Shown piece after piece: positions 1-61,339 of a stretch of 61,339 bases of DNA. Positions within the stretch are counted from its first letter, which is position 1; each line of letters begins with the position of its first letter. Source of the stretch: Candidatus Lambdaproteobacteria bacterium RIFOXYD2_FULL_56_26 (GTDB taxonomy: Bacteria; SAR324; XYD2-FULL-50-16); NCBI GenBank assembly GCA_001783715.1, contig MFNF01000015.1, positions 1 to 61,339 on the forward strand, in the 5' to 3' direction. The position numbers and the translations under genes are program-made. The notes under the pieces are model-generated. The model searched no databases, was not told where the DNA came from, and was given only the letters and a program-made list of their open reading frames with translations.

Positions 1-7
1 CGCCAGA

Positions 8-223
8 TTGGGGGAGCCCCAGATCAAGGTTTACTCCATCCTAGAGACCGCAAAGCTGTTGGGGGTCAAAGAACGAACGGTCAAGCACCACCTGCACGAG
101 GCCAAAGACCTGCGTTACCTGACTCTGGGCAGAGAGATCAAGATTCGCCACGAAGATCTCAAAGAGTTCCTGGAAAGACGGCTCCGGCCTATCCTCCAAG
201 ACCACAATATTTTGCCACGGTGA
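8..223 (+). CDS. Excisionase-like helix-turn-helix protein
   Basis: A 71-residue protein with a MerR/excisionase-type HTH (HTH_17 family): the stretch SILETAKLLGVKERTVKHHL is the helix-turn-helix and the following YLTLGREIKIRHEDLKEFL is the wing and last helix. Such proteins bind DNA and often act as recombination directionality factors or as repressors of integrative elements. The frame begins with TTG only 7 bases from the window edge, so the true start may lie outside the window. It precedes a tyrosine recombinase by about 100 bp on the same strand, which supports a role in excision or control of the element. Whether it is Xis or a regulator cannot be told from sequence. Confidence 0.7.
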   Translation: MGEPQIKVYSILETAKLLGVKERTVKHHLHEAKDLRYLTLGREIKIRHEDLKEFLERRLRPILQDHNILPR

Positions 224-324
224 AGACTTGGCAGGGCACGCCAAACCAGGGTAGGGTGGAGTCAGAATCGGAGAAATTCTGACGGCTCCCAGTGGCACCC
301 TGCATCGGCGACCCTGAGGCATCT

Positions 325-1605
325 ATGAACCATTCGATTCAATATGAGCTGGGCGAATTGCCCCGCTGCACACTTTACAAAAGAGAACGAACACCGGGGA
401 AGGTTTCCTGGTACATCTCCTACTTTTTGCCGGGGAAAAAACGGGTCCAAAGGCCATGCCACAAGGATTATCGGCAGGCCCAGCGACTGCTCAAGATCAA
501 GGAACAACAACTTCTCCAAGGTCAATTTGACGAGAAAGACCAAGAGATTCTGGGCCAAGAAAACCCCGAATTGGAAAGGCCCCGTCGGTTGACCATCCAA
601 GAAGCGGTCTCAGCCTATCTGGCAGTTACAGGTCCCAGCAAACGCCCTAGCACAAGGTATATTGATGAAAAGACGATCCCTAGCTATTTCCGTTTTTTCC
701 AAACGGCAGGACAGCAATGGATCGACCAGATTCGACCCATGGATGTTCAATTGTTCATCAATCAGTTAGACCGGGAAAACAAAAGCGAGGCCACCCTTCG
801 GGCAGCAATGAAGACAGTACGCAAGGTCTATAATTGGCTGATTGAGGTTGAAGCCTATGCCGGGAACAATCCGGCAGGTAGGACCTTAAAAATCCCAAAG
901 AAAGGAGGCATGGTTCGGGATCGCTTGGCCAGCACCCAGGAGATAAAATCCCTCTTGAGTTTACGGCCAAGTGATGCTGACCCAATTGCTGGAAATACGC
1001 CAATTGTAGAATTGGCGCAGTTTTTGGTCCTAACCGGTTGCCGGTTGGGCGAGGCGCTAAACGCCGAATTTTCTGATTTCGAGAAAGGAGTTTGGTTTAT
1101 TCGGTGCAAACCGGACTGTCCAACCAAGGACGGCCTGGGTTGGATGCCCAAGTGGGGGAAGTCCCGCAAGGTCTTCTTGTTACCAGCCGCTTGGGAGTTA
1201 GTGCAATCGCTACCTCGCCGCCAAGCCTGTGGGTACATCGCCAATCGAGATGTCCAGAGAGCAATCACGGGTCACAGTAGGGTCGTAGCCGACTTTATTT
1301 TCTCAAAGCGGCTGGCCACCTGCTTGGCTACGGGCAAACCAGAAACGGTCTTTTGTCGGATCGACAATGTGAAGAAGGCTTGGACTTCGATCAAAGAGCT
1401 GGCTGGAGTTTCGCCGGACCTTCAAATGAAGGATTTGCGGACCACCTGCAATTATATGCTCAAGGCGAGGATGGGCTTTTCGACCAAGGAGGCGGCAGCC
1501 TACTTGGGCAATAGTGAAGAGATCAATGAGCTTCACTATACTCCGGTAAGCGAACAAGACATTTGGACAAAGCTCAAAGGTTTTGACGCTTTGGGATACA
1601 TTTGA
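325..1605 (+). CDS. Tyrosine recombinase / phage-type integrase
   Basis: A 426-residue site-specific recombinase. The N-terminal half carries a SAM-like core-binding domain (about residues 80-180). The catalytic half shows the first Arg box (LTGCRLGEAL), a KDLRTT box where HxxR is usual, an LGN in place of LGH, and the nucleophile region NELHYTPV with the catalytic Tyr. The change of the box II His to Lys and of LGH to LGN are tolerated variants in this family. The ATG at 325 is preferred over an upstream GTG at 292 because GAGG lies 6 bp before it. The gene points at the 3' end of tRNA-Pro, the classical arrangement of an integrase at the edge of its integrated element. Confidence 0.9.
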   Translation: MNHSIQYELGELPRCTLYKRERTPGKVSWYISYFLPGKKRVQRPCHKDYRQAQRLLKIKEQQLLQGQFDEKDQEILGQENPELERPRRLTIQEAVSAYLAVTGPSKRPSTRYIDEKTIPSYFRFFQTAGQQWIDQIRPMDVQLFINQLDRENKSEATLRAAMKTVRKVYNWLIEVEAYAGNNPAGRTLKIPKKGGMVRDRLASTQEIKSLLSLRPSDADPIAGNTPIVELAQFLVLTGCRLGEALNAEFSDFEKGVWFIRCKPDCPTKDGLGWMPKWGKSRKVFLLPAAWELVQSLPRRQACGYIANRDVQRAITGHSRVVADFIFSKRLATCLATGKPETVFCRIDNVKKAWTSIKELAGVSPDLQMKDLRTTCNYMLKARMGFSTKEAAAYLGNSEEINELHYTPVSEQDIWTKLKGFDALGYI

Positions 1606-1714
1606 GTCCGTCCAAAAACGGCGGATTTGTTACCCTTCTGTTACCAGGAGGTGTTTTGCAGGAATTTCGGGTTGGAATAAAAACCCTGGAAGCCTTGTTG
1701 CAGGCTGATTGAAA

Positions 1715-1791
1715 TGGTCGAGGCGGCGAGATTCGAACTCACGACCCCTTGTCCCCCAGACAAGTGCGCTACCGGGCTGCGCTACGCCTCG
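1715..1791 (-). tRNA. tRNA-Pro (GGG anticodon)
   Basis: Reading the minus strand, acceptor arm CGAGGCG pairs with CGCCTCG, followed by discriminator A and an encoded CCA. The anticodon arm is CTTGT / CTGGGGG / ACAAG, giving anticodon GGG, and the T-arm contains GTTCGAATC. Length is 77 nt. The 3' end faces the integrase gene, so this tRNA is the probable attachment site of the element to its left. A TTGACA promoter lies upstream (1818-1846). Confidence 0.95.
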
Positions 1792-1817
1792 ACATTTCCC
1801 TTTGGAAGGAATTTTCC

Positions 1818-1846
1818 ACCCTAAAAGAACAACTTGAGGCTGTCAA
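1818..1846 (-). promoter_or_regulatory. Promoter of tRNA-Pro
   Basis: On the minus strand a perfect TTGACA (1841-1846) is followed after 17 bp by TAGGGT (1818-1823), 27 bp before the mature tRNA 5' end. The -10 box is weak, but the spacing and the -35 box are ideal. Confidence 0.55.
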
Positions 1847-1882
1847 GCTCGCACTTTCGGTGGCCCTAAAAAAGCTCTAACC

Positions 1883-3478
1883 TTAGGTTTTGAAACGGGA
1901 AACCCGTTGCTCCAAGGTCAGGGCCAAGCGGCTCAATTCTTCGGTGGTCTTGGCCACCTCGCCGGTGCCGTCGGAAAGTTGACGGAGCGAATCAACGCTG
2001 CGGCTAGAGTTGTCGGCGATTTCCTCCGAAGCCTGGGTCATCTCTCTGACTCCGCTTTCCTGGGCGGTCACCGCCTGGGTGATCTGGTTGATTTCCGCGG
2101 CGATGTCCTCGATCTGGCGGATGATCTCGTGCAGGACCTCAACCGTCGAATCAATCGCTTGGTTGCCTTGGGCGACATTCTCGCTGCTGGTGGCGATCAG
2201 TTCCTTGATCTCCGACACCGAATTGTTGCTCCGTTCGGCGAGGCTACGCACCTCGTCGGCAACCACAGCAAACCCTTTGCCGAACTCCCCAGCCTTGGCC
2301 GCTTCAATGGCGGCGTTCAGGGAAAGCAGGTTGGTTTGGCTGGCGATGTCGGTGATCACCTTGATGATCCCTTCAATCCTGCGGCTGGAATCTTCGATCC
2401 GGGTCATGGTTTTGTCGGCCTGGGTGGCGGCCTCATTGGCCTTAACCGCCCCTTGGTTGATCCGGTCCGACCGTTCCTTGATGCCCCTCATTTTGGCGGT
2501 GATGTTTTCGATGGAGGTAGAAAACCGGGCCAGGGAGTCGGAGCTTTGGGAAATGGCGCTGGCGCTCCGTTCGTTTTCGGTGCTGATGCTTTGGGTGGTA
2601 TGGGCCATTTGACCGGCGGTGGCCGAAAGCTCTTCGGCCGAAGAAACCAAGGTCATGGAAATCCCTTGGATCTCCTGGATAATGGGGTGAACGTGGTCCA
2701 AGAATTGATTGTTCCAAAAGGCGATTTCCCCGATCTCGTCCTTTCGGTCCAGATGCATCCTTTGGGTCAGGTCCCCGTCCCCTTCAGCCATGTTTTTGAG
2801 CAGGCCGATCATTTCGACCACCGGCCCCTTGAGGCTGACCGTCAAGCCCCAGGCGACCGCCAAGCCCATCAGCAAACCGCCGACCAGCACCAAGCTCGAA
2901 AGCCAATTGACCCAGGCCAAGGCTCGGCCCCTTTCTTCCTTGGCGGCTTCCACTTCCTCCTGGATGCTTTGGACAATCATTCCCAGCCGACTGCCGCTGT
3001 CTTGGCCCATTTTGTCCAAGGTCTGGTCAATCTCGGCGGCGAAGGCCTCGTCTGCCTTGCCTGCTTCGATGGTCGGGTACAGCCTCGCTTGGCTGGTCTT
3101 TTCCAGTTCCTCCGCATTACCCAAGACAGACTTGATGTTCTGCAACTCTTTTGTGGTGTCCATCGACAAAGCCAGCTTTTCCCCCTTGGTTTTGACCGCC
3201 TGGAGGGCTTTTTGCAGGGACTCCTTGTTGGCGGGGTTCACCTGTTTGGTTTCCTTGTCGGCCAAAATTTCCATCACCTGCAACATGATCTGGGTGTTGT
3301 CTTGGCGGATCTCTTGGGCCAGGAGGATCTCCTGGTATCTTTTTTCCAGTACCGCCGCCGAGCTGGCGGAGTACTGGATCCCCCAAAAGTTGATCCCGTT
3401 GGCTAAAGCAAAAAGACCGAGCAGGGAGGCGGAGCCAAGGAAAAGTTTGACTCCGATCTTCAAGTCACGAAAGCGCAT
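1883..3478 (-). CDS. Methyl-accepting chemotaxis protein
   Basis: A 531-residue transmembrane chemoreceptor. TM1 lies at about residues 8-30, a helical periplasmic domain of about 155 residues (four-helix-bundle type) follows, then TM2 at about 188-210, a HAMP domain, and a cytoplasmic signalling domain with the conserved hairpin tip, including [19 protein letters not shown] and [13 protein letters not shown], which bind CheA and CheW. It ends VSRFKT without an NWETF-type CheR/CheB tether. The ATG at 3478 starts [15 protein letters not shown], a normal short cytoplasmic lead. Nearby genes (PilZ protein, motAB further on) fit a motile organism. The ligand cannot be predicted. Confidence 0.95.
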
Positions 3479-3771
3479 GGGCTGGGTTTGCGTTTTGAGG
3501 TTGGCAATGTTATGGGCTGAAAGGCGAATTGTTTTTCCGAAGGGCCACCTTAAAAGGGGGAGCCTAAAAATTCAACCCGTTTTCGGTGTTAATATTATCC
3601 ACTTTGGTTTACTCCGTTCCCACTCCTGTAGAGATAGACTTAACCCAAACAAGGTGATACCCTCAACCCAGCAATTGGGCAAGAGTGTTCGCTTGGAACT
3701 AAAAGGGTGAACAAACCCAGTTTCCTGGCCTTAAAAAAACGTCCCTTACAACCGTTGAGGTAGTGGCCCCT

Positions 3772-4143
3772 ATGAACGACGAACGAAGGCACTTCAAACG
3801 AATTCCCTTTGACCACGAAGCGAGCCTCAATTATGCGGGCCGAATCGAGACCTGCCAGTTGCTGGACATCAGCCTCAAAGGGGCGCTGGTCGAATTGGAT
3901 GCCAAAGACCACAGTGCCATTGGGACGGACTGTCTTTTTCAGATCCAGCTCAGCGGGGCACAGGTTGAAATCGTTACCCATGCAAAACTGATCTTTAGAA
4001 AAGGGCTCCAAGGGGGCTTGGTTTTTAAGGACATGGGGATCGACAGCTTGACCCACCTGCGGCGGCTGGTAGAGCTCAACACCGGCGACACCGATGAGGT
4101 CAGAAAAGAATTGTTTTTTATCGTCGGCAGCAACCAGGAATAA
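3772..4143 (+). CDS. PilZ domain protein (c-di-GMP receptor)
   Basis: A 123-residue single-domain PilZ protein. The c-di-GMP motif RxxxR is present as RRHFKR near the N-terminus and the second motif [D/N]xSxxG as DISLKG about 25 residues later, so ligand binding should be intact. PilZ-only proteins couple c-di-GMP to motility, exopolysaccharide or surface behaviour. ATG 3772 is preferred over a GTG at 3763 because the GAGGT at 3757-3761 is correctly spaced only for the ATG. The FBPase gene follows 30 bp downstream, so they may share a transcript; a functional link between them is not evident. Confidence 0.88.
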   Translation: MNDERRHFKRIPFDHEASLNYAGRIETCQLLDISLKGALVELDAKDHSAIGTDCLFQIQLSGAQVEIVTHAKLIFRKGLQGGLVFKDMGIDSLTHLRRLVELNTGDTDEVRKELFFIVGSNQE

Positions 4144-4173
4144 AACTACCCCCTCTTTGCCCTGAAAGCCCCC

Positions 4174-5982
4174 ATGAATCTGGCCACCCAAACCGATCTG
4201 ATCGAGGAGCTGGACCGTTTGACCAAACGGCTCTTGGAAATCGACAGCCAGCTGGACTCGAACCTCCCTACCACCCTTTGGATCAGCGACCTTCACGGCG
4301 AAGGGGACCGTTTTAAATCGATCCTGCGAGGCCGGTTTGGGATGTTGTACCAAACCTGCAAGGAAGCCCTGCCCCGCACCTTCTCCGAACCCAAGTTGCA
4401 GTACTTGGTTAGGATCATCCGCAAACAGATCTTTTTTGAGGAACCAGGGTTGCGGATGGACCGTCAGGACGTACTGCTGTGTTTGGTGGACGTGCTCAAG
4501 TACAAGCTCAACAACGTAGAACAAGACCTGGACCGCATCCTGCACCCCAACTACCGGCTTTATGTCCGCCGGATGTTGGGCGGACGCTCGGTGCCCGACC
4601 CGGTATTTGAGGAACGAAGCATCGCCGACCGCTTCATTTACCACCTATGTGGGGTGATCCGGGAAGTCCTGCTCGACCGGATCATGGTCTTGGGCGACAT
4701 CTGGGACCGAGGGGCACAGCCGGACAAGATCATCCGCATCCTGGCTTCCAAGTCCTACCAGCCGATGGTCCGGTTGGTGTACGGGAACCACGACATCCTT
4801 TGGATGGGTGCGGCGGCGGGCAACCAAAGCTTGGTCGCCGAAGCCATGCGGATCACCTGCCGGTACGACCATTTTGAGCTGCTCAAACGGATAGATTTTG
4901 ACATCACCAAACTGGCCGACTTTGCCCAAAGGACCTACCCGGTTGAGTCCTGCACCGGCACCTTCAAGGCCAAAACCGACCTGGGGCTGGCGATGGAAAA
5001 GGCCTTGTGCGTGATCCAGCTCAAGTTGGAAGACAAGCTGTTGGCCTCCCACCCCGAGTGGGATATGGAAGGGCGCCGGTCGATCCGGCTTTTGGCCAAG
5101 CTGTTAGCCCAGGGCGAGGCTGGAGAACTCAACGACCACTTCTTCCCCACCTTGGACCTCACGGACCCGGCCCGATTGACCGCAGAAGAAGCCGAGGTGA
5201 TCGAAGACCTGACCCGGCAATTTACGAAAAACGACAAACTCAAGCGGTTGTTGGAATTCTTTTTTGTGAAGGGAAACACCTATTATCTGCACCACAACCT
5301 CTTGAACATCCATGCCCTGGTCCCCTCGACCCAGGCGGGGGACTTTGAGAGCTTCTTGGGCCACCAGGGCAAGGGGCTGCTCGACTGGATCGACCATTCG
5401 ATCAAACGGGCTGGAGCGGCCTACCTGAGGGACCAAAACCCGGAGTCTGCAGACCAAGACCTCTTTTTTTACCTGTGGTGCGGGCCGAAGTCGCCGTTTT
5501 TTGGTAAATCGGCGATGAAGACCTTTGAACGGTACTTTTTGACCGACAAGGACACCCACAAGGAACCCAGCCTTTATTGGAAAGCCAACCTGGAAACCGA
5601 TGCCTTTAAGGCCAAACTGCTCTTGGAGTTTGAGGCCAAACGGGTGATCTTTGGCCACACTCCCGTGGACGTGACCAAAGGCAAAAAAATGGCCTCCGAC
5701 GACGGCGTAGCGATCAACGTGGACGGCGGGTTTGCCGCTGCCTACTACAACCGGGGCCATGCCCTGGTACACACCCCACACATGCTTTACGGGATCATCC
5801 TTCCTACCCCCGAAGAAATGAAACAAGCGAACCTGCACAGTGAATCGGTGCCCCTCAAGGTGGAGGTGATCGATGAATTTGACCGGCCCATGCGGATCCG
5901 GGATACCTCCTTGGCTCAGACCCTATTGGCGGAACGGGCAAAATTGCTCAGCCGGGTGCGGTCTTTGCGGCCGGAGATTTAG
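4174..5982 (+). CDS. fbp: Fructose-1,6-bisphosphatase, class III
   Basis: A 602-residue enzyme of the FBPase_3 family, hydrolysing fructose 1,6-bisphosphate to fructose 6-phosphate in gluconeogenesis. It has the calcineurin-like metallophosphoesterase motifs in order: [28 protein letters not shown] and, near residue 495, [10 protein letters not shown]. Length is a little below Bacillus subtilis Fbp (about 670). This class is typical of Firmicutes and is patchy elsewhere, so horizontal ancestry is possible. The ATG at 4174 has only a weak purine-rich upstream. A degenerate class II FBPase (GlpX) begins 3 bp after its stop, strongly suggesting co-translation. Confidence 0.95.
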
Positions 5983-5985
5983 GGA

Positions 5986-6927
5986 ATGGACCAAAACTTC
6001 GGCATGGAATTGGTTCGGGCCACGGAATTGGCGGCCTTGACAGCAGGGCTGCACCAGGGGCAAGGCCAACCGGTCCAACTGGTCAATGCCGCTCGGGCTG
6101 CTTTGACCCGAGGGCTCAACCGGATCAATGTGGATGCGACGCTGCTCAATGACCGGTTTATGGGGGTCTCTGACGTTTTCCCGCTACCCCCTTCGGTGGG
6201 CATGGGCGGCCCCAGGATGGAGATTGCCGCTCTTTCGGTGGAAGGGCACGAAGCCTTGGCCCATGGCCGGAACAATACCGCCAGTTATGCGGCCATTGCC
6301 CACCCGGGCACCCTACTACCCCTGCCTAGGGTCATGGCCGAATTTATTGTGGCCCCCCAAGGAGCCCATGGAGTGGTGGACCTGGAGCAGAGCATCACCA
6401 CCAACATCAAACGAATCGCCAGGAGCCTGAAAAAATACACCGAAAACGTCACCGTTTGTGTCCTTGATGCCCCCAGACATGCAGAGATGATTGCCGAGAT
6501 CCAGTCTTGCGGAGCCCGGATCAAACGGATCCTGGCCGGGGAGATTTCGGCGGCCTTGGCGGTGATGACCGGCAAATCGGACCTGTTTATGGGCATCGGT
6601 TTGGCTCACGACATGGGCCTAGTTGCAGCAGCAATCCGATGCCTGGGCGGGTACATGGAGGGGCGGCTGTACCTGGAAAACGAGGAGGAACGCCAAATCG
6701 CCAAGGATTTTGGCCTGTTCGAGGGCAAGATCTACAAATACGAAGATTTGGCCCGGAGCAATCAGGTTAGCTTTGCCGGCACCGGGGTTACACCGGGGCA
6801 GTTTTTGGAGGGTATCCAATTCACCCAAAGCGGGGCGATTTCCCATTCTTTTGTGGTTCGAGGGGAATCCAGGACCTTCCGGCACATCCAGACCACCCAC
6901 TTTTTTGACCACATGCCGGTCTTCTGA
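5986..6927 (+). CDS. GlpX-family FBPase homologue with lost metal ligands (probable pseudoenzyme)
   Basis: A 313-residue protein that aligns over its full length with class II fructose bisphosphatase GlpX: ELVRATELAALTAG at the start, GLNRINVDATLL, AHGRNNTASYA, then LDAPRHAEMIAEIQSCGARI, AAAIRCLGGYMEGRLY, FAGTGVTPGQFLEGI and GESRTFRHIQTTHFFD at the end. Active GlpX carries a GEGE-type acidic loop, a DPIEGT box and an APEG motif that bind the metals; here these regions read NDRFMGVSD, ALSVEGH and AHDMG. The phosphatase reaction is therefore unlikely. Fold retention and position 3 bp behind class III fbp suggest a regulatory or scaffolding partner of the true FBPase, which is inference. Confidence 0.85.
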   Translation: MDQNFGMELVRATELAALTAGLHQGQGQPVQLVNAARAALTRGLNRINVDATLLNDRFMGVSDVFPLPPSVGMGGPRMEIAALSVEGHEALAHGRNNTASYAAIAHPGTLLPLPRVMAEFIVAPQGAHGVVDLEQSITTNIKRIARSLKKYTENVTVCVLDAPRHAEMIAEIQSCGARIKRILAGEISAALAVMTGKSDLFMGIGLAHDMGLVAAAIRCLGGYMEGRLYLENEEERQIAKDFGLFEGKIYKYEDLARSNQVSFAGTGVTPGQFLEGIQFTQSGAISHSFVVRGESRTFRHIQTTHFFDHMPVF

Positions 6928-7027
6928 GCGCTTGGGGGCAGCCTGCGCTGGGTGCCCCTGCTCAGAGGAACAATCCTTGCTTATCCTCCCTTGCTCCTTG
7001 AACCCACTTCATCTAAGGACAAAGGAT

Positions 7028-8278
7028 ATGTTGCCAGCAAAAGCCCCCTTCTTGTCGTTCAAAACCCGTTGGGCCAACCCGCAGCTGTTCCAGGCCGCCT
7101 TGGGGATGTTGGCTTTGGGATTGGGGCTGTTGTTTTTGTGGGGCCGCAACCCGGACTTCCCTTCCGACCTGCCCAGCGCCCAGACCCTCGACATCCGAGA
7201 GGAAAGTTATCAGGCCCAAAAGGACTTCACCAACCGCCTCTCCGGCTTTTTGCGGGAAGGCCACGGGGGTCTTTTGCTGGTCAAGGAAACGGACCGGGTG
7301 GCCAGTGTGGAGGGCATGGTGGGGCACGGATACGTGACCTATCTGCAAAAGTACAACAAGATCAACGAAAAACAACTGTTTGCCCTGACCCAAGAATTTG
7401 CCGGAAAAGAAGGGCTTGGGGTCAAGGTTCACAAACTGGCCCCCAAATACGGTGCCACCAAGCTCCCCAGCTATGAGTTCGACTTCCTCAAGGAAGGGGA
7501 GCTGTGGGTGCGGGTGGAGGCCCAACTGGGGGCCCAAGCCAAAGTACCCGGTCAGCCGGACACCCTGGCCCAGCCTGCCTTGCCCGGTTCGGCACCGGTG
7601 GTTGCGCCCGGCTCGGCCCGGTTGGTGGTGATCATCGACGACATGGGGCAAAACCTGAGTTCCTTCAGCCAGTTTTCCTCGCTCTCCAAGGAACTGACCT
7701 TCAGTGTCCTGCCCCAGTTGCCCTACAGCCAAAGGGTGGCTGAAGCGGCCCACCAGTTGGGGGCGGAGGTAATGTTGCACCTGCCCATGGAGCCGGTGGC
7801 CTACCCCAAAAACAATCCCGGAGCCGGGGCCTTGATGGTTTCCGACGGGTTATCCTTCTTGGCCCAAAAGCTCAAGGCCGACCTGGATTCGGTTCCTTAT
7901 GCGGTGGGGGTCAACAACCACATGGGTTCCGCCTTTACCAAAAACCAGCCGGGCATGGCCTTGGTGATGCAAGCCTTGGCGGAACGGGGGCTCTTTTACC
8001 TGGACAGCCGCACCTCGGCCAGCGAGGTCGCCTTGGGTGAAGCCCAGCGGTTCGGCATCCCCTTTTTCAGCCGTCAGGTCTTTTTGGACGAGGTTCCAGG
8101 GGAAGAAGCGGCCAAAGCAGCCTTGGAAAAGGCCATCACCTTGGCCCTCAAGGAGGGCACCGCCGTGGCCATTGGACACCCTCGGCCCGAGACTCTGGCC
8201 GCCTTGAAGGCACTGCTGCCCCAGCTGAAGGAACGGGGGGTAACCTTGGTCCGAGCCAGCAGCCTGCAAAAATCTTAA
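7028..8278 (+). CDS. Divergent polysaccharide deacetylase family protein (YibQ-like)
   Basis: A 416-residue membrane-anchored or exported protein. An N-terminal hydrophobic segment at about residues 17-35 is followed by a linker and, from about residue 200, a divergent polysaccharide deacetylase domain (PF04748 type): VVIIDDMGQN, LPQLPYSQRV, EVMLHLPMEP, VGVNNHMGS, FYLDSRTS and AIGHPRPET. These are the acidic and His residues of the NodB-like barrel. Proteobacterial YibQ is usually next to murein hydrolase activators such as EnvC or carboxy-terminal proteases, but none is present here. ATG 7028 has AAAGGA close upstream; the frame is open further upstream but without a better start. The substrate is unknown. 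Confidence 0.88.
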   Translation: MLPAKAPFLSFKTRWANPQLFQAALGMLALGLGLLFLWGRNPDFPSDLPSAQTLDIREESYQAQKDFTNRLSGFLREGHGGLLLVKETDRVASVEGMVGHGYVTYLQKYNKINEKQLFALTQEFAGKEGLGVKVHKLAPKYGATKLPSYEFDFLKEGELWVRVEAQLGAQAKVPGQPDTLAQPALPGSAPVVAPGSARLVVIIDDMGQNLSSFSQFSSLSKELTFSVLPQLPYSQRVAEAAHQLGAEVMLHLPMEPVAYPKNNPGAGALMVSDGLSFLAQKLKADLDSVPYAVGVNNHMGSAFTKNQPGMALVMQALAERGLFYLDSRTSASEVALGEAQRFGIPFFSRQVFLDEVPGEEAAKAALEKAITLALKEGTAVAIGHPRPETLAALKALLPQLKERGVTLVRASSLQKS

Positions 8279-8504
8279 CCGGCCCCTTCGACCTCGACCC
8301 TAGTTGTTTTCCCTAGGGCAAGGTTTTTCCTGCCTTGCTCCGGCCAAAGCCCAATTGGCGATCCCCGATTTTCCCCAGGTCTAAACCAACCCCTCTGCAT
8401 TGTTCCGGGAACGAAACAAGCCAATGCGGATTTGTCCCCTGGCAAACCAAACCCGCCTTGGAGTACCTTGGAGCCAGAACCAATCCTTAAGACTGGGGAG
8501 AATC

Positions 8505-9275
8505 GTGAAACCAAAACTGCCTTCTCTGTTTGTCACCCACGGTGCCCCCTTATGGCTGACCGACCCCAAGATGCAGGGTCTGTTTGGGGCCTGGGGGCAA
8601 ACCTTGGGCCACCCCAAGGCCATCCTGGTGCTTTCGGCCCATTGGTACAGCCCGCAGTTGAGCCTGGGGGAAACCAAAGCACACGAAGCCTTGGTGTACG
8701 ATTTTTATGGCTTCCCAAGGGAATTGTACCAACTCCAATACCCGGCTCCAGGGGCAGGGGAGTGGGTGGCCCGGATCGGCGGACTGGCCGGAGGGCCGCT
8801 GCCGGTGGTCGAAGGCCGGGGGCTGGACCACGGGGTCTGGGTGCCCTTGTACCACCTCTGGCCAAAGGCCGAGATTCCGGTGTTGCAACTTTCCTTGCCC
8901 CGGAACGCTACCCCAAGGGACCTGTTTGGGTTGGGCCAGCGGCTGGCCCCCTTGCGGGAAGAAGGGGTTTTGCTGGTCGGCAGCGGTTCGATGACCCACA
9001 ACCTTGGGGAGCTGGACTGGTCCAACCCGGACCAGCCTGAACCTTGGGCAGCGGAGTTTGACCGTTGGGTCGCCGAGCGGTTGGAAAACTGGCAGCTGGA
9101 AGCGCTACTGGATTGGGAGGCCAAAGCCCCCTTGGCCCGAAAAAATCACCCTACGGTCGAACATTTCCTGCCACTGTTTTTTGCCGCCGGGGCCGGGTGG
9201 GGAGAGCGGGTCACCTTTCCTTTGACCGGCTTCCAGTTCGGCAGCCTGTCCTACCGGTCGGCCCAGTTTGGTTGA
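8505..9275 (+). CDS. DODA-type extradiol ring-cleavage dioxygenase
   Basis: A 256-residue member of the LigB/4,5-DOPA extradiol dioxygenase family (YgiD-like). Characteristic motifs are PSLFVTHGAPLW with the first metal His, LVLSAHWYSP with the second, LDHGVWVPLYHLWP with the catalytic His, and GSGSMTHNLGEL. Members bind Fe(II) or Zn(II) and open catechol-type rings; many bacterial copies have no proven substrate. The GTG at 8505 is chosen because GGGGAG lies 4 bp upstream and it gives the usual family length; an ATG at 8424 would add 27 residues with no family similarity. It stands alone, with unrelated neighbours. Confidence 0.9.
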   Translation: MKPKLPSLFVTHGAPLWLTDPKMQGLFGAWGQTLGHPKAILVLSAHWYSPQLSLGETKAHEALVYDFYGFPRELYQLQYPAPGAGEWVARIGGLAGGPLPVVEGRGLDHGVWVPLYHLWPKAEIPVLQLSLPRNATPRDLFGLGQRLAPLREEGVLLVGSGSMTHNLGELDWSNPDQPEPWAAEFDRWVAERLENWQLEALLDWEAKAPLARKNHPTVEHFLPLFFAAGAGWGERVTFPLTGFQFGSLSYRSAQFG

Positions 9276-9360
9276 GGGGTGGGGGTAGGAAACCAAAGGG
9301 CAAGGGACAACCCGGCGGCTGGTCGGGGAAACACTAGGCCACAATGGAAAAGGATCGGTC

Positions 9361-9395
9361 CCCAAACCCCCGTTTTTTTTTGGGGGGGGGCTTGG
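9361..9395. other. T9-G10 homopolymer block
   Basis: Nine T residues followed directly by ten G residues, preceded by CCCCAAACCCCC, in the gap between the converging dioxygenase and cytochrome genes. The flanking C and G runs could pair, but no clear U-tract follows, so it is not a convincing terminator. Such tracts are prone to slippage; here they are outside any gene. Confidence 0.4.
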
Positions 9396-9409
9396 ATTCC
9401 AGCTCTCGG

Positions 9410-10426
9410 CTAGTCTCCGGCGTAAGGACCGTTGTGGCACTGGTAACAGGAGTTTGCCGTCCGGGTCGGTGCTTCGGGGGGAGTGCCGCCCCTGAAGTCG
9501 GTACCGTGGCAGTTGATGCAGTATTCCGCCGGTGAACCGGAAGCATGGGCGGCACCGTGGCGGCTCCGGCCATGGGTACTCTTGGTCCAGAGGGAGTCGT
9601 GGCACTTGTAACAGCTCGGCTGGTTGCCGCTGCCCCGCAAGTCGGAGCCGTGACAGCTGGCGCAGTTGCTGGTGGGAGCATACATTTTGGTCCCATGTTG
9701 GTAGCCCCCACGGGCTTTGGTATGGATGTCGGAGAATGACCCCCACTTGTTGTCATGGCAAGAGTAGCAGCTAGGTGCGACTTCCGAGCCCTTCAGGTCC
9801 GAGCCGTGGCAGATGGTACACCGGCCACTGGGGGTAAAGAGGTTGGTTTGGTGCAGCTTGCCGCCTTTGTCCAAGGTGTGGGTGGTGGAGAATTGTTCCC
9901 ACTTTGCCCCGTGGCAGCTGTAGCAGCTGGGCCGGTTGTTTTGGCCCTTGAGGTCCGAGCCGTGGCAGCTGGCGCAATTGGCCGCAGGCTGGTAAAGCTT
10001 GGTGCCGTGTTTGACCCCGTTGCGGCTGAAGCTGTGGGAGTTTTCGTACTCCGTCCAGTTGTCGGCATGGCACTTGGTACAGGAGGGCCGACTGAGGCTG
10101 CCTTCCAGTTTGCCGCCGTGGCATTCGGCGCAAACCAAACGGGCAGGCTGCCCCGAGAGGTGCATGACTCCACCCCGGTTGCTTTGGTGGCTGTCCTTGT
10201 TCCACAAGACGTTGTGGCAGTTGTAGCAACTGGGGATCCAACCGTTCCCTTGCAGGGCGATTCCGTGGCAGGCGGTACAGTTTTTGGCACCGTGGTAGAG
10301 CTTTTTCCCATGTTCCACCCCCTTGAGGGTGATGTTGTGGGAGGTGATCCCCTCTTTGCAACCGGCCACCAAAAAGCCGAGCAGGAGGAGCAAACCAAGG
10401 GACCGAACCGGACGCAAAGGAGTCAT
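9410..10426 (-). CDS. Dodecahaem c-type cytochrome lipoprotein with internal repeats
   Basis: A 338-residue lipoprotein: signal peptide with lipobox LVAGC, then twelve CxxCH haem-binding motifs (for example CTACH, CYNCH, CAECH, CASCH, CYSCH, CTICH, CINCH, CYQCH). They are arranged as six units of about 45-50 residues, each with a CxxCHG-x-x-LxG motif, then PSCYxCH, a Trp and a GxxHG linker, which points to tandem duplication. Expected location is the periplasm or the outer membrane surface, for electron transfer or storage. I do not recognise a named family beyond multihaem cytochromes. The neighbours do not give a partner, although napDAB lies about 3 kb away and lacks a visible NapC donor. 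Confidence 0.9.
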   Translation of the reverse strand: MTPLRPVRSLGLLLLLGFLVAGCKEGITSHNITLKGVEHGKKLYHGAKNCTACHGIALQGNGWIPSCYNCHNVLWNKDSHQSNRGGVMHLSGQPARLVCAECHGGKLEGSLSRPSCTKCHADNWTEYENSHSFSRNGVKHGTKLYQPAANCASCHGSDLKGQNNRPSCYSCHGAKWEQFSTTHTLDKGGKLHQTNLFTPSGRCTICHGSDLKGSEVAPSCYSCHDNKWGSFSDIHTKARGGYQHGTKMYAPTSNCASCHGSDLRGSGNQPSCYKCHDSLWTKSTHGRSRHGAAHASGSPAEYCINCHGTDFRGGTPPEAPTRTANSCYQCHNGPYAGD

Positions 10427-10768
10427 AAGCTACAATGGTATAAATGGGGTTTTTGTCCTTCTTACCCCCAACTCGCAGTTGGCTACAAGTGAAGAATGTT
10501 TCATTTTTTCGCCCGCCCCCACAGGGGGCCGGTTCCGGTACCCCTGAATTCTTCCCCCGGACCGCCTTCCCTACATAAAAAGCAAGGGTTTTGGCAGTCC
10601 CTTTGGCCGGGGGACCAAGAAAAACCCTTGACCAAGGCCGTGGAAACAAGGATTCTTCTTAGACCCACAAGAAGTCCTGTGCCCTTTTGATTGCACCCGG
10701 TTTACCTCCGTCTAGATTCCCTCTTTAGGACCTTTTGGGACCAAACCCCATAGCCCCAAGAAACCAGC
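10427..10768. other. Intergenic region between divergent cytochrome and helicase genes
   Basis: About 340 bp with no supported gene. It should contain the promoters of the cytochrome (minus) and the DEAD-box helicase (plus). I see no clear terminator, riboswitch or RNA gene. DEAD-box helicase genes often have long structured leaders, but I cannot define one here. Confidence 0.4.
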
Positions 10769-12253
10769 ATGACCCATCCAGACCAGCAACCCGTCCCGGC
10801 CGAAGAAACCATTGCCTGTGAATTCGAGTCCTTTGGACTTTCTGCGGACATCGTCCGCGGACTGAAGGAAGCGGGCTTCAAAAAGCCCAGCCCCATCCAG
10901 GAACAGGCGATTCCCTTCGTCTTGGCCGGAAAAGACATGATCGCCCAGGCCCAAACCGGGACCGGAAAAACTGCCGCCTTTGGCCTGCCGGTGATGAGCC
11001 AAATCACCCAAAACGGCGGGGTTGAGGTTTTGGTGGTCACGCCAACTCGGGAATTGGCTTCCCAGGTCAGCACCGAACTCTTTCGGTTGGGCAAATATGC
11101 CGGGGTCAAGACCGTGGCGGTTTATGGCGGTCAATCGATCACCAGGCAAGTGGACTTGGTCAACAAAGGGGCCCAGGTCTTGGTGGCCACCCCTGGCCGT
11201 TTGCTGGACCACCTGCGCTCGGGAAGGCTCAAGGGCTTTGCCCCCAAGGTCGTGGTCTTGGACGAAGCGGACGAAATGTTGGACATGGGGTTTTTGGAAG
11301 ACATCGAAGCAATCTTTGAGTTTTTGCCCAAAAAACGGCAGACCCTGTTGTTCTCTGCCACCATGCCCAAGGCGATTTCCAGGCTGGGTGAAAAGATCCT
11401 CAACCAACCGGTACACCTCAAAATCACCAGCGGGGCCACCACCGGCGTGGACATTGAGCAAAGGTATTACGTCATCGCCGAACATGAACGGACCGATGCC
11501 ACCGTCAGGCTCCTCGAATCCGAAGGTCCAGACCGGACCATTATTTTCTGCCGGACCAAACGGGAAACCGAGGCACTGTCCAACGAATTGATCTCTTTGG
11601 GTTACGTTGCCCGTGCGCTGCACGGGGATATGGACCAGAAGTCCAGGGAACGTTCGATCGGTGCCTTCAAAAATGCGGAAGTCGAAATCCTGGTGGCCAC
11701 CGACGTTGCCGCTCGAGGGCTCGACGTGACCGGGGTCAGCCACGTGATCAACTACCACATGCCTTTTGACGCAGAATCTTACGTCCACCGGATTGGCCGG
11801 ACCGGGCGGGCGGGGAAAAAAGGGGTTGCCATCACCTTGGTCAGCCCCTTTGAATTCCGCAGCATCAAACGGATCCAAGAGGTTACCGGTGCCCCGATGG
11901 TGGTGGACCAAGTGCCTTCGATCAAAGACGTGGAAACCTTGCAGGACCAAAGGCTGGTCCAATCGATCCTGGAAAGCAAGGTGACCGCCGGGGCCCAGCG
12001 GGTTTTGGCCCGGATGGAGCAGGAAATCGAGTTGAAGGCCTTGGCGACCAAGCTTTTGTCGATGATCATGGAAAAAACCCTGGTCTCCGGCCCCGACCAA
12101 ATCGGCATGAGGCCGGTGGAGATTGAGCGGCTGGAAAAACGCAGCCAAGGCCCTGCCCGCCCCGGCAGCGGTGGTGGCAGTGGTGGCAGAAGGCCCTTTA
12201 AACCGGGCAATTTCCACCGGGCCGGGAAAAAACCTTACCCCGCCAAACACTAA
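10769..12253 (+). CDS. DEAD-box ATP-dependent RNA helicase
   Basis: A 494-residue RNA helicase. Ordered motifs: Q motif region FKKPSPIQEQAIPFVLAG, Walker A AQTGTGKT, PTRELASQ, VLDEADEMLDMGF (DEAD), SATMP (motif III), then the second RecA domain with IIFCRTK, ATDVAARGLD and HRIGRTGRAG. The C-terminus has a short basic, glycine-rich tail (GGGSGGRRPF) as in RhlE/CshA/DeaD proteins that work in ribosome assembly and mRNA decay. Assignment to one subfamily is not secure. A strong hairpin follows the stop codon. Confidence 0.95.
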   Translation: MTHPDQQPVPAEETIACEFESFGLSADIVRGLKEAGFKKPSPIQEQAIPFVLAGKDMIAQAQTGTGKTAAFGLPVMSQITQNGGVEVLVVTPTRELASQVSTELFRLGKYAGVKTVAVYGGQSITRQVDLVNKGAQVLVATPGRLLDHLRSGRLKGFAPKVVVLDEADEMLDMGFLEDIEAIFEFLPKKRQTLLFSATMPKAISRLGEKILNQPVHLKITSGATTGVDIEQRYYVIAEHERTDATVRLLESEGPDRTIIFCRTKRETEALSNELISLGYVARALHGDMDQKSRERSIGAFKNAEVEILVATDVAARGLDVTGVSHVINYHMPFDAESYVHRIGRTGRAGKKGVAITLVSPFEFRSIKRIQEVTGAPMVVDQVPSIKDVETLQDQRLVQSILESKVTAGAQRVLARMEQEIELKALATKLLSMIMEKTLVSGPDQIGMRPVEIERLEKRSQGPARPGSGGGSGGRRPFKPGNFHRAGKKPYPAKH

Positions 12254-12262
12254 TCCTTTGTT

Positions 12263-12288
12263 CCCCCAAACCTCAACCGGTTTGGGGG
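12263..12288 (+). terminator. Hairpin after the helicase gene
   Basis: CCCCCAAACC pairs perfectly with GGTTTGGGGG across a 6-nt loop, 10 bp after the helicase stop codon. The downstream T-run is weak, so it could be a terminator or an RNA 3'-end stabiliser. Confidence 0.6.
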
Positions 12289-12580
12289 GTTCCCCCTGCT
12301 TTTCCCCGTTTCCTTCCGGCGACTTCCCGCAGTTTTGCCAAGCTCTTTGAATTTCTTTGCCACCCCCGTCCTTTTGTCGGCCAAAGGCATTGACCCTGCA
12401 TTACCTTGCACCAAAGCCGGGTCTGAAACCGGGGGAGTTTGTCGCCCCAAGGCCCGGAAAATCGTTGCCAGGACCAAAGGTTTTACTGAAACCAAACCTC
12501 CCTGGTAGGACGTTCGGACCGGAGCGGGTTACCCAAAAGGCAAACCCCGTGGGCCTTGTCCCCTTGTTCCTTGGAGCCCT
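12289..12580. other. Leader region upstream of corA
   Basis: About 290 bp without a supported gene. It probably holds the corA promoter and 5' leader. I looked for M-box-like magnesium riboswitch features and could not identify any. Confidence 0.35.
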
Positions 12581-13639
12581 ATGGCGCAAAAGATCACCCA
12601 AAAACTTGGCCTGCCGCCGGGCACCCCGGTTTACATCGGGGAACCGCCGCAGGTGGAGTTTGCCTATTCTTGCATCAAGTACGAAGGCACCGCCGCCGTG
12701 GTCGAACAGGAATGTGCCTCCTACGAGGAGGTGCAAGCGTTTTTTGACCCCGCCCAGACCAACTGGATCACCGTCCAAGGGATCCACAACGCCGCCGAGA
12801 TTGAAGGGTTGAGCAAGTTTTTTAACCTGCACCCCTTGATCATCGAAGACATCCTCAACAGCGAGCAGCGGCCCAAAATCGATTCTTATGACGACTGCAT
12901 CTTTTGTGTGATCCGCCTGTTTCACCTGCTCAACGATGAAGAGGGGCTGGAGCCCGAGAACGTCAGTTTGGTGTTGGGGCCTAATTTTGTGTTGGTGTTC
13001 CAGGAACGGAAGGTGGATTATTTTGGCCCCATCCGAAACCGCCTGAAGGTGACCGGCAACCGCATCCAAACCTTGGGGGGAAGTTATCTGGCCTTTGTGG
13101 TGTTGGACCTTTTGATCGACCGGTTTTATATCCTACTGGAATGGCTGGAGACCCGGATCCTGGAGCTGGACGAAGACCTGTTCGCTGGTGCGGACGCAGA
13201 AGCACTCTTGGAGATCCACTTTTTGAAGAAAGAGGTTTTTGAGGTCAGCCGCTACACTAGGCCAATGCTTGAAATCGTAGCCCGGTTCATCCACCAGGAA
13301 AGCCCCCTGATCAACCGTAAAACCGAACCCTTTTTCCGGGACCTGCACGACCATGTCATGGAAGTGGTTGAAGCCCTGGACCTGCAAAAGGAGATGTTGT
13401 TCAACCTCCAGGCCCAGTACCTCGCCCTTTCCACCGCCAGGATGAACGAGGTGATGAAGTTTTTGACCATGATGGGCTCGGTGTTCATTCCCTTGACCTT
13501 TATCGTGGGAGTTTATGGGATGAACTTTGACAACATGCCCGAACTGCGGACCCAAAACGGTTATTATTATGTCATGGGGTTCATGGGGCTTTTGGTGGTC
13601 GGACTGCTGGGCTACTTCAAGCGAAGGAAGTGGATTTAG
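12581..13639 (+). CDS. corA: CorA-type magnesium/cobalt transporter
   Basis: A 352-residue CorA channel. The N-terminal alpha/beta cytoplasmic domain is followed by a long helix and two C-terminal membrane segments. The family signature YGMNF, which forms the pore selectivity loop, lies at the end of TM1, then TM2 and the basic tail KRRKWI that binds the cytoplasmic face. It forms pentamers that import Mg2+ (also Co2+ or Ni2+). Length and topology are normal. TTGGAG upstream of ATG 12581 is a usable ribosome site. It converges on the nap operon. Confidence 0.95.
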   Translation: MAQKITQKLGLPPGTPVYIGEPPQVEFAYSCIKYEGTAAVVEQECASYEEVQAFFDPAQTNWITVQGIHNAAEIEGLSKFFNLHPLIIEDILNSEQRPKIDSYDDCIFCVIRLFHLLNDEEGLEPENVSLVLGPNFVLVFQERKVDYFGPIRNRLKVTGNRIQTLGGSYLAFVVLDLLIDRFYILLEWLETRILELDEDLFAGADAEALLEIHFLKKEVFEVSRYTRPMLEIVARFIHQESPLINRKTEPFFRDLHDHVMEVVEALDLQKEMLFNLQAQYLALSTARMNEVMKFLTMMGSVFIPLTFIVGVYGMNFDNMPELRTQNGYYYVMGFMGLLVVGLLGYFKRRKWI

Positions 13640-13687
13640 ACAGGGAGGGCCCCGCTTGGCCCAATCCCCGCCTGTCTCTATCACCCT

Positions 13688-14179
13688 TTAAAAAAGATTG
13701 GGCACCAAAGGTTTGAGGTTCTCCGCCTGGGGGACATGGCAACTCAGACAGACATACCTGGTGCTGTTGATCTCCCCGACCTTGACTTCCGAAAATCCCT
13801 TGATCTGGGTAATCTGCCCCGATTTTGCCTTGGGGTCGATCACCACTTTGGGGACCTGACGGTGGCTGGGCGGTACTCCGGGCATCCCCTCCCCGCCCAC
13901 CAAGTGGCAGGCCAGACAGGTGTTGGTTTCCAGGTCCACCGGCATTTCCAAGATGGAATGGGGAATCTGGGGTGGAGCCCCGGCGTAGGACCGGGGCAAC
14001 AGCACCCCCGTCCCCGGAGCGGCTTCGGGGAAAACCGGAGCCGGCAAGGTGGGGCTCATGGCCTCCAGACACTCCTTACGAAGCGACCGCTTCTGGTCGC
14101 AATCGGGGCTTGCCCCCAAGGCCACCGTAGCCAAACCCAGACAAAGCCCCAAGGCCAACCAAGTTTTGGTTCTCATCAT
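13688..14179 (-). CDS. napB: Periplasmic nitrate reductase dihaem cytochrome NapB
   Basis: A 163-residue exported protein: signal peptide ending near VALGA, the NapB motif [13 protein letters not shown], and two haem sites, CLACH and CLSCH. NapB passes electrons to NapA in the periplasm. The start chosen is the ATG that overlaps the napA stop codon as ATGA, with a GGGGG ribosome site inside the end of napA; a second ATG follows at once. The coupling indicates stoichiometric translation with napA. The family motif and position leave little doubt. Confidence 0.93.
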
Positions 14180-16914
14180 GCCCCCTTGCCGAGTTTGGCG
14201 ACCTTGACCGCACATTTTTTGTAGTCCGTTTGTTTGGAAATCGGACAGGTTTGGTCCAAGGTCAACTTGTTGACCAAGACATGTTCGTCAAACCAAGGGA
14301 CAAAGACGCTGCCCCTGGGCATCTGGTTTCTGCCGCTCACCTGGATCCGGGCTTGCACTGCACCTCTCCTTGAACTCAGGCTGACCAAGTCCCCGTTGGC
14401 CAACCCTCGGTCACTTGCGTCTTTGGGGTGCATGAAGATTTCGGCGTTGGGCACCGCTTGGTAAAGTTCGGGAACCCTCCGGGTCATGGTGCCCGAATGC
14501 CAATGTTCGATCACCCGGCCTGTACAAAGCCAAAGGTCATATTCTTGGTCCGGCATTTCCGGTGGGTCCGAGTAGGGGCGAAAAAAAATCTTCGCCTTGC
14601 CGTCTAGGATATGGCCGTGGCTGTCCTTTTTACTGAACAGATCAACCTTGTCCGGCCCTTTGGGTCCCTTGAGGTCTCCTTGGGGGAGGGATTTCATGGC
14701 CCCGCCGTAAAAGTTGTAGTTCTTGGAGCTATGGGCGGCGTAGGGGTCCGAGCCCTTGAGGAACCGCCACCGGGTCTCCTTGCCCTCGACCACCGGCCAA
14801 CGGAGCCCGGCGACCTCAAAATAGGCAGCGTAAGGGGCCAGATCGTGTCCGTGGCCCAGCCCGAACTTCCGGTATTCCTCCCACAGGGCCTGCTGGACAA
14901 AATACCCTTGTTCTTCGGCGATGTGGTTTTTTTTGCCTGCGGCCAAGGGGCTTTTGGGGTCCCAAGGGAAGGCCTGGCCCGGTTTTTGGAACAACACCTC
15001 AAAGAGGCTTTCGGTGGGTTTGTAACCCAACTGGGCCGCAGCCCCCAAGACGCTGGGCAACTTGTCCCCCTCGACTCCGGCCAGTTTGGTTTCGTCCCAA
15101 ACCTCGGCCAAGGTGAACCGTTTGGCGAATTCCAAGACCTGCCAAGTGTCCCCCTTGGCTTGGCCCGGCGGGTCAACCAACTGCCGCCAATGTTGGGTCC
15201 GTCGCTCGGCGTTGCCATAGGCCCCCCATTTTTCAAAGATCATCGCACTGGGCAGGACCAAGTCCGCCACCTTGGTGCTGACCGTGGGGTAGGCATCGGA
15301 GATCACAATAAAATTGTTCTTTTGGGCGGCACCGATCCATTGGTTCAGATTGGGGTAGTCCTGGAAGGGGTTGGCCACCTGGGACCAGAAAAACCCGATC
15401 TTCCCGGCATCCAAGTCCCGCATGATCTTGACCGCATGGGCCCCCGGCTTGGGGTTGAGCGTCCCCGCCGGTAAGGCCCACAGGCCTTCGGTCACCTTGC
15501 GGTGCTCCGGGTTGTCCACCACCATGTCCGCCGGCAGCCGGTGGGAGAAGGTCCCCACCTCCCTGGCAGTACCGCAGGCCGAAGGCTGGCCGGTCAGGGA
15601 AAAGGCCCCGTTGCCCGGATTGGCCTGTTTGCCCAAGAGCAGGTGGAGCATGTAAGCCTGTTCGTTGACCCAAGAGCCCCGGACATGCTGGTTCATGCCC
15701 ATAGTCCAGAAGGACACCACCTTGCGGCCCTTTTCACCGTAGAGGGCGGCCAGCTGTTGCAGCTTCTTTTTGAAGCTTTCCAGGCTTTCGTCCGGGTCCC
15801 CTTTGGCCAAGTTCGCCACATAGTCCAGGTCGTAGGGCTCCAGTCCTTTTTTGAAGTCCTCGAAACCGATCAACCAATGTTTGCCCGGATTGGCTCGGTC
15901 GGTTTGTTCCAGTTGGGTTCCCGCCCCTTGTGGCCCCAGGCCCAGGCCAATCGCTTCGGCCTGGGACAGGGCCACCGATTTTTCCCTGGGGTCGTTGTCC
16001 GGCAGGCCGTAGCCGATCCCCACCGGACCGGTGGCGAAGACGCAGTGGTCTTCCAGGAACTTTTTGTCGAGCTGGTTTTTTTGGATCACTTCCCTGGCCA
16101 GATAGTTGAACAGGGCCAAGTCGGTGTTGGGCTTAAAGATGATTTCCAGATCGGCGATGTCGCTGCACCGGTTTTTGTAGGTCGAAAGGTTGACGATCTT
16201 CACCTTTTTCCCGCCGGTCAGGCGGCGGTTGGCCACCCGGGTCCAGAGGATCGGGTGCATCTCGGCCATGTTGGCCCCCCAGAGGACCATGGTGTCGGTC
16301 TCTTCGATGTCATCGTAACAACCGGCCGGTTCATCGATGCCAAACACCTGCATGAAGGCCGCCACGGCGGAGGCCATGCAATGCCTTGCGTTGGGGTCGA
16401 TGTTGTTGGACCGGAATCCGGCCTTCATCAGTTTGACCGTCGCATAACCCTCATCGATGCTGTACTGGCCGGAGCCGAACACCGCCACCCCGGCGGGGCC
16501 TTTTTCCTGGAGCTGTTTTTTGAACTGCTTGGCCATCTCGTCAAAGGCGGCATCCCAAGTGACCGGGCTCAGCTCCCCTTGGGGGTGGTAGGCACCGCCT
16601 TTTTGGCGCATCAAAGGCTCGGTCAGCCGGTCTTCCCCATAGAGAATTTTGGCGTTGTAATAACCTTTGATGCAGGCAAGGCCACGGTTCACCGGGGCGG
16701 TTGGGTCCCCCTTGATGCCCTTGATCTTGCCGCCTTGAGTCCCTACCAAAAGGGTGCAGCCGGTGCCGCAAAACCGGCAGGCGGACCGGTCCCAAGCCCA
16801 ATCTTTTTGTGGGTCCAAGGCCTGGGCCGCCTCCAGGGGCAGGGGCAGCTTCATCCCCACCACTGCCGCCGCCGATGCGGCCAGGGAACTTTTGAGCAGG
16901 TCTCTACGGTTCAT
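14176..16914 (-). CDS. napA: Periplasmic nitrate reductase catalytic subunit NapA
   Basis: A 912-residue molybdoenzyme that reduces nitrate to nitrite in the periplasm. It begins with a Tat signal ([10 protein letters not shown] and hydrophobic stretch). The [4Fe-4S] ligands are CRFCGTGC plus a later GLACIKGYY, and the Mo-ligating Cys is in [13 protein letters not shown]. Further bis-MGD binding blocks run to the C-terminus ([14 protein letters not shown]). It is larger than Escherichia coli NapA (828) because of insertions in the middle and last third. napD lies upstream with a 4-nt overlap and napB downstream likewise, so one transcript napDAB. Confidence 0.96.
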
Positions 16915-17189
16915 CTGGTTTCTCCCATCAAGGTAGGTTGCAAAGGGCGGTCCGGGTCGGGCAAATCAACCCAATATTCAATCATCTGGGCACTGCTGAC
17001 AAAAGTGAGGGCAGCAAGTTGGCCGAACCGTTCCTGGTCCTGGGCCGAACTTTCCCCTTCAAGGACCACCAGGGCCTTGCCCACCGGGTCACGGGAATGG
17101 ATTTGCGCCCAAGGAAGGGCGGCGACCGAGGATTCCAGGTCCTCCAACCGCTCCGGGGGGCAGAGCAGCAAAACGGCGGTGAGGTTCAT
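16911..17189 (-). CDS. napD: NapD, chaperone of the NapA Tat signal
   Basis: A 92-residue cytoplasmic protein with the NapD ferredoxin-like pattern: [18 protein letters not shown], an [16 protein letters not shown] core with the conserved D-x-x-GK, and a C-terminal helix. NapD binds the twin-arginine signal of NapA and holds export until cofactor insertion is complete. Its stop codon overlaps the napA start as ATGA. It is the first gene of the operon, with a good promoter 31 bp upstream. No napC, napE, napF, napG or napH is adjacent. Confidence 0.88.
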
Positions 17190-17219
17190 CTTTCTCCCAA
17201 CTCCAAAGGGTTCGGGAAC

Positions 17220-17248
17220 AGGATAACAAGGAAACTTGGGGCTGCCAA
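17220..17248 (-). promoter_or_regulatory. Promoter of napDAB
   Basis: On the minus strand TTGGCA (17243-17248), 17 bp spacer, TATCCT (17220-17225), 31 bp before the napD start codon. I see no clear FNR-type palindrome (TTGAT-N4-ATCAA) around it. Confidence 0.5.
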
Positions 17249-17410
17249 TGAATATTTTATCCTAATATTTACATGGTTTCCTTGGAGTGGCCCCAACTCG
17301 CCGGATCAAAAAACTCCGAGCTTGCCGCCTCCTCTCAAAGCCTTCCTTGCGAAGCCGTTGGAAGTTGTGGTAGGGTTGCCCCTAGGGAATTACTCTTACC
17401 GGGAACTGCC

Positions 17411-19207
17411 ATGATTTCTTTTGCCAACGTCCTCAAGGACCTCCACTTACCCAGCTTGCCCCAAGGGGGAGAGCAACTGGGGCAACTTCTGCTCAACGGC
17501 AAACAACTGGCCTTGACCGGTCACGACTCCAGCGCTCTGCTCAATTGGTCCAAGGCGGCCGAGATATCCTCGGAGGAAACCGCAACCTTCATCAAGGAGC
17601 TGTTTGCCCAACTGCGGACTACCGGCTCCGATTCGGCTCTCCTGACCACCGGTTTGATGTTGCTCAAGCTTGATCGGCCAGAGCCCCCCTTGACCAACCT
17701 CCTGGGCAATCTGGCCCGGAAGCAGGAAAATCTGGGGTTGGCCAAAAAGCTTTATGCCGTGGGCATCAAAGCCAAGCCCCTTTACAAGCTGAGTCTATAC
17801 AACATGGCGGCGACCACCGCAAAGTTGGAGCTGTACGACTCTGCCATTCCCTTGTTAATCAAAAAATGGCTGCCCGAAGAAACCCTGCACTTCCCCCCTA
17901 CTTTGACCGACCCTGAACTGGTGAAACAACTTTCCGCCCAACTCCAGCAAACCAAACAGGCCGCCAAGGAGGCGCGACTCAAGGAACTGGTCCAATTGCA
18001 GGAATTGGCCGAACAAAAGATGGATGCCTTGAAGGTCCACGGTTACACCAGGGAGACCGAAATGCTCCAGCAGTCAGACTGTATTCCCACAAAACTGGAA
18101 ATTTTGGCGGAGGTACAAAAAGAAGTGGGCCTGGACGACCAAAACCCCGAGCGAGCGAGTCCGTTGTTCCGGCAAAAACGGAGGTACGATTTAGGCTTAG
18201 TAGCACTGGATGCGGAGCAAGGTCCTTTGGCCATAAATTGTTTTGACCGTTTGATCCAAGAGGCGGCACCGCTGCCTTACCTAAAAATGTTAGAAGGGTT
18301 GGCCCAGTACCAAGCCAAAGGTTTGGATGCCGGACTAGAGGCGCTCAACGACTGTCTGCACCAGGACCCCAAGGACCGGTATTCCAACGCCAACCTGGGG
18401 GTGATGCATGCCAAAGCGGGGCACAGTTACTCTGGGGCTTTGTTCCTTTTGATTGCCGCCAGTTTGCTTGAATGCAGCAATGGCCACTTCCATTTTCCCG
18501 ACTTCGTCGCCGAGGCGGACCGGGCCTATGAAGACCCGGAAAAACAATCCTTGGCCCTCAAGCTTTACAATCAAATCGTCCTGGAAAAGGACGATCCGGT
18601 GGTCTGGGCCAGGATCGCCAAATTGTACTTCGACAAGGAAAACCTGACCCAAGCGGCCTACGCTCTCAAGGAGCTGTTGCGCCTAGAACCTGCCAACCAG
18701 TACGCCAAGGACAAACTGACCGAATTGAGCGAAAAGTTTCTTGAGGCAGGAGCCAAGCTGGAGGAGGAAAAAAAATACAAGGGGGCGATGAAGATTTATT
18801 TGCAGGCCGCAAGCATCGCCAAGAATCCGGTCCTGCTCAAGCGAATGGAAGAAGGTTTTTTGCGGCTTAAAATGCCGTTACGGGCACAGCAGGTCGCCAA
18901 GGAACGGATGATCATGGTGATGATGGACCAGCGACAAAAGGCGACGGAAAAACAAAACGAGCTTTTAAAAACCGGCATGGCCTACCTCAAACACCACCAA
19001 GGACAAAAGGCGGCTCAGGTGATGGAAAAGGCCTTGGCCCTCAAAGCCAACCGCACCATCTACCAAACCCTCTGCGCCTTGTACCAGGAGCAGGGCAGAC
19101 CAGAGGAACTGAACGACTTGGAGCGCCGTTGGGTCGTTATGGTTCGGAAAGAAGAAGAGCAACTGCGGCAGGAAAAAGACTTCCAGTGGTATTACGCCGG
19201 GGTCTAG
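17411..19207 (+). CDS. Tetratricopeptide-repeat protein of unknown function
   Basis: A 598-residue, mostly helical soluble protein with degenerate TPR units, clearest at about residues 270-450 (for example NLGVMHAKAGHSYSGALFLL and KLYFDKENLTQAAYALKELL) and again near the C-terminus (MAYLKHHQGQKAAQVMEKAL). A charged helical segment (KEARLKELVQLQELAEQK) interrupts the repeats. There is no signal peptide. ATG 17411 is preferred for its GGGAA site; an upstream in-frame ATG at 17273 would add 46 residues of uncertain reality. Function is unknown; such proteins usually act as scaffolds. It is transcribed divergently from napDAB. Confidence 0.75.
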   Translation: MISFANVLKDLHLPSLPQGGEQLGQLLLNGKQLALTGHDSSALLNWSKAAEISSEETATFIKELFAQLRTTGSDSALLTTGLMLLKLDRPEPPLTNLLGNLARKQENLGLAKKLYAVGIKAKPLYKLSLYNMAATTAKLELYDSAIPLLIKKWLPEETLHFPPTLTDPELVKQLSAQLQQTKQAAKEARLKELVQLQELAEQKMDALKVHGYTRETEMLQQSDCIPTKLEILAEVQKEVGLDDQNPERASPLFRQKRRYDLGLVALDAEQGPLAINCFDRLIQEAAPLPYLKMLEGLAQYQAKGLDAGLEALNDCLHQDPKDRYSNANLGVMHAKAGHSYSGALFLLIAASLLECSNGHFHFPDFVAEADRAYEDPEKQSLALKLYNQIVLEKDDPVVWARIAKLYFDKENLTQAAYALKELLRLEPANQYAKDKLTELSEKFLEAGAKLEEEKKYKGAMKIYLQAASIAKNPVLLKRMEEGFLRLKMPLRAQQVAKERMIMVMMDQRQKATEKQNELLKTGMAYLKHHQGQKAAQVMEKALALKANRTIYQTLCALYQEQGRPEELNDLERRWVVMVRKEEEQLRQEKDFQWYYAGV

Positions 19208-19305
19208 GATTACAAGCGTGGGGGTTAGGCTAACCGGAAAACAACGAGGCCCAAAAGTCTGACCCCAAAAAAACGGGAAGGCAGCGGCAACCAAAGGGGG
19301 GGGGG

Positions 19306-19382
19306 TGGTAGCGAAGGGGAGATTTGAACTCCCGACCTTGCGATTATGAGTCGCACGCTCTAACCAACTGAGCTACTTCGCC
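19306..19382 (-). tRNA. tRNA with CAU anticodon (Met, or Ile2 with lysidine)
   Basis: On the minus strand the acceptor GGCGAAG pairs with CTTCGCT (terminal G-U pair), the anticodon arm is TGCGA / CTCATAA / TCGCA, and the T-arm has GTTCAAATC; CCA is encoded. The anticodon is CAT. The body is of elongator type, not initiator. The GCGACTCATAATCGC arm resembles tRNA-Ile2 as much as tRNA-Met, so the amino acid should be settled by TilS identity elements. Confidence 0.93.
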
Positions 19383-19398
19383 GCCATAAGAACCCGAA

Positions 19399-19427
19399 TT
19401 GTTATGCCAACCACCCCAAACTGTCAA
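19399..19427 (-). promoter_or_regulatory. Promoter of the CAU tRNA
   Basis: Minus-strand TTGACA (19422-19427), 17 bp spacer, TAACAA (19399-19404), 17 bp before the tRNA 5' end. Confidence 0.55.
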
Positions 19428-19479
19428 GGACAGCAGGGGGATTTTTGTGGTTCTCCTTGAAGAGACTTAAGAAAAACCG

Positions 19480-19538
19480 AGCCCCCTCCCTCGGAGTGAG
19501 CTCCCGAGCGCAGAGCGGTGGGCGGCCTGGAGGGGGCT
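19480..19538. other. Structured element upstream of lpxH
   Basis: AGCCCCCTCC (19480-19489) pairs perfectly with GGAGGGGGCT (19529-19538). Inside, CTCGG (19490-19494) pairs with CCGAG (19504-19508), stacked directly on the outer stem, with further possible pairing in the remainder. This looks like a branched RNA fold or a short palindromic repeat of 59 bp. It lies 74 bp before the lpxH start and could be a leader or a small RNA. Confidence 0.45.
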
Positions 19539-19611
19539 AGGTCTTGCCAAGAATCCCGGAAGGCTTTAGTAAATGGGGGGCAAGCCCAAATCAAGGAAGG
19601 AGCCTCGCCTC

Positions 19612-20361
19612 ATGGTTGACCGGGAATGGATCGTCATTGCAGATGCACACCTTGGGGCCAAGCCACGGGGGCTGGAGCGGCTGTTGGGGTTGGTGGAGAG
19701 CCTGGACCCCAAGACCCAGGGGCTTTGGTTTTTAGGGGACCTGTTTCACATCTGGGCGGGTCCCAAAAAGTTCCGCACCCCGCCGGTGGACCGGTTGGTC
19801 GCCGCCTTGTGGGCCTTTCGGGAGGCGGGAGGGGTGTCCCGTTTGGTGGTGGGCAACCGAGACGCTTTTTTTAAGGAAATTGGCCCTGCCGACCCACCCT
19901 ACCAAGGCCTGCCCTTTGCGGTCATCGCCCTGGACTTCGATACTTTGGAAACCGCTGCCGGGCTGGTCCTGGCCCACCACGGCGATCTGGTCAACCAAAC
20001 CGACCAAGCCTACCTCCGTTGGCGGGGCTGGATGCGGGGAAGGTGGCTGCGCCTGCCCTTTGCCCTGATGCCCAAACCACTGGCCCAGTCGATCATGTTC
20101 CGGTTGGAAGCGAAGTTGCAACAAACCAACCTGGGCTTTAAGATGAGCTTTCCCCAAGCCCAGTGGCAGAGGTTTGTGGAAAACATTGCCCAAACCACCA
20201 GCCCCAAACTGTTGTTGGTCGGCCATTTTCACCCCCCCCAACCGATCGAAACCCAGGTGGGGCAAACCTTGGGGCTGGTGGTGCCGGGGTGGCTTGAAAC
20301 CTGTACTTACCTGAAAGTCAAAACGGACCTGACCTATGAAACCTTGGTTGCTGCTCCTTAG
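19612..20361 (+). CDS. LpxH-like UDP-2,3-diacylglucosamine diphosphatase family metallophosphoesterase
   Basis: A 249-residue calcineurin-like phosphoesterase of the LpxH type: IADAHLGAK (first metal site), WFLGDLFHIW, VVGNRDAFF, LAHHGDLV and VGHFHPPQ. The GNRD motif and the GDLFxxW context are typical of LpxH, which removes UMP from UDP-diacylglucosamine in lipid A synthesis, at the inner membrane. The match to true LpxH is good but not complete, so a related hydrolase cannot be excluded. ATG 19612 is preferred for the AAGGAAGGAG 9 bp upstream over ATG 19573. It overlaps the next gene by 26 bp. Confidence 0.8.
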   Translation: MVDREWIVIADAHLGAKPRGLERLLGLVESLDPKTQGLWFLGDLFHIWAGPKKFRTPPVDRLVAALWAFREAGGVSRLVVGNRDAFFKEIGPADPPYQGLPFAVIALDFDTLETAAGLVLAHHGDLVNQTDQAYLRWRGWMRGRWLRLPFALMPKPLAQSIMFRLEAKLQQTNLGFKMSFPQAQWQRFVENIAQTTSPKLLLVGHFHPPQPIETQVGQTLGLVVPGWLETCTYLKVKTDLTYETLVAAP

Positions 20362-21571
20362 CCTCCTGTACTTGGCCCCTCCGGCTTGGGGGGTGGAATT
20401 TTTGGTCACTGGCGAGTTCCAAGGGGAGATTCGGCCCTGCGGTTGCTCCAAAGCGGGGGAACGGGGCGGGATCGAACGGTTGAGCAGTTATTTTAAGACC
20501 AAAGGCCCCAAAGGCTGGCTTTGGCTGGACCTGGGCAACTTTGCGGTCGAGCCGACCGACCAGGGGGAACTGAAAAACGACCTGTTTTACAAGCTCTACC
20601 GGCAGCACCGCTTGTTCGCCATGCTACCCGGCCCCAGGGAGTTTGCCATGGGCAAACGAGGCATCGCCAAACGGCGGTTGCCCTTTTTGCTAACCAACCA
20701 CCAAGGGGAGCTGGCCTATACCGAGCGAATCAAGCACAAGGAGGGCTGGCAATTTTTTGGGTTTCTTTCCCCGGAGCTTTTGAGCCTAGGGGTCCACAAA
20801 ACCGATTTGTTGGAGGGGGTGGGGGCCTTTTTGGCCCGAGCGAAGACCTTGCGGTCCAAGGAATGGAGAGGGGTCTTGCTGTTCCGGGGCAATCCCAAGG
20901 AATTGGAGTTGATCCAGGGCTCCGGGCTGTTTGAGGTGATCCTGCCTGCCAACCAGGCCAAAAGCGAGGAAACCCAACAGTTGGAATTCGAGCTGGCCCA
21001 ACAGAAGTTTTTTAGCCCTCCCCTGCAAGGCCAAGGGGTGCTGGAGCTGAACCCCGAAAGCCAAGGAGCGGGCAGGGTCGCCTGGTTGGGACCCCAAACC
21101 CCCTTGGACCCGACCTGGGCCAAGGACTTTGCCCAGTACGACAAAAAGGTGGAGACCCTTTTTTTGAGTTCCCTGGCCAGTCAAGCCAAGCTGGGGGACA
21201 AAAGAGTTTACAAGGGGACCGGCTACTGTGTAAATTGCCACCAGGCGCAAGGAGAGGCGTTTGAGCAGAGCAAACACGCCCATGCCTTTGATTCCTTAGA
21301 AAAAGCGGGAAGGGCCCACGACCCGGATTGTATCGTCTGCCACACCCAGGGGTACAACAAGGGCGGGTTCCTTTCCACCGAATTGACCCCCAATCTGGTC
21401 CATTTGGGTTGTGAGAATTGCCACGGCTTGGCCCCCGAGGGCCATGAAAAGGATTTGGAATACAAAAAGAACCGCAAGCCGGTCACCCAACTGGTTTGCA
21501 AAGGGTGCCACTACGGCAGCCATGACCCACGGTTTTCTTTTGAGACCGCCTATCCCAAGATCAAACATTGA
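20336..21571 (+). CDS. Exported phosphoesterase-like / tetrahaem cytochrome fusion
   Basis: A 411-residue exported protein. After a signal peptide (MKPWLLLLSLLYLAPPAWG) comes a region resembling the 5'-nucleotidase-like metallophosphatase half of some multihaem proteins: GEFQGEIRPCGCSKAGERGG with the PCGC motif and WLWLDLGNF. From about residue 295 there are four haem sites, CVNCH, CIVCH, CENCH and CKGCH, in a cytochrome c-554-like arrangement. It should be periplasmic or extracytoplasmic and redox active. The ATG lies inside lpxH (26-bp overlap), and a DsbA-like gene follows after 9 bp, so the three form an operon; thiol oxidation and haem protein folding would fit together. Confidence 0.82.
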   Translation: MKPWLLLLSLLYLAPPAWGVEFLVTGEFQGEIRPCGCSKAGERGGIERLSSYFKTKGPKGWLWLDLGNFAVEPTDQGELKNDLFYKLYRQHRLFAMLPGPREFAMGKRGIAKRRLPFLLTNHQGELAYTERIKHKEGWQFFGFLSPELLSLGVHKTDLLEGVGAFLARAKTLRSKEWRGVLLFRGNPKELELIQGSGLFEVILPANQAKSEETQQLEFELAQQKFFSPPLQGQGVLELNPESQGAGRVAWLGPQTPLDPTWAKDFAQYDKKVETLFLSSLASQAKLGDKRVYKGTGYCVNCHQAQGEAFEQSKHAHAFDSLEKAGRAHDPDCIVCHTQGYNKGGFLSTELTPNLVHLGCENCHGLAPEGHEKDLEYKKNRKPVTQLVCKGCHYGSHDPRFSFETAYPKIKH

Positions 21572-21580
21572 GGTGATCCT

Positions 21581-22207
21581 ATGAAATTGGTTGCACAAAA
21601 GGCGTTGGCCTTGATCTCCCTGTTGTTGCTGTTTTCCGGTTCCGGGTTGTTGGCCCAAGGGCTGGAAGGCAATTACGAAGTGGTCCCGCCGATGGTGGCC
21701 CCCAAGGCCCACAGCCTAGACAAGGTGGTGATCCACGAGGTCTTTTATTTTGGCTGCCCCCATTGCTACGACCTGCACAAGGAGATGCCCGCCTTCTTGG
21801 CGGCCTTCAAGGGCAAGGTGCAGGTGATCTCGGTGCCCAATGATTGGGGCAGCGCCGATCCGGGCCGATTGCTCTACATCGCCCGGACCAAGGGGCCACA
21901 AAAGGAAGAAGAGGTCAAAACCATGATCTTTGACTTCATCCATACCAAAGGGTTGGGGAAATCCATGTTCAGCCGGGACAAGCTCCAGTTTGTCGCCAAG
22001 CTGACCGGCCTGACTGCCGAATTTGAAACAATGATGGACGATCCCAAGATCGTGGGTCAAATGAACGCCGGGGTGGCCTTTGCCAAGGAAAAAGGGGTTG
22101 AATCCACCCCCACCTTGGTGCTCCAGGACTCGGTCAAGGTGGTGGGTGCCGATCTGGCCAACTTAAAAAAGGTGGTCAATTCGCTGCTCAAGGAGCCGGT
22201 ACCCTAA
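21581..22207 (+). CDS. DsbA-like periplasmic thiol:disulfide oxidoreductase
   Basis: A 208-residue exported thioredoxin-fold protein: signal peptide ending LLAQG, active site FGCPHCYDLHKEM with the CPHC of DsbA, a helical insertion in the middle, and the cis-proline loop ESTPTLV near residue 170. DsbA catalyses disulfide formation in the periplasm, with DsbB as re-oxidant (not in the window). A GAGGTGAT ribosome site precedes ATG 21581. It is the last gene of the lpxH-cytochrome operon, with a strong hairpin 14 bp after its stop. Confidence 0.88.
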   Translation: MKLVAQKALALISLLLLFSGSGLLAQGLEGNYEVVPPMVAPKAHSLDKVVIHEVFYFGCPHCYDLHKEMPAFLAAFKGKVQVISVPNDWGSADPGRLLYIARTKGPQKEEEVKTMIFDFIHTKGLGKSMFSRDKLQFVAKLTGLTAEFETMMDDPKIVGQMNAGVAFAKEKGVESTPTLVLQDSVKVVGADLANLKKVVNSLLKEPVP

Positions 22208-22220
22208 GGTTACGACAAAA

Positions 22221-22251
22221 CTCCCCCAAGGTGCAGATTGCCTTGGGGGAG
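22221..22251 (+). terminator. Hairpin after dsbA-like gene
   Basis: CTCCCCCAAGG pairs perfectly (11 bp) with CCTTGGGGGAG over a 9-nt loop. The following sequence lacks a clean T-run, but the position just after the operon end supports termination. Confidence 0.7.
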
Positions 22252-22320
22252 CCCTAAAAACGACAATTTTTCCGCCGGCCTTAGCCTGCTGGTGGTCCTC
22301 TCTCTCCCGAACCCAGACCG

Positions 22321-24558
22321 ATGATCCAGACCCTCGCCCGTGAACTTTCTTTGGCCCCCGCTCAGGTGGCCGCCTTGGCCGAACTGTTTGCCGAGGGGGC
22401 GACCGTCCCCTTCATCGCCCGGTACCGCAAGGAGCGAACCGGGGGGCTGGACGAGGTCCAGATCCGGGATGTCCAGGAGCGGCTGGAATACCTGACCGAG
22501 CTCAAGGAGCGCAAGGACACGGTCCTGGCCAGCATTTTGGAGCAGGGCAAGCTGACCGACCCCTTGAAGGCCCAGATCCTTAGCGCCCCTACCAAGCAAG
22601 TGCTTGAAGACCTCTACCTGCCCTTCAAGCCCAAACGGCGCACCCGTGCGACCATTGCCAAGGAGTTGGGCTTGGAGCCTTTGGCGGAGTTGATGGTCAC
22701 CGGTGGGGACCTGGAAGGTTGGATTGCCGCTTATGTACCTCCCGAAGGGACAGAGCGGGACTCCTTAAAAATCCTCAAGGGAGCCAGAGACATCCTGGCC
22801 GAGCGAATCGCTGAAGACCCCAGACCCAAGGAAGACCTGCGACGGCTCTGCCGGGCGCTGGGGGAGATCGAAACGGAAGTGAAGCCGGAATTTGAAAAGG
22901 AAAAAACCAAGTTCACCGACTATTATGCCTTCAAGGAGCCGCTCAAAAAGATCCCGGCCCACCGGTTTTTGGCCATCCGCCGGGGGGAAGAGGAAAAGGT
23001 GCTGCGGGTCAAGCTCAACCTACCTACCCAAGAGGTTTTGGACCAGTTGCAACGGCTGTGGGTAAACCCAGGTTGCAACCGAGCCCAGATGGAGATGGCG
23101 GTCCAGGATGCCTGGGACCGGCTGTTGAGTTCCACGGTGGAGGTGGAATTGCGGATGGAGCTAAAAACCAAGTCCGACGAAGAATCGATCCAGGTGTTTG
23201 GCCAAAACATGCGAGACCTCCTTTTGGCCCCTTTGGGCGGGGCCAAGGTGGTGATGGGCCTGGACCCAGGCTTTCGCACCGGGACCAAGTGGGTGGTCCT
23301 CGACGGCAACGGGAAACTGCTGGAACATGGAGCGATGTTTCCGGTGGAGCCCCAAAACCGGGTCGCCGAGAGCCGCCAAACGATCAAAACCCAGATCGAA
23401 CGGCACGGGGTGCAGGTGATTTGCCTGGGCAACGGCACCGCCAGCCGGGAGGTGTTCGGCTTTTTGCGAGCCTTCCTCAAGGACAGCGGCTACCAGGACC
23501 GGGTTACCCCTTTGATCGTCAGCGAATCCGGGGCCTCCATCTATTCGGCTTCCGACATCGCCCGGGAAGAGTTCCCCGAGCTGGACGTGACGGTGCGAGG
23601 GGCCATTTCCATCGCCAGGAGGTTCCAAGACCCCTTGGCGGAACTGGTCAAGATCGACCCCAAGTCCATCGGGGTAGGCCAGTACCAACATGATGTCAAC
23701 CAAAGGCTGCTCAAAAAGCGGTTGGACGAAACGGTGGAATCTTGTGTGAACCATGTGGGGGTCAACCTCAACACCGCTTCGGCTCCGTTGCTCTCTTACG
23801 TTTCGGGGCTCAATGCCAATCTGGCCAAGGCGATCGTCTCGACAAGGGACCAGTTGGGCGGGTTTGCCTCTCGGGAGGACCTCAAAAAGGTCCCACGTTT
23901 TGGCCCCAAAACCTTTGAACAGGCGGCGGGTTTTTTACGTATCTCCGGCGGCAAGGAGCCGCTGGACCGCTCTGCAGTGCACCCGGAGAACTATCCTTTG
24001 GTCCGCAAAATGGCCACCGACCTAGGGCTGAAGGTCGAAGGGCTGATCGGCAACCAAGCTTCGTTGGGAAAGTTGGATCTCAAGGCCTACCAAAATGAAC
24101 AGGTTGGGCTCCTGACTCTCAAGGATATCATGGTAGAGCTGCTCAAGCCTGGGCGGGACCCTCGTAAGGAATTTGTTGCCGCCAAGCTCCAAGATGAGGT
24201 ACAAGGCTTGGAAGATCTCAAACCGGGAATGGAATTGGAAGGAACGGTGACCAACCTGACCAAATTCGGGGCCTTTGTGGACATTGGGGTCCACCAAGAC
24301 GGGTTGATTCACCTGTCCGAACTTTCCGACCATTTCATCAAGGACCCTTCAGAGGTTTGTTCCGTAGGACAGGTCTTGAAGGTGCGGGTGCTTGCCGTGG
24401 AAGCGGAGCGGAAAAGGATTGCCCTTTCGGCAAAAACAAAAGACAGTTCGCCTCGCTCCGGTCGCCCTGGTCCCAAGGCACCAGCCCCAACCCCAGGGGC
24501 TACCGGAGACTTTAAAAGCGATCTTGCGGCTTTGGCTAGAAAGCTGCGAGGGGACTAA
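22321..24558 (+). CDS. tex: Tex family RNA-binding transcription accessory protein
   Basis: A 745-residue Tex protein, a cytoplasmic nucleic-acid-binding factor linked to transcription and RNA quality control. The N-terminal helical domain has FIARYRKERTGGLDEVQI. The YqgF-like RNase H fold follows (VMGLDPGFRTG, ICLGNGTASRE, VSESGASIYSAS). Then comes the helix-hairpin-helix region (NTASAPLLSYVSGLN, FGPKTFEQAAGFLRI) and an S1 domain (GTVTNLTKFGAFVDIGVHQD) near residues 640-705. The domain order and length are standard. ATG 22321 begins MIQTLARELSL, consistent with homologues. It seems monocistronic or followed by the barrel-like gene 25 bp later. Confidence 0.95.
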   Translation: MIQTLARELSLAPAQVAALAELFAEGATVPFIARYRKERTGGLDEVQIRDVQERLEYLTELKERKDTVLASILEQGKLTDPLKAQILSAPTKQVLEDLYLPFKPKRRTRATIAKELGLEPLAELMVTGGDLEGWIAAYVPPEGTERDSLKILKGARDILAERIAEDPRPKEDLRRLCRALGEIETEVKPEFEKEKTKFTDYYAFKEPLKKIPAHRFLAIRRGEEEKVLRVKLNLPTQEVLDQLQRLWVNPGCNRAQMEMAVQDAWDRLLSSTVEVELRMELKTKSDEESIQVFGQNMRDLLLAPLGGAKVVMGLDPGFRTGTKWVVLDGNGKLLEHGAMFPVEPQNRVAESRQTIKTQIERHGVQVICLGNGTASREVFGFLRAFLKDSGYQDRVTPLIVSESGASIYSASDIAREEFPELDVTVRGAISIARRFQDPLAELVKIDPKSIGVGQYQHDVNQRLLKKRLDETVESCVNHVGVNLNTASAPLLSYVSGLNANLAKAIVSTRDQLGGFASREDLKKVPRFGPKTFEQAAGFLRISGGKEPLDRSAVHPENYPLVRKMATDLGLKVEGLIGNQASLGKLDLKAYQNEQVGLLTLKDIMVELLKPGRDPRKEFVAAKLQDEVQGLEDLKPGMELEGTVTNLTKFGAFVDIGVHQDGLIHLSELSDHFIKDPSEVCSVGQVLKVRVLAVEAERKRIALSAKTKDSSPRSGRPGPKAPAPTPGATGDFKSDLAALARKLRGD

Positions 24559-24583
24559 TCCATCACAACCACAGGAATACTGG

Positions 24584-25228
24584 ATGAAAAACCGATGGCT
24601 CTGGCTTTTTATGGTTGCGGCAGTAACCGGTTTGACCCCTCTGGTTGCCCAGGCGAGCGATGTGGTTGAGCTGCAAAAAGACAAGTCCATTTACGTTGGC
24701 TATAGCCCCTTTAGTCTGTTCAGTCTGGACAGCTACAACCGACCCTTCGAGGTCGGATACCTGCTGCAGCCCGACTTGGTGATCGGAGTTTCCTCCGGTC
24801 GGGCGTTGGATGATTTCCACCGAGCCGGGATCCAGTACAAATCCAGCGAATCCTCCCTTTGGGGTAGGTACATCCTGCTCAAACACCTGGAACTTTCGGC
24901 CCGGGTGCGGCAGTTGAGCCTGGAATACCGCAACTACACCTCCGATTCGGCCGGTACGGTCCGGGCCGATTATTCGGGCAAATTGGCGGCCAACACGCTC
25001 GGCCTAGGGGTGGGCAACCGTTGGGTCTGGGAAAACGGGCTTTCGATCGGTATGGCTTGGGTGGTGGCCAATTGGGCCTTCAGTACCAAAGACACCCATC
25101 AGGTCAACTCCAACACCGGGGTTGCAACGACCGATGCCGACTACGCCGCCAATTCGGATGCCTCCAAGGTCAAAACCCTGGCCAACCTCCCGGATGTAGC
25201 GGTCTTTTCGATCGGCTTTGTGTTTTGA
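24584..25228 (+). CDS. Exported outer-membrane beta-barrel-like protein
   Basis: A 214-residue protein with a signal peptide ending LVAQA-S, then alternating hydrophobic strands and a terminal Phe (SIGFVF), the usual end of outer membrane barrels. Strand-like stretches include SIYVGYSPFSLF, FEVGYLLQPDLVIGVS and LSIGMAWVVANWAF, consistent with an eight-strand barrel. No family is recognised. The ATG at 24584 has AGGA upstream; the open frame extends further upstream inside tex but without protein logic. It may be cotranscribed with tex. Confidence 0.7.
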   Translation: MKNRWLWLFMVAAVTGLTPLVAQASDVVELQKDKSIYVGYSPFSLFSLDSYNRPFEVGYLLQPDLVIGVSSGRALDDFHRAGIQYKSSESSLWGRYILLKHLELSARVRQLSLEYRNYTSDSAGTVRADYSGKLAANTLGLGVGNRWVWENGLSIGMAWVVANWAFSTKDTHQVNSNTGVATTDADYAANSDASKVKTLANLPDVAVFSIGFVF

Positions 25229-25387
25229 TTCCCCTTTAAGAGCGCTCCCCAAAAGTTTGGTCCGGCCAAAGTGCAGGGCAGGGAAGCCTCCCCTGCACTC
25301 CGGTTGTTACCACCTGCTTCTTCCCAACCCCAATCTGCCCGTCCGTAGAAGGTTTACGCCCTCCCCTTTGGCCGAAAAAAAAGGCGG

Positions 25388-25416
25388 TTGCCTAAGACCG
25401 GGTGCTGTGCTACCTT
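25388..25416 (+). promoter_or_regulatory. Candidate promoter of the rimP-nusA-infB operon
   Basis: TTGCCT (25388-25393), 17 bp spacer, TACCTT (25411-25416), 47 bp before rimP. It has the same CC-containing -10 as the napDAB and 30.5-kb candidates. Confidence 0.4.
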
Positions 25417-25463
25417 CGACAATTCAGTCGTGCTTTACTGCCCGGCGTTTAGGAATCTGAAGC

Positions 25464-25940
25464 ATGTCTTTGACCGAACAACAAATCGTCCAAATCGAAA
25501 CCCTGGTGATTCCCCTGGTAGAGGGGTTGGGATTCGAGCTGATCGAAGTGGCCCTGCATACCCACGGCAACAGGCGCACCCTCGTGGTTTCGGTGGATAA
25601 GCCCGAAGGGATTAACGTGGACGACTGTGCGACCCTCTCTCGTCGCCTTTCGGCCCTGTTGGATGTGGAAGATCCCTTCCCCTTCGAGTACCATTTGGAG
25701 GTTGGCTCTCCGGGAATTTTTCGGGAGCTCAAACGGGACAAGGATTTTGCCCGCCACCAGGGGGAACGGATCAAGGTCAAGGTGATTGAACCTCTGGAGA
25801 ACGGGGGTTACGTGTTTGTCGGCAGCTTGGAGGGTTTCAGTCCCGAAGCGATTACCCTGTTGAGCGAGGGGCCCGAAGGCCGGTTGACCGTCTTGCGGGA
25901 CAACATTAAAAAATTGAATTTAGAGCCCAAGCTGTTTTAA
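25464..25940 (+). CDS. rimP: Ribosome maturation factor RimP
   Basis: A 158-residue protein needed for 30S subunit maturation. Typical family blocks are GFELIEVALHTHGNRRTLVVSVD, the DDCATLSRRLSALLD block and FPFEYHLEVGSPGIFRELKRDKDF with the highly conserved LEVSSPG-like motif. The C-terminal SH3-like domain carries ENGGYVFVGSLEGF. Its position as first gene before nusA and infB is the conserved bacterial order. Start ATG 25464 follows GGAATCTGAAGC, a weak site. Confidence 0.94.
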   Translation: MSLTEQQIVQIETLVIPLVEGLGFELIEVALHTHGNRRTLVVSVDKPEGINVDDCATLSRRLSALLDVEDPFPFEYHLEVGSPGIFRELKRDKDFARHQGERIKVKVIEPLENGGYVFVGSLEGFSPEAITLLSEGPEGRLTVLRDNIKKLNLEPKLF

Positions 25941-25970
25941 TGCTTTTTCGGAACACTTTGCAGGAGCCCC

Positions 25971-27191
25971 ATGAAGTCCAACTCTGGGTTGATTGAAGCC
26001 ATCGTTGAACTGAGCCACGAACGTGGCTTGGACCAGGACACCATCATCGAAGCGATTGAAGACGCTATCGTTGGTGCGGCCTACAAGAAGTACAAAAACC
26101 AAAAGAACATTGAGGCGGTCTTAAATCGCAAGACCGGCGAAGTGGAATTGATGTACTTCAAGACCGTGGTAGAGTCGGTGGATGACCCTTACAACCAGAT
26201 CGACATTGAAGAGGTCAGGAAACTCGACCCCGATGCCACCCCTGGGGACGAAGTGGAATTTGGGATTGATGCCAAGGAATTCCAAAGCGTGATCGCCCAA
26301 ACCGCAAGGCAGTTGATCTTCCAAAAGATCAACGAAGCAGAACGGGAATCGATCCTGGAAAAGTACAAGGAAAAGGTCGGCGAGATCATCCATGGCCAAG
26401 TGGCCCGGATCGAGCGGGGCCGCACGGTGGTGATGATCGGCCACACCGTGGAAGCCGGTTTGGAACGGAGGGAGCAGATCCCCTTCGAGAAACTGCAACC
26501 AGGGGACAACATCCGGGCCTTGCTGCTCGAAATCAGGACCGAAGGCCGTGGGCCACAGTTGGTCTTGACCCGTACCCATCCCAATTTCCTGATGAAACTG
26601 ATGGAAGTGGAAGTCCCCGAAGTGTTTGACGGGATCATCGATGTCATGGGTGCCGCCCGCGAGCCGGGCCGTCGGGCCAAGGTTTCGGTCAAAAGCAACG
26701 ACCCGGACGTGGACCCGGTGGGTGCCTGCGTAGGGGTTCGGGGCTCTAGGATCCAAGCGGTGGTCAGCGAACTTTGCGGTGAGCGGATCGATGTGGTGGA
26801 ATACTCTGAGGACCTTTCCCAATACATTGCCAGCGCCCTCGCCCCTGCCGAAATCGTGGAGATGACCTTGGACGAAAACGGCCGCAACGCCGACATCAAG
26901 GTCCTGCCCGACCAACTCTCTTTGGCCATCGGCAAGCAGGGACAGAACGTACGGCTGGCCAGCAAGCTGACCGGGGTTTCGATCAACATCGGGCCTTGGG
27001 AATCCCACGACCCCTTCGAGGAGCAGGAAGCCAAGGCTCAGGCCGCCGCTTTGGCTCGGGCCGAAGCGGAGTACCACAAGAAACAGGAAACCACCAACGC
27101 ATCTTTTGACGATGTCGAGGGTTCGGAGAAGGGGCCGGAATCCCCCTCCGGTGAAGGCAGCGAACCCGCCTCCAACGCCCCAGAAATGTAA
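25971..27191 (+). CDS. nusA: Transcription termination/antitermination factor NusA
   Basis: A 406-residue NusA. The N-terminal RNA polymerase-binding domain (about 1-130) includes ETIIEAIEDAI-like DTIIEAIEDAIVGAAYKKY. The S1 domain has EIIHGQVARIERGRTVVMIG, and KH1 and KH2 follow with GACVGVRGSRIQAVVSEL and LAIGKQGQNVRLASKLTG. It ends in a short acidic tail and lacks the two acidic repeats found in Escherichia coli NusA (495 residues), as in many other bacteria. It lies 30 bp after rimP, and infB follows. Confidence 0.96.
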   Translation: MKSNSGLIEAIVELSHERGLDQDTIIEAIEDAIVGAAYKKYKNQKNIEAVLNRKTGEVELMYFKTVVESVDDPYNQIDIEEVRKLDPDATPGDEVEFGIDAKEFQSVIAQTARQLIFQKINEAERESILEKYKEKVGEIIHGQVARIERGRTVVMIGHTVEAGLERREQIPFEKLQPGDNIRALLLEIRTEGRGPQLVLTRTHPNFLMKLMEVEVPEVFDGIIDVMGAAREPGRRAKVSVKSNDPDVDPVGACVGVRGSRIQAVVSELCGERIDVVEYSEDLSQYIASALAPAEIVEMTLDENGRNADIKVLPDQLSLAIGKQGQNVRLASKLTGVSINIGPWESHDPFEEQEAKAQAAALARAEAEYHKKQETTNASFDDVEGSEKGPESPSGEGSEPASNAPEM

Positions 27192-27253
27192 CCGCTGCAC
27201 AGTAGAGAAGGGGCATTTTGCCCGAGAAACCAAACGGACAGGTAGATCGCTTT

Positions 27254-29872
27254 ATGACCCTCAGAGTTTATGAATTGGCCAAAGAGCTGGGAGCCCCAGC
27301 CAAGGACTTGTTGGCCATTGCCGCAAAAGTCGGAATTGAGGTGAAGGGCAGCTTTGGCTCCCTCAATGACGCTCAGGTCAAACTGATCAAGGCGGAGCTG
27401 AAAAAACCGGGTTCCCATTCGGCACCCAAGCACGAAGCGGTCGAACCTGCAGAAGCCGCCGGAAGGCCTAAGGTCCGCCGGATCATCACCATCAAGAAAA
27501 ATGAGGAAGGAGTTGAAGGGGTCCAGGTCCGTAGGACTCACTCGGACGAAGAGCCTCAGCCCGAACCTACCCCCGCAGTAGTTGAACCCCCGGCTCCCGA
27601 GCCGGTAGAAGCCCCGGTTGCCACACCGCCCACTCCCTTGGAAGGGCAGCAGGAGGAAAAGGGCCACAAGGTTCACCAACCCCATTTGGCCGCCGAAGGC
27701 GAAACCCCCAAGGTCAAGATTGGCTTGGTGGAATCCAAAGGCAAAAAGGCCGAACCGGAAGCAACCCCAGCCCACAGCCACAGCCCTGCTCCCGTTGCCG
27801 CTCCGGTTTTGCCCGAGCCGGTCTTGCCGGTAAAAACGGCACCGGTGGTGGAGGAAACCGCCGAAGTCAAGGAAGCCAAAGAGATTGCCCGTAAAAAAGA
27901 AGCCAAACGGATCGAAGACGAACTGCTCAAGCCCAAAAAGGCGCTGGTCAAAGCCAGGGACCGGTTCGACGAAGTCAAGGGCGGGGCGCACAAAAACATC
28001 AAAGACATCGACATCGAAGCCCGAGACGAGCGGCCGACCCCTCCGCCCAAAAAACGGTTCACCAAGTTTGTTCCTCCCAGTCGGGTTAAAAGGGATGCGA
28101 GGGTCAAACACACCTTCCAACCTCGGAAAAAGGATTTGGTGGTTGGCCAGTCGATTTCGGTCGGAGAGTTGGCAGGCTTGATCGGCGTTCGGGCGCCGGA
28201 GATCATCAAGACCCTGATCAACCTGGGCATGATGGCCACCATCACCCAATTGATCGACGGCGAAACCGCAGCCCTGGTGGCCGCCGAGCATCAGGTCGAG
28301 TTGAAGGTCGAGTTTACCACCTTGGAAGACAGCATCGAGCAGGTGGAAGACAAGGCGGAAGACTTGGTCTTCAGGCCGCCGGTCGTGACCATCATGGGCC
28401 ACGTTGACCACGGGAAAACCTCCCTGCTCGACCGGATCCGTCAGACCAACGTCACCCAAGGGGAAGCAGGCGGGATCACCCAGCACATCGGGGCCTACAA
28501 CGTCAAAACCAGCGGTGGCCAGATCACCTTCCTGGACACCCCTGGTCACGAAGCCTTTACCGCCATGCGAGCCCGAGGTGCAAACGTCACCGACATCGTG
28601 GTCCTGGTGGTAGCCGCCGATGACGGCCCCAAGCCCCAGACCATCGAAGCGATCCACCACGCCAAAGCGGCCCAGGTGCCGATCATCGTGGCGATCAACA
28701 AGATCGACAAGCCGGGGGCCAACGCCGACAAGGTCAAACAAGAGTTGATGAGCCAAGAGCTGGTGGCCGAAGAATATGGCGGCGAAACCGCCATGGTCCC
28801 GGTCAGCGCCCACACCGGCGAGGGCTTGGAAAAGCTGATGGAGATCATCCAGCTCCAGGCGGAGATGATGGAGCTCAAGGCCAATCCGGCCCGGGAAGCC
28901 AAAGGGGTGGTGATCGAATCTCGGATGGAAAAGGGCCGGGGAAACGTGGCCACCATTTTGATCCAAAACGGAACCCTGCGGGTGGGCGACAACTATGTGG
29001 TTGGTGCCGAGTACGGAAGGGTCCGGGCCATGTGGGACGACCACGGCAAGAAGCTCAAGGAAGCTCTGCCTTCGGTACCGGTGGAGATCGTAGGTCTCAA
29101 TGGCCTGCCCAAATCTGGGGACCAGTTTATCGTTGGTGCCGATGAAAAACAGCTGCGGGCCATTGCCACCGCACGGGGCCACAAGGAAAAGGATGCTGCC
29201 CAAACCAAGGCCAGCGTGGTCCGGTTGGAAAACCTCTTTGACAATGTCGGGGGCGAGAAAAAGGAACTGAACCTGATCATCAAAACCGACGTGGTCGGCT
29301 CGATGGAAGCGATTTCGGAATCCTTGGGCAAGTTGGGCAACGAAGAGGTTTCGGTGCGGATCATCCATGCCGCCGTCGGGGCCATTACTAGGACCGACGT
29401 AGTGCTAGCTTCGGCCTCCAAGGCAATCGTGATCGGCTTTAACATCCGTCCCGATGCCGGAGCCAAACAAACCGCCCAGGAAGACGGGGTCCAGATTCGG
29501 CTTTATTCGGTCATCTATGATGCCATCGAAGACGTAACCAAGGCCCTCGAAGGGTTGCTCAAGCCGATCGTCCGAGAAGAACTGCAAGGCAAGGCCGAGA
29601 TTCTGGAAGTCTTTAACATCCCCAAAGTCGGCGTGATTGCCGGTTCCAAGGTCACCGAAGGCAAGATCTTCAGGGATTGCCCGGTTCGGGTCATCCGGGA
29701 CAACGTCATGATCCACGACGGCAAACTGGCCAGCTTGCGGCGGTTCAAGGAAAACGCCAAGGATGTGGCGGCCGGGTTTGAATGCGGGATTGGCTTGATG
29801 AACTTCAAAGAGTTTAAGGCCGGTGACGTGATCGAATGTTACAAACGGCTCGAAACCAGCGCCACCCTCTAA
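27254..29872 (+). CDS. infB: Translation initiation factor IF-2
   Basis: An 872-residue GTPase that brings initiator tRNA to the 30S subunit. The N-terminus MTLRVYELAKELG is the standard IF2_N start, which is why ATG 27254 is preferred over the TTG at 27218. A long Pro/Glu/Ala-rich linker (about residues 70-260) follows, then a second IF2_N-like module and the G domain with GHVDHGKTS, DTPGHEAF and AINKIDKPGA, and domains II-IV to the end. Its stop codon directly abuts the rbfA start. Length and order are normal. Confidence 0.97.
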   Translation: MTLRVYELAKELGAPAKDLLAIAAKVGIEVKGSFGSLNDAQVKLIKAELKKPGSHSAPKHEAVEPAEAAGRPKVRRIITIKKNEEGVEGVQVRRTHSDEEPQPEPTPAVVEPPAPEPVEAPVATPPTPLEGQQEEKGHKVHQPHLAAEGETPKVKIGLVESKGKKAEPEATPAHSHSPAPVAAPVLPEPVLPVKTAPVVEETAEVKEAKEIARKKEAKRIEDELLKPKKALVKARDRFDEVKGGAHKNIKDIDIEARDERPTPPPKKRFTKFVPPSRVKRDARVKHTFQPRKKDLVVGQSISVGELAGLIGVRAPEIIKTLINLGMMATITQLIDGETAALVAAEHQVELKVEFTTLEDSIEQVEDKAEDLVFRPPVVTIMGHVDHGKTSLLDRIRQTNVTQGEAGGITQHIGAYNVKTSGGQITFLDTPGHEAFTAMRARGANVTDIVVLVVAADDGPKPQTIEAIHHAKAAQVPIIVAINKIDKPGANADKVKQELMSQELVAEEYGGETAMVPVSAHTGEGLEKLMEIIQLQAEMMELKANPAREAKGVVIESRMEKGRGNVATILIQNGTLRVGDNYVVGAEYGRVRAMWDDHGKKLKEALPSVPVEIVGLNGLPKSGDQFIVGADEKQLRAIATARGHKEKDAAQTKASVVRLENLFDNVGGEKKELNLIIKTDVVGSMEAISESLGKLGNEEVSVRIIHAAVGAITRTDVVLASASKAIVIGFNIRPDAGAKQTAQEDGVQIRLYSVIYDAIEDVTKALEGLLKPIVREELQGKAEILEVFNIPKVGVIAGSKVTEGKIFRDCPVRVIRDNVMIHDGKLASLRRFKENAKDVAAGFECGIGLMNFKEFKAGDVIECYKRLETSATL

Positions 29873-30274
29873 ATGGCCAAAATCCCCAAGGAACGAAAAA
29901 AGGAGTTGATCCGGGTTAAACTCTCGGAAATCTTCACCAGAGAAGCCAATGACCCCCGGTTCGCCGGGGTGACCTTGACCAGCATCAAACTGAGCCCCGA
30001 TGGAGCTTCGGGGACGGTTTTCTTCTCCGTTTTTGCCTCCAAGTACCAGATTTCCGAAGTGGAAGCGGCGCTCAACCGGTCGGCGGGGTTTTTCTCCTCC
30101 AAGTTGGGCCAGACCCTCAAAACCCGCAACACCCCAAGGTTGAACTTTGTTTACGACAAAGGCTTCGACCACACCGACAAGATCGAACGACTGCTCAAAG
30201 AAAACCTCCCCCACACCCAGTCGGACCTTCCGGCGGAAGAAAAAGAGGAAGACTCGACGGATTCGGAAGAATAG
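29873..30274 (+). CDS. rbfA: Ribosome-binding factor A
   Basis: A 133-residue KH-like protein that binds the 30S subunit late in assembly. Family blocks are KKELIRVKLSEIFTRE, the VTLTSIKLSPDGASGTVFFS strand pair and RSAGFFSSKLGQTLKTRNTP with PRLNFVYDKG. The tail is acidic. Its ATG follows the infB stop with no gap. truB and rpsO, which often come next, are absent; the operon ends here and an unrelated lower-GC gene follows. Confidence 0.93.
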   Translation: MAKIPKERKKELIRVKLSEIFTREANDPRFAGVTLTSIKLSPDGASGTVFFSVFASKYQISEVEAALNRSAGFFSSKLGQTLKTRNTPRLNFVYDKGFDHTDKIERLLKENLPHTQSDLPAEEKEEDSTDSEE

Positions 30275-30613
30275 CCCTTTTGGGTTGTCGAAAAGTTTGC
30301 CCTAAAATTCAATAACTCCCCCTTTAGCCAATTTTCCCCCTTCCCTTGGGCCGTTTGTTCCTGTTCCCCGTTCCTTTCCCTGCCCAAGCGTTCACCAATA
30401 AACTCTGATTTTTGGCTTTTCTACACCAACCCCGAATTTTTCCCTTTCCCCCAGTCAGCCTCATGGTTTGGCCGCAATTTTTCTTGCTACTGAAATCATA
30501 ACTTTTTTTGCCTAGTTCTCGTTTTTCTGTTACCCTGCCCTCACTTTGTTCACCAAACCGTTTGGAAATCCTTTCCAACGGTGGTGAATTTGACGCAGAG
30601 TGCGAGGGGAAAA
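30275..30613. other. AT-richer intergenic region after rbfA
   Basis: About 340 bp, pyrimidine-rich and richer in A+T than the surroundings, with no supported gene. It contains a candidate promoter (30508-30536) and a small palindrome TTGGAAA-TCC-TTTCCAA at 30562-30578 between that promoter and the next gene, a possible regulator site. Confidence 0.45.
30508..30536 (+). promoter_or_regulatory. Candidate promoter of the 30.6-kb exported protein
   Basis: TTGCCT (30508-30513), 17 bp spacer, TACCCT (30531-30536), followed by the palindrome at 30562-30578 and the gene at 30614. Confidence 0.4.
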
Positions 30614-31528
30614 ATGAAACAGTTGTTGTGCCTTGTATGGATTTTCGCCTTTTTATCCTTGGAACCGGCCAAAGCTGCAACCCCAAAACCCCCCGCAACC
30701 CCTGGTGCAGAAACTCCAAAGGGGCAAGAATGTACTCCGGCAGCAGTTCAGGCAGTTGCGCCTGCAGCGGTATCGGCGATTGTACCTGCTCCTGCAGCAC
30801 TTCCCCTAAGTACGCCAGAATTTATAGCCAGCCAAGGAAAGTCGCTGTCAAAGGCAATCAAAGAAAATCCAGACACACTGGGGAAAACCGACGAAGAAAA
30901 GGTTACCCTACTTTCCGACCTGTTGATGGCAACAACCAAAGAGCTCAATGGCGACAATTCGGACTACCTGAACTTTAAGGTTGCGGAAAAACTACAGAAC
31001 AAAACCGAAGAATCTTCTTTTTTGGCCAATTTTGACCTAGCCTTGGTGATGCCGGTTGCAGGCGGTCCCGGGGGGTGGGGAAAAGGCAAGCCTGCGGTTG
31101 AGGCACAATTGGAAGCTGTGGATGCGGACAATGAAAAAATCGTCAACCTAGTGAGGAAACCACAGGCCCCCAGATGGATGGTTGAGACTCATGTTGTATG
31201 GTTTGAAAGTTTTGATTGCCTTGGAATTACAGATAAGCGTTGTCCAATAGGTCCCTTTTTTGCTTTAGGCCTGGGGAGTACCGAGCCGATTCCGGTTTCA
31301 GCGGCCGGGTACGGTGTTTTGTGGTCTTTTCCCGGAAAAATACACAAAAACCAACGGTTGAACATTGGCCTGGGCCAAGTTTATGACTATTCCTTCCGGC
31401 AGGTCAAACCGGAATATACCACGGACGAATATGTAAAAAACGGGAAGCCCATCAAACGTAATACCAATCTCTACGAGACAGGTAGAACCGACGATATGGT
31501 CATGCTTTCGTTTAACTTGGGGTGGTAG
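30614..31528 (+). CDS. Exported protein of unknown function
   Basis: A 304-residue protein with a signal peptide (MKQLLCLVWIFAFLSLEPAKA), a Pro/Ala-rich segment to about residue 70, a helical region, then a C-terminal half with strand-like stretches (PFFALGLGSTEPIPVSAAG, LNIGLGQVYDYSF) ending SFNLGW, which resembles a small outer-membrane or periplasmic barrel domain. ATG 30614 has a strong GAGGGGA site. Codon use is noticeably more A/T-ending than its neighbours, a possible sign of transfer. No family recognised. Confidence 0.7.
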   Translation: MKQLLCLVWIFAFLSLEPAKAATPKPPATPGAETPKGQECTPAAVQAVAPAAVSAIVPAPAALPLSTPEFIASQGKSLSKAIKENPDTLGKTDEEKVTLLSDLLMATTKELNGDNSDYLNFKVAEKLQNKTEESSFLANFDLALVMPVAGGPGGWGKGKPAVEAQLEAVDADNEKIVNLVRKPQAPRWMVETHVVWFESFDCLGITDKRCPIGPFFALGLGSTEPIPVSAAGYGVLWSFPGKIHKNQRLNIGLGQVYDYSFRQVKPEYTTDEYVKNGKPIKRNTNLYETGRTDDMVMLSFNLGW

Positions 31529-31653
31529 GGGGCTGACTCAGAAAAGACAGTGCTTGGAGGGGGACCTTTTGAGCCATCCCCAAGTCCCAAGAGGTGTTCT
31601 TTTGCCGCAAAGAAATGTAGTTGGAAAGCTTAAAGATTAAAGTTGGATGACCC

Positions 31654-32526
31654 CTACCCCGTCCTTCGGACTCGGGTGATGAGGCCGTTTTTGTTGTTTT
31701 TCCAGGCGATGCCCTGGTTGGCCCAGGCCATCAGGCGGGAGAAGACGGGGGTGGGTATTTCGCAGATATCGGCCACTTGGCCCAGATAGGTTTGCTCCTT
31801 GTAGCTGATCGCCTCATCGGCGGTCACTACTTGGATGATGTTCAGCAACACCAGCAGCAACACGTCCTGGGGCAGGTCCGGCGGCGGGCTCAGGTGGGGG
31901 GCCAGTCGGTTTTTGACAAACCCAAAAAGCCGCATTTTTTCCTCTTTGGTTTCCACCGAATTCACTATCATCTTGAGCATCTCCATCTCAAACTCATCGG
32001 GCTTGCCGTTGAGCAGGATGGTGGCGATGATCAGTTCGGCATACCAGTATTTCTGAGCATCGGTAAACCGGTCCACCGGTATCTGGCCTATGGTCAGCCC
32101 CGATTCGGGGGGCAGCAGTTGGGCCTGGGTCCGCTTCCAGTTGAGCCCCTCTTCGAGCCAAGCCAACAGGGACTTGGTGTAAGCCTCGGTGAAACGCATC
32201 ATCCCCGCTACCTGGAGCAAAAAGTTCTTCTCCGTTTGGTCAAACGAGGCATCGGCGATGCAGACCATCATCAATTCCACAAAAATGGCGGCCAAGATTT
32301 GGTCGGGAATGGAGGTGGGGGGTTCTTCAATGGGCGGGGCTTGCTTGGATTCGATCAGCTGCATCAAAGCCACCTTCTGGCCCGGTTCCTTGACCACCCC
32401 GATCACTTGGCGGAGAAACTCCACCTCCGCCTTGTCGATCTCGCCATCGGCCAAAATCGCCGAGACCATCAAACGGGCGTACCAGTACTTTTGGTCTGGC
32501 TTGAGAAGGTTGATGGGAACGGTCAT
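31654..32526 (-). CDS. Tandem TerB-like domain protein
   Basis: A 290-residue helical protein made of two related halves. Each starts with the same block, DQKYWYARLMVSAILADGEI near residue 11 and AQKYWYAELIIATILLNGKP near residue 161, followed by an acidic position and a second helical block (ADASFDQTEKNFLLQVAG and ADEAISYKEQTYLGQVAD). Such helices with acidic residues match the TerB/DjlA-like domain, found in tellurite-resistance and membrane-stress proteins, though a specific role is unknown. Its ATG overlaps the methyltransferase stop as ATGA, placing it third in the operon with the 1308-residue protein. Confidence 0.65.
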   Translation of the reverse strand: MTVPINLLKPDQKYWYARLMVSAILADGEIDKAEVEFLRQVIGVVKEPGQKVALMQLIESKQAPPIEEPPTSIPDQILAAIFVELMMVCIADASFDQTEKNFLLQVAGMMRFTEAYTKSLLAWLEEGLNWKRTQAQLLPPESGLTIGQIPVDRFTDAQKYWYAELIIATILLNGKPDEFEMEMLKMIVNSVETKEEKMRLFGFVKNRLAPHLSPPPDLPQDVLLLVLLNIIQVVTADEAISYKEQTYLGQVADICEIPTPVFSRLMAWANQGIAWKNNKNGLITRVRRTG

Positions 32527-33164
32527 GCCAGTTTCCGGGCGATCAAGAGGCCGTCCCCAAAGGGCAGGAAGTAGCTGTCCAAACCGGGGTGTGCGGCGAC
32601 TTTGCGGTTAAAACGGTCCATCCCTTGGGCCTGGGCCAACTCTTTGTCCGACAGTAGTTCCGGTGGACTCAAGACCTTGCCTTGGTAAAAGACATTGTCC
32701 ACTACCAACAGTCCCCCCGGTCCAAGTAGGCTATAGCATTGGTCCAAAAGATTTGGGTAGTCCTTTTTTGTGGCATCCAGAAAGATCAAATCGTAAGGGC
32801 CGCCTGGTTGCTCCAGGAAGGTTTCGGCCCAAGCGGCCACCAGCCGCACCTGGGGCAGGCCGCCCGATTGGGTCAGGTACCCCCTGGCCTCTTCGATCCG
32901 GTCTGGGTTGGCATCCACCGAGGTGATCTGGGCTTGGGGCCAGCCCAAGAGCATCCAGTGGGTCGAATAACCGATCCCCGAACCCAGCTCCAGGATCTGT
33001 TTGGGCCTGGTGAGCGAGCAGAGCAATTGCAACATTGCCCCCACTTCGTCGCCGACAATCGGGACCTGGGTTTCTTGTCCTTCTTCCTTTTGGTTGAGCA
33101 AAAATTGGGGCAGCGCCGAGGCCAGACTTGCGCAGTAGATTGCAGCGGGATCAGGCTTTCTCAC
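32523..33164 (-). CDS. SAM-dependent O-methyltransferase, COMT-like family
   Basis: A 213-residue class I methyltransferase of the catechol/caffeoyl-CoA O-methyltransferase family: SAM motif ILELGSGIGYSTHWML, acidic loop ITSVDANPDRIEEAR, metal and catalytic region DLIFLDATKKDYPNLLD and LLVVDNVFYQGKV. Members methylate small catechol-type substrates or protein residues. GTG 33164 is taken as the start because AAGGGG precedes it; a TTG at 33182 is the alternative. It overlaps the end of the 1308-residue gene by 14 bp and the next gene by 4 bp, so all three are translationally coupled. Substrate unknown. Confidence 0.85.
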   Translation of the reverse strand: MRKPDPAAIYCASLASALPQFLLNQKEEGQETQVPIVGDEVGAMLQLLCSLTRPKQILELGSGIGYSTHWMLLGWPQAQITSVDANPDRIEEARGYLTQSGGLPQVRLVAAWAETFLEQPGGPYDLIFLDATKKDYPNLLDQCYSLLGPGGLLVVDNVFYQGKVLSPPELLSDKELAQAQGMDRFNRKVAAHPGLDSYFLPFGDGLLIARKLA

Positions 33165-36100
33165 CTGCCCCTTTGGAAGCAATGGCCTTGTCCGGGGCCA
33201 CTTGGGCGAGCAGCTCCACCAGCTTGGCCGGGTTGCTGTAGTCCATCAGGTTGGTGTTGATCGGGGTGCCGTATTTGCGCAGGATGTTGAGGTTTTTGAC
33301 CATCTCGGCAGGGGCTCCCTCGCCGACATTGTAGCCGGTGAAAAAGAGGATACAAGATTCAGGGGTCAGCTTGCGCAGTCGCTTGGCCATTTCCCGGTAA
33401 TTGGAAAGGTTGCTTTTGGAATCGTCGCCGATGATCATCAACAGGTGTGGACGTTTGCCCTGTTCGGCGATTTCCGCTTCCATCCGGCCCAGGCCCAGGT
33501 CCTCGTACTTGACCGCCGTGCCGAAGTAGGACTTGACCGCCGGGTCGAAGGCCTTCATCAGCTCCAAGGTGTCCAACATCCCATCCCCGGAGGCAACGAT
33601 GTGCCGGACCGCATTTTTGCCGCCCTTGACCTGGGAGAGTTTGTCCACTTCGGCGATGATCTTCTCTTGGGCGGTAGTGGAGATGCGCTCCACCGTGTCT
33701 TTGACGGTTTTGACGAACACCAGCCCGGCCAATTCTTTGTTGATTTCCTCCAAAGTACCGCTGAGCCCTCCGGCCAGTTCCTTGGCCTGGGCCGAAGCGG
33801 TTTGGGCGGTGGAGCCGCCAGAGCTGATCGCTTGGGTAACCGCTTCCTTGGCGACCTTAAATTTCTCGTCCACCAGGGCAAACTTTTGGTCCAGGGTTTC
33901 CTTTTCGGCGGCCAAAAAGGAGAGCCTCTGCTGGTCGGTCAAAAAGGTGTTTTGCATCTGTGCCCGTTCCGCCTTGAGCCGGTCGAAGCCGCTTTTTTTG
34001 GCTTTCTGGCTTTCGGCCATCAGCTTCAGCTTGCTGCCTTCGGTTTCCAGGTACTTTTTGAGTTTGTCCCGGTATTCGCCGTACCGCACCAGATTGGTCC
34101 TGATGGTGGTCTTTTGGGACTCGTTGTGGACCAAGGCCTTGTAAAAGAGGTCATCGGCAAAGGGGACGGTGAACTGTTCCTTGATGATGTCTGAAAAGTC
34201 GTATTCCAACAGGTCGTTGCCGATGAATAAAATGTCCGGCGATTCCGGCAGGTCGTTGATGCCGGTGATTTGGAAGAGGGTGTTGTCCAGCTTGTCGATC
34301 TGCAGGCAGGTGGCCAAAAACCGTTTGAGCATCTCGTCTTCGGTGGCAAACACGATTTTGCGTTTGGCGATGCCCTTGAGTTCGTCGTCGGTGAACTTAA
34401 AGATCAGCCGTCTTTTGGGGATCGTTTCGCTCAAAAAGCTTTGTTTGACCCCTTCGATGACCCTCGCCAGAGGGCTGGGCAAAAACCGCAACTTTTGCAG
34501 GATCAGGGGGCGGATGATCTCATAAAGCCGTTGGGAGAGCTGCTGCTGGGTCTTGGCGACCTTGACCTTGAGACCGGTGTACTGGGAAAGCTTTTGGGCG
34601 GCATCCTGGTACTTGGTCAGGCTGGTTTGCAGGCCGTTGAGCTTTTCGGCGGTTTTTTGGGAAAACTGGGCCAACACCTCCGCATCCGCCTTCAGCTGGG
34701 TTTCCACCTGGGGAAGCCTCTGGGTCACTTCGGCGACCCGGTTTTGCAGCTGGTCGATCCGGTTTTGAACGTTGTTCATCACCTCTTCCTTGACCTTGCC
34801 CCGTTCGTCCAGTTGGTCCACCATCTTCTGGTCCAGCTTCCCCCGTAGGGCCTCGGAAGCCATGTTGAGCATGATCAACATGGTTTCGAGCAGGTAACCG
34901 CCGACCGGGTCGTCTGCCCCCTTGTCCCGCAGTTTGGCCTTGAGCTCGTTGAGCTTTGCCTCGACCTTCTTTTGGTGGGCATCGTAGTTCTTGGGGTCGA
35001 TCTTCCCACGGGAGAACATTTCGAGCAGCGAAGCGTCCACCAAGTCTTCCACCACGGTGATCGTAGCGTCCTTGAAGGCTTCGTGGGCGGTCAAAAGCTC
35101 TTGGCCGTCCTTCATGCAGATCAGCCCGTCCACCCCCAGGTTGAGCCCCTCCACCTGGGCAGTCAACTTGGCAAAGATCGGCTGGCCGGCCGGGGTGGCC
35201 AGCATGTTGCTGATCCCTTCGATCCGGTGGGCCTTCAGTTTGGGGTTGGTGGTGATCTTTTTGAACAGCCCGGTTTTGGATTCGACCTTGTTGAACTGTT
35301 TGAGCAGCAAAAAGAGGGTCTGCCCAAAAAACAGGCCGTCTCCGGTTTTGACCAGATTGAGCAGGTGGGCCAGGTCGGACTTGAGGCCCTTGAAGACCTC
35401 TTCCTTCGCCCCTTTGAGGATCGCCTTCTTTTGCTCAGCGGTCAGCTTGGCGTTGATCTGCTTTTCCCCTTTTTTACCGATCTGGTTCCAGATGATCTTG
35501 CGGTAGGCGGGGTCCAGGTTGTTGAAAAAGGCTTCCGCCCGCAGGGAAATGTAGCTGGCCAGACAACCGTCCCGCTCGGCATCGTCAAAGATGGTCGCCC
35601 ATTCGGCGTAGGAGAGCATCTTGTCCTTGAGCCCTTCGGTGAAGATCTCCATCCTCAGCTTGACCCCGGCGGCATCCAGGGAGGCAAACTGTTTGGCCGA
35701 GTCATAGGAAGCGTCTTGGTTGAAGCTGGTGTCCGGGAACTTGGCCTTGAACAGCGCCGAGTTGGTCAAAACGATGGAAGCCAAAATATCCACACTTTGG
35801 CCGACCAGCACTTCCTTTTGCCCCTTGGGGCCAATCACCCTCCAGGCCTCGATGGCCATGGCTTTGTCCTTGAGAAACTCGACGATCAGGGGCTCTCTGA
35901 TCTCTGGAGGGATACGGGACAAAAAGACCGCCATCGACTCTTCCTGGAGCTTGGCGGTCAGGCGGTCGAGGACCTTGGGCTCCATGGAGTCCACCAGCTG
36001 GGTGAATTCCTCTTCCTTGAGCAGCTTGAGGTTGTCGCCGCTGGCCTTAAATTCCTTTTCCAGGTACTCGGGCATCAGCTGCCGCCCAATGGCGGCAACC

Positions 36101-37077
36101 AGCATCAACTCCCGTTCCGGGGCATCCAGGATCTTGTTGATGACATCGTACCCCTGGGTTTCCAAAAAGTTGGCCACCCCGCCAGACTTTTGTTCGTCCA
36201 GCGCCTTGAGGGCGGTGGCCGCATCGGGGTATTCAAAGACCAGCTCCATCTTGTCAAAAGAGAGGCGCTGGTGGACGATCTTGGCCAAAGAGGGTTCCAT
36301 GACCAAAAAGATCCGTTTGGTCCGCACAAAGACCAATTTTTCTTCCTTTACCGCTTCCTGGACCAAGGTCGTCTTCGCTGCGTCCAGCGCCAGCATCTTT
36401 TTGACCGAGTCGTCGATGGTAAAGTCTTTGATGTAAAAGTGACCGCCGTCCTCTTCCATGTTGATCACCCCGTCAAAGGTGATCTCGCCGATGGTCAGGG
36501 TGCTGATGTCGCTGGGGTCGATCTGGCCTTTTTCGGGGAAGCCTTTGATCTTGGGCAGCTGGGCGGTGGACTTGATCTTGACCGGCTCAAAGCTCGAATG
36601 CCGTTCCTGGTCGGCAAAAAGCTCCACCGAAACCTCAAACCCAAGCTTGAGGAACTCCCGGATCCTAAGGTTCAAGTCCCCCACAAAGATCATCCGGCGC
36701 ATCTTAAAATGCCCCTTCTCGATCAATTTGGTCAGTTCGATGTAGGCCCCAAGCCGCAGGGTCGGGTCGATGTTGAGCCCTTGGGGGTTGTCGTCGCCCA
36801 CCATTGCTTCTTCCCGGGTGGTGCCGAAACCCTCGACCTTTCTGGTGGCGTTAAAGCCGGTCAGAACTACGTCGGCCTTGGGGTTGGCCATCAAGACGTT
36901 GGCCAAGGGGCGGCCTTCCTGGTTGAGGATAAAGACCATCTCCCGGGTGCGGGAGGCATCCTCGGTGTTGAGTCTGGCAAACTGGTCCCCGATCTGTTCC
37001 TTAAGGACGGTTTGCCGCTCAACGGCGAGGTCGGCACAAACGATTTGCGCCCGCAATAGTGGTTTTAGCTCAGCCAT
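33151..37077 (-). CDS. 1308-residue modular protein with receiver-like segments and coiled coils (unrecognised)
   Basis: I do not recognise this protein. It has no signal peptide or membrane segment. Residues about 255-340 begin IFLVMEPSLAKIVHQRL followed by ATALKALDEQKSGG, the strand-helix rhythm of a response-regulator receiver without the acidic pocket. A similar segment lies at about 885-985 (KIVFATEDEMLKRFLATCL, PDILFIGNDLLEYDF) and another near the C-terminus, about 1180-1300 (HLLMIIGDDSKSNLSNYREM, CILFFTGYNVGEG). Long helical, probably coiled-coil regions occupy about 750-850 and 985-1130. These features suggest a large cytoplasmic signalling scaffold, but this is inference. It is first in an operon with an O-methyltransferase and a TerB-like protein. 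Confidence 0.8.
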   Translation of the reverse strand: MAELKPLLRAQIVCADLAVERQTVLKEQIGDQFARLNTEDASRTREMVFILNQEGRPLANVLMANPKADVVLTGFNATRKVEGFGTTREEAMVGDDNPQGLNIDPTLRLGAYIELTKLIEKGHFKMRRMIFVGDLNLRIREFLKLGFEVSVELFADQERHSSFEPVKIKSTAQLPKIKGFPEKGQIDPSDISTLTIGEITFDGVINMEEDGGHFYIKDFTIDDSVKKMLALDAAKTTLVQEAVKEEKLVFVRTKRIFLVMEPSLAKIVHQRLSFDKMELVFEYPDAATALKALDEQKSGGVANFLETQGYDVINKILDAPERELMLVAAIGRQLMPEYLEKEFKASGDNLKLLKEEEFTQLVDSMEPKVLDRLTAKLQEESMAVFLSRIPPEIREPLIVEFLKDKAMAIEAWRVIGPKGQKEVLVGQSVDILASIVLTNSALFKAKFPDTSFNQDASYDSAKQFASLDAAGVKLRMEIFTEGLKDKMLSYAEWATIFDDAERDGCLASYISLRAEAFFNNLDPAYRKIIWNQIGKKGEKQINAKLTAEQKKAILKGAKEEVFKGLKSDLAHLLNLVKTGDGLFFGQTLFLLLKQFNKVESKTGLFKKITTNPKLKAHRIEGISNMLATPAGQPIFAKLTAQVEGLNLGVDGLICMKDGQELLTAHEAFKDATITVVEDLVDASLLEMFSRGKIDPKNYDAHQKKVEAKLNELKAKLRDKGADDPVGGYLLETMLIMLNMASEALRGKLDQKMVDQLDERGKVKEEVMNNVQNRIDQLQNRVAEVTQRLPQVETQLKADAEVLAQFSQKTAEKLNGLQTSLTKYQDAAQKLSQYTGLKVKVAKTQQQLSQRLYEIIRPLILQKLRFLPSPLARVIEGVKQSFLSETIPKRRLIFKFTDDELKGIAKRKIVFATEDEMLKRFLATCLQIDKLDNTLFQITGINDLPESPDILFIGNDLLEYDFSDIIKEQFTVPFADDLFYKALVHNESQKTTIRTNLVRYGEYRDKLKKYLETEGSKLKLMAESQKAKKSGFDRLKAERAQMQNTFLTDQQRLSFLAAEKETLDQKFALVDEKFKVAKEAVTQAISSGGSTAQTASAQAKELAGGLSGTLEEINKELAGLVFVKTVKDTVERISTTAQEKIIAEVDKLSQVKGGKNAVRHIVASGDGMLDTLELMKAFDPAVKSYFGTAVKYEDLGLGRMEAEIAEQGKRPHLLMIIGDDSKSNLSNYREMAKRLRKLTPESCILFFTGYNVGEGAPAEMVKNLNILRKYGTPINTNLMDYSNPAKLVELLAQVAPDKAIASKGAGEKA

Positions 37078-37567
37078 AAGACAATGGATTCAGGGAAAAA
37101 GAATGCACGACCAACCTTCGCCATTGTGCAGTTGAACCAAGCTTTCGTCAAGCCGTATCAATAGGGCTGCAACCGTCCAAAAACAAAGAGAGGAAGGGGG
37201 AAAGAGGCAAAAGAGGGGGGTGAATTACCCTAGTGTCTCGCTCAAATATTTGCAGGTAAAACGGGCCAAGGTTTTTGACCCGCTAGGGTACTTAAACAGG
37301 CGGCGCTCGGCTGCACAGGGCAGTGGGCTGGGCTTAGTGTTCCCCTGGCACGATTCAACCTGTCCAACCCAAAAAGCTTGGTCCTTGGGCCGTTGCAGGG
37401 ATAGATATTTTCTCACTCTCCAGCAACATACCTTCCACCGACCTACAAAGACTGGCAAACCCCTGCTCAACCACCTTGGGCTTGCGGGCCTGCCCCAGAG
37501 TCAAGTCCCGATGCTGCTTTCCCTTGCGAGAGAAAGTAGGCGCAACCCTCCCCAGAAGCCGCTCTTT
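37078..37567. other. Gene-poor gap between two minus-strand genes
   Basis: About 490 bp. Short open frames exist on both strands but have no ribosome sites or recognisable protein patterns. It must carry the promoter of the 1308-residue operon and the end of the kinase transcript. I see no strong terminator. Confidence 0.4.
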
Positions 37568-39919
37568 TTATTTTGGGGGCAGTTCAGGGAATAGGCCCCC
37601 CAAAAATCGGCTTTTTGAGTGCAGATAATGGTCTAAAAATTGGCGAAGTAAATCAACATCAACGGGCTTACTCAAGTAATCGTCCATTCCTTGCTCAAGG
37701 CATTCCCGGCGAACGTCGGGACCCGTCTTGGCAGTCAAAGCGATGATGGGAATTGTCGAGTATTGTTTTAACTTTCGGATTTCCCGGGTGGCCTCAAAAC
37801 CATCCATGACCGGCATCAAACAGTCCATCAACACCAGATCAAAAGACTCCTGTTTCAAAGAATCCAGTGCTTCTTTCCCATTTGAGGCTACTCCAAAACC
37901 AACCCCCAGTAGCTGTAATATTCTCATGGCGACCAGTTGATTGATCCTATCGTCTTCTACGATTAAGACCTTGTACCTGGAACGTTCTTGCGGTGTTGGG
38001 ATGGGGAACTTAGCGGCGGCTTCCTTCGATTCTGCGCCCCCAATCCTAACGGGCATGTCCAGATCAAACCAAAACCGACTTCCCTGGCCGGGGTAGCTTT
38101 CCACTTCGATTTTTCCCCCCAGGGTGTTGACCAGCTTGTCCACCAAAGTTAGTCCAAGACCTGTTCCGCCGTATCTGCGGGTGCTGTCGCTGTCAGCTTG
38201 AAAGAAGGGGTCGAAGATTTGCGGGATTACGTTTTTTTGGATCCCGATGCCTGTATCTACAACCTCAAAGCGTACTCGCTGCGTTTTCTCGTCAGAGGCC
38301 AGCAGCTTAACCTGCAAGACAACGCTGCCTTGGTCGGTGAACTTGACGGCGTTGCCAATCAGATTGGAAAGCGCTTGTTTGAGCAGCGATGGGTCCGATT
38401 CAACGTTTGTGGCGATTCCAGGATCTAGAGTCAGGTTCAAAGCCAGTTTCTTCGCTTTAGCACCGCTTAAAAACATTCTGACCAAGGACTGGAGCATCGG
38501 CTCGAGTTCGAAGCTGCGGGGTAAGAATTTGACAGAGTCTGCCTCCAACCGGTTCAAGTCCATGATGTCTGAAACGACATCCACCATGGCCAATCCCGAA
38601 GACATGATGACCCCAACATATTCTTTTTGTTCCAAAGTGAGGTCGCTTTCTTGCAACAGTTGAGCAATGCCCAGCACCCCGTTCATTGGAGTGCGCAATT
38701 CGTGGCTCATAGCGGCCAAAAAGTTCGATTTGGTTGTATTTGCCCGCTCCGCTGCGTTTTTGGCTTCCAAAATGGCCTGCTCTGCGGCCCGTTTTTCGGT
38801 AACGTCCCGGAGTACCAGTACTACGGACTCGCTCCCGTCAAAACGCATGTGAACCTCCAATTCGATCCGTTTCCCCGACAGGGTTATTGCACGCATATCC
38901 CATTGACTCAGTTTGCCTTGGATGCACTGCTTAAACTCGACCTCAAAGGCATCTGCCACCTCTTTGCTGAGAATTTCACGATAATGCCGCCCCACAGAGT
39001 CTTCAATCCGAGTGGCCATAAGATCCAGATTGCCCCGGAAATCCCGGTAATACCCTTCCTTGTCCATTCTGATAATTAAATCTGGCAGCAACGATAGGAT
39101 CAAAGCCAATTGTTCCGTGCTCTTTGCCAGGGCATCTTCGATCACTTTGCGTTCAGTGATGTCCCGAAGCAGCAAGAGAACCTTGCCATTTTCGCCCACC
39201 TTAACCCGGGCTTCCCCGGGAACCATCCCTTTGACGGTAGGCAGGGGCAAGTCTCGGATCACCACTTCGCCAGTCTCCTTGGCTTTTGCCCAGTCTTCTT
39301 CATAACCTTTGGCTACCCCTTCGGGGAGGTGCTCCCGGTAGTGGGTATTCAATTTTTCCTCAACCGAATCAACGGCAAGGGAAAAGTTGCCCACAAACTC
39401 CCGGTAATAACCTTGGTCATCCAAAATCGTGATCAAGTCGGGCATCATCGACAGGATTTCGGCGAGCAGCCGCTCTCGCTCGGCCAACTGCAGGTGCTCC
39501 CTTTGACTCTCCCGCATTTCGTTGATCAGGACCAGTTTGCCGCCGTCGGCTGTGTCTTGAATTTTGATTGAGAGATCCCGGAGAACCGTTCCAATTGTTG
39601 GTGTTAACCTAAAAACCTCCACCTGTCCGGCAGTCCGTGCTTCAAAAAGGTGCTGGTCAAAAATTTCTGCAATCTGGGTGGGAAAGACGCTCCGGTAGTG
39701 TTCACCGATTGCTTTTTGGGGGCAGAGCGCCCGGAGGTCCGAATTGCCAAAAACCTCCCGACAATACCCCCCTAGATCCATTGTGATGACAAGATCGGGG
39801 AGTAGGTCCAAAGTACTCTGGCCAGGGATTGCCGGTCCTTCCATGAGGGAAGTGGAGCGAAGAGCCGGTTGGATAGGCTGCGAGCTTTGCATGGGATTTT
39901 TTGTGCTAGGAAAATTCAA
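37568..39919 (-). CDS. Hybrid histidine kinase with three tandem PAS domains
   Basis: A 783-residue cytoplasmic sensor kinase. Three PAS units repeat the block LPDLIxxMDxxGYYREFxGN at about residues 40, 160 and 275, apparently from internal duplication. The kinase core follows: HisKA with [17 protein letters not shown], the ATPase domain with NLIGNAVKFTD, VDTGIGI and [11 protein letters not shown], then a receiver domain VLIVEDDRINQ with phospho-acceptor in LVLMDCLMPVMDG and the KP near the end. No membrane segment is present, so the signal is cytoplasmic. It stands alone, upstream of motAB in the opposite order of reading, with a perfect palindrome 60 bp before its start. Confidence 0.93.
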   Translation of the reverse strand: MNFPSTKNPMQSSQPIQPALRSTSLMEGPAIPGQSTLDLLPDLVITMDLGGYCREVFGNSDLRALCPQKAIGEHYRSVFPTQIAEIFDQHLFEARTAGQVEVFRLTPTIGTVLRDLSIKIQDTADGGKLVLINEMRESQREHLQLAERERLLAEILSMMPDLITILDDQGYYREFVGNFSLAVDSVEEKLNTHYREHLPEGVAKGYEEDWAKAKETGEVVIRDLPLPTVKGMVPGEARVKVGENGKVLLLLRDITERKVIEDALAKSTEQLALILSLLPDLIIRMDKEGYYRDFRGNLDLMATRIEDSVGRHYREILSKEVADAFEVEFKQCIQGKLSQWDMRAITLSGKRIELEVHMRFDGSESVVLVLRDVTEKRAAEQAILEAKNAAERANTTKSNFLAAMSHELRTPMNGVLGIAQLLQESDLTLEQKEYVGVIMSSGLAMVDVVSDIMDLNRLEADSVKFLPRSFELEPMLQSLVRMFLSGAKAKKLALNLTLDPGIATNVESDPSLLKQALSNLIGNAVKFTDQGSVVLQVKLLASDEKTQRVRFEVVDTGIGIQKNVIPQIFDPFFQADSDSTRRYGGTGLGLTLVDKLVNTLGGKIEVESYPGQGSRFWFDLDMPVRIGGAESKEAAAKFPIPTPQERSRYKVLIVEDDRINQLVAMRILQLLGVGFGVASNGKEALDSLKQESFDLVLMDCLMPVMDGFEATREIRKLKQYSTIPIIALTAKTGPDVRRECLEQGMDDYLSKPVDVDLLRQFLDHYLHSKSRFLGGLFPELPPK

Positions 39920-39978
39920 ATCTTAACAGGAGTTTTTCACCGTTTTGCTTTTACTTCAAATGGGCTGGAAAGTCCAAC

Positions 39979-40009
39979 AATCTGTTCAGTCGATCTGACT
40001 GAACAGATT
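39979..40009. repeat. Perfect 13-bp inverted repeat upstream of the PAS kinase
   Basis: AATCTGTTCAGTC and GACTGAACAGATT are exact reverse complements separated by GATCT, 60 bp before the kinase start. The size fits a dimeric regulator site or an RNA hairpin; no T-run follows on either strand. Confidence 0.6.
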
Positions 40010-40163
40010 TGCTTCTATTGTCCTGTTAAGCCGTTGGATATTCATCAATCGCAGAGCTGAAAACAATTTTCAGGTAAGGTGATTTCTTGTGTGGTTTTAG
40101 CAAGTGTGTATGGGCAACAGCCCAACAGGAGATGCGCCAAAAGGGAGCCATCAACTTCCGGGC

Positions 40164-40190
40164 AAAAAAAAGGCCCTCACGAAGAGGGCC
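40164..40190 (-). terminator. Rho-independent terminator of motAB
   Basis: On the minus strand GGCCCTC-TTCGT-GAGGGCC is followed by eight T residues, starting about 10 bp after the motB stop codon. Confidence 0.92.
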
Positions 40191-40199
40191 AGAGGCTGC

Positions 40200-40847
40200 C
40201 TAATAACCTTCAGGTTTGACCAGGATGTCGATCCGCCGGTTGAGCCGCCGTAAGCTGGCCGTTTCGTTGGCCACCTTGGGGCGGGTGTCGGCGTATCCGG
40301 CGACTTCCATCCGGCTGCGCTTGACCCCGAATTCCTCCAGCGCCCGGGCCACCGCTCCCGCCCTGGCGGCGGAAAGCTCCCAATTGGAGGGATAAACCTC
40401 CGAATTGGTGGGCAGGTCGTCGGTGTGGCCTTCGATCACCAAACCGTTGGGGAAGGAATGGACGATCCGGCTGAACTTTTCGATCACCTCCATCCCGCCG
40501 GGGCTGACTTGGGCCGAGCCTCGGTCAAACATCACCGAATCGGAGAAGGAAACGGTGATCCCTCGGTCGTCGATGGTGACCTCGGTCGCTTCCAGCTCCA
40601 GGTTGTTTTTGTTCATCGCCTGGGGAATCCCGGCCATGAAAGTTGGCATCCCGGAAAACTGGTAGGGCGAACCGGGAGGACCGCTCTTAAAGGACATGGA
40701 CATGGCGTTAAAAACCGCCTTCTCCGAAGAACTCATGGCGAACAACAAAATAAAGAAGGTCAAGAGCAGGGTCACCATGTCCCCGTAGGTGTAGATCCAC
40801 TCCACCCGTTCCTCGACCTTCGGACAAGTGCATTCTTCATCAGCCAT
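40200..40847 (-). CDS. motB: Flagellar motor stator protein MotB
   Basis: A 215-residue stator subunit. A short cytoplasmic N-terminus with several Cys residues (CTCPKVEERVEW) leads to the single TM YGDMVTLLLTFFILLFA, whose Asp is the ion-binding residue. The periplasmic OmpA-like peptidoglycan-binding domain follows, with VIEGHTDDLPTN, NWELSAARAGAVARAL and RRLNRRIDILV. Its ATG overlaps the motA stop as TAATG. The N-terminal CTC motif is uncommon in MotB. Sodium or proton specificity cannot be decided with confidence. Confidence 0.94.
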   Translation of the reverse strand: MADEECTCPKVEERVEWIYTYGDMVTLLLTFFILLFAMSSSEKAVFNAMSMSFKSGPPGSPYQFSGMPTFMAGIPQAMNKNNLELEATEVTIDDRGITVSFSDSVMFDRGSAQVSPGGMEVIEKFSRIVHSFPNGLVIEGHTDDLPTNSEVYPSNWELSAARAGAVARALEEFGVKRSRMEVAGYADTRPKVANETASLRRLNRRIDILVKPEGY

Positions 40848-41656
40848 TAGCCACCTCCCTTGTCGGCGCTAAATTTAAGTTCCTCATACTTGGTGCGCAG
40901 GTTGGGCGGCAGGTAGTTCATCAAGTCCTGTTCGATGAACTCGGCCCGTTCGTTTTTCTCAATGAACAAAACCCCGTCCCGGATCATTTCGTAGAGCACG
41001 TTCTCCGCTTCCTTGGAGTTGTCGAGCACCGTAAACCAGGGAATGAACATGATGTTGGAAAGCATCGAACCGTAAAGGGTCGTGATCAATGCCACACTCA
41101 TCTTCGGCCCGACGGTGCTGATGTCGTCCAACGATTGGAGCATCAAGATCAAACCGATCAGGGTTCCCAACATCCCCAAACCAGGAGCCAGGGAGGACAT
41201 GGCCTTGAAGATCGCATATTCGGTGGTTTTCCTGGCGGTGGCGTACTTCATCTCGCTGGACATGATCTCGGTGATCAGCTCCCGGTCCACCCGGTCCACC
41301 ACCAGACGCAGCCCGTTGCGCAAAAATTCGTTTTCGATCGAAGGCAAACTGTCCTCAATGGCCAAGACGTTTTTTCGGGCCACTTTGGCAACGTCCACAA
41401 TGATCACCAGGGTTTCGATCAGCGGCACGTTTTTGGCTTTAAACACCTTGGAGACGTTTTTTCCCATCGCCGCCGAGATCTCCAAGGGGAACGAAGAGAG
41501 TGCGGCCACGACGGTGCCGACGACCACGATGATCATACTCGGAGCGTTCCACATGAACACCAGGTACTCCGGCTTGACCTGGCCTTCTTCGTACACGCAA
41601 CCAAAGATCAAAACGATCCAGACCGCTATGTTACCGACGACTGCTGCTAAATCCAT
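40847..41656 (-). CDS. motA: Flagellar motor stator protein MotA
   Basis: A 269-residue inner-membrane protein with four TM segments (about 4-24, 36-56, 150-175, 185-205) and the large cytoplasmic loop between TM2 and TM3. Conserved MotA positions include [18 protein letters not shown] with the two key prolines of the family, the second in IPWFTVLDNS. GGAGG lies 8 bp before ATG 41656, which is why this start is taken over upstream frames. Together with MotB it forms the ion channel that drives flagellar rotation. Confidence 0.94.
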   Translation of the reverse strand: MDLAAVVGNIAVWIVLIFGCVYEEGQVKPEYLVFMWNAPSMIIVVVGTVVAALSSFPLEISAAMGKNVSKVFKAKNVPLIETLVIIVDVAKVARKNVLAIEDSLPSIENEFLRNGLRLVVDRVDRELITEIMSSEMKYATARKTTEYAIFKAMSSLAPGLGMLGTLIGLILMLQSLDDISTVGPKMSVALITTLYGSMLSNIMFIPWFTVLDNSKEAENVLYEMIRDGVLFIEKNERAEFIEQDLMNYLPPNLRTKYEELKFSADKGGG

Positions 41657-41921
41657 GAGTGATCCTCCAAATTCATTCTTGCCGTTCCTACGGGCTTGCA
41701 TCCGGTTAGGACCTGCCATCGGGATTGGGGCTTTTGACAACCAGCAAATGCATAAAGCAAGCCCAAGGCAAATTTTTTTTATCTTCCCCCTTTACCTGGT
41801 GGAGGGAAACAAAAAAACCACAGAGAAACAACCAGATATAAAAATTGAGGCGGGAGGACCAAATGTTGCATCTCCAAAGGGTGAACCAATCTGGATGAAC
41901 CTCTATTCCCAGAACCAAGGC

Positions 41922-42344
41922 ATGAAAAAGCCGTTGTTGATTTTAATGGTCGTAGCCCTGCTGGCCGGATGCTCCAGCATCGCCAGCGAAGACCAACTTC
42001 CGCCCAAACCCCCGGCCTTCGCCTGCGCCGAGCCTAGGCTGGAATCGGCCTTCCGGTTTCACGAAAAGTCCAAGGACTTTCTGAAGGCCTACTACACCAC
42101 CAGGAAGGAGAGCGACCTCTACTTCTCCTGGTACGCCTCGGAAGACTCCCTCTACATGGCCCGGACCATCGGCAAATGTTGGGACAAACGGAACAAGCAC
42201 TTCCATGCGGCCCAGAACGTATTCCAAAAAAACGGGGTGTTGCGCAATCTGATCGTCCAAAACATGCGGACCGACTCCCAATCGGCGATTTCCGAACTGT
42301 TTTTGGAAGACTACCGGAAGATTTTTGTCCGAGACATCCAATAG
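41922..42344 (+). CDS. Small lipoprotein of unknown function
   Basis: A 140-residue protein with a lipoprotein signal, MKKPLLILMVVALLAGCSS, lipidated Cys at residue 17. The mature part is helical and rich in aromatic and charged residues (FLKAYYTTRKESDLYFSWY) and ends with a helix FLEDYRKIFVRD. No family recognised. It is followed 9 bp later by mnmE. An ATG at 41895 would add nine residues before the signal and is less likely. Confidence 0.72.
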   Translation: MKKPLLILMVVALLAGCSSIASEDQLPPKPPAFACAEPRLESAFRFHEKSKDFLKAYYTTRKESDLYFSWYASEDSLYMARTIGKCWDKRNKHFHAAQNVFQKNGVLRNLIVQNMRTDSQSAISELFLEDYRKIFVRDIQ

Positions 42345-42353
42345 GCCGGGGAC

Positions 42354-43715
42354 ATGAATCCCTTTGACGACACCATCGTAGGCCCGGCGACCGCTCCCGG
42401 CGAAGCAGGGGTGGGGATCGTTCGGCTCTCGGGGCCTTTGTCCCTTTCGATCCTGCAAACCTTTTTTTCCGCCAAAAATCCCCGGTCCCTCAAACCCTGG
42501 TCCCTGGCTTACGGCTTTGTCCTGGACCAAGGCCAACCGCTCGACGAGGTCCTGGTGGCCTACATGAAACCACCCAAAAGCTACACCGCCGAGCTGGTGG
42601 TGGAGATCTTTTGCCACGGCGGCGGTTTGATCCTGCGCCGGGTGATCGAGCTTTGTCTGGCCCAAGGGGCGAGGCTGGCCGGTCCGGGGGAGTTTACCCA
42701 ACGGGCTTTCGTCAATGGCCGGATCGACCTGACCCAGGCCGAGGCGGTGGGCGACTTGGTCCGGGTCAAGACCGATCTGGGGCTCCATCTGGTGATCAAC
42801 CAACTCAAGGGCAAGCTGTACCAACGAATCTTGGCTTTGAAGGAACAGCTGGCTTGGGTTTTGGCCCTGTTGGGGGCCTCCATCGACTTCCCCGAGGAAA
42901 ACGTTGTTTTTGCCCACCAAGAAGAGATTACGGCCAAGTTGACCGCCGCCCGTGCCGACCTCTGGGCCTTGGTCAAGAGCGCCAAGGGAGGCCGAACGAT
43001 CACCGAAGGTTACAAACTGGTTTTGGCCGGTAGGCCCAACGTGGGGAAGTCGAGCCTTTTGAATGGCCTCTTGGAAGAGGACCGGGCCATCGTCACCTCC
43101 ATCCCCGGAACCACCAGGGACACCCTAGAAGAGGCCTTTACGGTCGGCGGGGTGCCGGTCAAGCTGGTGGACACGGCGGGGCTGCGGGATACCGAAGACC
43201 TGATCGAACAAATGGGGATCCGCCGTTCGGTCGGCCAATTGGCCCAAGCGGACCTGATGCTCTGGGTGCTGGACGCTTCGGCCCCGGACTACCACCTTCC
43301 CCCGGAGGTCTTGGAGCTGAAGCTTCCCAAGCTGATCGTTTACAACAAGGCCGATCTGGCTCCCACCTTGCCCCAGCCCCCGGCCTTGTGGGCCGAGGCC
43401 CAAACCATCGCCCTTTCCGCCCTGTCCCGCCCGGACCTGGAGCGGCTCAAAGCCAAGCTCTTTGAGCTGATCACCACCCAAGTGGGGCCTTTGGCCGAAG
43501 AGGGGGCCTTGACCAACCTGCGGCAGGAAGAGGCGGCCAAAAAGGCGCTCTCCGCTTTGGACCAAGGGTTGCAAGCTTTGGAAGAAGGGGCGGGGGAAGA
43601 ACTTTTGAGCCTGGAGCTTTCCCTGGTGCTCGGTGCCTTGGGGGAGATCGTCGGCGAAACCACCCCCGAGGAGATGCTCAACCGGATCTTCGGGTCCTTT
43701 TGTATCGGGAAATAA
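42354..43715 (+). CDS. mnmE: tRNA modification GTPase MnmE
   Basis: A 453-residue GTPase that, with MnmG, adds the (carboxymethyl)aminomethyl group at U34 of tRNAs. The N-terminal tetrahydrofolate-binding domain begins DTIVGPATAPGEAGVGIVRL with GGGLILRRVIEL. The inserted G domain has GRPNVGKSSLLN, TTRDTLEE, DTAGLRDT and NKADL, and the C-terminus ends with the catalytic FCIGK. Length is typical. It is followed by three small genes with tiny gaps; mnmG is not in the window. Confidence 0.96.
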   Translation: MNPFDDTIVGPATAPGEAGVGIVRLSGPLSLSILQTFFSAKNPRSLKPWSLAYGFVLDQGQPLDEVLVAYMKPPKSYTAELVVEIFCHGGGLILRRVIELCLAQGARLAGPGEFTQRAFVNGRIDLTQAEAVGDLVRVKTDLGLHLVINQLKGKLYQRILALKEQLAWVLALLGASIDFPEENVVFAHQEEITAKLTAARADLWALVKSAKGGRTITEGYKLVLAGRPNVGKSSLLNGLLEEDRAIVTSIPGTTRDTLEEAFTVGGVPVKLVDTAGLRDTEDLIEQMGIRRSVGQLAQADLMLWVLDASAPDYHLPPEVLELKLPKLIVYNKADLAPTLPQPPALWAEAQTIALSALSRPDLERLKAKLFELITTQVGPLAEEGALTNLRQEEAAKKALSALDQGLQALEEGAGEELLSLELSLVLGALGEIVGETTPEEMLNRIFGSFCIGK

Positions 43716-43716
43716 A

Positions 43717-44160
43717 ATGAAACCAGACCAGACCCTCAAAGACCTTTCCTTAAAAAAACTGGAACTTTTGGACCAGCTTTGGACTCAAACCCAACTTTGG
43801 GTCTTAAACCGCTCCAACACGGCCTTTGCGGTCAAACAAAGGTTGCTTGGAGCGCTGGAAAAAACCGACCGGGCGTTGGAAGTTCGAGAAGCGCAAATTG
43901 GGCATCTTGCCAAAACGCAAGAAAAAGAGTTATATGGTCTAATCAGGGAGCGGCTGATCGGGATCTCGGAGCTCAACCAAGGGGGACTCAAACTCTTGGA
44001 GGTTGAAGCCAAAGAGTTGGAGGCCGAACAGCAGTCCTTAAATACCGGTGCCAAGGTGGTTGGATACGTCAAGGGCCAAGAGCCCTATACCGAGGCCCGC
44101 AGGCTCAAGGCGCCACCGCTCCAGAGGGGCTGGAAACGGGGCTACTCAAACGAGTTGTAA
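43717..44160 (+). CDS. Small helical protein, possibly FlgN-like flagellar chaperone
   Basis: A 147-residue, almost wholly helical protein of alternating Leu, Glu and Lys (LKKLELLDQLWTQTQLWVL, LEKTDRALEVREAQIG, ELNQGGLKLLEVEAKELEAE), ending in a basic tail. Size and helix pattern resemble FlgN, the export chaperone of hook-associated proteins, and the next gene looks like FlaG, but there is no decisive motif. ATG 43717 begins one base after the mnmE stop codon, so it is translated from the mnmE transcript. Confidence 0.5.
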   Translation: MKPDQTLKDLSLKKLELLDQLWTQTQLWVLNRSNTAFAVKQRLLGALEKTDRALEVREAQIGHLAKTQEKELYGLIRERLIGISELNQGGLKLLEVEAKELEAEQQSLNTGAKVVGYVKGQEPYTEARRLKAPPLQRGWKRGYSNEL

Positions 44161-44180
44161 CCACTCCAACAGGGGGAAAG

Positions 44181-44570
44181 GTGAAAACCAGGGAACTTTC
44201 CAAATTGATGGTCACCCCCTTCCCCCAGCGGCACCTGTCCCCGGACGAAAAACAGGGACAGTACCAAGACCGGGTGGCGGAAGAGGAAAAGGCGACCCGA
44301 GAGCGGGTTGGCCAGATGGTCCGAGAAAAGCTGGAGCACGAAGCTCGTTTTTCCGGGGCGGTCCAAGAGGTCATTGACCGGATGAACGCTTTGAACCTGA
44401 TGTGGCGGGACATGAAGTTCCACCACCTCCGCAAGGACAACCAGGATTGGGTCGAGGTGATCGACCGGATCAACGGCGAGGTCCTCAAAGTTCTCCCCCA
44501 GCCAGACTACAACAAACTGGCCAACCATTTTAAACAACACCCAGGGCTAGTCTTGGACATTACCACCTAA
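44181..44570 (+). CDS. FlaG-like protein
   Basis: A 129-residue protein whose C-terminal half follows the FlaG pattern: LNLMWRDMKFHHLRKD, then WVEVIDRINGEVLKVLP, equal to the VKVID-x-x-TGEVIRQIP signature of FlaG, and a closing GLVLDITT. FlaG proteins affect flagellar filament length and assembly. The N-terminal half is charged and helical. The GTG start at 44181 has AGGGGGAAAG upstream. It sits between the FlgN-like gene and an unrecognised gene. Confidence 0.6.
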   Translation: MKTRELSKLMVTPFPQRHLSPDEKQGQYQDRVAEEEKATRERVGQMVREKLEHEARFSGAVQEVIDRMNALNLMWRDMKFHHLRKDNQDWVEVIDRINGEVLKVLPQPDYNKLANHFKQHPGLVLDITT

Positions 44571-44577
44571 AGGAAGA

Positions 44578-44943
44578 ATGACGGACCGCCGAAAGGAGCA
44601 GGGGGCGGTTTTAACAGAACAAGGGGGAATGAGAACTCAAGAGGCTTTGCGCCGCCTCTTGGAGATGGAGAATACGCCGGGTGAGATGCTCAAGGTGGAG
44701 GTCAGCGACCTTGCCAAGCAGCTTTCCAACGGCAAGCAGGTGCTGCAACTTCCCAAGGTTTCCACCGAAGAGATCAAAGCAGAACTGGGCCCGGAAAAGG
44801 CGGCCCTTCTGGCCGAACGGATCGAGGTGGAGGCCCAACGGCTGATGAACAAAGAGGGTGTGCGTCCCAAAAGCCTCCCCAAACCCAGCCGTCCCATCAT
44901 CAAGTTGATCGACCCGGAAAAAAAGGAAGACGGTTTGGCCTAG
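44578..44943 (+). CDS. Small protein of unknown function, last gene of the mnmE operon
   Basis: A 121-residue soluble protein with a helical N-terminus (TQEALRRLLEMENTP), a hydrophilic middle (VSTEEIKAELGPEKAALLAE) and a Pro/Lys-rich tail (KSLPKPSRPIIKLID). No family recognised. It begins 7 bp after the FlaG-like gene, with AAGGA just ahead; a second ATG at 44629 with GGGGGA upstream could be the actual start. Flagellar function is suggested only by its neighbours. Confidence 0.55.
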   Translation: MTDRRKEQGAVLTEQGGMRTQEALRRLLEMENTPGEMLKVEVSDLAKQLSNGKQVLQLPKVSTEEIKAELGPEKAALLAERIEVEAQRLMNKEGVRPKSLPKPSRPIIKLIDPEKKEDGLA

Positions 44944-45815
44944 AGACGGCTCTGCTTATCGCTCCCCGAAACTCTTCCCTCCCAGTTCCAGGGCTCTCTC
45001 CCCAGCCAGTCCTGAGGAGTGAAGTGGACCCCATCGTCAAGACAGGCTTTCCAGCTTTTTAAGATAGCCCTTTGGTTCAAGCGGCCAAGTCCTGAACTGG
45101 GCTTTGGCTGTCTGAAGCTGCGCCAGGGTTTTGGCCGGACCCGCTGTCTGGGTAAGGCCAAGGTTGAGCTGGAATTCTTTCTGAATGGGTTCGCTTGTAA
45201 CCTCCAACGGGCAGTTGGATTGGTTTCATAGGGAGCCGTCTGCCCAAAAACGGGGCCACACCCCCAAAGCAGGGGAACAAAGAACTGCGCAGACCCGCTT
45301 CTGACGGATTTGGCCGAAAAAACCACTGCATTGGAACAGGGACCAGAGGATTGTGCCTGTGCAACGGTCTCGCGGCGGTGTTCTGACCAAGGGGTCCACT
45401 GCAGAGGCGACACTTCGTTTACCGAGGGGCCAATCAGAACGATGACAGCGGTGGGGAATTAGGCCGAAGTGGGTGCGGAATCTAAACCGCCGTTTTCGGC
45501 TATTGGGCTGATGGAGATTGAGCCAAGTTTACGGCAGGTCAGTGGTGCCTGCTACCTGTCCGCCTAACGGCGGCTAGGGGCGGCCCCGCAATGCCTTCCC
45601 CACAAGGCTTCGCCTTGCGGGGACCCCTGGAGGGGCCGGGCCACGGCTTCGCTCGTGACCAAGAAAAAAACCTCAGCCTTCGGCTGGGGGGAGGGGGAAA
45701 AGGGCGGCTGAAGCCGCTAGAGCCCCTACGGGGCTAGGCAAAAGGTAAGGCCCTAAAGGGCCGTAAAAAACCAAAAGGTAACGCTTGCGGCTTCGCCCCA
45801 AGCTGTGCCCGTCCC
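44944..45815. other. Gene-free region with possible gene remnants and a hairpin array
   Basis: About 870 bp with no intact gene. From 44944 to about 45240 the minus strand has protein-like but interrupted frames, possibly a decayed gene. From about 45556 onward it is packed with short GC-rich hairpins (see the repeat entry). It lies just downstream of the SUMF1 variable region, on the side where a DGR would keep its template and reverse transcriptase; neither is present. Confidence 0.6.
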
Positions 45816-45825
45816 CTACGGGGCC
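45556..45825. repeat. Array of short GC-rich hairpins
   Basis: At least eight stem-loops within 270 bp: CCGCC/GGCGG (45560-45573), CCCCACAAGGC/GCCTTGCGGGG (45598-45622, one mismatch), CCCC/GGGG (45624-45635), CCTCAGCC/GGCTGGGG (45671-45689), GCGGC/GCCGC (45704-45717), AGCCCC/GGGGCT (45721-45735), GGCCC/GGGCC (45749-45762), CCCC/GGGG (45813-45823). Loops are 3-4 nt, often TTC or TAC, and CCCCTACGGGG occurs twice. The pattern resembles REP-like palindromes. Confidence 0.75.
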
Positions 45826-47918
45826 GTCCTCAGGAGGCGGAAGCCGAGGAGGTTGTGGCTGCCCGACGGGTAGCGGCTGTCCCGATAAGCGCAACGCAGG
45901 GTCCTCGGGTAGAAGAGCCAGGAACCGCCCCGATACACTCGGTTCGAGCCGCCACTGGGGCCGGTCGGGTTGGTCTGTTTCTTACTGGGGTAATCCCCAT
46001 ACCAATCCTGCACCCACTCCCAGACATTCCCGCTCATGTCGTAGAGGCCCAAGGCATTGGGGGCAAAGCTCCCTACCGGGGTGGTTCTTTGACGGTTCTT
46101 GCCTTGCACGGAATAGGACTCTTTGTTAGCGCTGCCGTTAAAGTTGGCCTCCCTGGGGTCCAAGATGTCCTTCCCATTCCCAAACTTCACCTTCTTCCCC
46201 CCCTCCCGGCAGGCGTACTCCCACTCTGCTTCCGTAGGGAGGCGGTACTTGCCGTCACTTTGGGCGTTCAGCTTGCCTAAAAAGTCTTGGATGTCATTCC
46301 AACTCATATTTTCAACCGGATTGTTGGCTCTTTCAAAGTCGGAGGGGTTGTTACCCATCACCTTCTCCCACTCCTCTTGGGTCACCTCGTATTTCCCTAG
46401 GTAAAAATCACTGACACAAACTTCATGAAGCCTCTCGTCGTCTTCACCTTCCTTGAAGCTGTCGCCCATTAGGAAACAGCCGCCCTTGATGGGGACAAAC
46501 CTTTCCAGCCTTTCCAGCCTTTCCAAGGCGGCAATTCTTTCAGCCTCCAACTTCGCTTGTTTTCCCTCCGACTCTCTGAGTTTCACCCTCAGCCCTTCCA
46601 CTACCGCCAATTCCGGGAAGGGCACCGGGGTCTCTAGGTTAACCGTTTGTTTGGCTCCCACCCCTGGGTGTAACGCCTCGGCTTTGGTCAGTTTGGTCCC
46701 GGTCTTGTCCTTGGCCCCGTTGCTCAAAGCCGCCTTCGCCTGCACCGTAATCAGGGTTTTCGTTGCATAGAGGGCCTTGGCTTGTTCCCGGTCTTGGTAG
46801 GGCCAAGTCCCGGACCAGCTCTTTTTTCCTTGGAAAATTGTGATTGGGAAGTTGGAGGCCACCGCATCGGGGCTGCCTAGGCTGGCGGTCAGTTTGACCT
46901 CCGGTAGGGTGAACCGCTTGGCCTGGAACTCGGCCAGTCGTTTCTCAAAGGGTTCCAAGACCTCAATCTTCTGGCTCAGGTAGGTTTGTTCTTGCTGAAC
47001 CAATCGTTTGCTCTCCTCAAACCCGGCCTCGGTCGCCCGCTTCTTGAACTCCTCTGGGGTCTCGAAGGGGTCTTTCTCCACCTTGCTGGCTAAAGCCAGG
47101 TTGGCCTGAGACTTTTTCCACTGGGCCTCAAACTCCTTTTCGGTAGCCGCAAACTCCGCTCTCAAGGCATCAGCCTCAGCGATGGCCTTCTCCAGGGAGA
47201 GGCTGTCATCGATCACCACCCACTTGGCCCGGTTCAGCTCCGCCTGCCTCGCAATCTCCCGCCAGCTCGCTTCGTTCTCCAATTGGGCCTTTTTGATCTT
47301 GTCCTGCTCCGCCGCGATCTTGGCCAGTTCTTCGCTCCGGGCCTGGGCCTGGGCGGCCAGCATGGCATCGATCCCTAGGTCCGCTACTTGCCGGTTGGTC
47401 AATCTGGTGGACAGTGTGGCCAAGGTTGATTTGAGGTTCGCCAAGTCCCCTTCATGGTCGGCGGTTGCCGTCTTGACGATGGTTCCGTCTTTGACGCTTA
47501 ACACCTTGGCCGAAACTTGGTATTTCCCTTCCCCCAACTTTGCCACGGTTGAGGAAATCACCCGATCCACCCCCAGTTGGGCACCAATGGTGGTGGCACA
47601 TTCGTCTCTGGTGCAGTTTTGCACCTTTTGGATTTCGTCGGGGGACATCTTGGAGACTTCGGCGCTGCTGGCCAGTTGGTACTCCCCGCTTTGGGCAATG
47701 GAGGATTGGAAGGCATCGGAAAAGGCGGTCCGTTGGTCTGGGGTCAGGTCTTTGCCTTCCAAGGGAAGAACGGCCACCAGCTGTTTGTTGACCTTGGATA
47801 CATTCTCAAACTCAACTTGGGCTTGGGCCAAGATTGTCCCCTTAAGCCCAATCGTGGCCGACAGCTTCAAAGAAACCACCGCCCCCTTGGGTTCCGTCTC
47901 CCCTCGAACCGAAATCAC
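45816..47918 (-). CDS. SUMF1/FGE-fold protein with a DGR-type variable C-terminus (main part)
   Basis: A 700-residue frame. Residues about 43-170 form a CsgG/FlgO-like domain (LVAVLPLEG, CTRDECATTIGAQLGVDRV). A long charged helical region (about 185-440) follows, and from about 470 a SUMF1 (formylglycine-generating-enzyme fold, C-type lectin) domain: GGCFLMGDSF, YEVTQEEWEKVMG, RLPTEAEWEYACR, GLYDMSGNVWEWVQDWYGDY, RGGSW and final GFRLLRT. The last 35 residues have the features of a DGR variable region. The GTG taken as start lies directly after a TAA in the same frame, with no signal peptide of its own and no well-placed ribosome site, so this is probably the larger part of one interrupted gene. 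Confidence 0.85.
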   Translation of the reverse strand: MISVRGETEPKGAVVSLKLSATIGLKGTILAQAQVEFENVSKVNKQLVAVLPLEGKDLTPDQRTAFSDAFQSSIAQSGEYQLASSAEVSKMSPDEIQKVQNCTRDECATTIGAQLGVDRVISSTVAKLGEGKYQVSAKVLSVKDGTIVKTATADHEGDLANLKSTLATLSTRLTNRQVADLGIDAMLAAQAQARSEELAKIAAEQDKIKKAQLENEASWREIARQAELNRAKWVVIDDSLSLEKAIAEADALRAEFAATEKEFEAQWKKSQANLALASKVEKDPFETPEEFKKRATEAGFEESKRLVQQEQTYLSQKIEVLEPFEKRLAEFQAKRFTLPEVKLTASLGSPDAVASNFPITIFQGKKSWSGTWPYQDREQAKALYATKTLITVQAKAALSNGAKDKTGTKLTKAEALHPGVGAKQTVNLETPVPFPELAVVEGLRVKLRESEGKQAKLEAERIAALERLERLERFVPIKGGCFLMGDSFKEGEDDERLHEVCVSDFYLGKYEVTQEEWEKVMGNNPSDFERANNPVENMSWNDIQDFLGKLNAQSDGKYRLPTEAEWEYACREGGKKVKFGNGKDILDPREANFNGSANKESYSVQGKNRQRTTPVGSFAPNALGLYDMSGNVWEWVQDWYGDYPSKKQTNPTGPSGGSNRVYRGGSWLFYPRTLRCAYRDSRYPSGSHNLLGFRLLRTAP
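45828..45935 (-). other. Candidate DGR variable region (VR) with downstream hairpin
   Basis: Between RGGSW and LGFRLLRT the codons at the ligand-contact positions are almost all NNC or NNT: ctc, ttc, tac, acc, tgc, tat, gac, agc, cgc, tac, ggc, agc, cac, aac. This is what adenine-specific mutagenesis of AAC/AAT template codons would give. The 3' end is GC-rich, as required of an initiation of mutagenic homing site, and is followed at once by the CCCC-GTA-GGGG hairpin (45813-45823), whose loop holds the TAG stop. Confidence 0.65.
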
Positions 47919-48218
47919 TTAACCGAGATTGACCCCGCTCTGGGCCTCACTCAGGGAGATCAATTCAAATTCAGGGAAGGCCTTGGAGAGGGTCTTGTAA
48001 AGCTCCGTCTCGACCCGCTTGGAGAGATCATCGCTCTTTTGGCTGGCCCGGTTGACCACCTGGACAATGATTTTTTTGTCCGGGTTTTGGGCGATCTGCC
48101 CTTGGGCCAGGGTTTGGGTCGCGTTCTGTACCGCTTCGGAAAGAGTTTCTGCTTGAGCGGTATTGGCCGAAAACAGAACGAGGCTAAGGGCAGCAACAAG
48201 CCAACGGGTTCGCTTCAT
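47919..48218 (-). pseudogene. Signal-peptide and N-terminal segment of the SUMF1 protein, cut off by an in-frame TAA
   Basis: A 99-residue frame: signal peptide MKRTRWLVAALSLVLFSANTAQA, then a FlgO/CsgG-like start (KIIVQVVNRASQKSDDLSKR, FPEFELISLSEAQSG). The frame continues into the 700-residue SUMF1 frame without shift; only one TAA (47919-47921) separates them, and it falls in the middle of the alpha/beta domain, whose last strands (AVVSLKLSATIGL) are on the far side. A nonsense mutation in one gene, stop-codon readthrough, or reinitiation at the adjacent GTG are possible; a sequencing error too. A separate small periplasmic protein is the least likely reading. Confidence 0.65.
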
Positions 48219-48539
48219 GGTCAAAGGCCAAGGATTAGGGATTGAGGGTCTGTGATCTTGGGCCTTTTCTATCAGACTGTTGGGGGTAAAGCAAAAGGAT
48301 TCATTCGGCTGCCAAACGGGACTCAGGAAGGCTTGCCAAATCTTCGTTACCTCCACGAGGTGGTGCGATCTTCCGCCCTATTGGTTGGTTTGCAACAGGT
48401 CTCAGTGAAGTTATAGTAGTCCCAACTGTCCATATAACTTTTTGGTTGGACGATCTTCTTGTTGAAGCTCCCCTCCCCTCTTGCCCATTCCACTCTCCGG
48501 CGGTAAGATAAAACTCAAACCTTGGAGCCCGGAGCGGTT
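48219..48539. other. Intergenic region between divergent SUMF1 and zinc-ribbon genes
   Basis: About 320 bp with no supported gene. It holds the promoters of both directions. An inverted repeat AGTTATA (48409-48415) / TATAACT (48433-48439) lies near the middle and could be a regulator site. Nothing else is clear. Confidence 0.35.
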
Positions 48540-48758
48540 ATGTCCAGTTTCGTATCGGAAATCAAGTGCAGCAACCCGGCTTGCGGGGCCTGGGTGAAGG
48601 GATGCCAGGAGGGGATCCAGTACGCCAACCTCAAGTACTTTGTCACCTGCCCCAGCTGCGGCCACACCACCACTTTTTCCGGCCAAGCGAGCCTGAAATT
48701 CCATGGGGACTTGGCCGGTTATGTTGAGGTCCGGGAAGTACCCAAGACGGAAGTCTAG
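48540..48758 (+). CDS. Small zinc-ribbon protein
   Basis: A 72-residue protein with two Cys pairs, IKCSNPACGAW and VTCPSCGHTT, spaced about 30 residues apart, a classical zinc ribbon; a further Cys (KGCQEG) lies between. Zinc ribbons bind nucleic acids or act as adaptors. ATG 48540 is preferred for GGAG 5 bp upstream. It precedes nifQ by about 97 bp on the same strand, so they may be cotranscribed, but a functional tie is unproven. Confidence 0.72.
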   Translation: MSSFVSEIKCSNPACGAWVKGCQEGIQYANLKYFVTCPSCGHTTTFSGQASLKFHGDLAGYVEVREVPKTEV

Positions 48759-48855
48759 CCCGGTACGGTCTGCCTTGGGGAATGCGGGACCGAGGCCCCG
48801 GACCACCCGGAGTCGGCCAGAAAAGAAAAAACAGCCACCACAGCTTGAGCAAACC

Positions 48856-49476
48856 ATGAACAACCCAGCCATTTTTTCGAGAACCGACCGTGAAGCCAAT
48901 CTGGCCTTTTTGATGGCCCACCAAAAGGGACAACCAGAGGTGCCGTTTTTGGCCCAAGTGGTAGCGACCTGGGCGGCCGGAGGTGGAGTGCTGCCCGATG
49001 GGCTGGGGCTTGACCCGGCGGGGTATGGCGGAATGATGGAGGAATACTTTGGCTTGAGTGGTGCGCCGTTTGAGGCGGTCAGCGGTAAGATCTTCGACCC
49101 GAACCGGATGCCTGAAATCGAGGAGCTGCGCACCCTTTTGAGCCGCCACCGCAAGGGGGAGCACCCCAGGGAGCTTTGGATCATTGAGGTGATCATCGCC
49201 GGGATGTTGGGGCAGGACCACCTTTGGGAAGACATGGGCTTTTGGTCCCGCAAGGAGCTGACCGGCCTGATCACTGCTGTCTTCCCGGTGTTGGCGGAAA
49301 AAAACACCGAGAACATGCGGTGGAAAAAGTTCATCTACAAACAGCTTTGCATCCAAGAAGAATTTGTTTACACCTGCCGCTCTCCCAGCTGTGCCGTTTG
49401 TGTTGACTTTAAGCTTTGTTTTGCGGTCGAGGAATTTAAGGACCAACAGGCGGGAGCGCCCACCAAAGGGGCCTGA
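48856..49476 (+). CDS. nifQ: NifQ-family molybdenum-handling protein
   Basis: A 206-residue protein of the NifQ family: LGQDHLWEDMGFWSRKELTG, then NTENMRWKKFIYKQLC, and the Cys cluster C-x4-C-x2-C-x5-C (CRSPSCAVCVDFKLC) that binds a Mo-Fe-S cluster. In diazotrophs NifQ delivers molybdenum for FeMo-cofactor synthesis. No other nif gene is in the window. The signature and length are good. The N-terminal part is less conserved (GVLPDGLGLDPAGYGGMMEE). It converges on a histidine kinase, with a hairpin at its stop codon. Confidence 0.85.
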   Translation: MNNPAIFSRTDREANLAFLMAHQKGQPEVPFLAQVVATWAAGGGVLPDGLGLDPAGYGGMMEEYFGLSGAPFEAVSGKIFDPNRMPEIEELRTLLSRHRKGEHPRELWIIEVIIAGMLGQDHLWEDMGFWSRKELTGLITAVFPVLAEKNTENMRWKKFIYKQLCIQEEFVYTCRSPSCAVCVDFKLCFAVEEFKDQQAGAPTKGA

Positions 49477-49485
49477 GGCGGCCCC
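49468..49485. terminator. Hairpin between convergent nifQ and kinase genes
   Basis: GGGGCC pairs with GGCCCC over a 6-nt loop containing the nifQ TGA, followed by AGTCCGGTTTT. It is a plausible short terminator for nifQ, though the T-run is distant. Confidence 0.45.
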
Positions 49486-49494
49486 AGTCCGGTT

Positions 49495-51978
49495 TTAGGG
49501 GCTGATCTCTTCTGGGGCGGACAGTGCGGGGCTGCGGCCTTCCAGGTGCTTTTGGATCACCTGCCACAACTCTTCCCACAGGATTGGTTTGGCGACGTAG
49601 TCGTCCATCCCTGCGTCCAGGCAAGCCTTTTTGTCGCCTTGCAGCGCCTTGGCGGTCAGCCCGATGATCGGGGTGCGGTAGCCTAGCTCCAGTTCCCGGG
49701 CCCGGATCGCCAAGGTGGCCTCGATGCCGTCGAGCACCGGCATTAAAATATCCATAAAAATCAGTTGGTACCTTTTCCCTTGGGTCTTTTCCAGCGCCTC
49801 CGCCCCGTTTTCGGCCAGCTCTACCTCAAACCCGGCACGGTGCAACATCCGGGACAAAACCAGCTGGTTGATCCGGTCGTTTTCCACCACCAGACAGGTG
49901 ACCGCCGGGGCCGGGTAGGACTTTTGGGGGCTTGCTAAGGTCAGCACCGGGCTGGTCTTGGCCTGCTGGACCTCTTGGGAGGTGGCTCGAGGGAAAAAAA
50001 GCTCAAAGGCAAAACAACTGCCTTCACCCAACCGACTGGTCAGCCGGATCTTGCCGTCGAGCAATTCCACCAGCTTCTTGACGATCGCCAACCCCAGGCC
50101 GGTACCGCCGTAGGAGCGGGTCAGGGAGTCCTCCACCTGGGTGAAGGTTTCAAAAACCCGTTCCTGTTGGGAGGGGTCGATCCCGATGCCGGTGTCGGTG
50201 ACTCTAAACCCCAGGCTCTGGCCCAAGGGGCTTTTTTTGATCAATTTCAGGTCCACCTGCACTCTGCCTTTGGGGGTAAACTTCACCGCATTGGCCAGCA
50301 GGTTGGAGAGGATTTGGCCCAAGATCTGCGGGTCCCCGGTGACAAAGGGCTCCACTGCCGGGTCGATGGAGCTGGTCAGTTCCAACCCCTTGGACAAGGC
50401 GGAACCGGAGAAGAGCCGCAAATTTTGCTCCAGGATCTCGACCACCGAAAAAGCCTTCAGGGAGGGCTCCATCCTTCCATCTTCGACCTTGGAAAGGTCC
50501 AGGATGTCCGAGAGGATGTTGACCAACGTGGCCCCGGATTGCAGGATCACCTGCACATCCCGTTTCTGCTCCGGGTCCAGGTCGCTTTCGAGCAGCATCT
50601 GGGCCATGCCCAGGACCCCGTTCATCGGGGTGCGGAGCTCGTGGCTCATGGTGGCCAAAAAATTGCTTTTGATCCGGCTGGCCTCTTCGGCCTTTTCTTT
50701 GGCCAAAATCAGGTCCTGCTCCACCCTCTTGAGGGCGGTGATGTCCAATACCGTGCCCAACATCCGCACCGGGGTTCCCTTGCCATCCAAGAAGACCTCA
50801 CCCCGTTCTTGGACAATCTTTTCGGTCCCGCACGGCTGCACCACACGGTGTTCGAGCTGGTAGGGACGCTCCCCGGCGACCGCCGCCCCTACCGCCGCCT
50901 CCAACAGCCCCCGGTCATCGGGGTGGACGTACCGCAAAAAGGCTTCGTAGCTGGCCCCAAACTCTTGGGGGGCAATGCCGAAGATGCGGTACACCTCATC
51001 GGACCATTCCAGACCGCCGGTCAGGATGTTCCAGTCCCAACTGCCCAGGTGGGCAATCTCTTGGGCCTTGTTGAGGTTTTCCTTGGTTTGTTGCAGGTGG
51101 TCGTGGAACTGTTGTTTTTGCCGCAAAACCGCCGCCACCACCAAAACCATGATGGCAAAAACCCCAATAAAACTTTGCAGCAAAAGCAGGGTGATGTCCT
51201 GTTCCACCCGCACGAAGGGGCCGTGGTGGAACACTGAGCCGATGATGCTGACCAGGGCCAGCAGAAAGACGCTGACGCTTGCTCCCAGCGGCCCCAACCA
51301 AAAGGTGGCGGCCAGCGTGGGCAGGACAAACAAAAAGACAATCGGGAACTCGGTATTGTCAAACCAAAGGGGGGGGCCAAAAATGAGGACCCCTAGCCCC
51401 AGGAAGGACAGGCCCACCAAAAGGCCCATGCCCCAGTGGTTCCAGGTTTTGGGTCGTTCTTCGGCCAAAGCAACCACCAAGGGCACCACCAACACAAAAC
51501 CGATCAGGTCCCCCAGCATCCAGGTGTAACCTACGTGCCAAAGATCGATGACCTTGATCAAGCCATAGGTCCACAGGGTAAAGCTGCCGCCTGCCGCCGT
51601 GAACAAGGCGGCCAAGGTGACCGAACCCAAAAAGACCATCACCAAACGGCTGTTCAAAAAGAGATTGGTTTTGCCGTTGTACCGCCAGATCAGAGCGGCA
51701 GCAACCCAGGGGCCCAGGGTGTTGGTGATGGCGATTTGCAGGGCTGGGACCACCGGGGACAAACCCAAATTGAGCAAAAAGGCCCCCAGAAAGATCCCCG
51801 GCAGGGTGGCTCGGCCATAAAAGAGGATGGCCGCAAGTGCCACCCCGGTGGGGGGCCAGATGGCAAAGACGGAGGCGCTGTGGGAAAGGGACAAGGGAGC
51901 AACCGCTTTGGCCGAAAGCAGGTAGGCCAATGCGGTCAACATCAGAACCAGGAAATCGGCCTTTCTTTTTTTGTCCAT
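49495..51978 (-). CDS. MASE1-domain hybrid histidine kinase
   Basis: An 827-residue membrane sensor kinase. Residues about 1-300 form a MASE1 sensor of about eight TM segments ([34 protein letters not shown]), followed by a PAS domain with PAC (about 320-425; [20 protein letters not shown]). The kinase core follows: His[19 protein letters not shown], the ATPase domain with [24 protein letters not shown] and [11 protein letters not shown], and a receiver [11 protein letters not shown] with [13 protein letters not shown]. The receiver begins with EN rather than the usual ED/DD, which leaves one acidic pocket residue less. It is transcribed with the next kinase about 170 bp apart but not clearly as one operon. 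Confidence 0.93.
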
Positions 51979-52151
51979 TCCCAGCGACTTTGGAAGTCAG
52001 TCAAGTGGTTTGATCCAACAGATTCTCTGGGCCGCTTTTAGCATTTGCCGAGCTAAAAGGCCAGCGTTTGTTGGCTGTCCCTTTGCGCAGTGTCCGGCCA
52101 AGAGCGGTGGACAAAGCAGAGTCAGCCATGATCTCCAGAGGGGGGAGAGAG

Positions 52152-54017
52152 TTACCGTTGTTTTTGCTGTTGCTTTTTGGAGGTGAGCCCGTGACCGATC
52201 ACTTCCAACAACTCTTCGGGGGAAAAGGGCTTTCTCAGGTAAAAGGCCATTCCTGCTTCAAAGCACTTTTGTTTGTCCTCTTCCATCGCATTGGCGGTCA
52301 GGGCCACAAAGGTGGGTGGATGTCCTGGCCCCTTGAGGCCCAAGTATTCCCGGACCACCGAAAGGCCGTCTTTGAGCGGCATTTGGATGTCCATCAAAGC
52401 CAAGTCAAAGGGCTGGTTGTGCAGGGCTTCTAGCGCAGCAACCCCATCTTCGACCACCACCGGGTTGAGGCCCCATTGGCTCAACAGCTCGACCAACATC
52501 AGCTGGTTGATCTTGTTGTCTTCGGCCACCAGGATGTTGAGGCTGTCGTCAAACTGGAGTTTGGGCGGGGCGGCCTGCAGGGGAAGACTCGCTGTTTTGA
52601 GCTGACCCAAGGTGGCTTTGAGGGTGAAATAAAAAACCGAACCTACCCCAGGTTCACTTTGCATCCATACCCTGCCGCCCAAAAGTCCGGCCAGCCGTTT
52701 GCTCAAGGCCAGCCCCAGGCCCGAACCGGCAAAGCGCCGGGTGGTTAGGCTGTCCACTTGACTGAAGGTGACAAACAGTTTTTCTTGGTCGGCCTTGGAA
52801 ACTCCGATGCCGGAATCTTGGACTGAAAATTGAAGGTGAACCTTTTCCCCGGTTTGTTCCAAGACTTTGGCTTTGACCGAAACCTTTCCGTTTTGCCCGG
52901 TAAACTTGAGGGCGTTGCTCAGGTAATTGGTCAGGACCTGGCCAATCCGCAGCGGGTCGCTGACCAGAAACACCGGCAAGGCCGGGTCCAACTCTAGGTT
53001 CAGGCTGATTTTTTTGCCTTCAAACAAAGGTTTGAAGGTTTCCAATTCCCGCTGGAGCAATTCCTTGAGGTCAAATTCCTCCAAGATCAGCTCCAGCTTT
53101 CCGGCCTCAATTTTGGAGTAGTCCAACACATCGTTGATCAACCCCAAGAGGGTCTCCCCGCAACTGGAGATGTAACTTAAAAACTCCAACTGTTTGGGGT
53201 TGAGGTTGCTCCGTTTGAGCAGCTCGCAAAAGCCGATGATTCCGTTCATCGGGGTCCGTATCTCGTGGCTCATGTTGGCCAAAAAGGCGGATTTGGCCAA
53301 GTTGGCCGTTTCGGCCTTTTCTTTGCCGACCCGCATAGACTCTTCACTTCCAACCAAACGGCGCAAAATCGGGTTGGTCACCCTGAGGGTCAAATAAACC
53401 CCCACCCCAACCACTGCCAATGTCAAAACAAGCAGCCACAGCCCTGCTGTGACAAAGGGGGCTCGCACCTCGGACATGTCGATTTTGGCCACAATCCCCA
53501 ACCCCAGGTTATTGACCGGCTCAAAGCCGGCCATGACCTCAACGCCCCGGTAGTCGTAGGCTACTACCGAGCCGGACTCCCCCTTGAGTGCCCGGCGCAT
53601 CGGTTCGGCAGAGGTACCGTCCCAGGCAGCCGGGTGAGGTTGGATCAGTTCCTTGTGCCGGTGACCAAACAAAAATTCGATTTGGTCCCCAACTTTGCGG
53701 CCTAGGATAAACTCCCAAGAATTCCCCGATCCGGTGTACCTGCTGTGAACTTCTCGGATGCGGTTGATGGCCGCCTGTTGCCATTCTTCGCCCCCCGAAG
53801 CGCCTCGGTGCTCAAACTCTTGGGCGGCGATCATCTCCATCATCCGGGCTTGGCTTTGGGCGGTCTCGGTCAAACGGAGCCGTTCCTGCAAAATGGCGGT
53901 GCGGTAAAAGATGGAAATCGCCGAGACCCCAATGATACCGCAACTGCCGACCAGGATCAAAAAGAGCAGCAAAAGCCGATTGCGGGAGTGGTTGGCAAGG
54001 CTCAACTGCAGTTCCAT
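52152..54017 (-). CDS. Cache-like membrane hybrid histidine kinase
   Basis: A 621-residue sensor kinase: TM1 at about 14-36, a periplasmic sensor of about 150 residues with Cache-like features ([34 protein letters not shown]), TM2 at about 190-212, then HisKA ([19 protein letters not shown]), the ATPase domain ([31 protein letters not shown]) and a C-terminal receiver ([24 protein letters not shown]). It senses an extracytoplasmic small molecule, identity unknown. With the kinases at 37.6 and 49.5 kb it makes three hybrid kinases with no dedicated partner regulator in the window. Confidence 0.93.
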
Positions 54018-54531
54018 GATCCCTCAAGTAGTCTTCAAAGTTGTGTTCACCGGATCAACCCGCCTTTCTCCCCGGACTCCTGGGAGTTTGGAAGTGCGGG
54101 GCCCTTGGCACAAAAGAACCAAGAATTTCAGTCCAAAGCTTTCTTCACCTGTATATTTTACATATTTTATATTAAAAAGTAGAATTTAACTACCCCAAAA
54201 ACCGGACCGGCCTTTTAGTTTTTTTTAGGGGGGTGGGTCAGAGGAAGAATTGATTCCAAAACGTACTTCGCATTACCACGCAACGGGCTAGAGGTACCCA
54301 GCCATCGGTTCAACGAAAAACGGTCCCACTGAAAACAAAAAAAACGCCAAGGCGGGATCGGTCGGGTCAAAATGGGCTTTTTCCTTGTACCAAATCTCAC
54401 ATGGTCTTGTAAAGCAACTGTGTAGAATCGGTCTCCCTTTTTGACCCGGTTTTTTTCTGGTTTTTTGTTGCTCCAAGAAGGGAGACTGGTTCCAGCAAGC
54501 CCAGCGGGTGACCGTTCGGTTCGCTAAAAAG

Positions 54532-54580
54532 AGGCCCACCTCCAACCTCCTCCAACACCGCCAGGAGGTGGGCCTTTTTC
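54532..54580. terminator. Strong bidirectional terminator
   Basis: AGGCCCACCTCC (54532-54543) pairs perfectly with GGAGGTGGGCCT (54564-54575). T5 follows on the plus strand, and A5 precedes the stem, giving T5 on the minus strand. No plus-strand protein gene leads into it, so it may end a small RNA; on the minus strand there is likewise no gene directly upstream. Confidence 0.85.
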
Positions 54581-54674
54581 CCGTTTCTGCTCCGTCCCCA
54601 AACTCCCCTGCCCAAACCAATTGCCCCCTACGGCCTGTGCTGTGGTCTAACGGTTTTAGCAGTTTGGAAACAAC

Positions 54675-54703
54675 TTGCCCGCTCCAAAGGCTTAGGGTAT
54701 TAT
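54675..54703 (+). promoter_or_regulatory. Promoter of the 54.7-kb lipoprotein
   Basis: TTGCCC (54675-54680), 17 bp spacer, TATTAT (54698-54703), 38 bp before the ATG. Confidence 0.6.
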
Positions 54704-54741
54704 CCTGACATCCCCTTTCTTCTTGTGGTTAAGGAACTCCG

Positions 54742-55266
54742 ATGAAACAGCAACAGCAAACGATACAACGTCTGGGTTTGGTTTTGGTACTGCTCTCCTT
54801 GGGGTTCTTGGTGGGCTGCAAGTCCAAGAAAAACGACAATGTGGTCGTCAACGGTACCACCACCAGCACCGAAAGTGCGGTCCAAGGTACGGCCAACTCA
54901 CCCAAAAGCCTGAGTTTTACCGACTCCGACCCTTTGGGCAGCTTGATCCAAGGCAGCTTGACGATTGTCCCCGCCGAAGACGAAAGCAGCACCGACAGCT
55001 ATGAAATTTACTGGGGGAACAGTTCCACCAGCCTTTTGGCTGGGCAGTCGGTCATTGCCAGCAAAGACAAAGTTGGTGCCAACCTGACCTACAGCTTTGC
55101 CCAGGGCAGCGCCGTCCCCTCCGGTGCCACTTACTTCTTGGTCTATGGGAAAAACTCCCAAGGCCTCTCCGAACCGCCCACCGCCTTGGCCGTTGCCGAT
55201 GCCGGTACGGCCAGTTCCAGTCTCTTTGGTAGCGCTTGGTTTGGTTACGGAAAATTTGGTCCTTAA
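54742..55266 (+). CDS. Lipoprotein of unknown function
   Basis: A 174-residue lipoprotein with lipobox FLVGC after a hydrophobic signal. The mature part is rich in Ser, Thr, Gly and Asn, with strand-like segments such as DSYEIYWGNSS and SGATYFLVYGKNSQGLSEPP, consistent with a fibronectin-III-like or other beta-sandwich domain. The C-terminus is Phe/Gly-rich (FGSAWFGYGKFGP). No family recognised. It is followed 20 bp later by a second small secreted protein, and both sit between a clear promoter and a clear terminator. Confidence 0.78.
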   Translation: MKQQQQTIQRLGLVLVLLSLGFLVGCKSKKNDNVVVNGTTTSTESAVQGTANSPKSLSFTDSDPLGSLIQGSLTIVPAEDESSTDSYEIYWGNSSTSLLAGQSVIASKDKVGANLTYSFAQGSAVPSGATYFLVYGKNSQGLSEPPTALAVADAGTASSSLFGSAWFGYGKFGP

Positions 55267-55286
55267 ACCTCTAGTGTAGGAAAAAG

Positions 55287-55847
55287 ATGTTCAGATCCCT
55301 CCTTTTGAGTATGGTCAGTTTTGGTTTGGTCGGCAGTCTTTTGGCGGCGGTGCCCAACAGTTTTACCGATGGCCAAGTGGTCTCGGCGGCCAAGATCAAC
55401 GAAAACTTCACTGCTGCAAGCAACAAGATCGTTTTTAAGGTCAACGGGACCACCCTCAGCGGGTTTGTTTTTATGGGCGACAACCAAGCGACGGTGTACA
55501 GCAAAAATCTTTATTATGTTGCTTTGAGTTCCCCTTTGGGGACTCCGGCCATGAACGCTGGGGCTTCCACGTTTTATTTCACCGACGGAACCTGCGGTGG
55601 AACCCCCTACACCATGACGGCCGTCTATGGGCAGCTGTTTAAAGTAACCACCAGCTCTGGGGACGCACTGTATTACGTGGACAAGGCGGCAACTTCCAGG
55701 AGTATCTCCCCTGCTTCCTACAGTATGTCTGGGACTTGTTACGGTACCAGTGGCAGCATGACCCTGTATCCGGTTACGGCCAACAGCGAAGCGGTCACCG
55801 GGTTCCCCAACTTCTTGGGTTCGACCCTGTCCTTTGCCGTTGAGTAA
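55287..55847 (+). CDS. Secreted beta-rich protein of unknown function
   Basis: A 186-residue protein with a signal peptide ending SLLAA, then the segment SFTDGQVVSAAKINENFTAA, which resembles the start of trimeric tail-fibre or adhesin-like proteins (a GQxxSAxxxNxNF motif), and a Ser/Thr/Tyr-rich beta region with three Cys residues (GTCGGTPYTM, GTCYGTSG). Extracellular or outer-surface location is likely. It is the second gene of a two-gene unit with the lipoprotein. Function unknown. Confidence 0.75.
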   Translation: MFRSLLLSMVSFGLVGSLLAAVPNSFTDGQVVSAAKINENFTAASNKIVFKVNGTTLSGFVFMGDNQATVYSKNLYYVALSSPLGTPAMNAGASTFYFTDGTCGGTPYTMTAVYGQLFKVTTSSGDALYYVDKAATSRSISPASYSMSGTCYGTSGSMTLYPVTANSEAVTGFPNFLGSTLSFAVE

Positions 55848-55879
55848 CCTGCCGTAACTGCCGGGGTGATTCGGTTTTG

Positions 55880-55918
55880 AGCCCAAGTCCACCTTCTTTC
55901 GGTGGGCTTGGGCTTTTT
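55880..55918 (+). terminator. Rho-independent terminator of the lipoprotein operon
   Basis: A 14-bp stem (AGCCCAAGTCCACC with GGTGGGCTTGGGCT, one G-U pair) with a 7-nt loop, followed by T5, 33 bp after the stop codon. Confidence 0.92.
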
Positions 55919-56067
55919 GTTTTTGCGGCTTAGAAGGCCCCCAAACCCTCTCTGCCAAACTCACCACTGTCCTTGTAAGGGGTTCAAACCGCCTTGACCC
56001 GGTTGGACCCTTGGGCTGCAGTCCCCCGTCCCCTCTGAAGCCCTTTTGGCCCCCCGGAGCTTCCGGC

Positions 56068-56104
56068 AAAAAAAAAGCCCAGCCCCCTGTTGGAGAGGCT
56101 GGGC
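56068..56104 (-). terminator. Rho-independent terminator of hppA
   Basis: On the minus strand GCCCAGCC pairs with GGCTGGGC across a 12-nt loop, followed by nine T residues, about 26 bp after the hppA stop. Confidence 0.92.
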
Positions 56105-56130
56105 CAAAGACTGCTTTTGTGCGGTGCCGT

Positions 56131-58287
56131 TTAGCCGAACAACCCGGCCAACAGGCCGCCGGACTGGACGAAAAAGGGCACAAACACCAAAGACAAGATC
56201 GCCTGGAGCTTGAGTAGGATGTTCAAGCTGGGGCCGCTGGTGTCCTTGAAGGGGTCGCCGACGGTATCCCCAACCACGGCGGCCTTGTGGGCATCGCTGC
56301 CCTTGCCGCCCAGGTTGCCTTTTTCAATGTACTTTTTGGCATTGTCCCAAGCTCCACCGGAGTTGGAACTGGCAATGGCCAAAACCCCGCCGCAGACCAA
56401 AGACCCGGCCAAAACCCCGGCCAAAGCCTGGACCCCAAACAGGAAGCCCACGCCCAATGGGGTCAGGATGATCAAAGCCGCCGGAGGGATGGTTTTGCGC
56501 AACGCTGCTTTGGTGCTGATCGCCACGCAAGTCTTGTAGTCCGGGTCCGCCTTGCCTTCAAGCAGGCCAGGGATAGTCCGAAACTGCCGCCTTACCTCTT
56601 CAATCATGTCCATCGCTGCAGTCCCCACCGCTTCCATGGTCATGGCGCTAAAAAGGAAGGGCAAGAGCGCCCCGATAAACAGACCCATCAGGACCAAGGG
56701 GTCCAACAGGTTGATGTTGTCCAGCACCCCGGTTTGCCCCCGCTCTTGGAACAGCAGGTCTGCCCGGGTCAAGAAGGCGGCAAACAAGGCCAAGCTGGTC
56801 AAAATCGCCGAGCCAATGGCAAAGCCCTTGCCGATGGCGGCAGTGGTGTTGCCTGCAGCGTCCAGCACGTCGGTCCGCTCCCTTATGTCCGCACCCAGGC
56901 CCGCCATTTCGGCGATCCCCCCGGCGTTGTCCGAAACCGGCCCGTAACCATCAATGGTCAGGCCCACAATCAGGGTTCCCAACATGCCTAAGGCGGCCAC
57001 CGCCACCCCGTACATCCCGGCAAAGCCGTAGGAAACGCCGATCGAACCCACCACCAACAGGATCGGCACCGCCGAGGAGTAATAACCCAAGGCGATCCCG
57101 GCGATGATGTTGGTCGCCGCACCGGTCTTGCAGCTGTTGGCCAAGCCCTGGGTGGGGCCGTAGCTGTGGCTGGTGTAGTATTCGGTGATCAAACCGATCC
57201 CCAACCCGGCCACCAACCCGGCCAAGAAGCACCAGTAAACCCCCAGTGAGGTCACCACCTTGCCGGAGAGTTCAAAGCTTTGGGGCAGGAAGTACAGGGT
57301 CACGAAGTACATCAACACTGCCATCAAGGCGGTGGAAACCACCAACATCCGTTTGAGGGTCGGGGCTACATCCTCTTCCCCTTTGACCTTCACAAACAAA
57401 AAGGTCAGCATCGCCACCGGCACGCCCATGGCTGAAATCAGGATCGGATAAAGCAAGGCCCCCAGGTTGGAGCCAAAGGCCACCGCCCCAATTACCAAAG
57501 CGGCGCAAGTGGATTCGGCGCAAGAACCAAACAGGTCCGCCCCCATCCCGGCCACGTCGCCCACGTTGTCGCCCACGTTGTCGGCGATGACCGCCGGGTT
57601 TCTCGGGTCGTCTTCAGGAATGCCTGCTTCCACCTTGCCCACCAAGTCGGCCCCAACGTCGGCGGCCTTGGTGTAGATCCCTCCGCCCACCCGGGCAAAC
57701 AGCGCAATCGAGCTACCGCCCAAGGCAAACCCGGCCACCACTTCCATCAGGATGTGGCTGGTTTCGGGGCTGTCCAAAAAGGGGAACAGGGTTTTGAGCA
57801 GGAAGTAGATCCCCAACAAACCAAACAGCGCCAAGCCTACCAAGGCAAAGCCCATCACCGCCCCGGAGTTGAGGGCGATTTGGAAGGCGGCGGCAATCGA
57901 GGTTTTGGCGGCCCCGGCGGTACGTACGTTGCCCGCCGTAGCGATTTTCATGCCGATAAAGCCCGCCAAGATTGAGGTCAAGGACCCCAGCACAAAGGCA
58001 ATGGCGGTGGGCAGGCCTTCGTTGAGTTCGGTCGAGTGGGGGTCGTCGATGACCACCACGATCAAAACCGCAAAGATGGCGATGAAGATGAACATGGCCT
58101 TGTAAGACTGCCCCAAGAACGACATCGCCCCTTCGGCAATCGCCTTGTGGATCTTCTTGAGCCGGTTCCCCTCTTCGGCGTTCGAGGCCCCCGCATCAAT
58201 GGCAATCGAAGTCACTTGTCTGGCCTTGAACAGGGCCACGATCACTGAGGCCGCCGCAAACACGGCAATGATGGCAATCGCCTCCAT
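56131..58287 (-). CDS. hppA: Membrane-bound proton-pumping inorganic pyrophosphatase, K+-dependent type
   Basis: A 718-residue ion pump with about 16 TM segments that couples PPi hydrolysis to ion transport. PPi/Mg sites: [36 protein letters not shown], and later [12 protein letters not shown] and [10 protein letters not shown]. The segment [15 protein letters not shown] has Ala where K+-independent enzymes have Lys, so it should need K+. The gate region reads [10 protein letters not shown], with Glu in the shifted position seen in plant H+-pumping enzymes rather than the DLFES of Na+ pumps; proton pumping is therefore likely. ATG 58287 is chosen for AAGGGAG just upstream. Confidence 0.95.
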
Positions 58288-58402
58288 AACTCCCTTGACG
58301 AATAAAAGGTTTCTGACAACGGCCCGAGCCCCCAAAGGCCCCAAAGCCAACTTACCCGGAGCCTAACCAGTCACGGGGAGTTTGTAAATTTGTTTTGGGA
58401 CC

Positions 58403-60274
58403 TTACAGCTGCTCCAAAGCCAACGAAGCATTGGCAAACTGCTGGGACCAAAACCCATGCAACCGACCGGATTGGGAATCGTCGGTGCCAATGCGCAACT
58501 TTTTGAGTTCCTCCAATGCGGACTCTTTGAGCAGTTTGATCGCCTGTTTCCTCGTTTCGGCGGAATAGTTGGCCAAGCAGGACCGGGGGAAAAAATGGGC
58601 TTTGAGCCGACCCTCCTTTTGGGACCGCTCAAGGTAGTTCTCTGGCGTAAGGGAAAAAAGTTCCCTAAACTGAGGCTGGTCCAGCACCAAAAAGCCGTTT
58701 TGGTGGGCCTTTTCCCCTCGTTGCAACAGTTGGTCTTCAACGATACAAAGGTGCCCGGTGTCCTTCAGCAGCGTGTAAAACAAACTCCCGTCGCCCAAGA
58801 GGTTGTTCCAATCTTTGGGTTCCACCTCGTGCAGCACGTTACACATCAAGACCAAATCAAAGGTATCTTCCCTCCGGCTTTTTAAGTCCGTGTACTTTTG
58901 GAAATACCGGTTGGTGCCATCACCATAAAGGCGGACAATTTCCTGTTTGCATTCTACCTCTTCTTTTTGGTCATAAGCAAAATAGTCCAACCAGTCGGCC
59001 AGTGATTCTCCCTCGGGGCTCAGGTCCCGCAAGGCGGCCAACAGTCGGCCCTTGCCTGCCCCAAAGTCCAGCAGGCGGACTTTTTGCCCCTCCTGGCGAA
59101 TTTGGGACAGGGCCTCATGGATTTGTTGGGTCTGAGGGTCCCCTGGCAGGTAGCCGACCGTTTCCGGCGGGAACAGGGATTCGGCGGCAAAACTCAGGCT
59201 GCCCAGTTGGGCGGGCAGGCCCAAGAAGTCGGAGAGCCGCTCCCGCTCTTCCGGTTTGCCCAACAGGGTCCCTAAAACCTTTTCAGGGATTCTTCCGGCC
59301 CATTCCACCTTGCCTTGGTCCATGAACCAGAGGCAGTTGGAGTCCAACTGGTACAGGTGCGCCAGGATGTGAACCGAGTGGGTGGCAATCCAAAGCTGCC
59401 CGTTGGGGATCGCCGCTCTGACCCGGTCGATCACTTGGAGCAACGCTGCCGGATGCAGGTGGTTTTCCGGCTCGTCCATCAGGATGATGGCTTGGTCCAA
59501 ATCAACCTCCTGCATGTACAGGGCGGCGCAAAACTGCAGCAACACCTTTTGCCCGTCCGAAAGTTCGTGGGCTCCCCCAATCGGGCGACCAAAAAGGGAG
59601 GCCTCCTGGTCCTTGTTGGCAGTCAAGACAGTGTCCAAAAGCGACTCCACCAGCGCCCCCAGTTTCTCCCAATTTTGTTCGGCCTGTGTTTTTTCTGCTT
59701 CTGTGACTTGGAAGGTTTTTTTATCCTCGCTGGTGGAACTTGCCCGTTGTTGCAGAGCCAAGCGGATGATTTCCAGGGTGGTCTGGGCGTAAGAGTCAAT
59801 CCCCTGGTGAATGGTCCGTTGGAGCCATATTGTTCGGTTGTCATTGGAAAGGCTGGGAGACGAAATCGGCTTTTTGGGCACAAATTCGATAAGTTGCGGC
59901 CAATTTTCTGCTGACAATTCCCCTGCAAAGTCAGACATCCCTTCTAAAAGAAGTTGAATTTGGACCATCTCCCTTTGCTGATGCTTTTCATTCTGCTCAA
60001 GCTGCAAACGGTGTGTGGGGCTCAGCCCTTTTTTTAGTTGAAGTTGAATTTGTTGAACGGAATTTTTTAAACCCTCCATTTGGATCTGGCGAGTTACAAA
60101 CTCTGAAAAACTCTTAAACCCCTTCCTCTTTTTTACCAACCCCAACAACCTCGACTTCCCCGCTCCGTTCTCCCCTGCCAGCACCACCAATGGGCCCAAC
60201 CGGTCCATCTTGACCGGCTGCAAACCCAACGGTTCCGTGAGTTCTTGGGAGAGGTTCAGTTGTGCAAGTTTCAT
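58403..60274 (-). CDS. AAA/ABC-type ATPase fused to a SAM-dependent methyltransferase
   Basis: A 623-residue fusion. Residues 1 to about 340 are an SMC/ABC-like ATPase: Walker A LAGENGAGKS, a helical insertion, signature HELSDGQKVLLQF, Walker B AIILMDEPENHLHPA, and the switch His in IATHSVHIL. From about 400 a class I methyltransferase follows: VRLLDFGAGKGRLLAAL, DYFAYDQ and DLVLMCNVLHEVEP. ATPases of this type (AAA_15/OLD-like) are common in defence systems, and such a direct methyltransferase fusion is unusual; that it is defensive is inference. ATG 60274 has GAGAAGAAA upstream. The gene is alone, divergent from the carbonic anhydrase. Confidence 0.82.
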   Translation of the reverse strand: MKLAQLNLSQELTEPLGLQPVKMDRLGPLVVLAGENGAGKSRLLGLVKKRKGFKSFSEFVTRQIQMEGLKNSVQQIQLQLKKGLSPTHRLQLEQNEKHQQREMVQIQLLLEGMSDFAGELSAENWPQLIEFVPKKPISSPSLSNDNRTIWLQRTIHQGIDSYAQTTLEIIRLALQQRASSTSEDKKTFQVTEAEKTQAEQNWEKLGALVESLLDTVLTANKDQEASLFGRPIGGAHELSDGQKVLLQFCAALYMQEVDLDQAIILMDEPENHLHPAALLQVIDRVRAAIPNGQLWIATHSVHILAHLYQLDSNCLWFMDQGKVEWAGRIPEKVLGTLLGKPEERERLSDFLGLPAQLGSLSFAAESLFPPETVGYLPGDPQTQQIHEALSQIRQEGQKVRLLDFGAGKGRLLAALRDLSPEGESLADWLDYFAYDQKEEVECKQEIVRLYGDGTNRYFQKYTDLKSRREDTFDLVLMCNVLHEVEPKDWNNLLGDGSLFYTLLKDTGHLCIVEDQLLQRGEKAHQNGFLVLDQPQFRELFSLTPENYLERSQKEGRLKAHFFPRSCLANYSAETRKQAIKLLKESALEELKKLRIGTDDSQSGRLHGFWSQQFANASLALEQL

Positions 60275-60455
60275 TTTCTTCTCGGCAAAAAGGTTGTCCA
60301 ACCCAAAAAAACAGCTGCTTCCTTGTACCAAAGTCCCCAGGAAAAAGAAAGAACCCAGGTGGAAGGAAAGGGGAGGGCAAGGGCGACTTTGGTGCCATGG
60401 GGGTTTACAAAAAAACTTGATTTTTGAGACCTTTTTCGGGTACGCCCTAGCCATT

Positions 60456-60480
60456 GTAAAAGACTCGTGTTTTCTTTTAC
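60456..60480. repeat. 8-bp inverted repeat between divergent genes
   Basis: GTAAAAGA (60456-60463) and TCTTTTAC (60473-60480) are exact reverse complements with a 9-bp spacer, 45 bp before the carbonic anhydrase start. It could be an operator. Confidence 0.4.
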
Positions 60481-60525
60481 CTAGCCCATAACTTTTTGTT
60501 TTTTAACCCAAGTTGAGAAAAACGG

Positions 60526-61302
60526 ATGAAAAGTCGTTTGTATTTGTTGGCCTTGGCCTTTGTGTTTGTTGCCTCCCAAGCCCAGGCGAAGTCGAAGGAA
60601 GAGCACCACGAAGCCAAAGGTGGCCACGGCCATTGGTCCTACCAAGGAGAAGGTGGACCGGAGCATTGGGGCGAGCTTTCCCCCGAGTTCGCTGCCTGCA
60701 AAACCGGCAAAGAGCAGTCGCCGATCAACATTGTGGCTACCGAAACCGCCGACCTCCCGGCCTTGGTGATCACCTACAAGCCGACCCCCTTGGCCATGGA
60801 GAACAACGGCCACACCATCAAGCTGGACGTAGCTCCGGGCAGCACCCTGACCGTGGGCGACAGTGCTTTTGACCTGTTGCAATTCCACTTCCACCTGCCC
60901 TCCGAAGAGATGATCAACGGCAAGGCTTACGACCTGGTGGCCCACTTGGTTCACCAGGACAAGGCCGGGAAACTGGGCGTAGTGGCGATTCTCTTTACCG
61001 TTGGGGCCGAAAACCCCGTTTTGGCCCAATTCTGGGGTCAATTGCCCAAGGCCGGCGGCGAAAAAGTCAGCGACCCGGCCAAGAGCCTCGACCTGAACGC
61101 ATTGCTGCCCAAGAACCTGGGTTATTATGGCTTCACCGGCTCCCTGACCACCCCTCCCTGTTCCGAAGGGGTGGCTTGGCATGTCTTAAAAACTCCGGTT
61201 GAGTTCTCTGCCGCCCAAAAAGCCGCCTTTGCCGCCCTTTACAGCGGCAACGCCCGGCCCGTACAGCCCCAGAACGCTCGGGTGGTCAAGGCCAGCAAGT
61301 AA
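60526..61302 (+). CDS. Periplasmic alpha carbonic anhydrase
   Basis: A 258-residue exported enzyme interconverting CO2 and bicarbonate. A signal peptide (MKSRLYLLALAFVFVASQAQA) is followed by a His-rich lead, then the alpha-CA blocks: HWSYQGEGGPEHWGEL, GKEQSPINI, FHFHLPSE with two zinc His residues, AHLVHQD with the third, FTGSLTTPPCSEGVAWHVL and NARPVQPQNAR. All catalytic residues I can see are in place. Location is periplasmic. It is the last gene in the window, divergent from the ATPase-methyltransferase. Confidence 0.95.
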   Translation: MKSRLYLLALAFVFVASQAQAKSKEEHHEAKGGHGHWSYQGEGGPEHWGELSPEFAACKTGKEQSPINIVATETADLPALVITYKPTPLAMENNGHTIKLDVAPGSTLTVGDSAFDLLQFHFHLPSEEMINGKAYDLVAHLVHQDKAGKLGVVAILFTVGAENPVLAQFWGQLPKAGGEKVSDPAKSLDLNALLPKNLGYYGFTGSLTTPPCSEGVAWHVLKTPVEFSAAQKAAFAALYSGNARPVQPQNARVVKASK

Positions 61303-61339
61303 CCTTCCTCCCCCGTTCCCCCAGGGGCCCCGGCCCCTG

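Follow-up and report, generated by a model that had tools for sequence, protein, structure and literature searches.

A probable orphaned DGR variable region at the 3′ end of a SUMF1-domain gene in Candidatus Lambdaproteobacteria bacterium RIFOXYD2_FULL_56_26

The 3′ end of a SUMF1-domain gene in Candidatus Lambdaproteobacteria bacterium RIFOXYD2_FULL_56_26 raises the question of whether it is the variable region of a diversity-generating retroelement (DGR) and, if so, which template and reverse transcriptase (RT) shaped it. The gene lies on contig MFNF01000015.1, in the 61,339-nucleotide stretch analysed here and called the window throughout. A preliminary description had proposed a DGR-type variable region at this position, arguing from codon content and an adjacent hairpin. 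The proposal is supported, mostly by the template of a relative, verified targets, a homing-site base and the 3′ flank, whereas the arguments originally advanced for it are weak. In our view the segment is probably a DGR variable region without its template and RT, that is, an orphaned and probably fossil target; the evidence that appears decisive for a DGR origin comes from outside the window, from the templates, targets and flanks of relatives.

The SUMF1-domain gene and its codon pattern

The SUMF1/FGE-domain gene occupies positions 45816..48218 of the minus strand and begins with an ATG at 48218. It is broken in frame by a TAA at codon 100 (47919..47921, minus strand), which was missed in the preliminary description and which separates a signal-peptide-like start from the remainder of the gene. 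The open frame that follows (47918-45816, minus strand) encodes 700 aa with a DUF3280/DUF2380-like domain and an FGE-sulfatase domain; upstream of 47918 the same frame continues to the ATG, and the frame of approximately 800 codons is otherwise intact. The orthologue in G003, which belongs to another genus of the same family, has AAA (Lys) at the codon of the TAA and is 66-80% identical to the window gene over the compared stretches. Because dS is far above dN in this comparison, the window gene was under purifying selection, and the TAA has therefore either arisen recently or been introduced by the assembly.

The C-terminal domain (45828..46505, minus strand) matches the Pfam FGE-sulfatase profile of the SUMF1, C-type-lectin-fold class over its full length (E=3e-52, profile positions 3-255 of 255), an assignment by profile that implies no claim of enzymatic activity. 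The candidate variable region corresponds to the last 42 codons, at the 3′ end of the gene, as in the lectin-fold target class. Solved relatives include the T. denticola variable protein 2y3c, and by analogy with the known fold the variable residues would be placed on the ligand face of what is putatively a secreted ligand-binding protein.

According to the preliminary description, the ligand-face codons are almost all NNC or NNT (NNY), the mark of adenine mutagenesis of Asn codons in a template. At the 12 columns where the template of a relative (G004, see below) has the Asn codons AAC or AAT, all 12 window codons are indeed NNC or NNT, 11 of them with an identical third base. The codon list given there, however, omitted interspersed codons of other types: over the last 41 codons of the gene the count is 27/41 (66%), compared with 47% across the entire gene and 59% across the entire FGE domain, and of the 660 stretches of 41 codons in the gene, 36 are at least as rich. 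Verified DGR targets have NNY at 11-12 of the 12 diagnostic columns, and the FGE paralogues in the window's own genome (L025 and L026) at 6/12. In a control comparison of about 120 segments from homologues, FGE homologues without a DGR detected in their locus showed a mean of 0.78 at these columns, with 14/115 reaching 100%. Because some of these homologues may themselves be remote targets, this control is conservative; even so, NNY content is frequent among homologues, and we rejected it as proof of a DGR target. In a Nitrospirae MAG, we also observed a SUMF1 homologue (L090:6001-6711) with loop codons that are nearly all Asn, as if a variable region stood in the unmutated template state.

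Templates, targets and flanks in related genomes

In a protein search of 58 genomes, the closest SUMF1-domain matches to the window protein were found in G006, G009 and G004 (59-61% identity), which represent three genera of the family to which the window's genome belongs. RT homologues adjoin these matches in G004 and G006; in G009, the RT homologue is on a different contig from the match, one with its own SUMF1 protein. Template/target pairs are present at all of the fetched loci (G004:C31, G006:C101, G009:C86 and G009:C132), and an RT is on three of these four contigs as fetched. The differences between template and target fall almost exclusively at template adenines, with 23/38 adenines vs 5/94 other sites in G004, 14/31 vs 1/96 in G006, 22/34 vs 2/95 and 19/34 vs 1/95 at G009 C86, and 15/28 vs 0/75 at G009 C132. 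At the G004 locus the order is HRDC, Avd and DGR RT, and the template overlaps the end of the RT gene (L074:7203-7268). The G009 C132 contig (L076, 4226 bp) holds little but a DGR, namely a 722-aa protein that combines PEGA-like repeats with a SUMF1 variable region, a template, an RT and an Avd-like protein; its ends share 90 identical bases, reflecting either a circular element or an assembly effect.

The segment at 45824..45950 (minus strand) gives a gap-free alignment with the G004 template repeat. Differences occur at 20/36 adenine sites vs 13/91 other sites (p=5e-6), a measure of adenine-specific change taken against the template of another genus that has 13 non-adenine differences; in the reverse direction, window adenines differ at 1/17 sites compared with 32/110 others. 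Because the Asn codons of the template sit where the whole family varies, this bias alone is no proof of mutagenesis, and many FGE homologues without a known DGR are also adenine-biased against the G004 template. We therefore rejected adenine-biased mismatch to a foreign template as stand-alone evidence.

The remaining sites are more informative. At non-adenine sites, the window segment has an identity of 0.86 to the G004 template, and no homologue apart from the G004 DGR's own target comes as close; the mean for homologues is 0.58 (sd 0.10), and the verified variable regions of the family's other DGRs reach 0.71-0.78. Among codons for the same residue, third bases are identical at 16/23 within the variable region (window vs G004 template) and at 40/105 upstream of it (window vs G004 gene), a difference with p=0.006, and the variable region is therefore nearer to the template than the rest of the two genes are to each other. 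The G006 and G009 targets likewise resemble the G004 template at synonymous sites, and nucleotide constraint could contribute to this likeness. A viral origin was rejected: on the viral contigs that we found, no encoded homologue is closer than 47%, and the highest non-adenine identity of a viral homologue to the G004 template is 0.78. Extending the search for closer templates to the phylum covered the 52 genomes already searched for the class and gave nothing new. In a tree of FGE domains, which has long-branch rows, the window groups with G006 at moderate support (88/84).

The window also resembles the relatives' targets at the presumed end of the homing site (IMH), which we placed by inspection at GAGGAC (45826..45831, minus strand). 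The templates of G004, G006 and G009 C86 read GAGCAC and their targets GAGGAC, so the window is in the target-type state and differs here from the relatives' templates. The preliminary description had likened the GC-rich end of the region and the hairpin CCCC-GTA-GGGG directly after it (45813..45823) to the IMH-plus-hairpin arrangement of known DGR targets such as BPP-1 mtd. The hairpin is a 4-bp stem that includes the stop codon of the gene, and the 11-mer, with 4 copies in the genome vs 3 for a reversed control, is no commoner than expected from that control; we rejected it as unspecific. Verified SUMF1 DGR targets do share a 3′ flank with the window (45704..45776, minus strand), which consists of TTTTGGTTTTTTAC at 45763-45776, TTACCTTTTGCC and then GC-rich hairpins at 45722-45734 and 45704-45717 (minus strand) that are also present in the relatives' target flanks. 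The window flank aligns better with those of the G004, G006 and G009 variable regions than does any of 1565 other window segments, and genome-wide 1-3 of 2722 other segments align with them equally well. Because the three flanks are mutually related, we count this match as one piece of evidence rather than three.

The window's own genome and its resident Lcl_C DGR

The statement in the preliminary description that the window contains no RT or template repeat was borne out: searches of the window for RT, Avd and HRDC, which extended to the non-coding downstream stretch 44943-45815, gave no match, so that the nearby RT and Avd of a complete DGR are absent from this locus. The imperfect copy of the segment for which a search had been recommended was not found either, BLAST-type searches detecting no near copy of the SUMF1 segment anywhere in the genome. 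With the G004 template as query, the only match of the same type of search was the window itself. The assembly comprises 68 contigs and is 97% complete.

The other recommended search, for a DGR-type RT, did succeed, but this RT belongs with an unrelated Lcl_C template. The only RVT_1 match in the genome is on contig C42, where we identified a DGR (L027:7903-13616) that is genuine and of textbook type. It comprises an RT-MutS_I fusion, an Avd (bAvd; PHROG 'Avd protein of DGR'), a separate MutS_I-domain protein and a 143-bp template (L027:9841-9983), the first part of which (L027:9841-9868) overlaps the start of the RT gene such that the ATG of the RT lies inside the template. Six related variable regions were detected for this template, two each on C42, C61 and C62, and the four on C61 and C62 (L079 and L080) are remote. 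Each carries changes at 19-23 of 46 template adenines vs 0-13 of 97 other sites. Two target proteins on C42 are assigned to Lcl_C (DUF1566) by Pfam, and those on C61 and C62 terminate in sequence of this type. A 926-aa protein on C62 (L080:4428-7208) apparently contains two successive Lcl_C domains, and the C42 template matches twice inside it. Between the two variable regions on C61, a short stretch (L079, C61:77755-77823) matches the 3′ end of the C42 RT (23 residues, 83%), which suggests that targets spread through partial duplication of the DGR locus. None of the matches of the C42 template falls in the SUMF1 segment, which gives only chance-level alignments in L027, and the C42 DGR was rejected as the diversifier of this segment.

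Origin of the variable region and comparison with known systems

In the reading that we prefer, an orphaned target, an ancestral DGR of a kind still present in the same family would have transcribed a template repeat rich in Asn codons. The template would have been copied with errors at adenines, and the cDNA would have homed into the 3′ end of the SUMF1-domain gene, replacing lectin-fold loop codons by NNY while leaving other bases unchanged. The cassette would then have been lost, or would never have moved with the gene, fixing the last variant, and a later premature stop would have detached the secretion signal from the gene product. Past mutagenic homing and loss of the cassette at this locus are thus proposed on comparative grounds. 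Because the genome searches revealed no template of the SUMF1 type, the sole detected RT serves an Lcl_C template and the gene has a premature stop, present activity as a target is unsupported. That no template turned up in an assembly 97% complete speaks for an orphan, and the premature stop speaks for a fossil. Of the two alternatives named in the preliminary description, a remote or an orphan target, the orphan therefore stands, but a currently active remote target does not.

A SUMF1-type DGR that is absent from the assembly could nevertheless still be acting in trans on the variable region, from the missing approximately 3% of the genome, from a plasmid or phage that was left unbinned, or from other cells in the population. 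Such an arrangement has a counterpart in Thiohalocapsa PB-PSB1 DGR 7, the assembly is divided into 68 contigs, and a relative carries its SUMF1 DGR on the 4.2-kb contig with identical ends. Against this, the locus retains no trace of a template, RT, Avd or HRDC, there is no SUMF1 template elsewhere in the genome, and the stop lies upstream in the gene; we judge ongoing diversification in trans to be improbable. The one DGR that the genome does possess, on C42, is genuine and has remote targets on other contigs, but no similarity is detectable between its template and the SUMF1 segment, and its six analysed targets are the ends of Lcl_C genes, which leaves the chance that it diversifies the segment as a remote target close to nil.

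It is also conceivable that the segment was never a DGR target and is the end of an ordinary SUMF1/FGE paralogue with loop codons that are NNY by chance, its likeness to templates arising from the fact that these encode Asn at positions that are variable throughout the family. Other FGE homologues do show both the adenine bias against the G004 template and a high NNY content. This account leaves unexplained the top non-adenine identity, the excess of synonymous-site identity in the variable region, the target-state homing base and the common 3′ flank, and the paralogues L025 and L026 from the same genome do not share the full NNY pattern; we hold it to be very unlikely. An orphaned variable region remains our preferred reading.

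The N-terminal part of the gene points to a possible history of its target module. Over its N-terminal 462 residues, the window ORF has 73% identity to its G003 orthologue (L078:3612-5672, G003:C2), a protein that has an Lcl_C domain in place of SUMF1 and ends like the targets of the resident DGR. On C61 and C62 of the window's genome, proteins related to the window's N-terminal domain are encoded directly upstream of Lcl_C targets. SUMF1 and Lcl_C lectin modules therefore share a scaffold or neighbourhood in this family, which suggests that modules may have been exchanged. Tentatively, and with the odds rather against it, the scaffold might be a secreted DUF2380-like protein with exchangeable SUMF1 and Lcl_C modules that can be re-armed from a still-active template, the window gene being a module left after a switch. 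If so, losing one DGR would not stop diversification of the scaffold. With SUMF1 and Lcl_C modules on one scaffold, this family offers a setting in which to trace how DGR targets are gained, lost and swapped.

SUMF1-type DGR targets are an already known kind of system, to which the window variable region adds a case. It is recognisable without its own template through comparison with that of a relative, and the signals with weight are non-adenine and synonymous identity, the homing-site base and the flank, whereas NNY codons alone have none. RT-first surveys of fragmented metagenomes miss remote and orphan targets (PMC8144416).

The DGRs on G004:C31, G006:C101 and G009:C86/C132 share with the window the C-terminal domain, the position of the variable region, the homing-site end and the 3′ flank, and the G004 template is homologous to the window variable region. 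In contrast to the window, which has a premature stop and no template, RT or Avd, they have adenine-specific template/target pairs. The C42 DGR likewise acts by adenine mutagenesis of a C-terminal protein module on partly remote targets, but it differs in its target module, its unrelated template and its RT fused to MutS_I. The mtd DGR of Bordetella phage BPP-1 also has its variable region at the 3′ end of a C-type-lectin-fold gene, followed by the IMH and a downstream hairpin (PMC4372165); unlike there, the hairpin adjacent to the window variable region is the short stem over the stop codon, and the hairpins shared with relatives are located approximately 80-120 bases further on. Remote targets are well known from cyanobacteria as remote variable proteins (PMC7517822), and PB-PSB1 DGR 7 has variable regions without a perfect template match in the genome, intact DGR copies occurring as structural variants in the population (PMC10907252). 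Like the window, these remote or incomplete targets have lectin-fold variable regions at the 3′ end of the gene, away from any RT. For most of them the genome supplies a matching template at another locus, whereas none was found for the window, which comes nearest to PB-PSB1 DGR 7.
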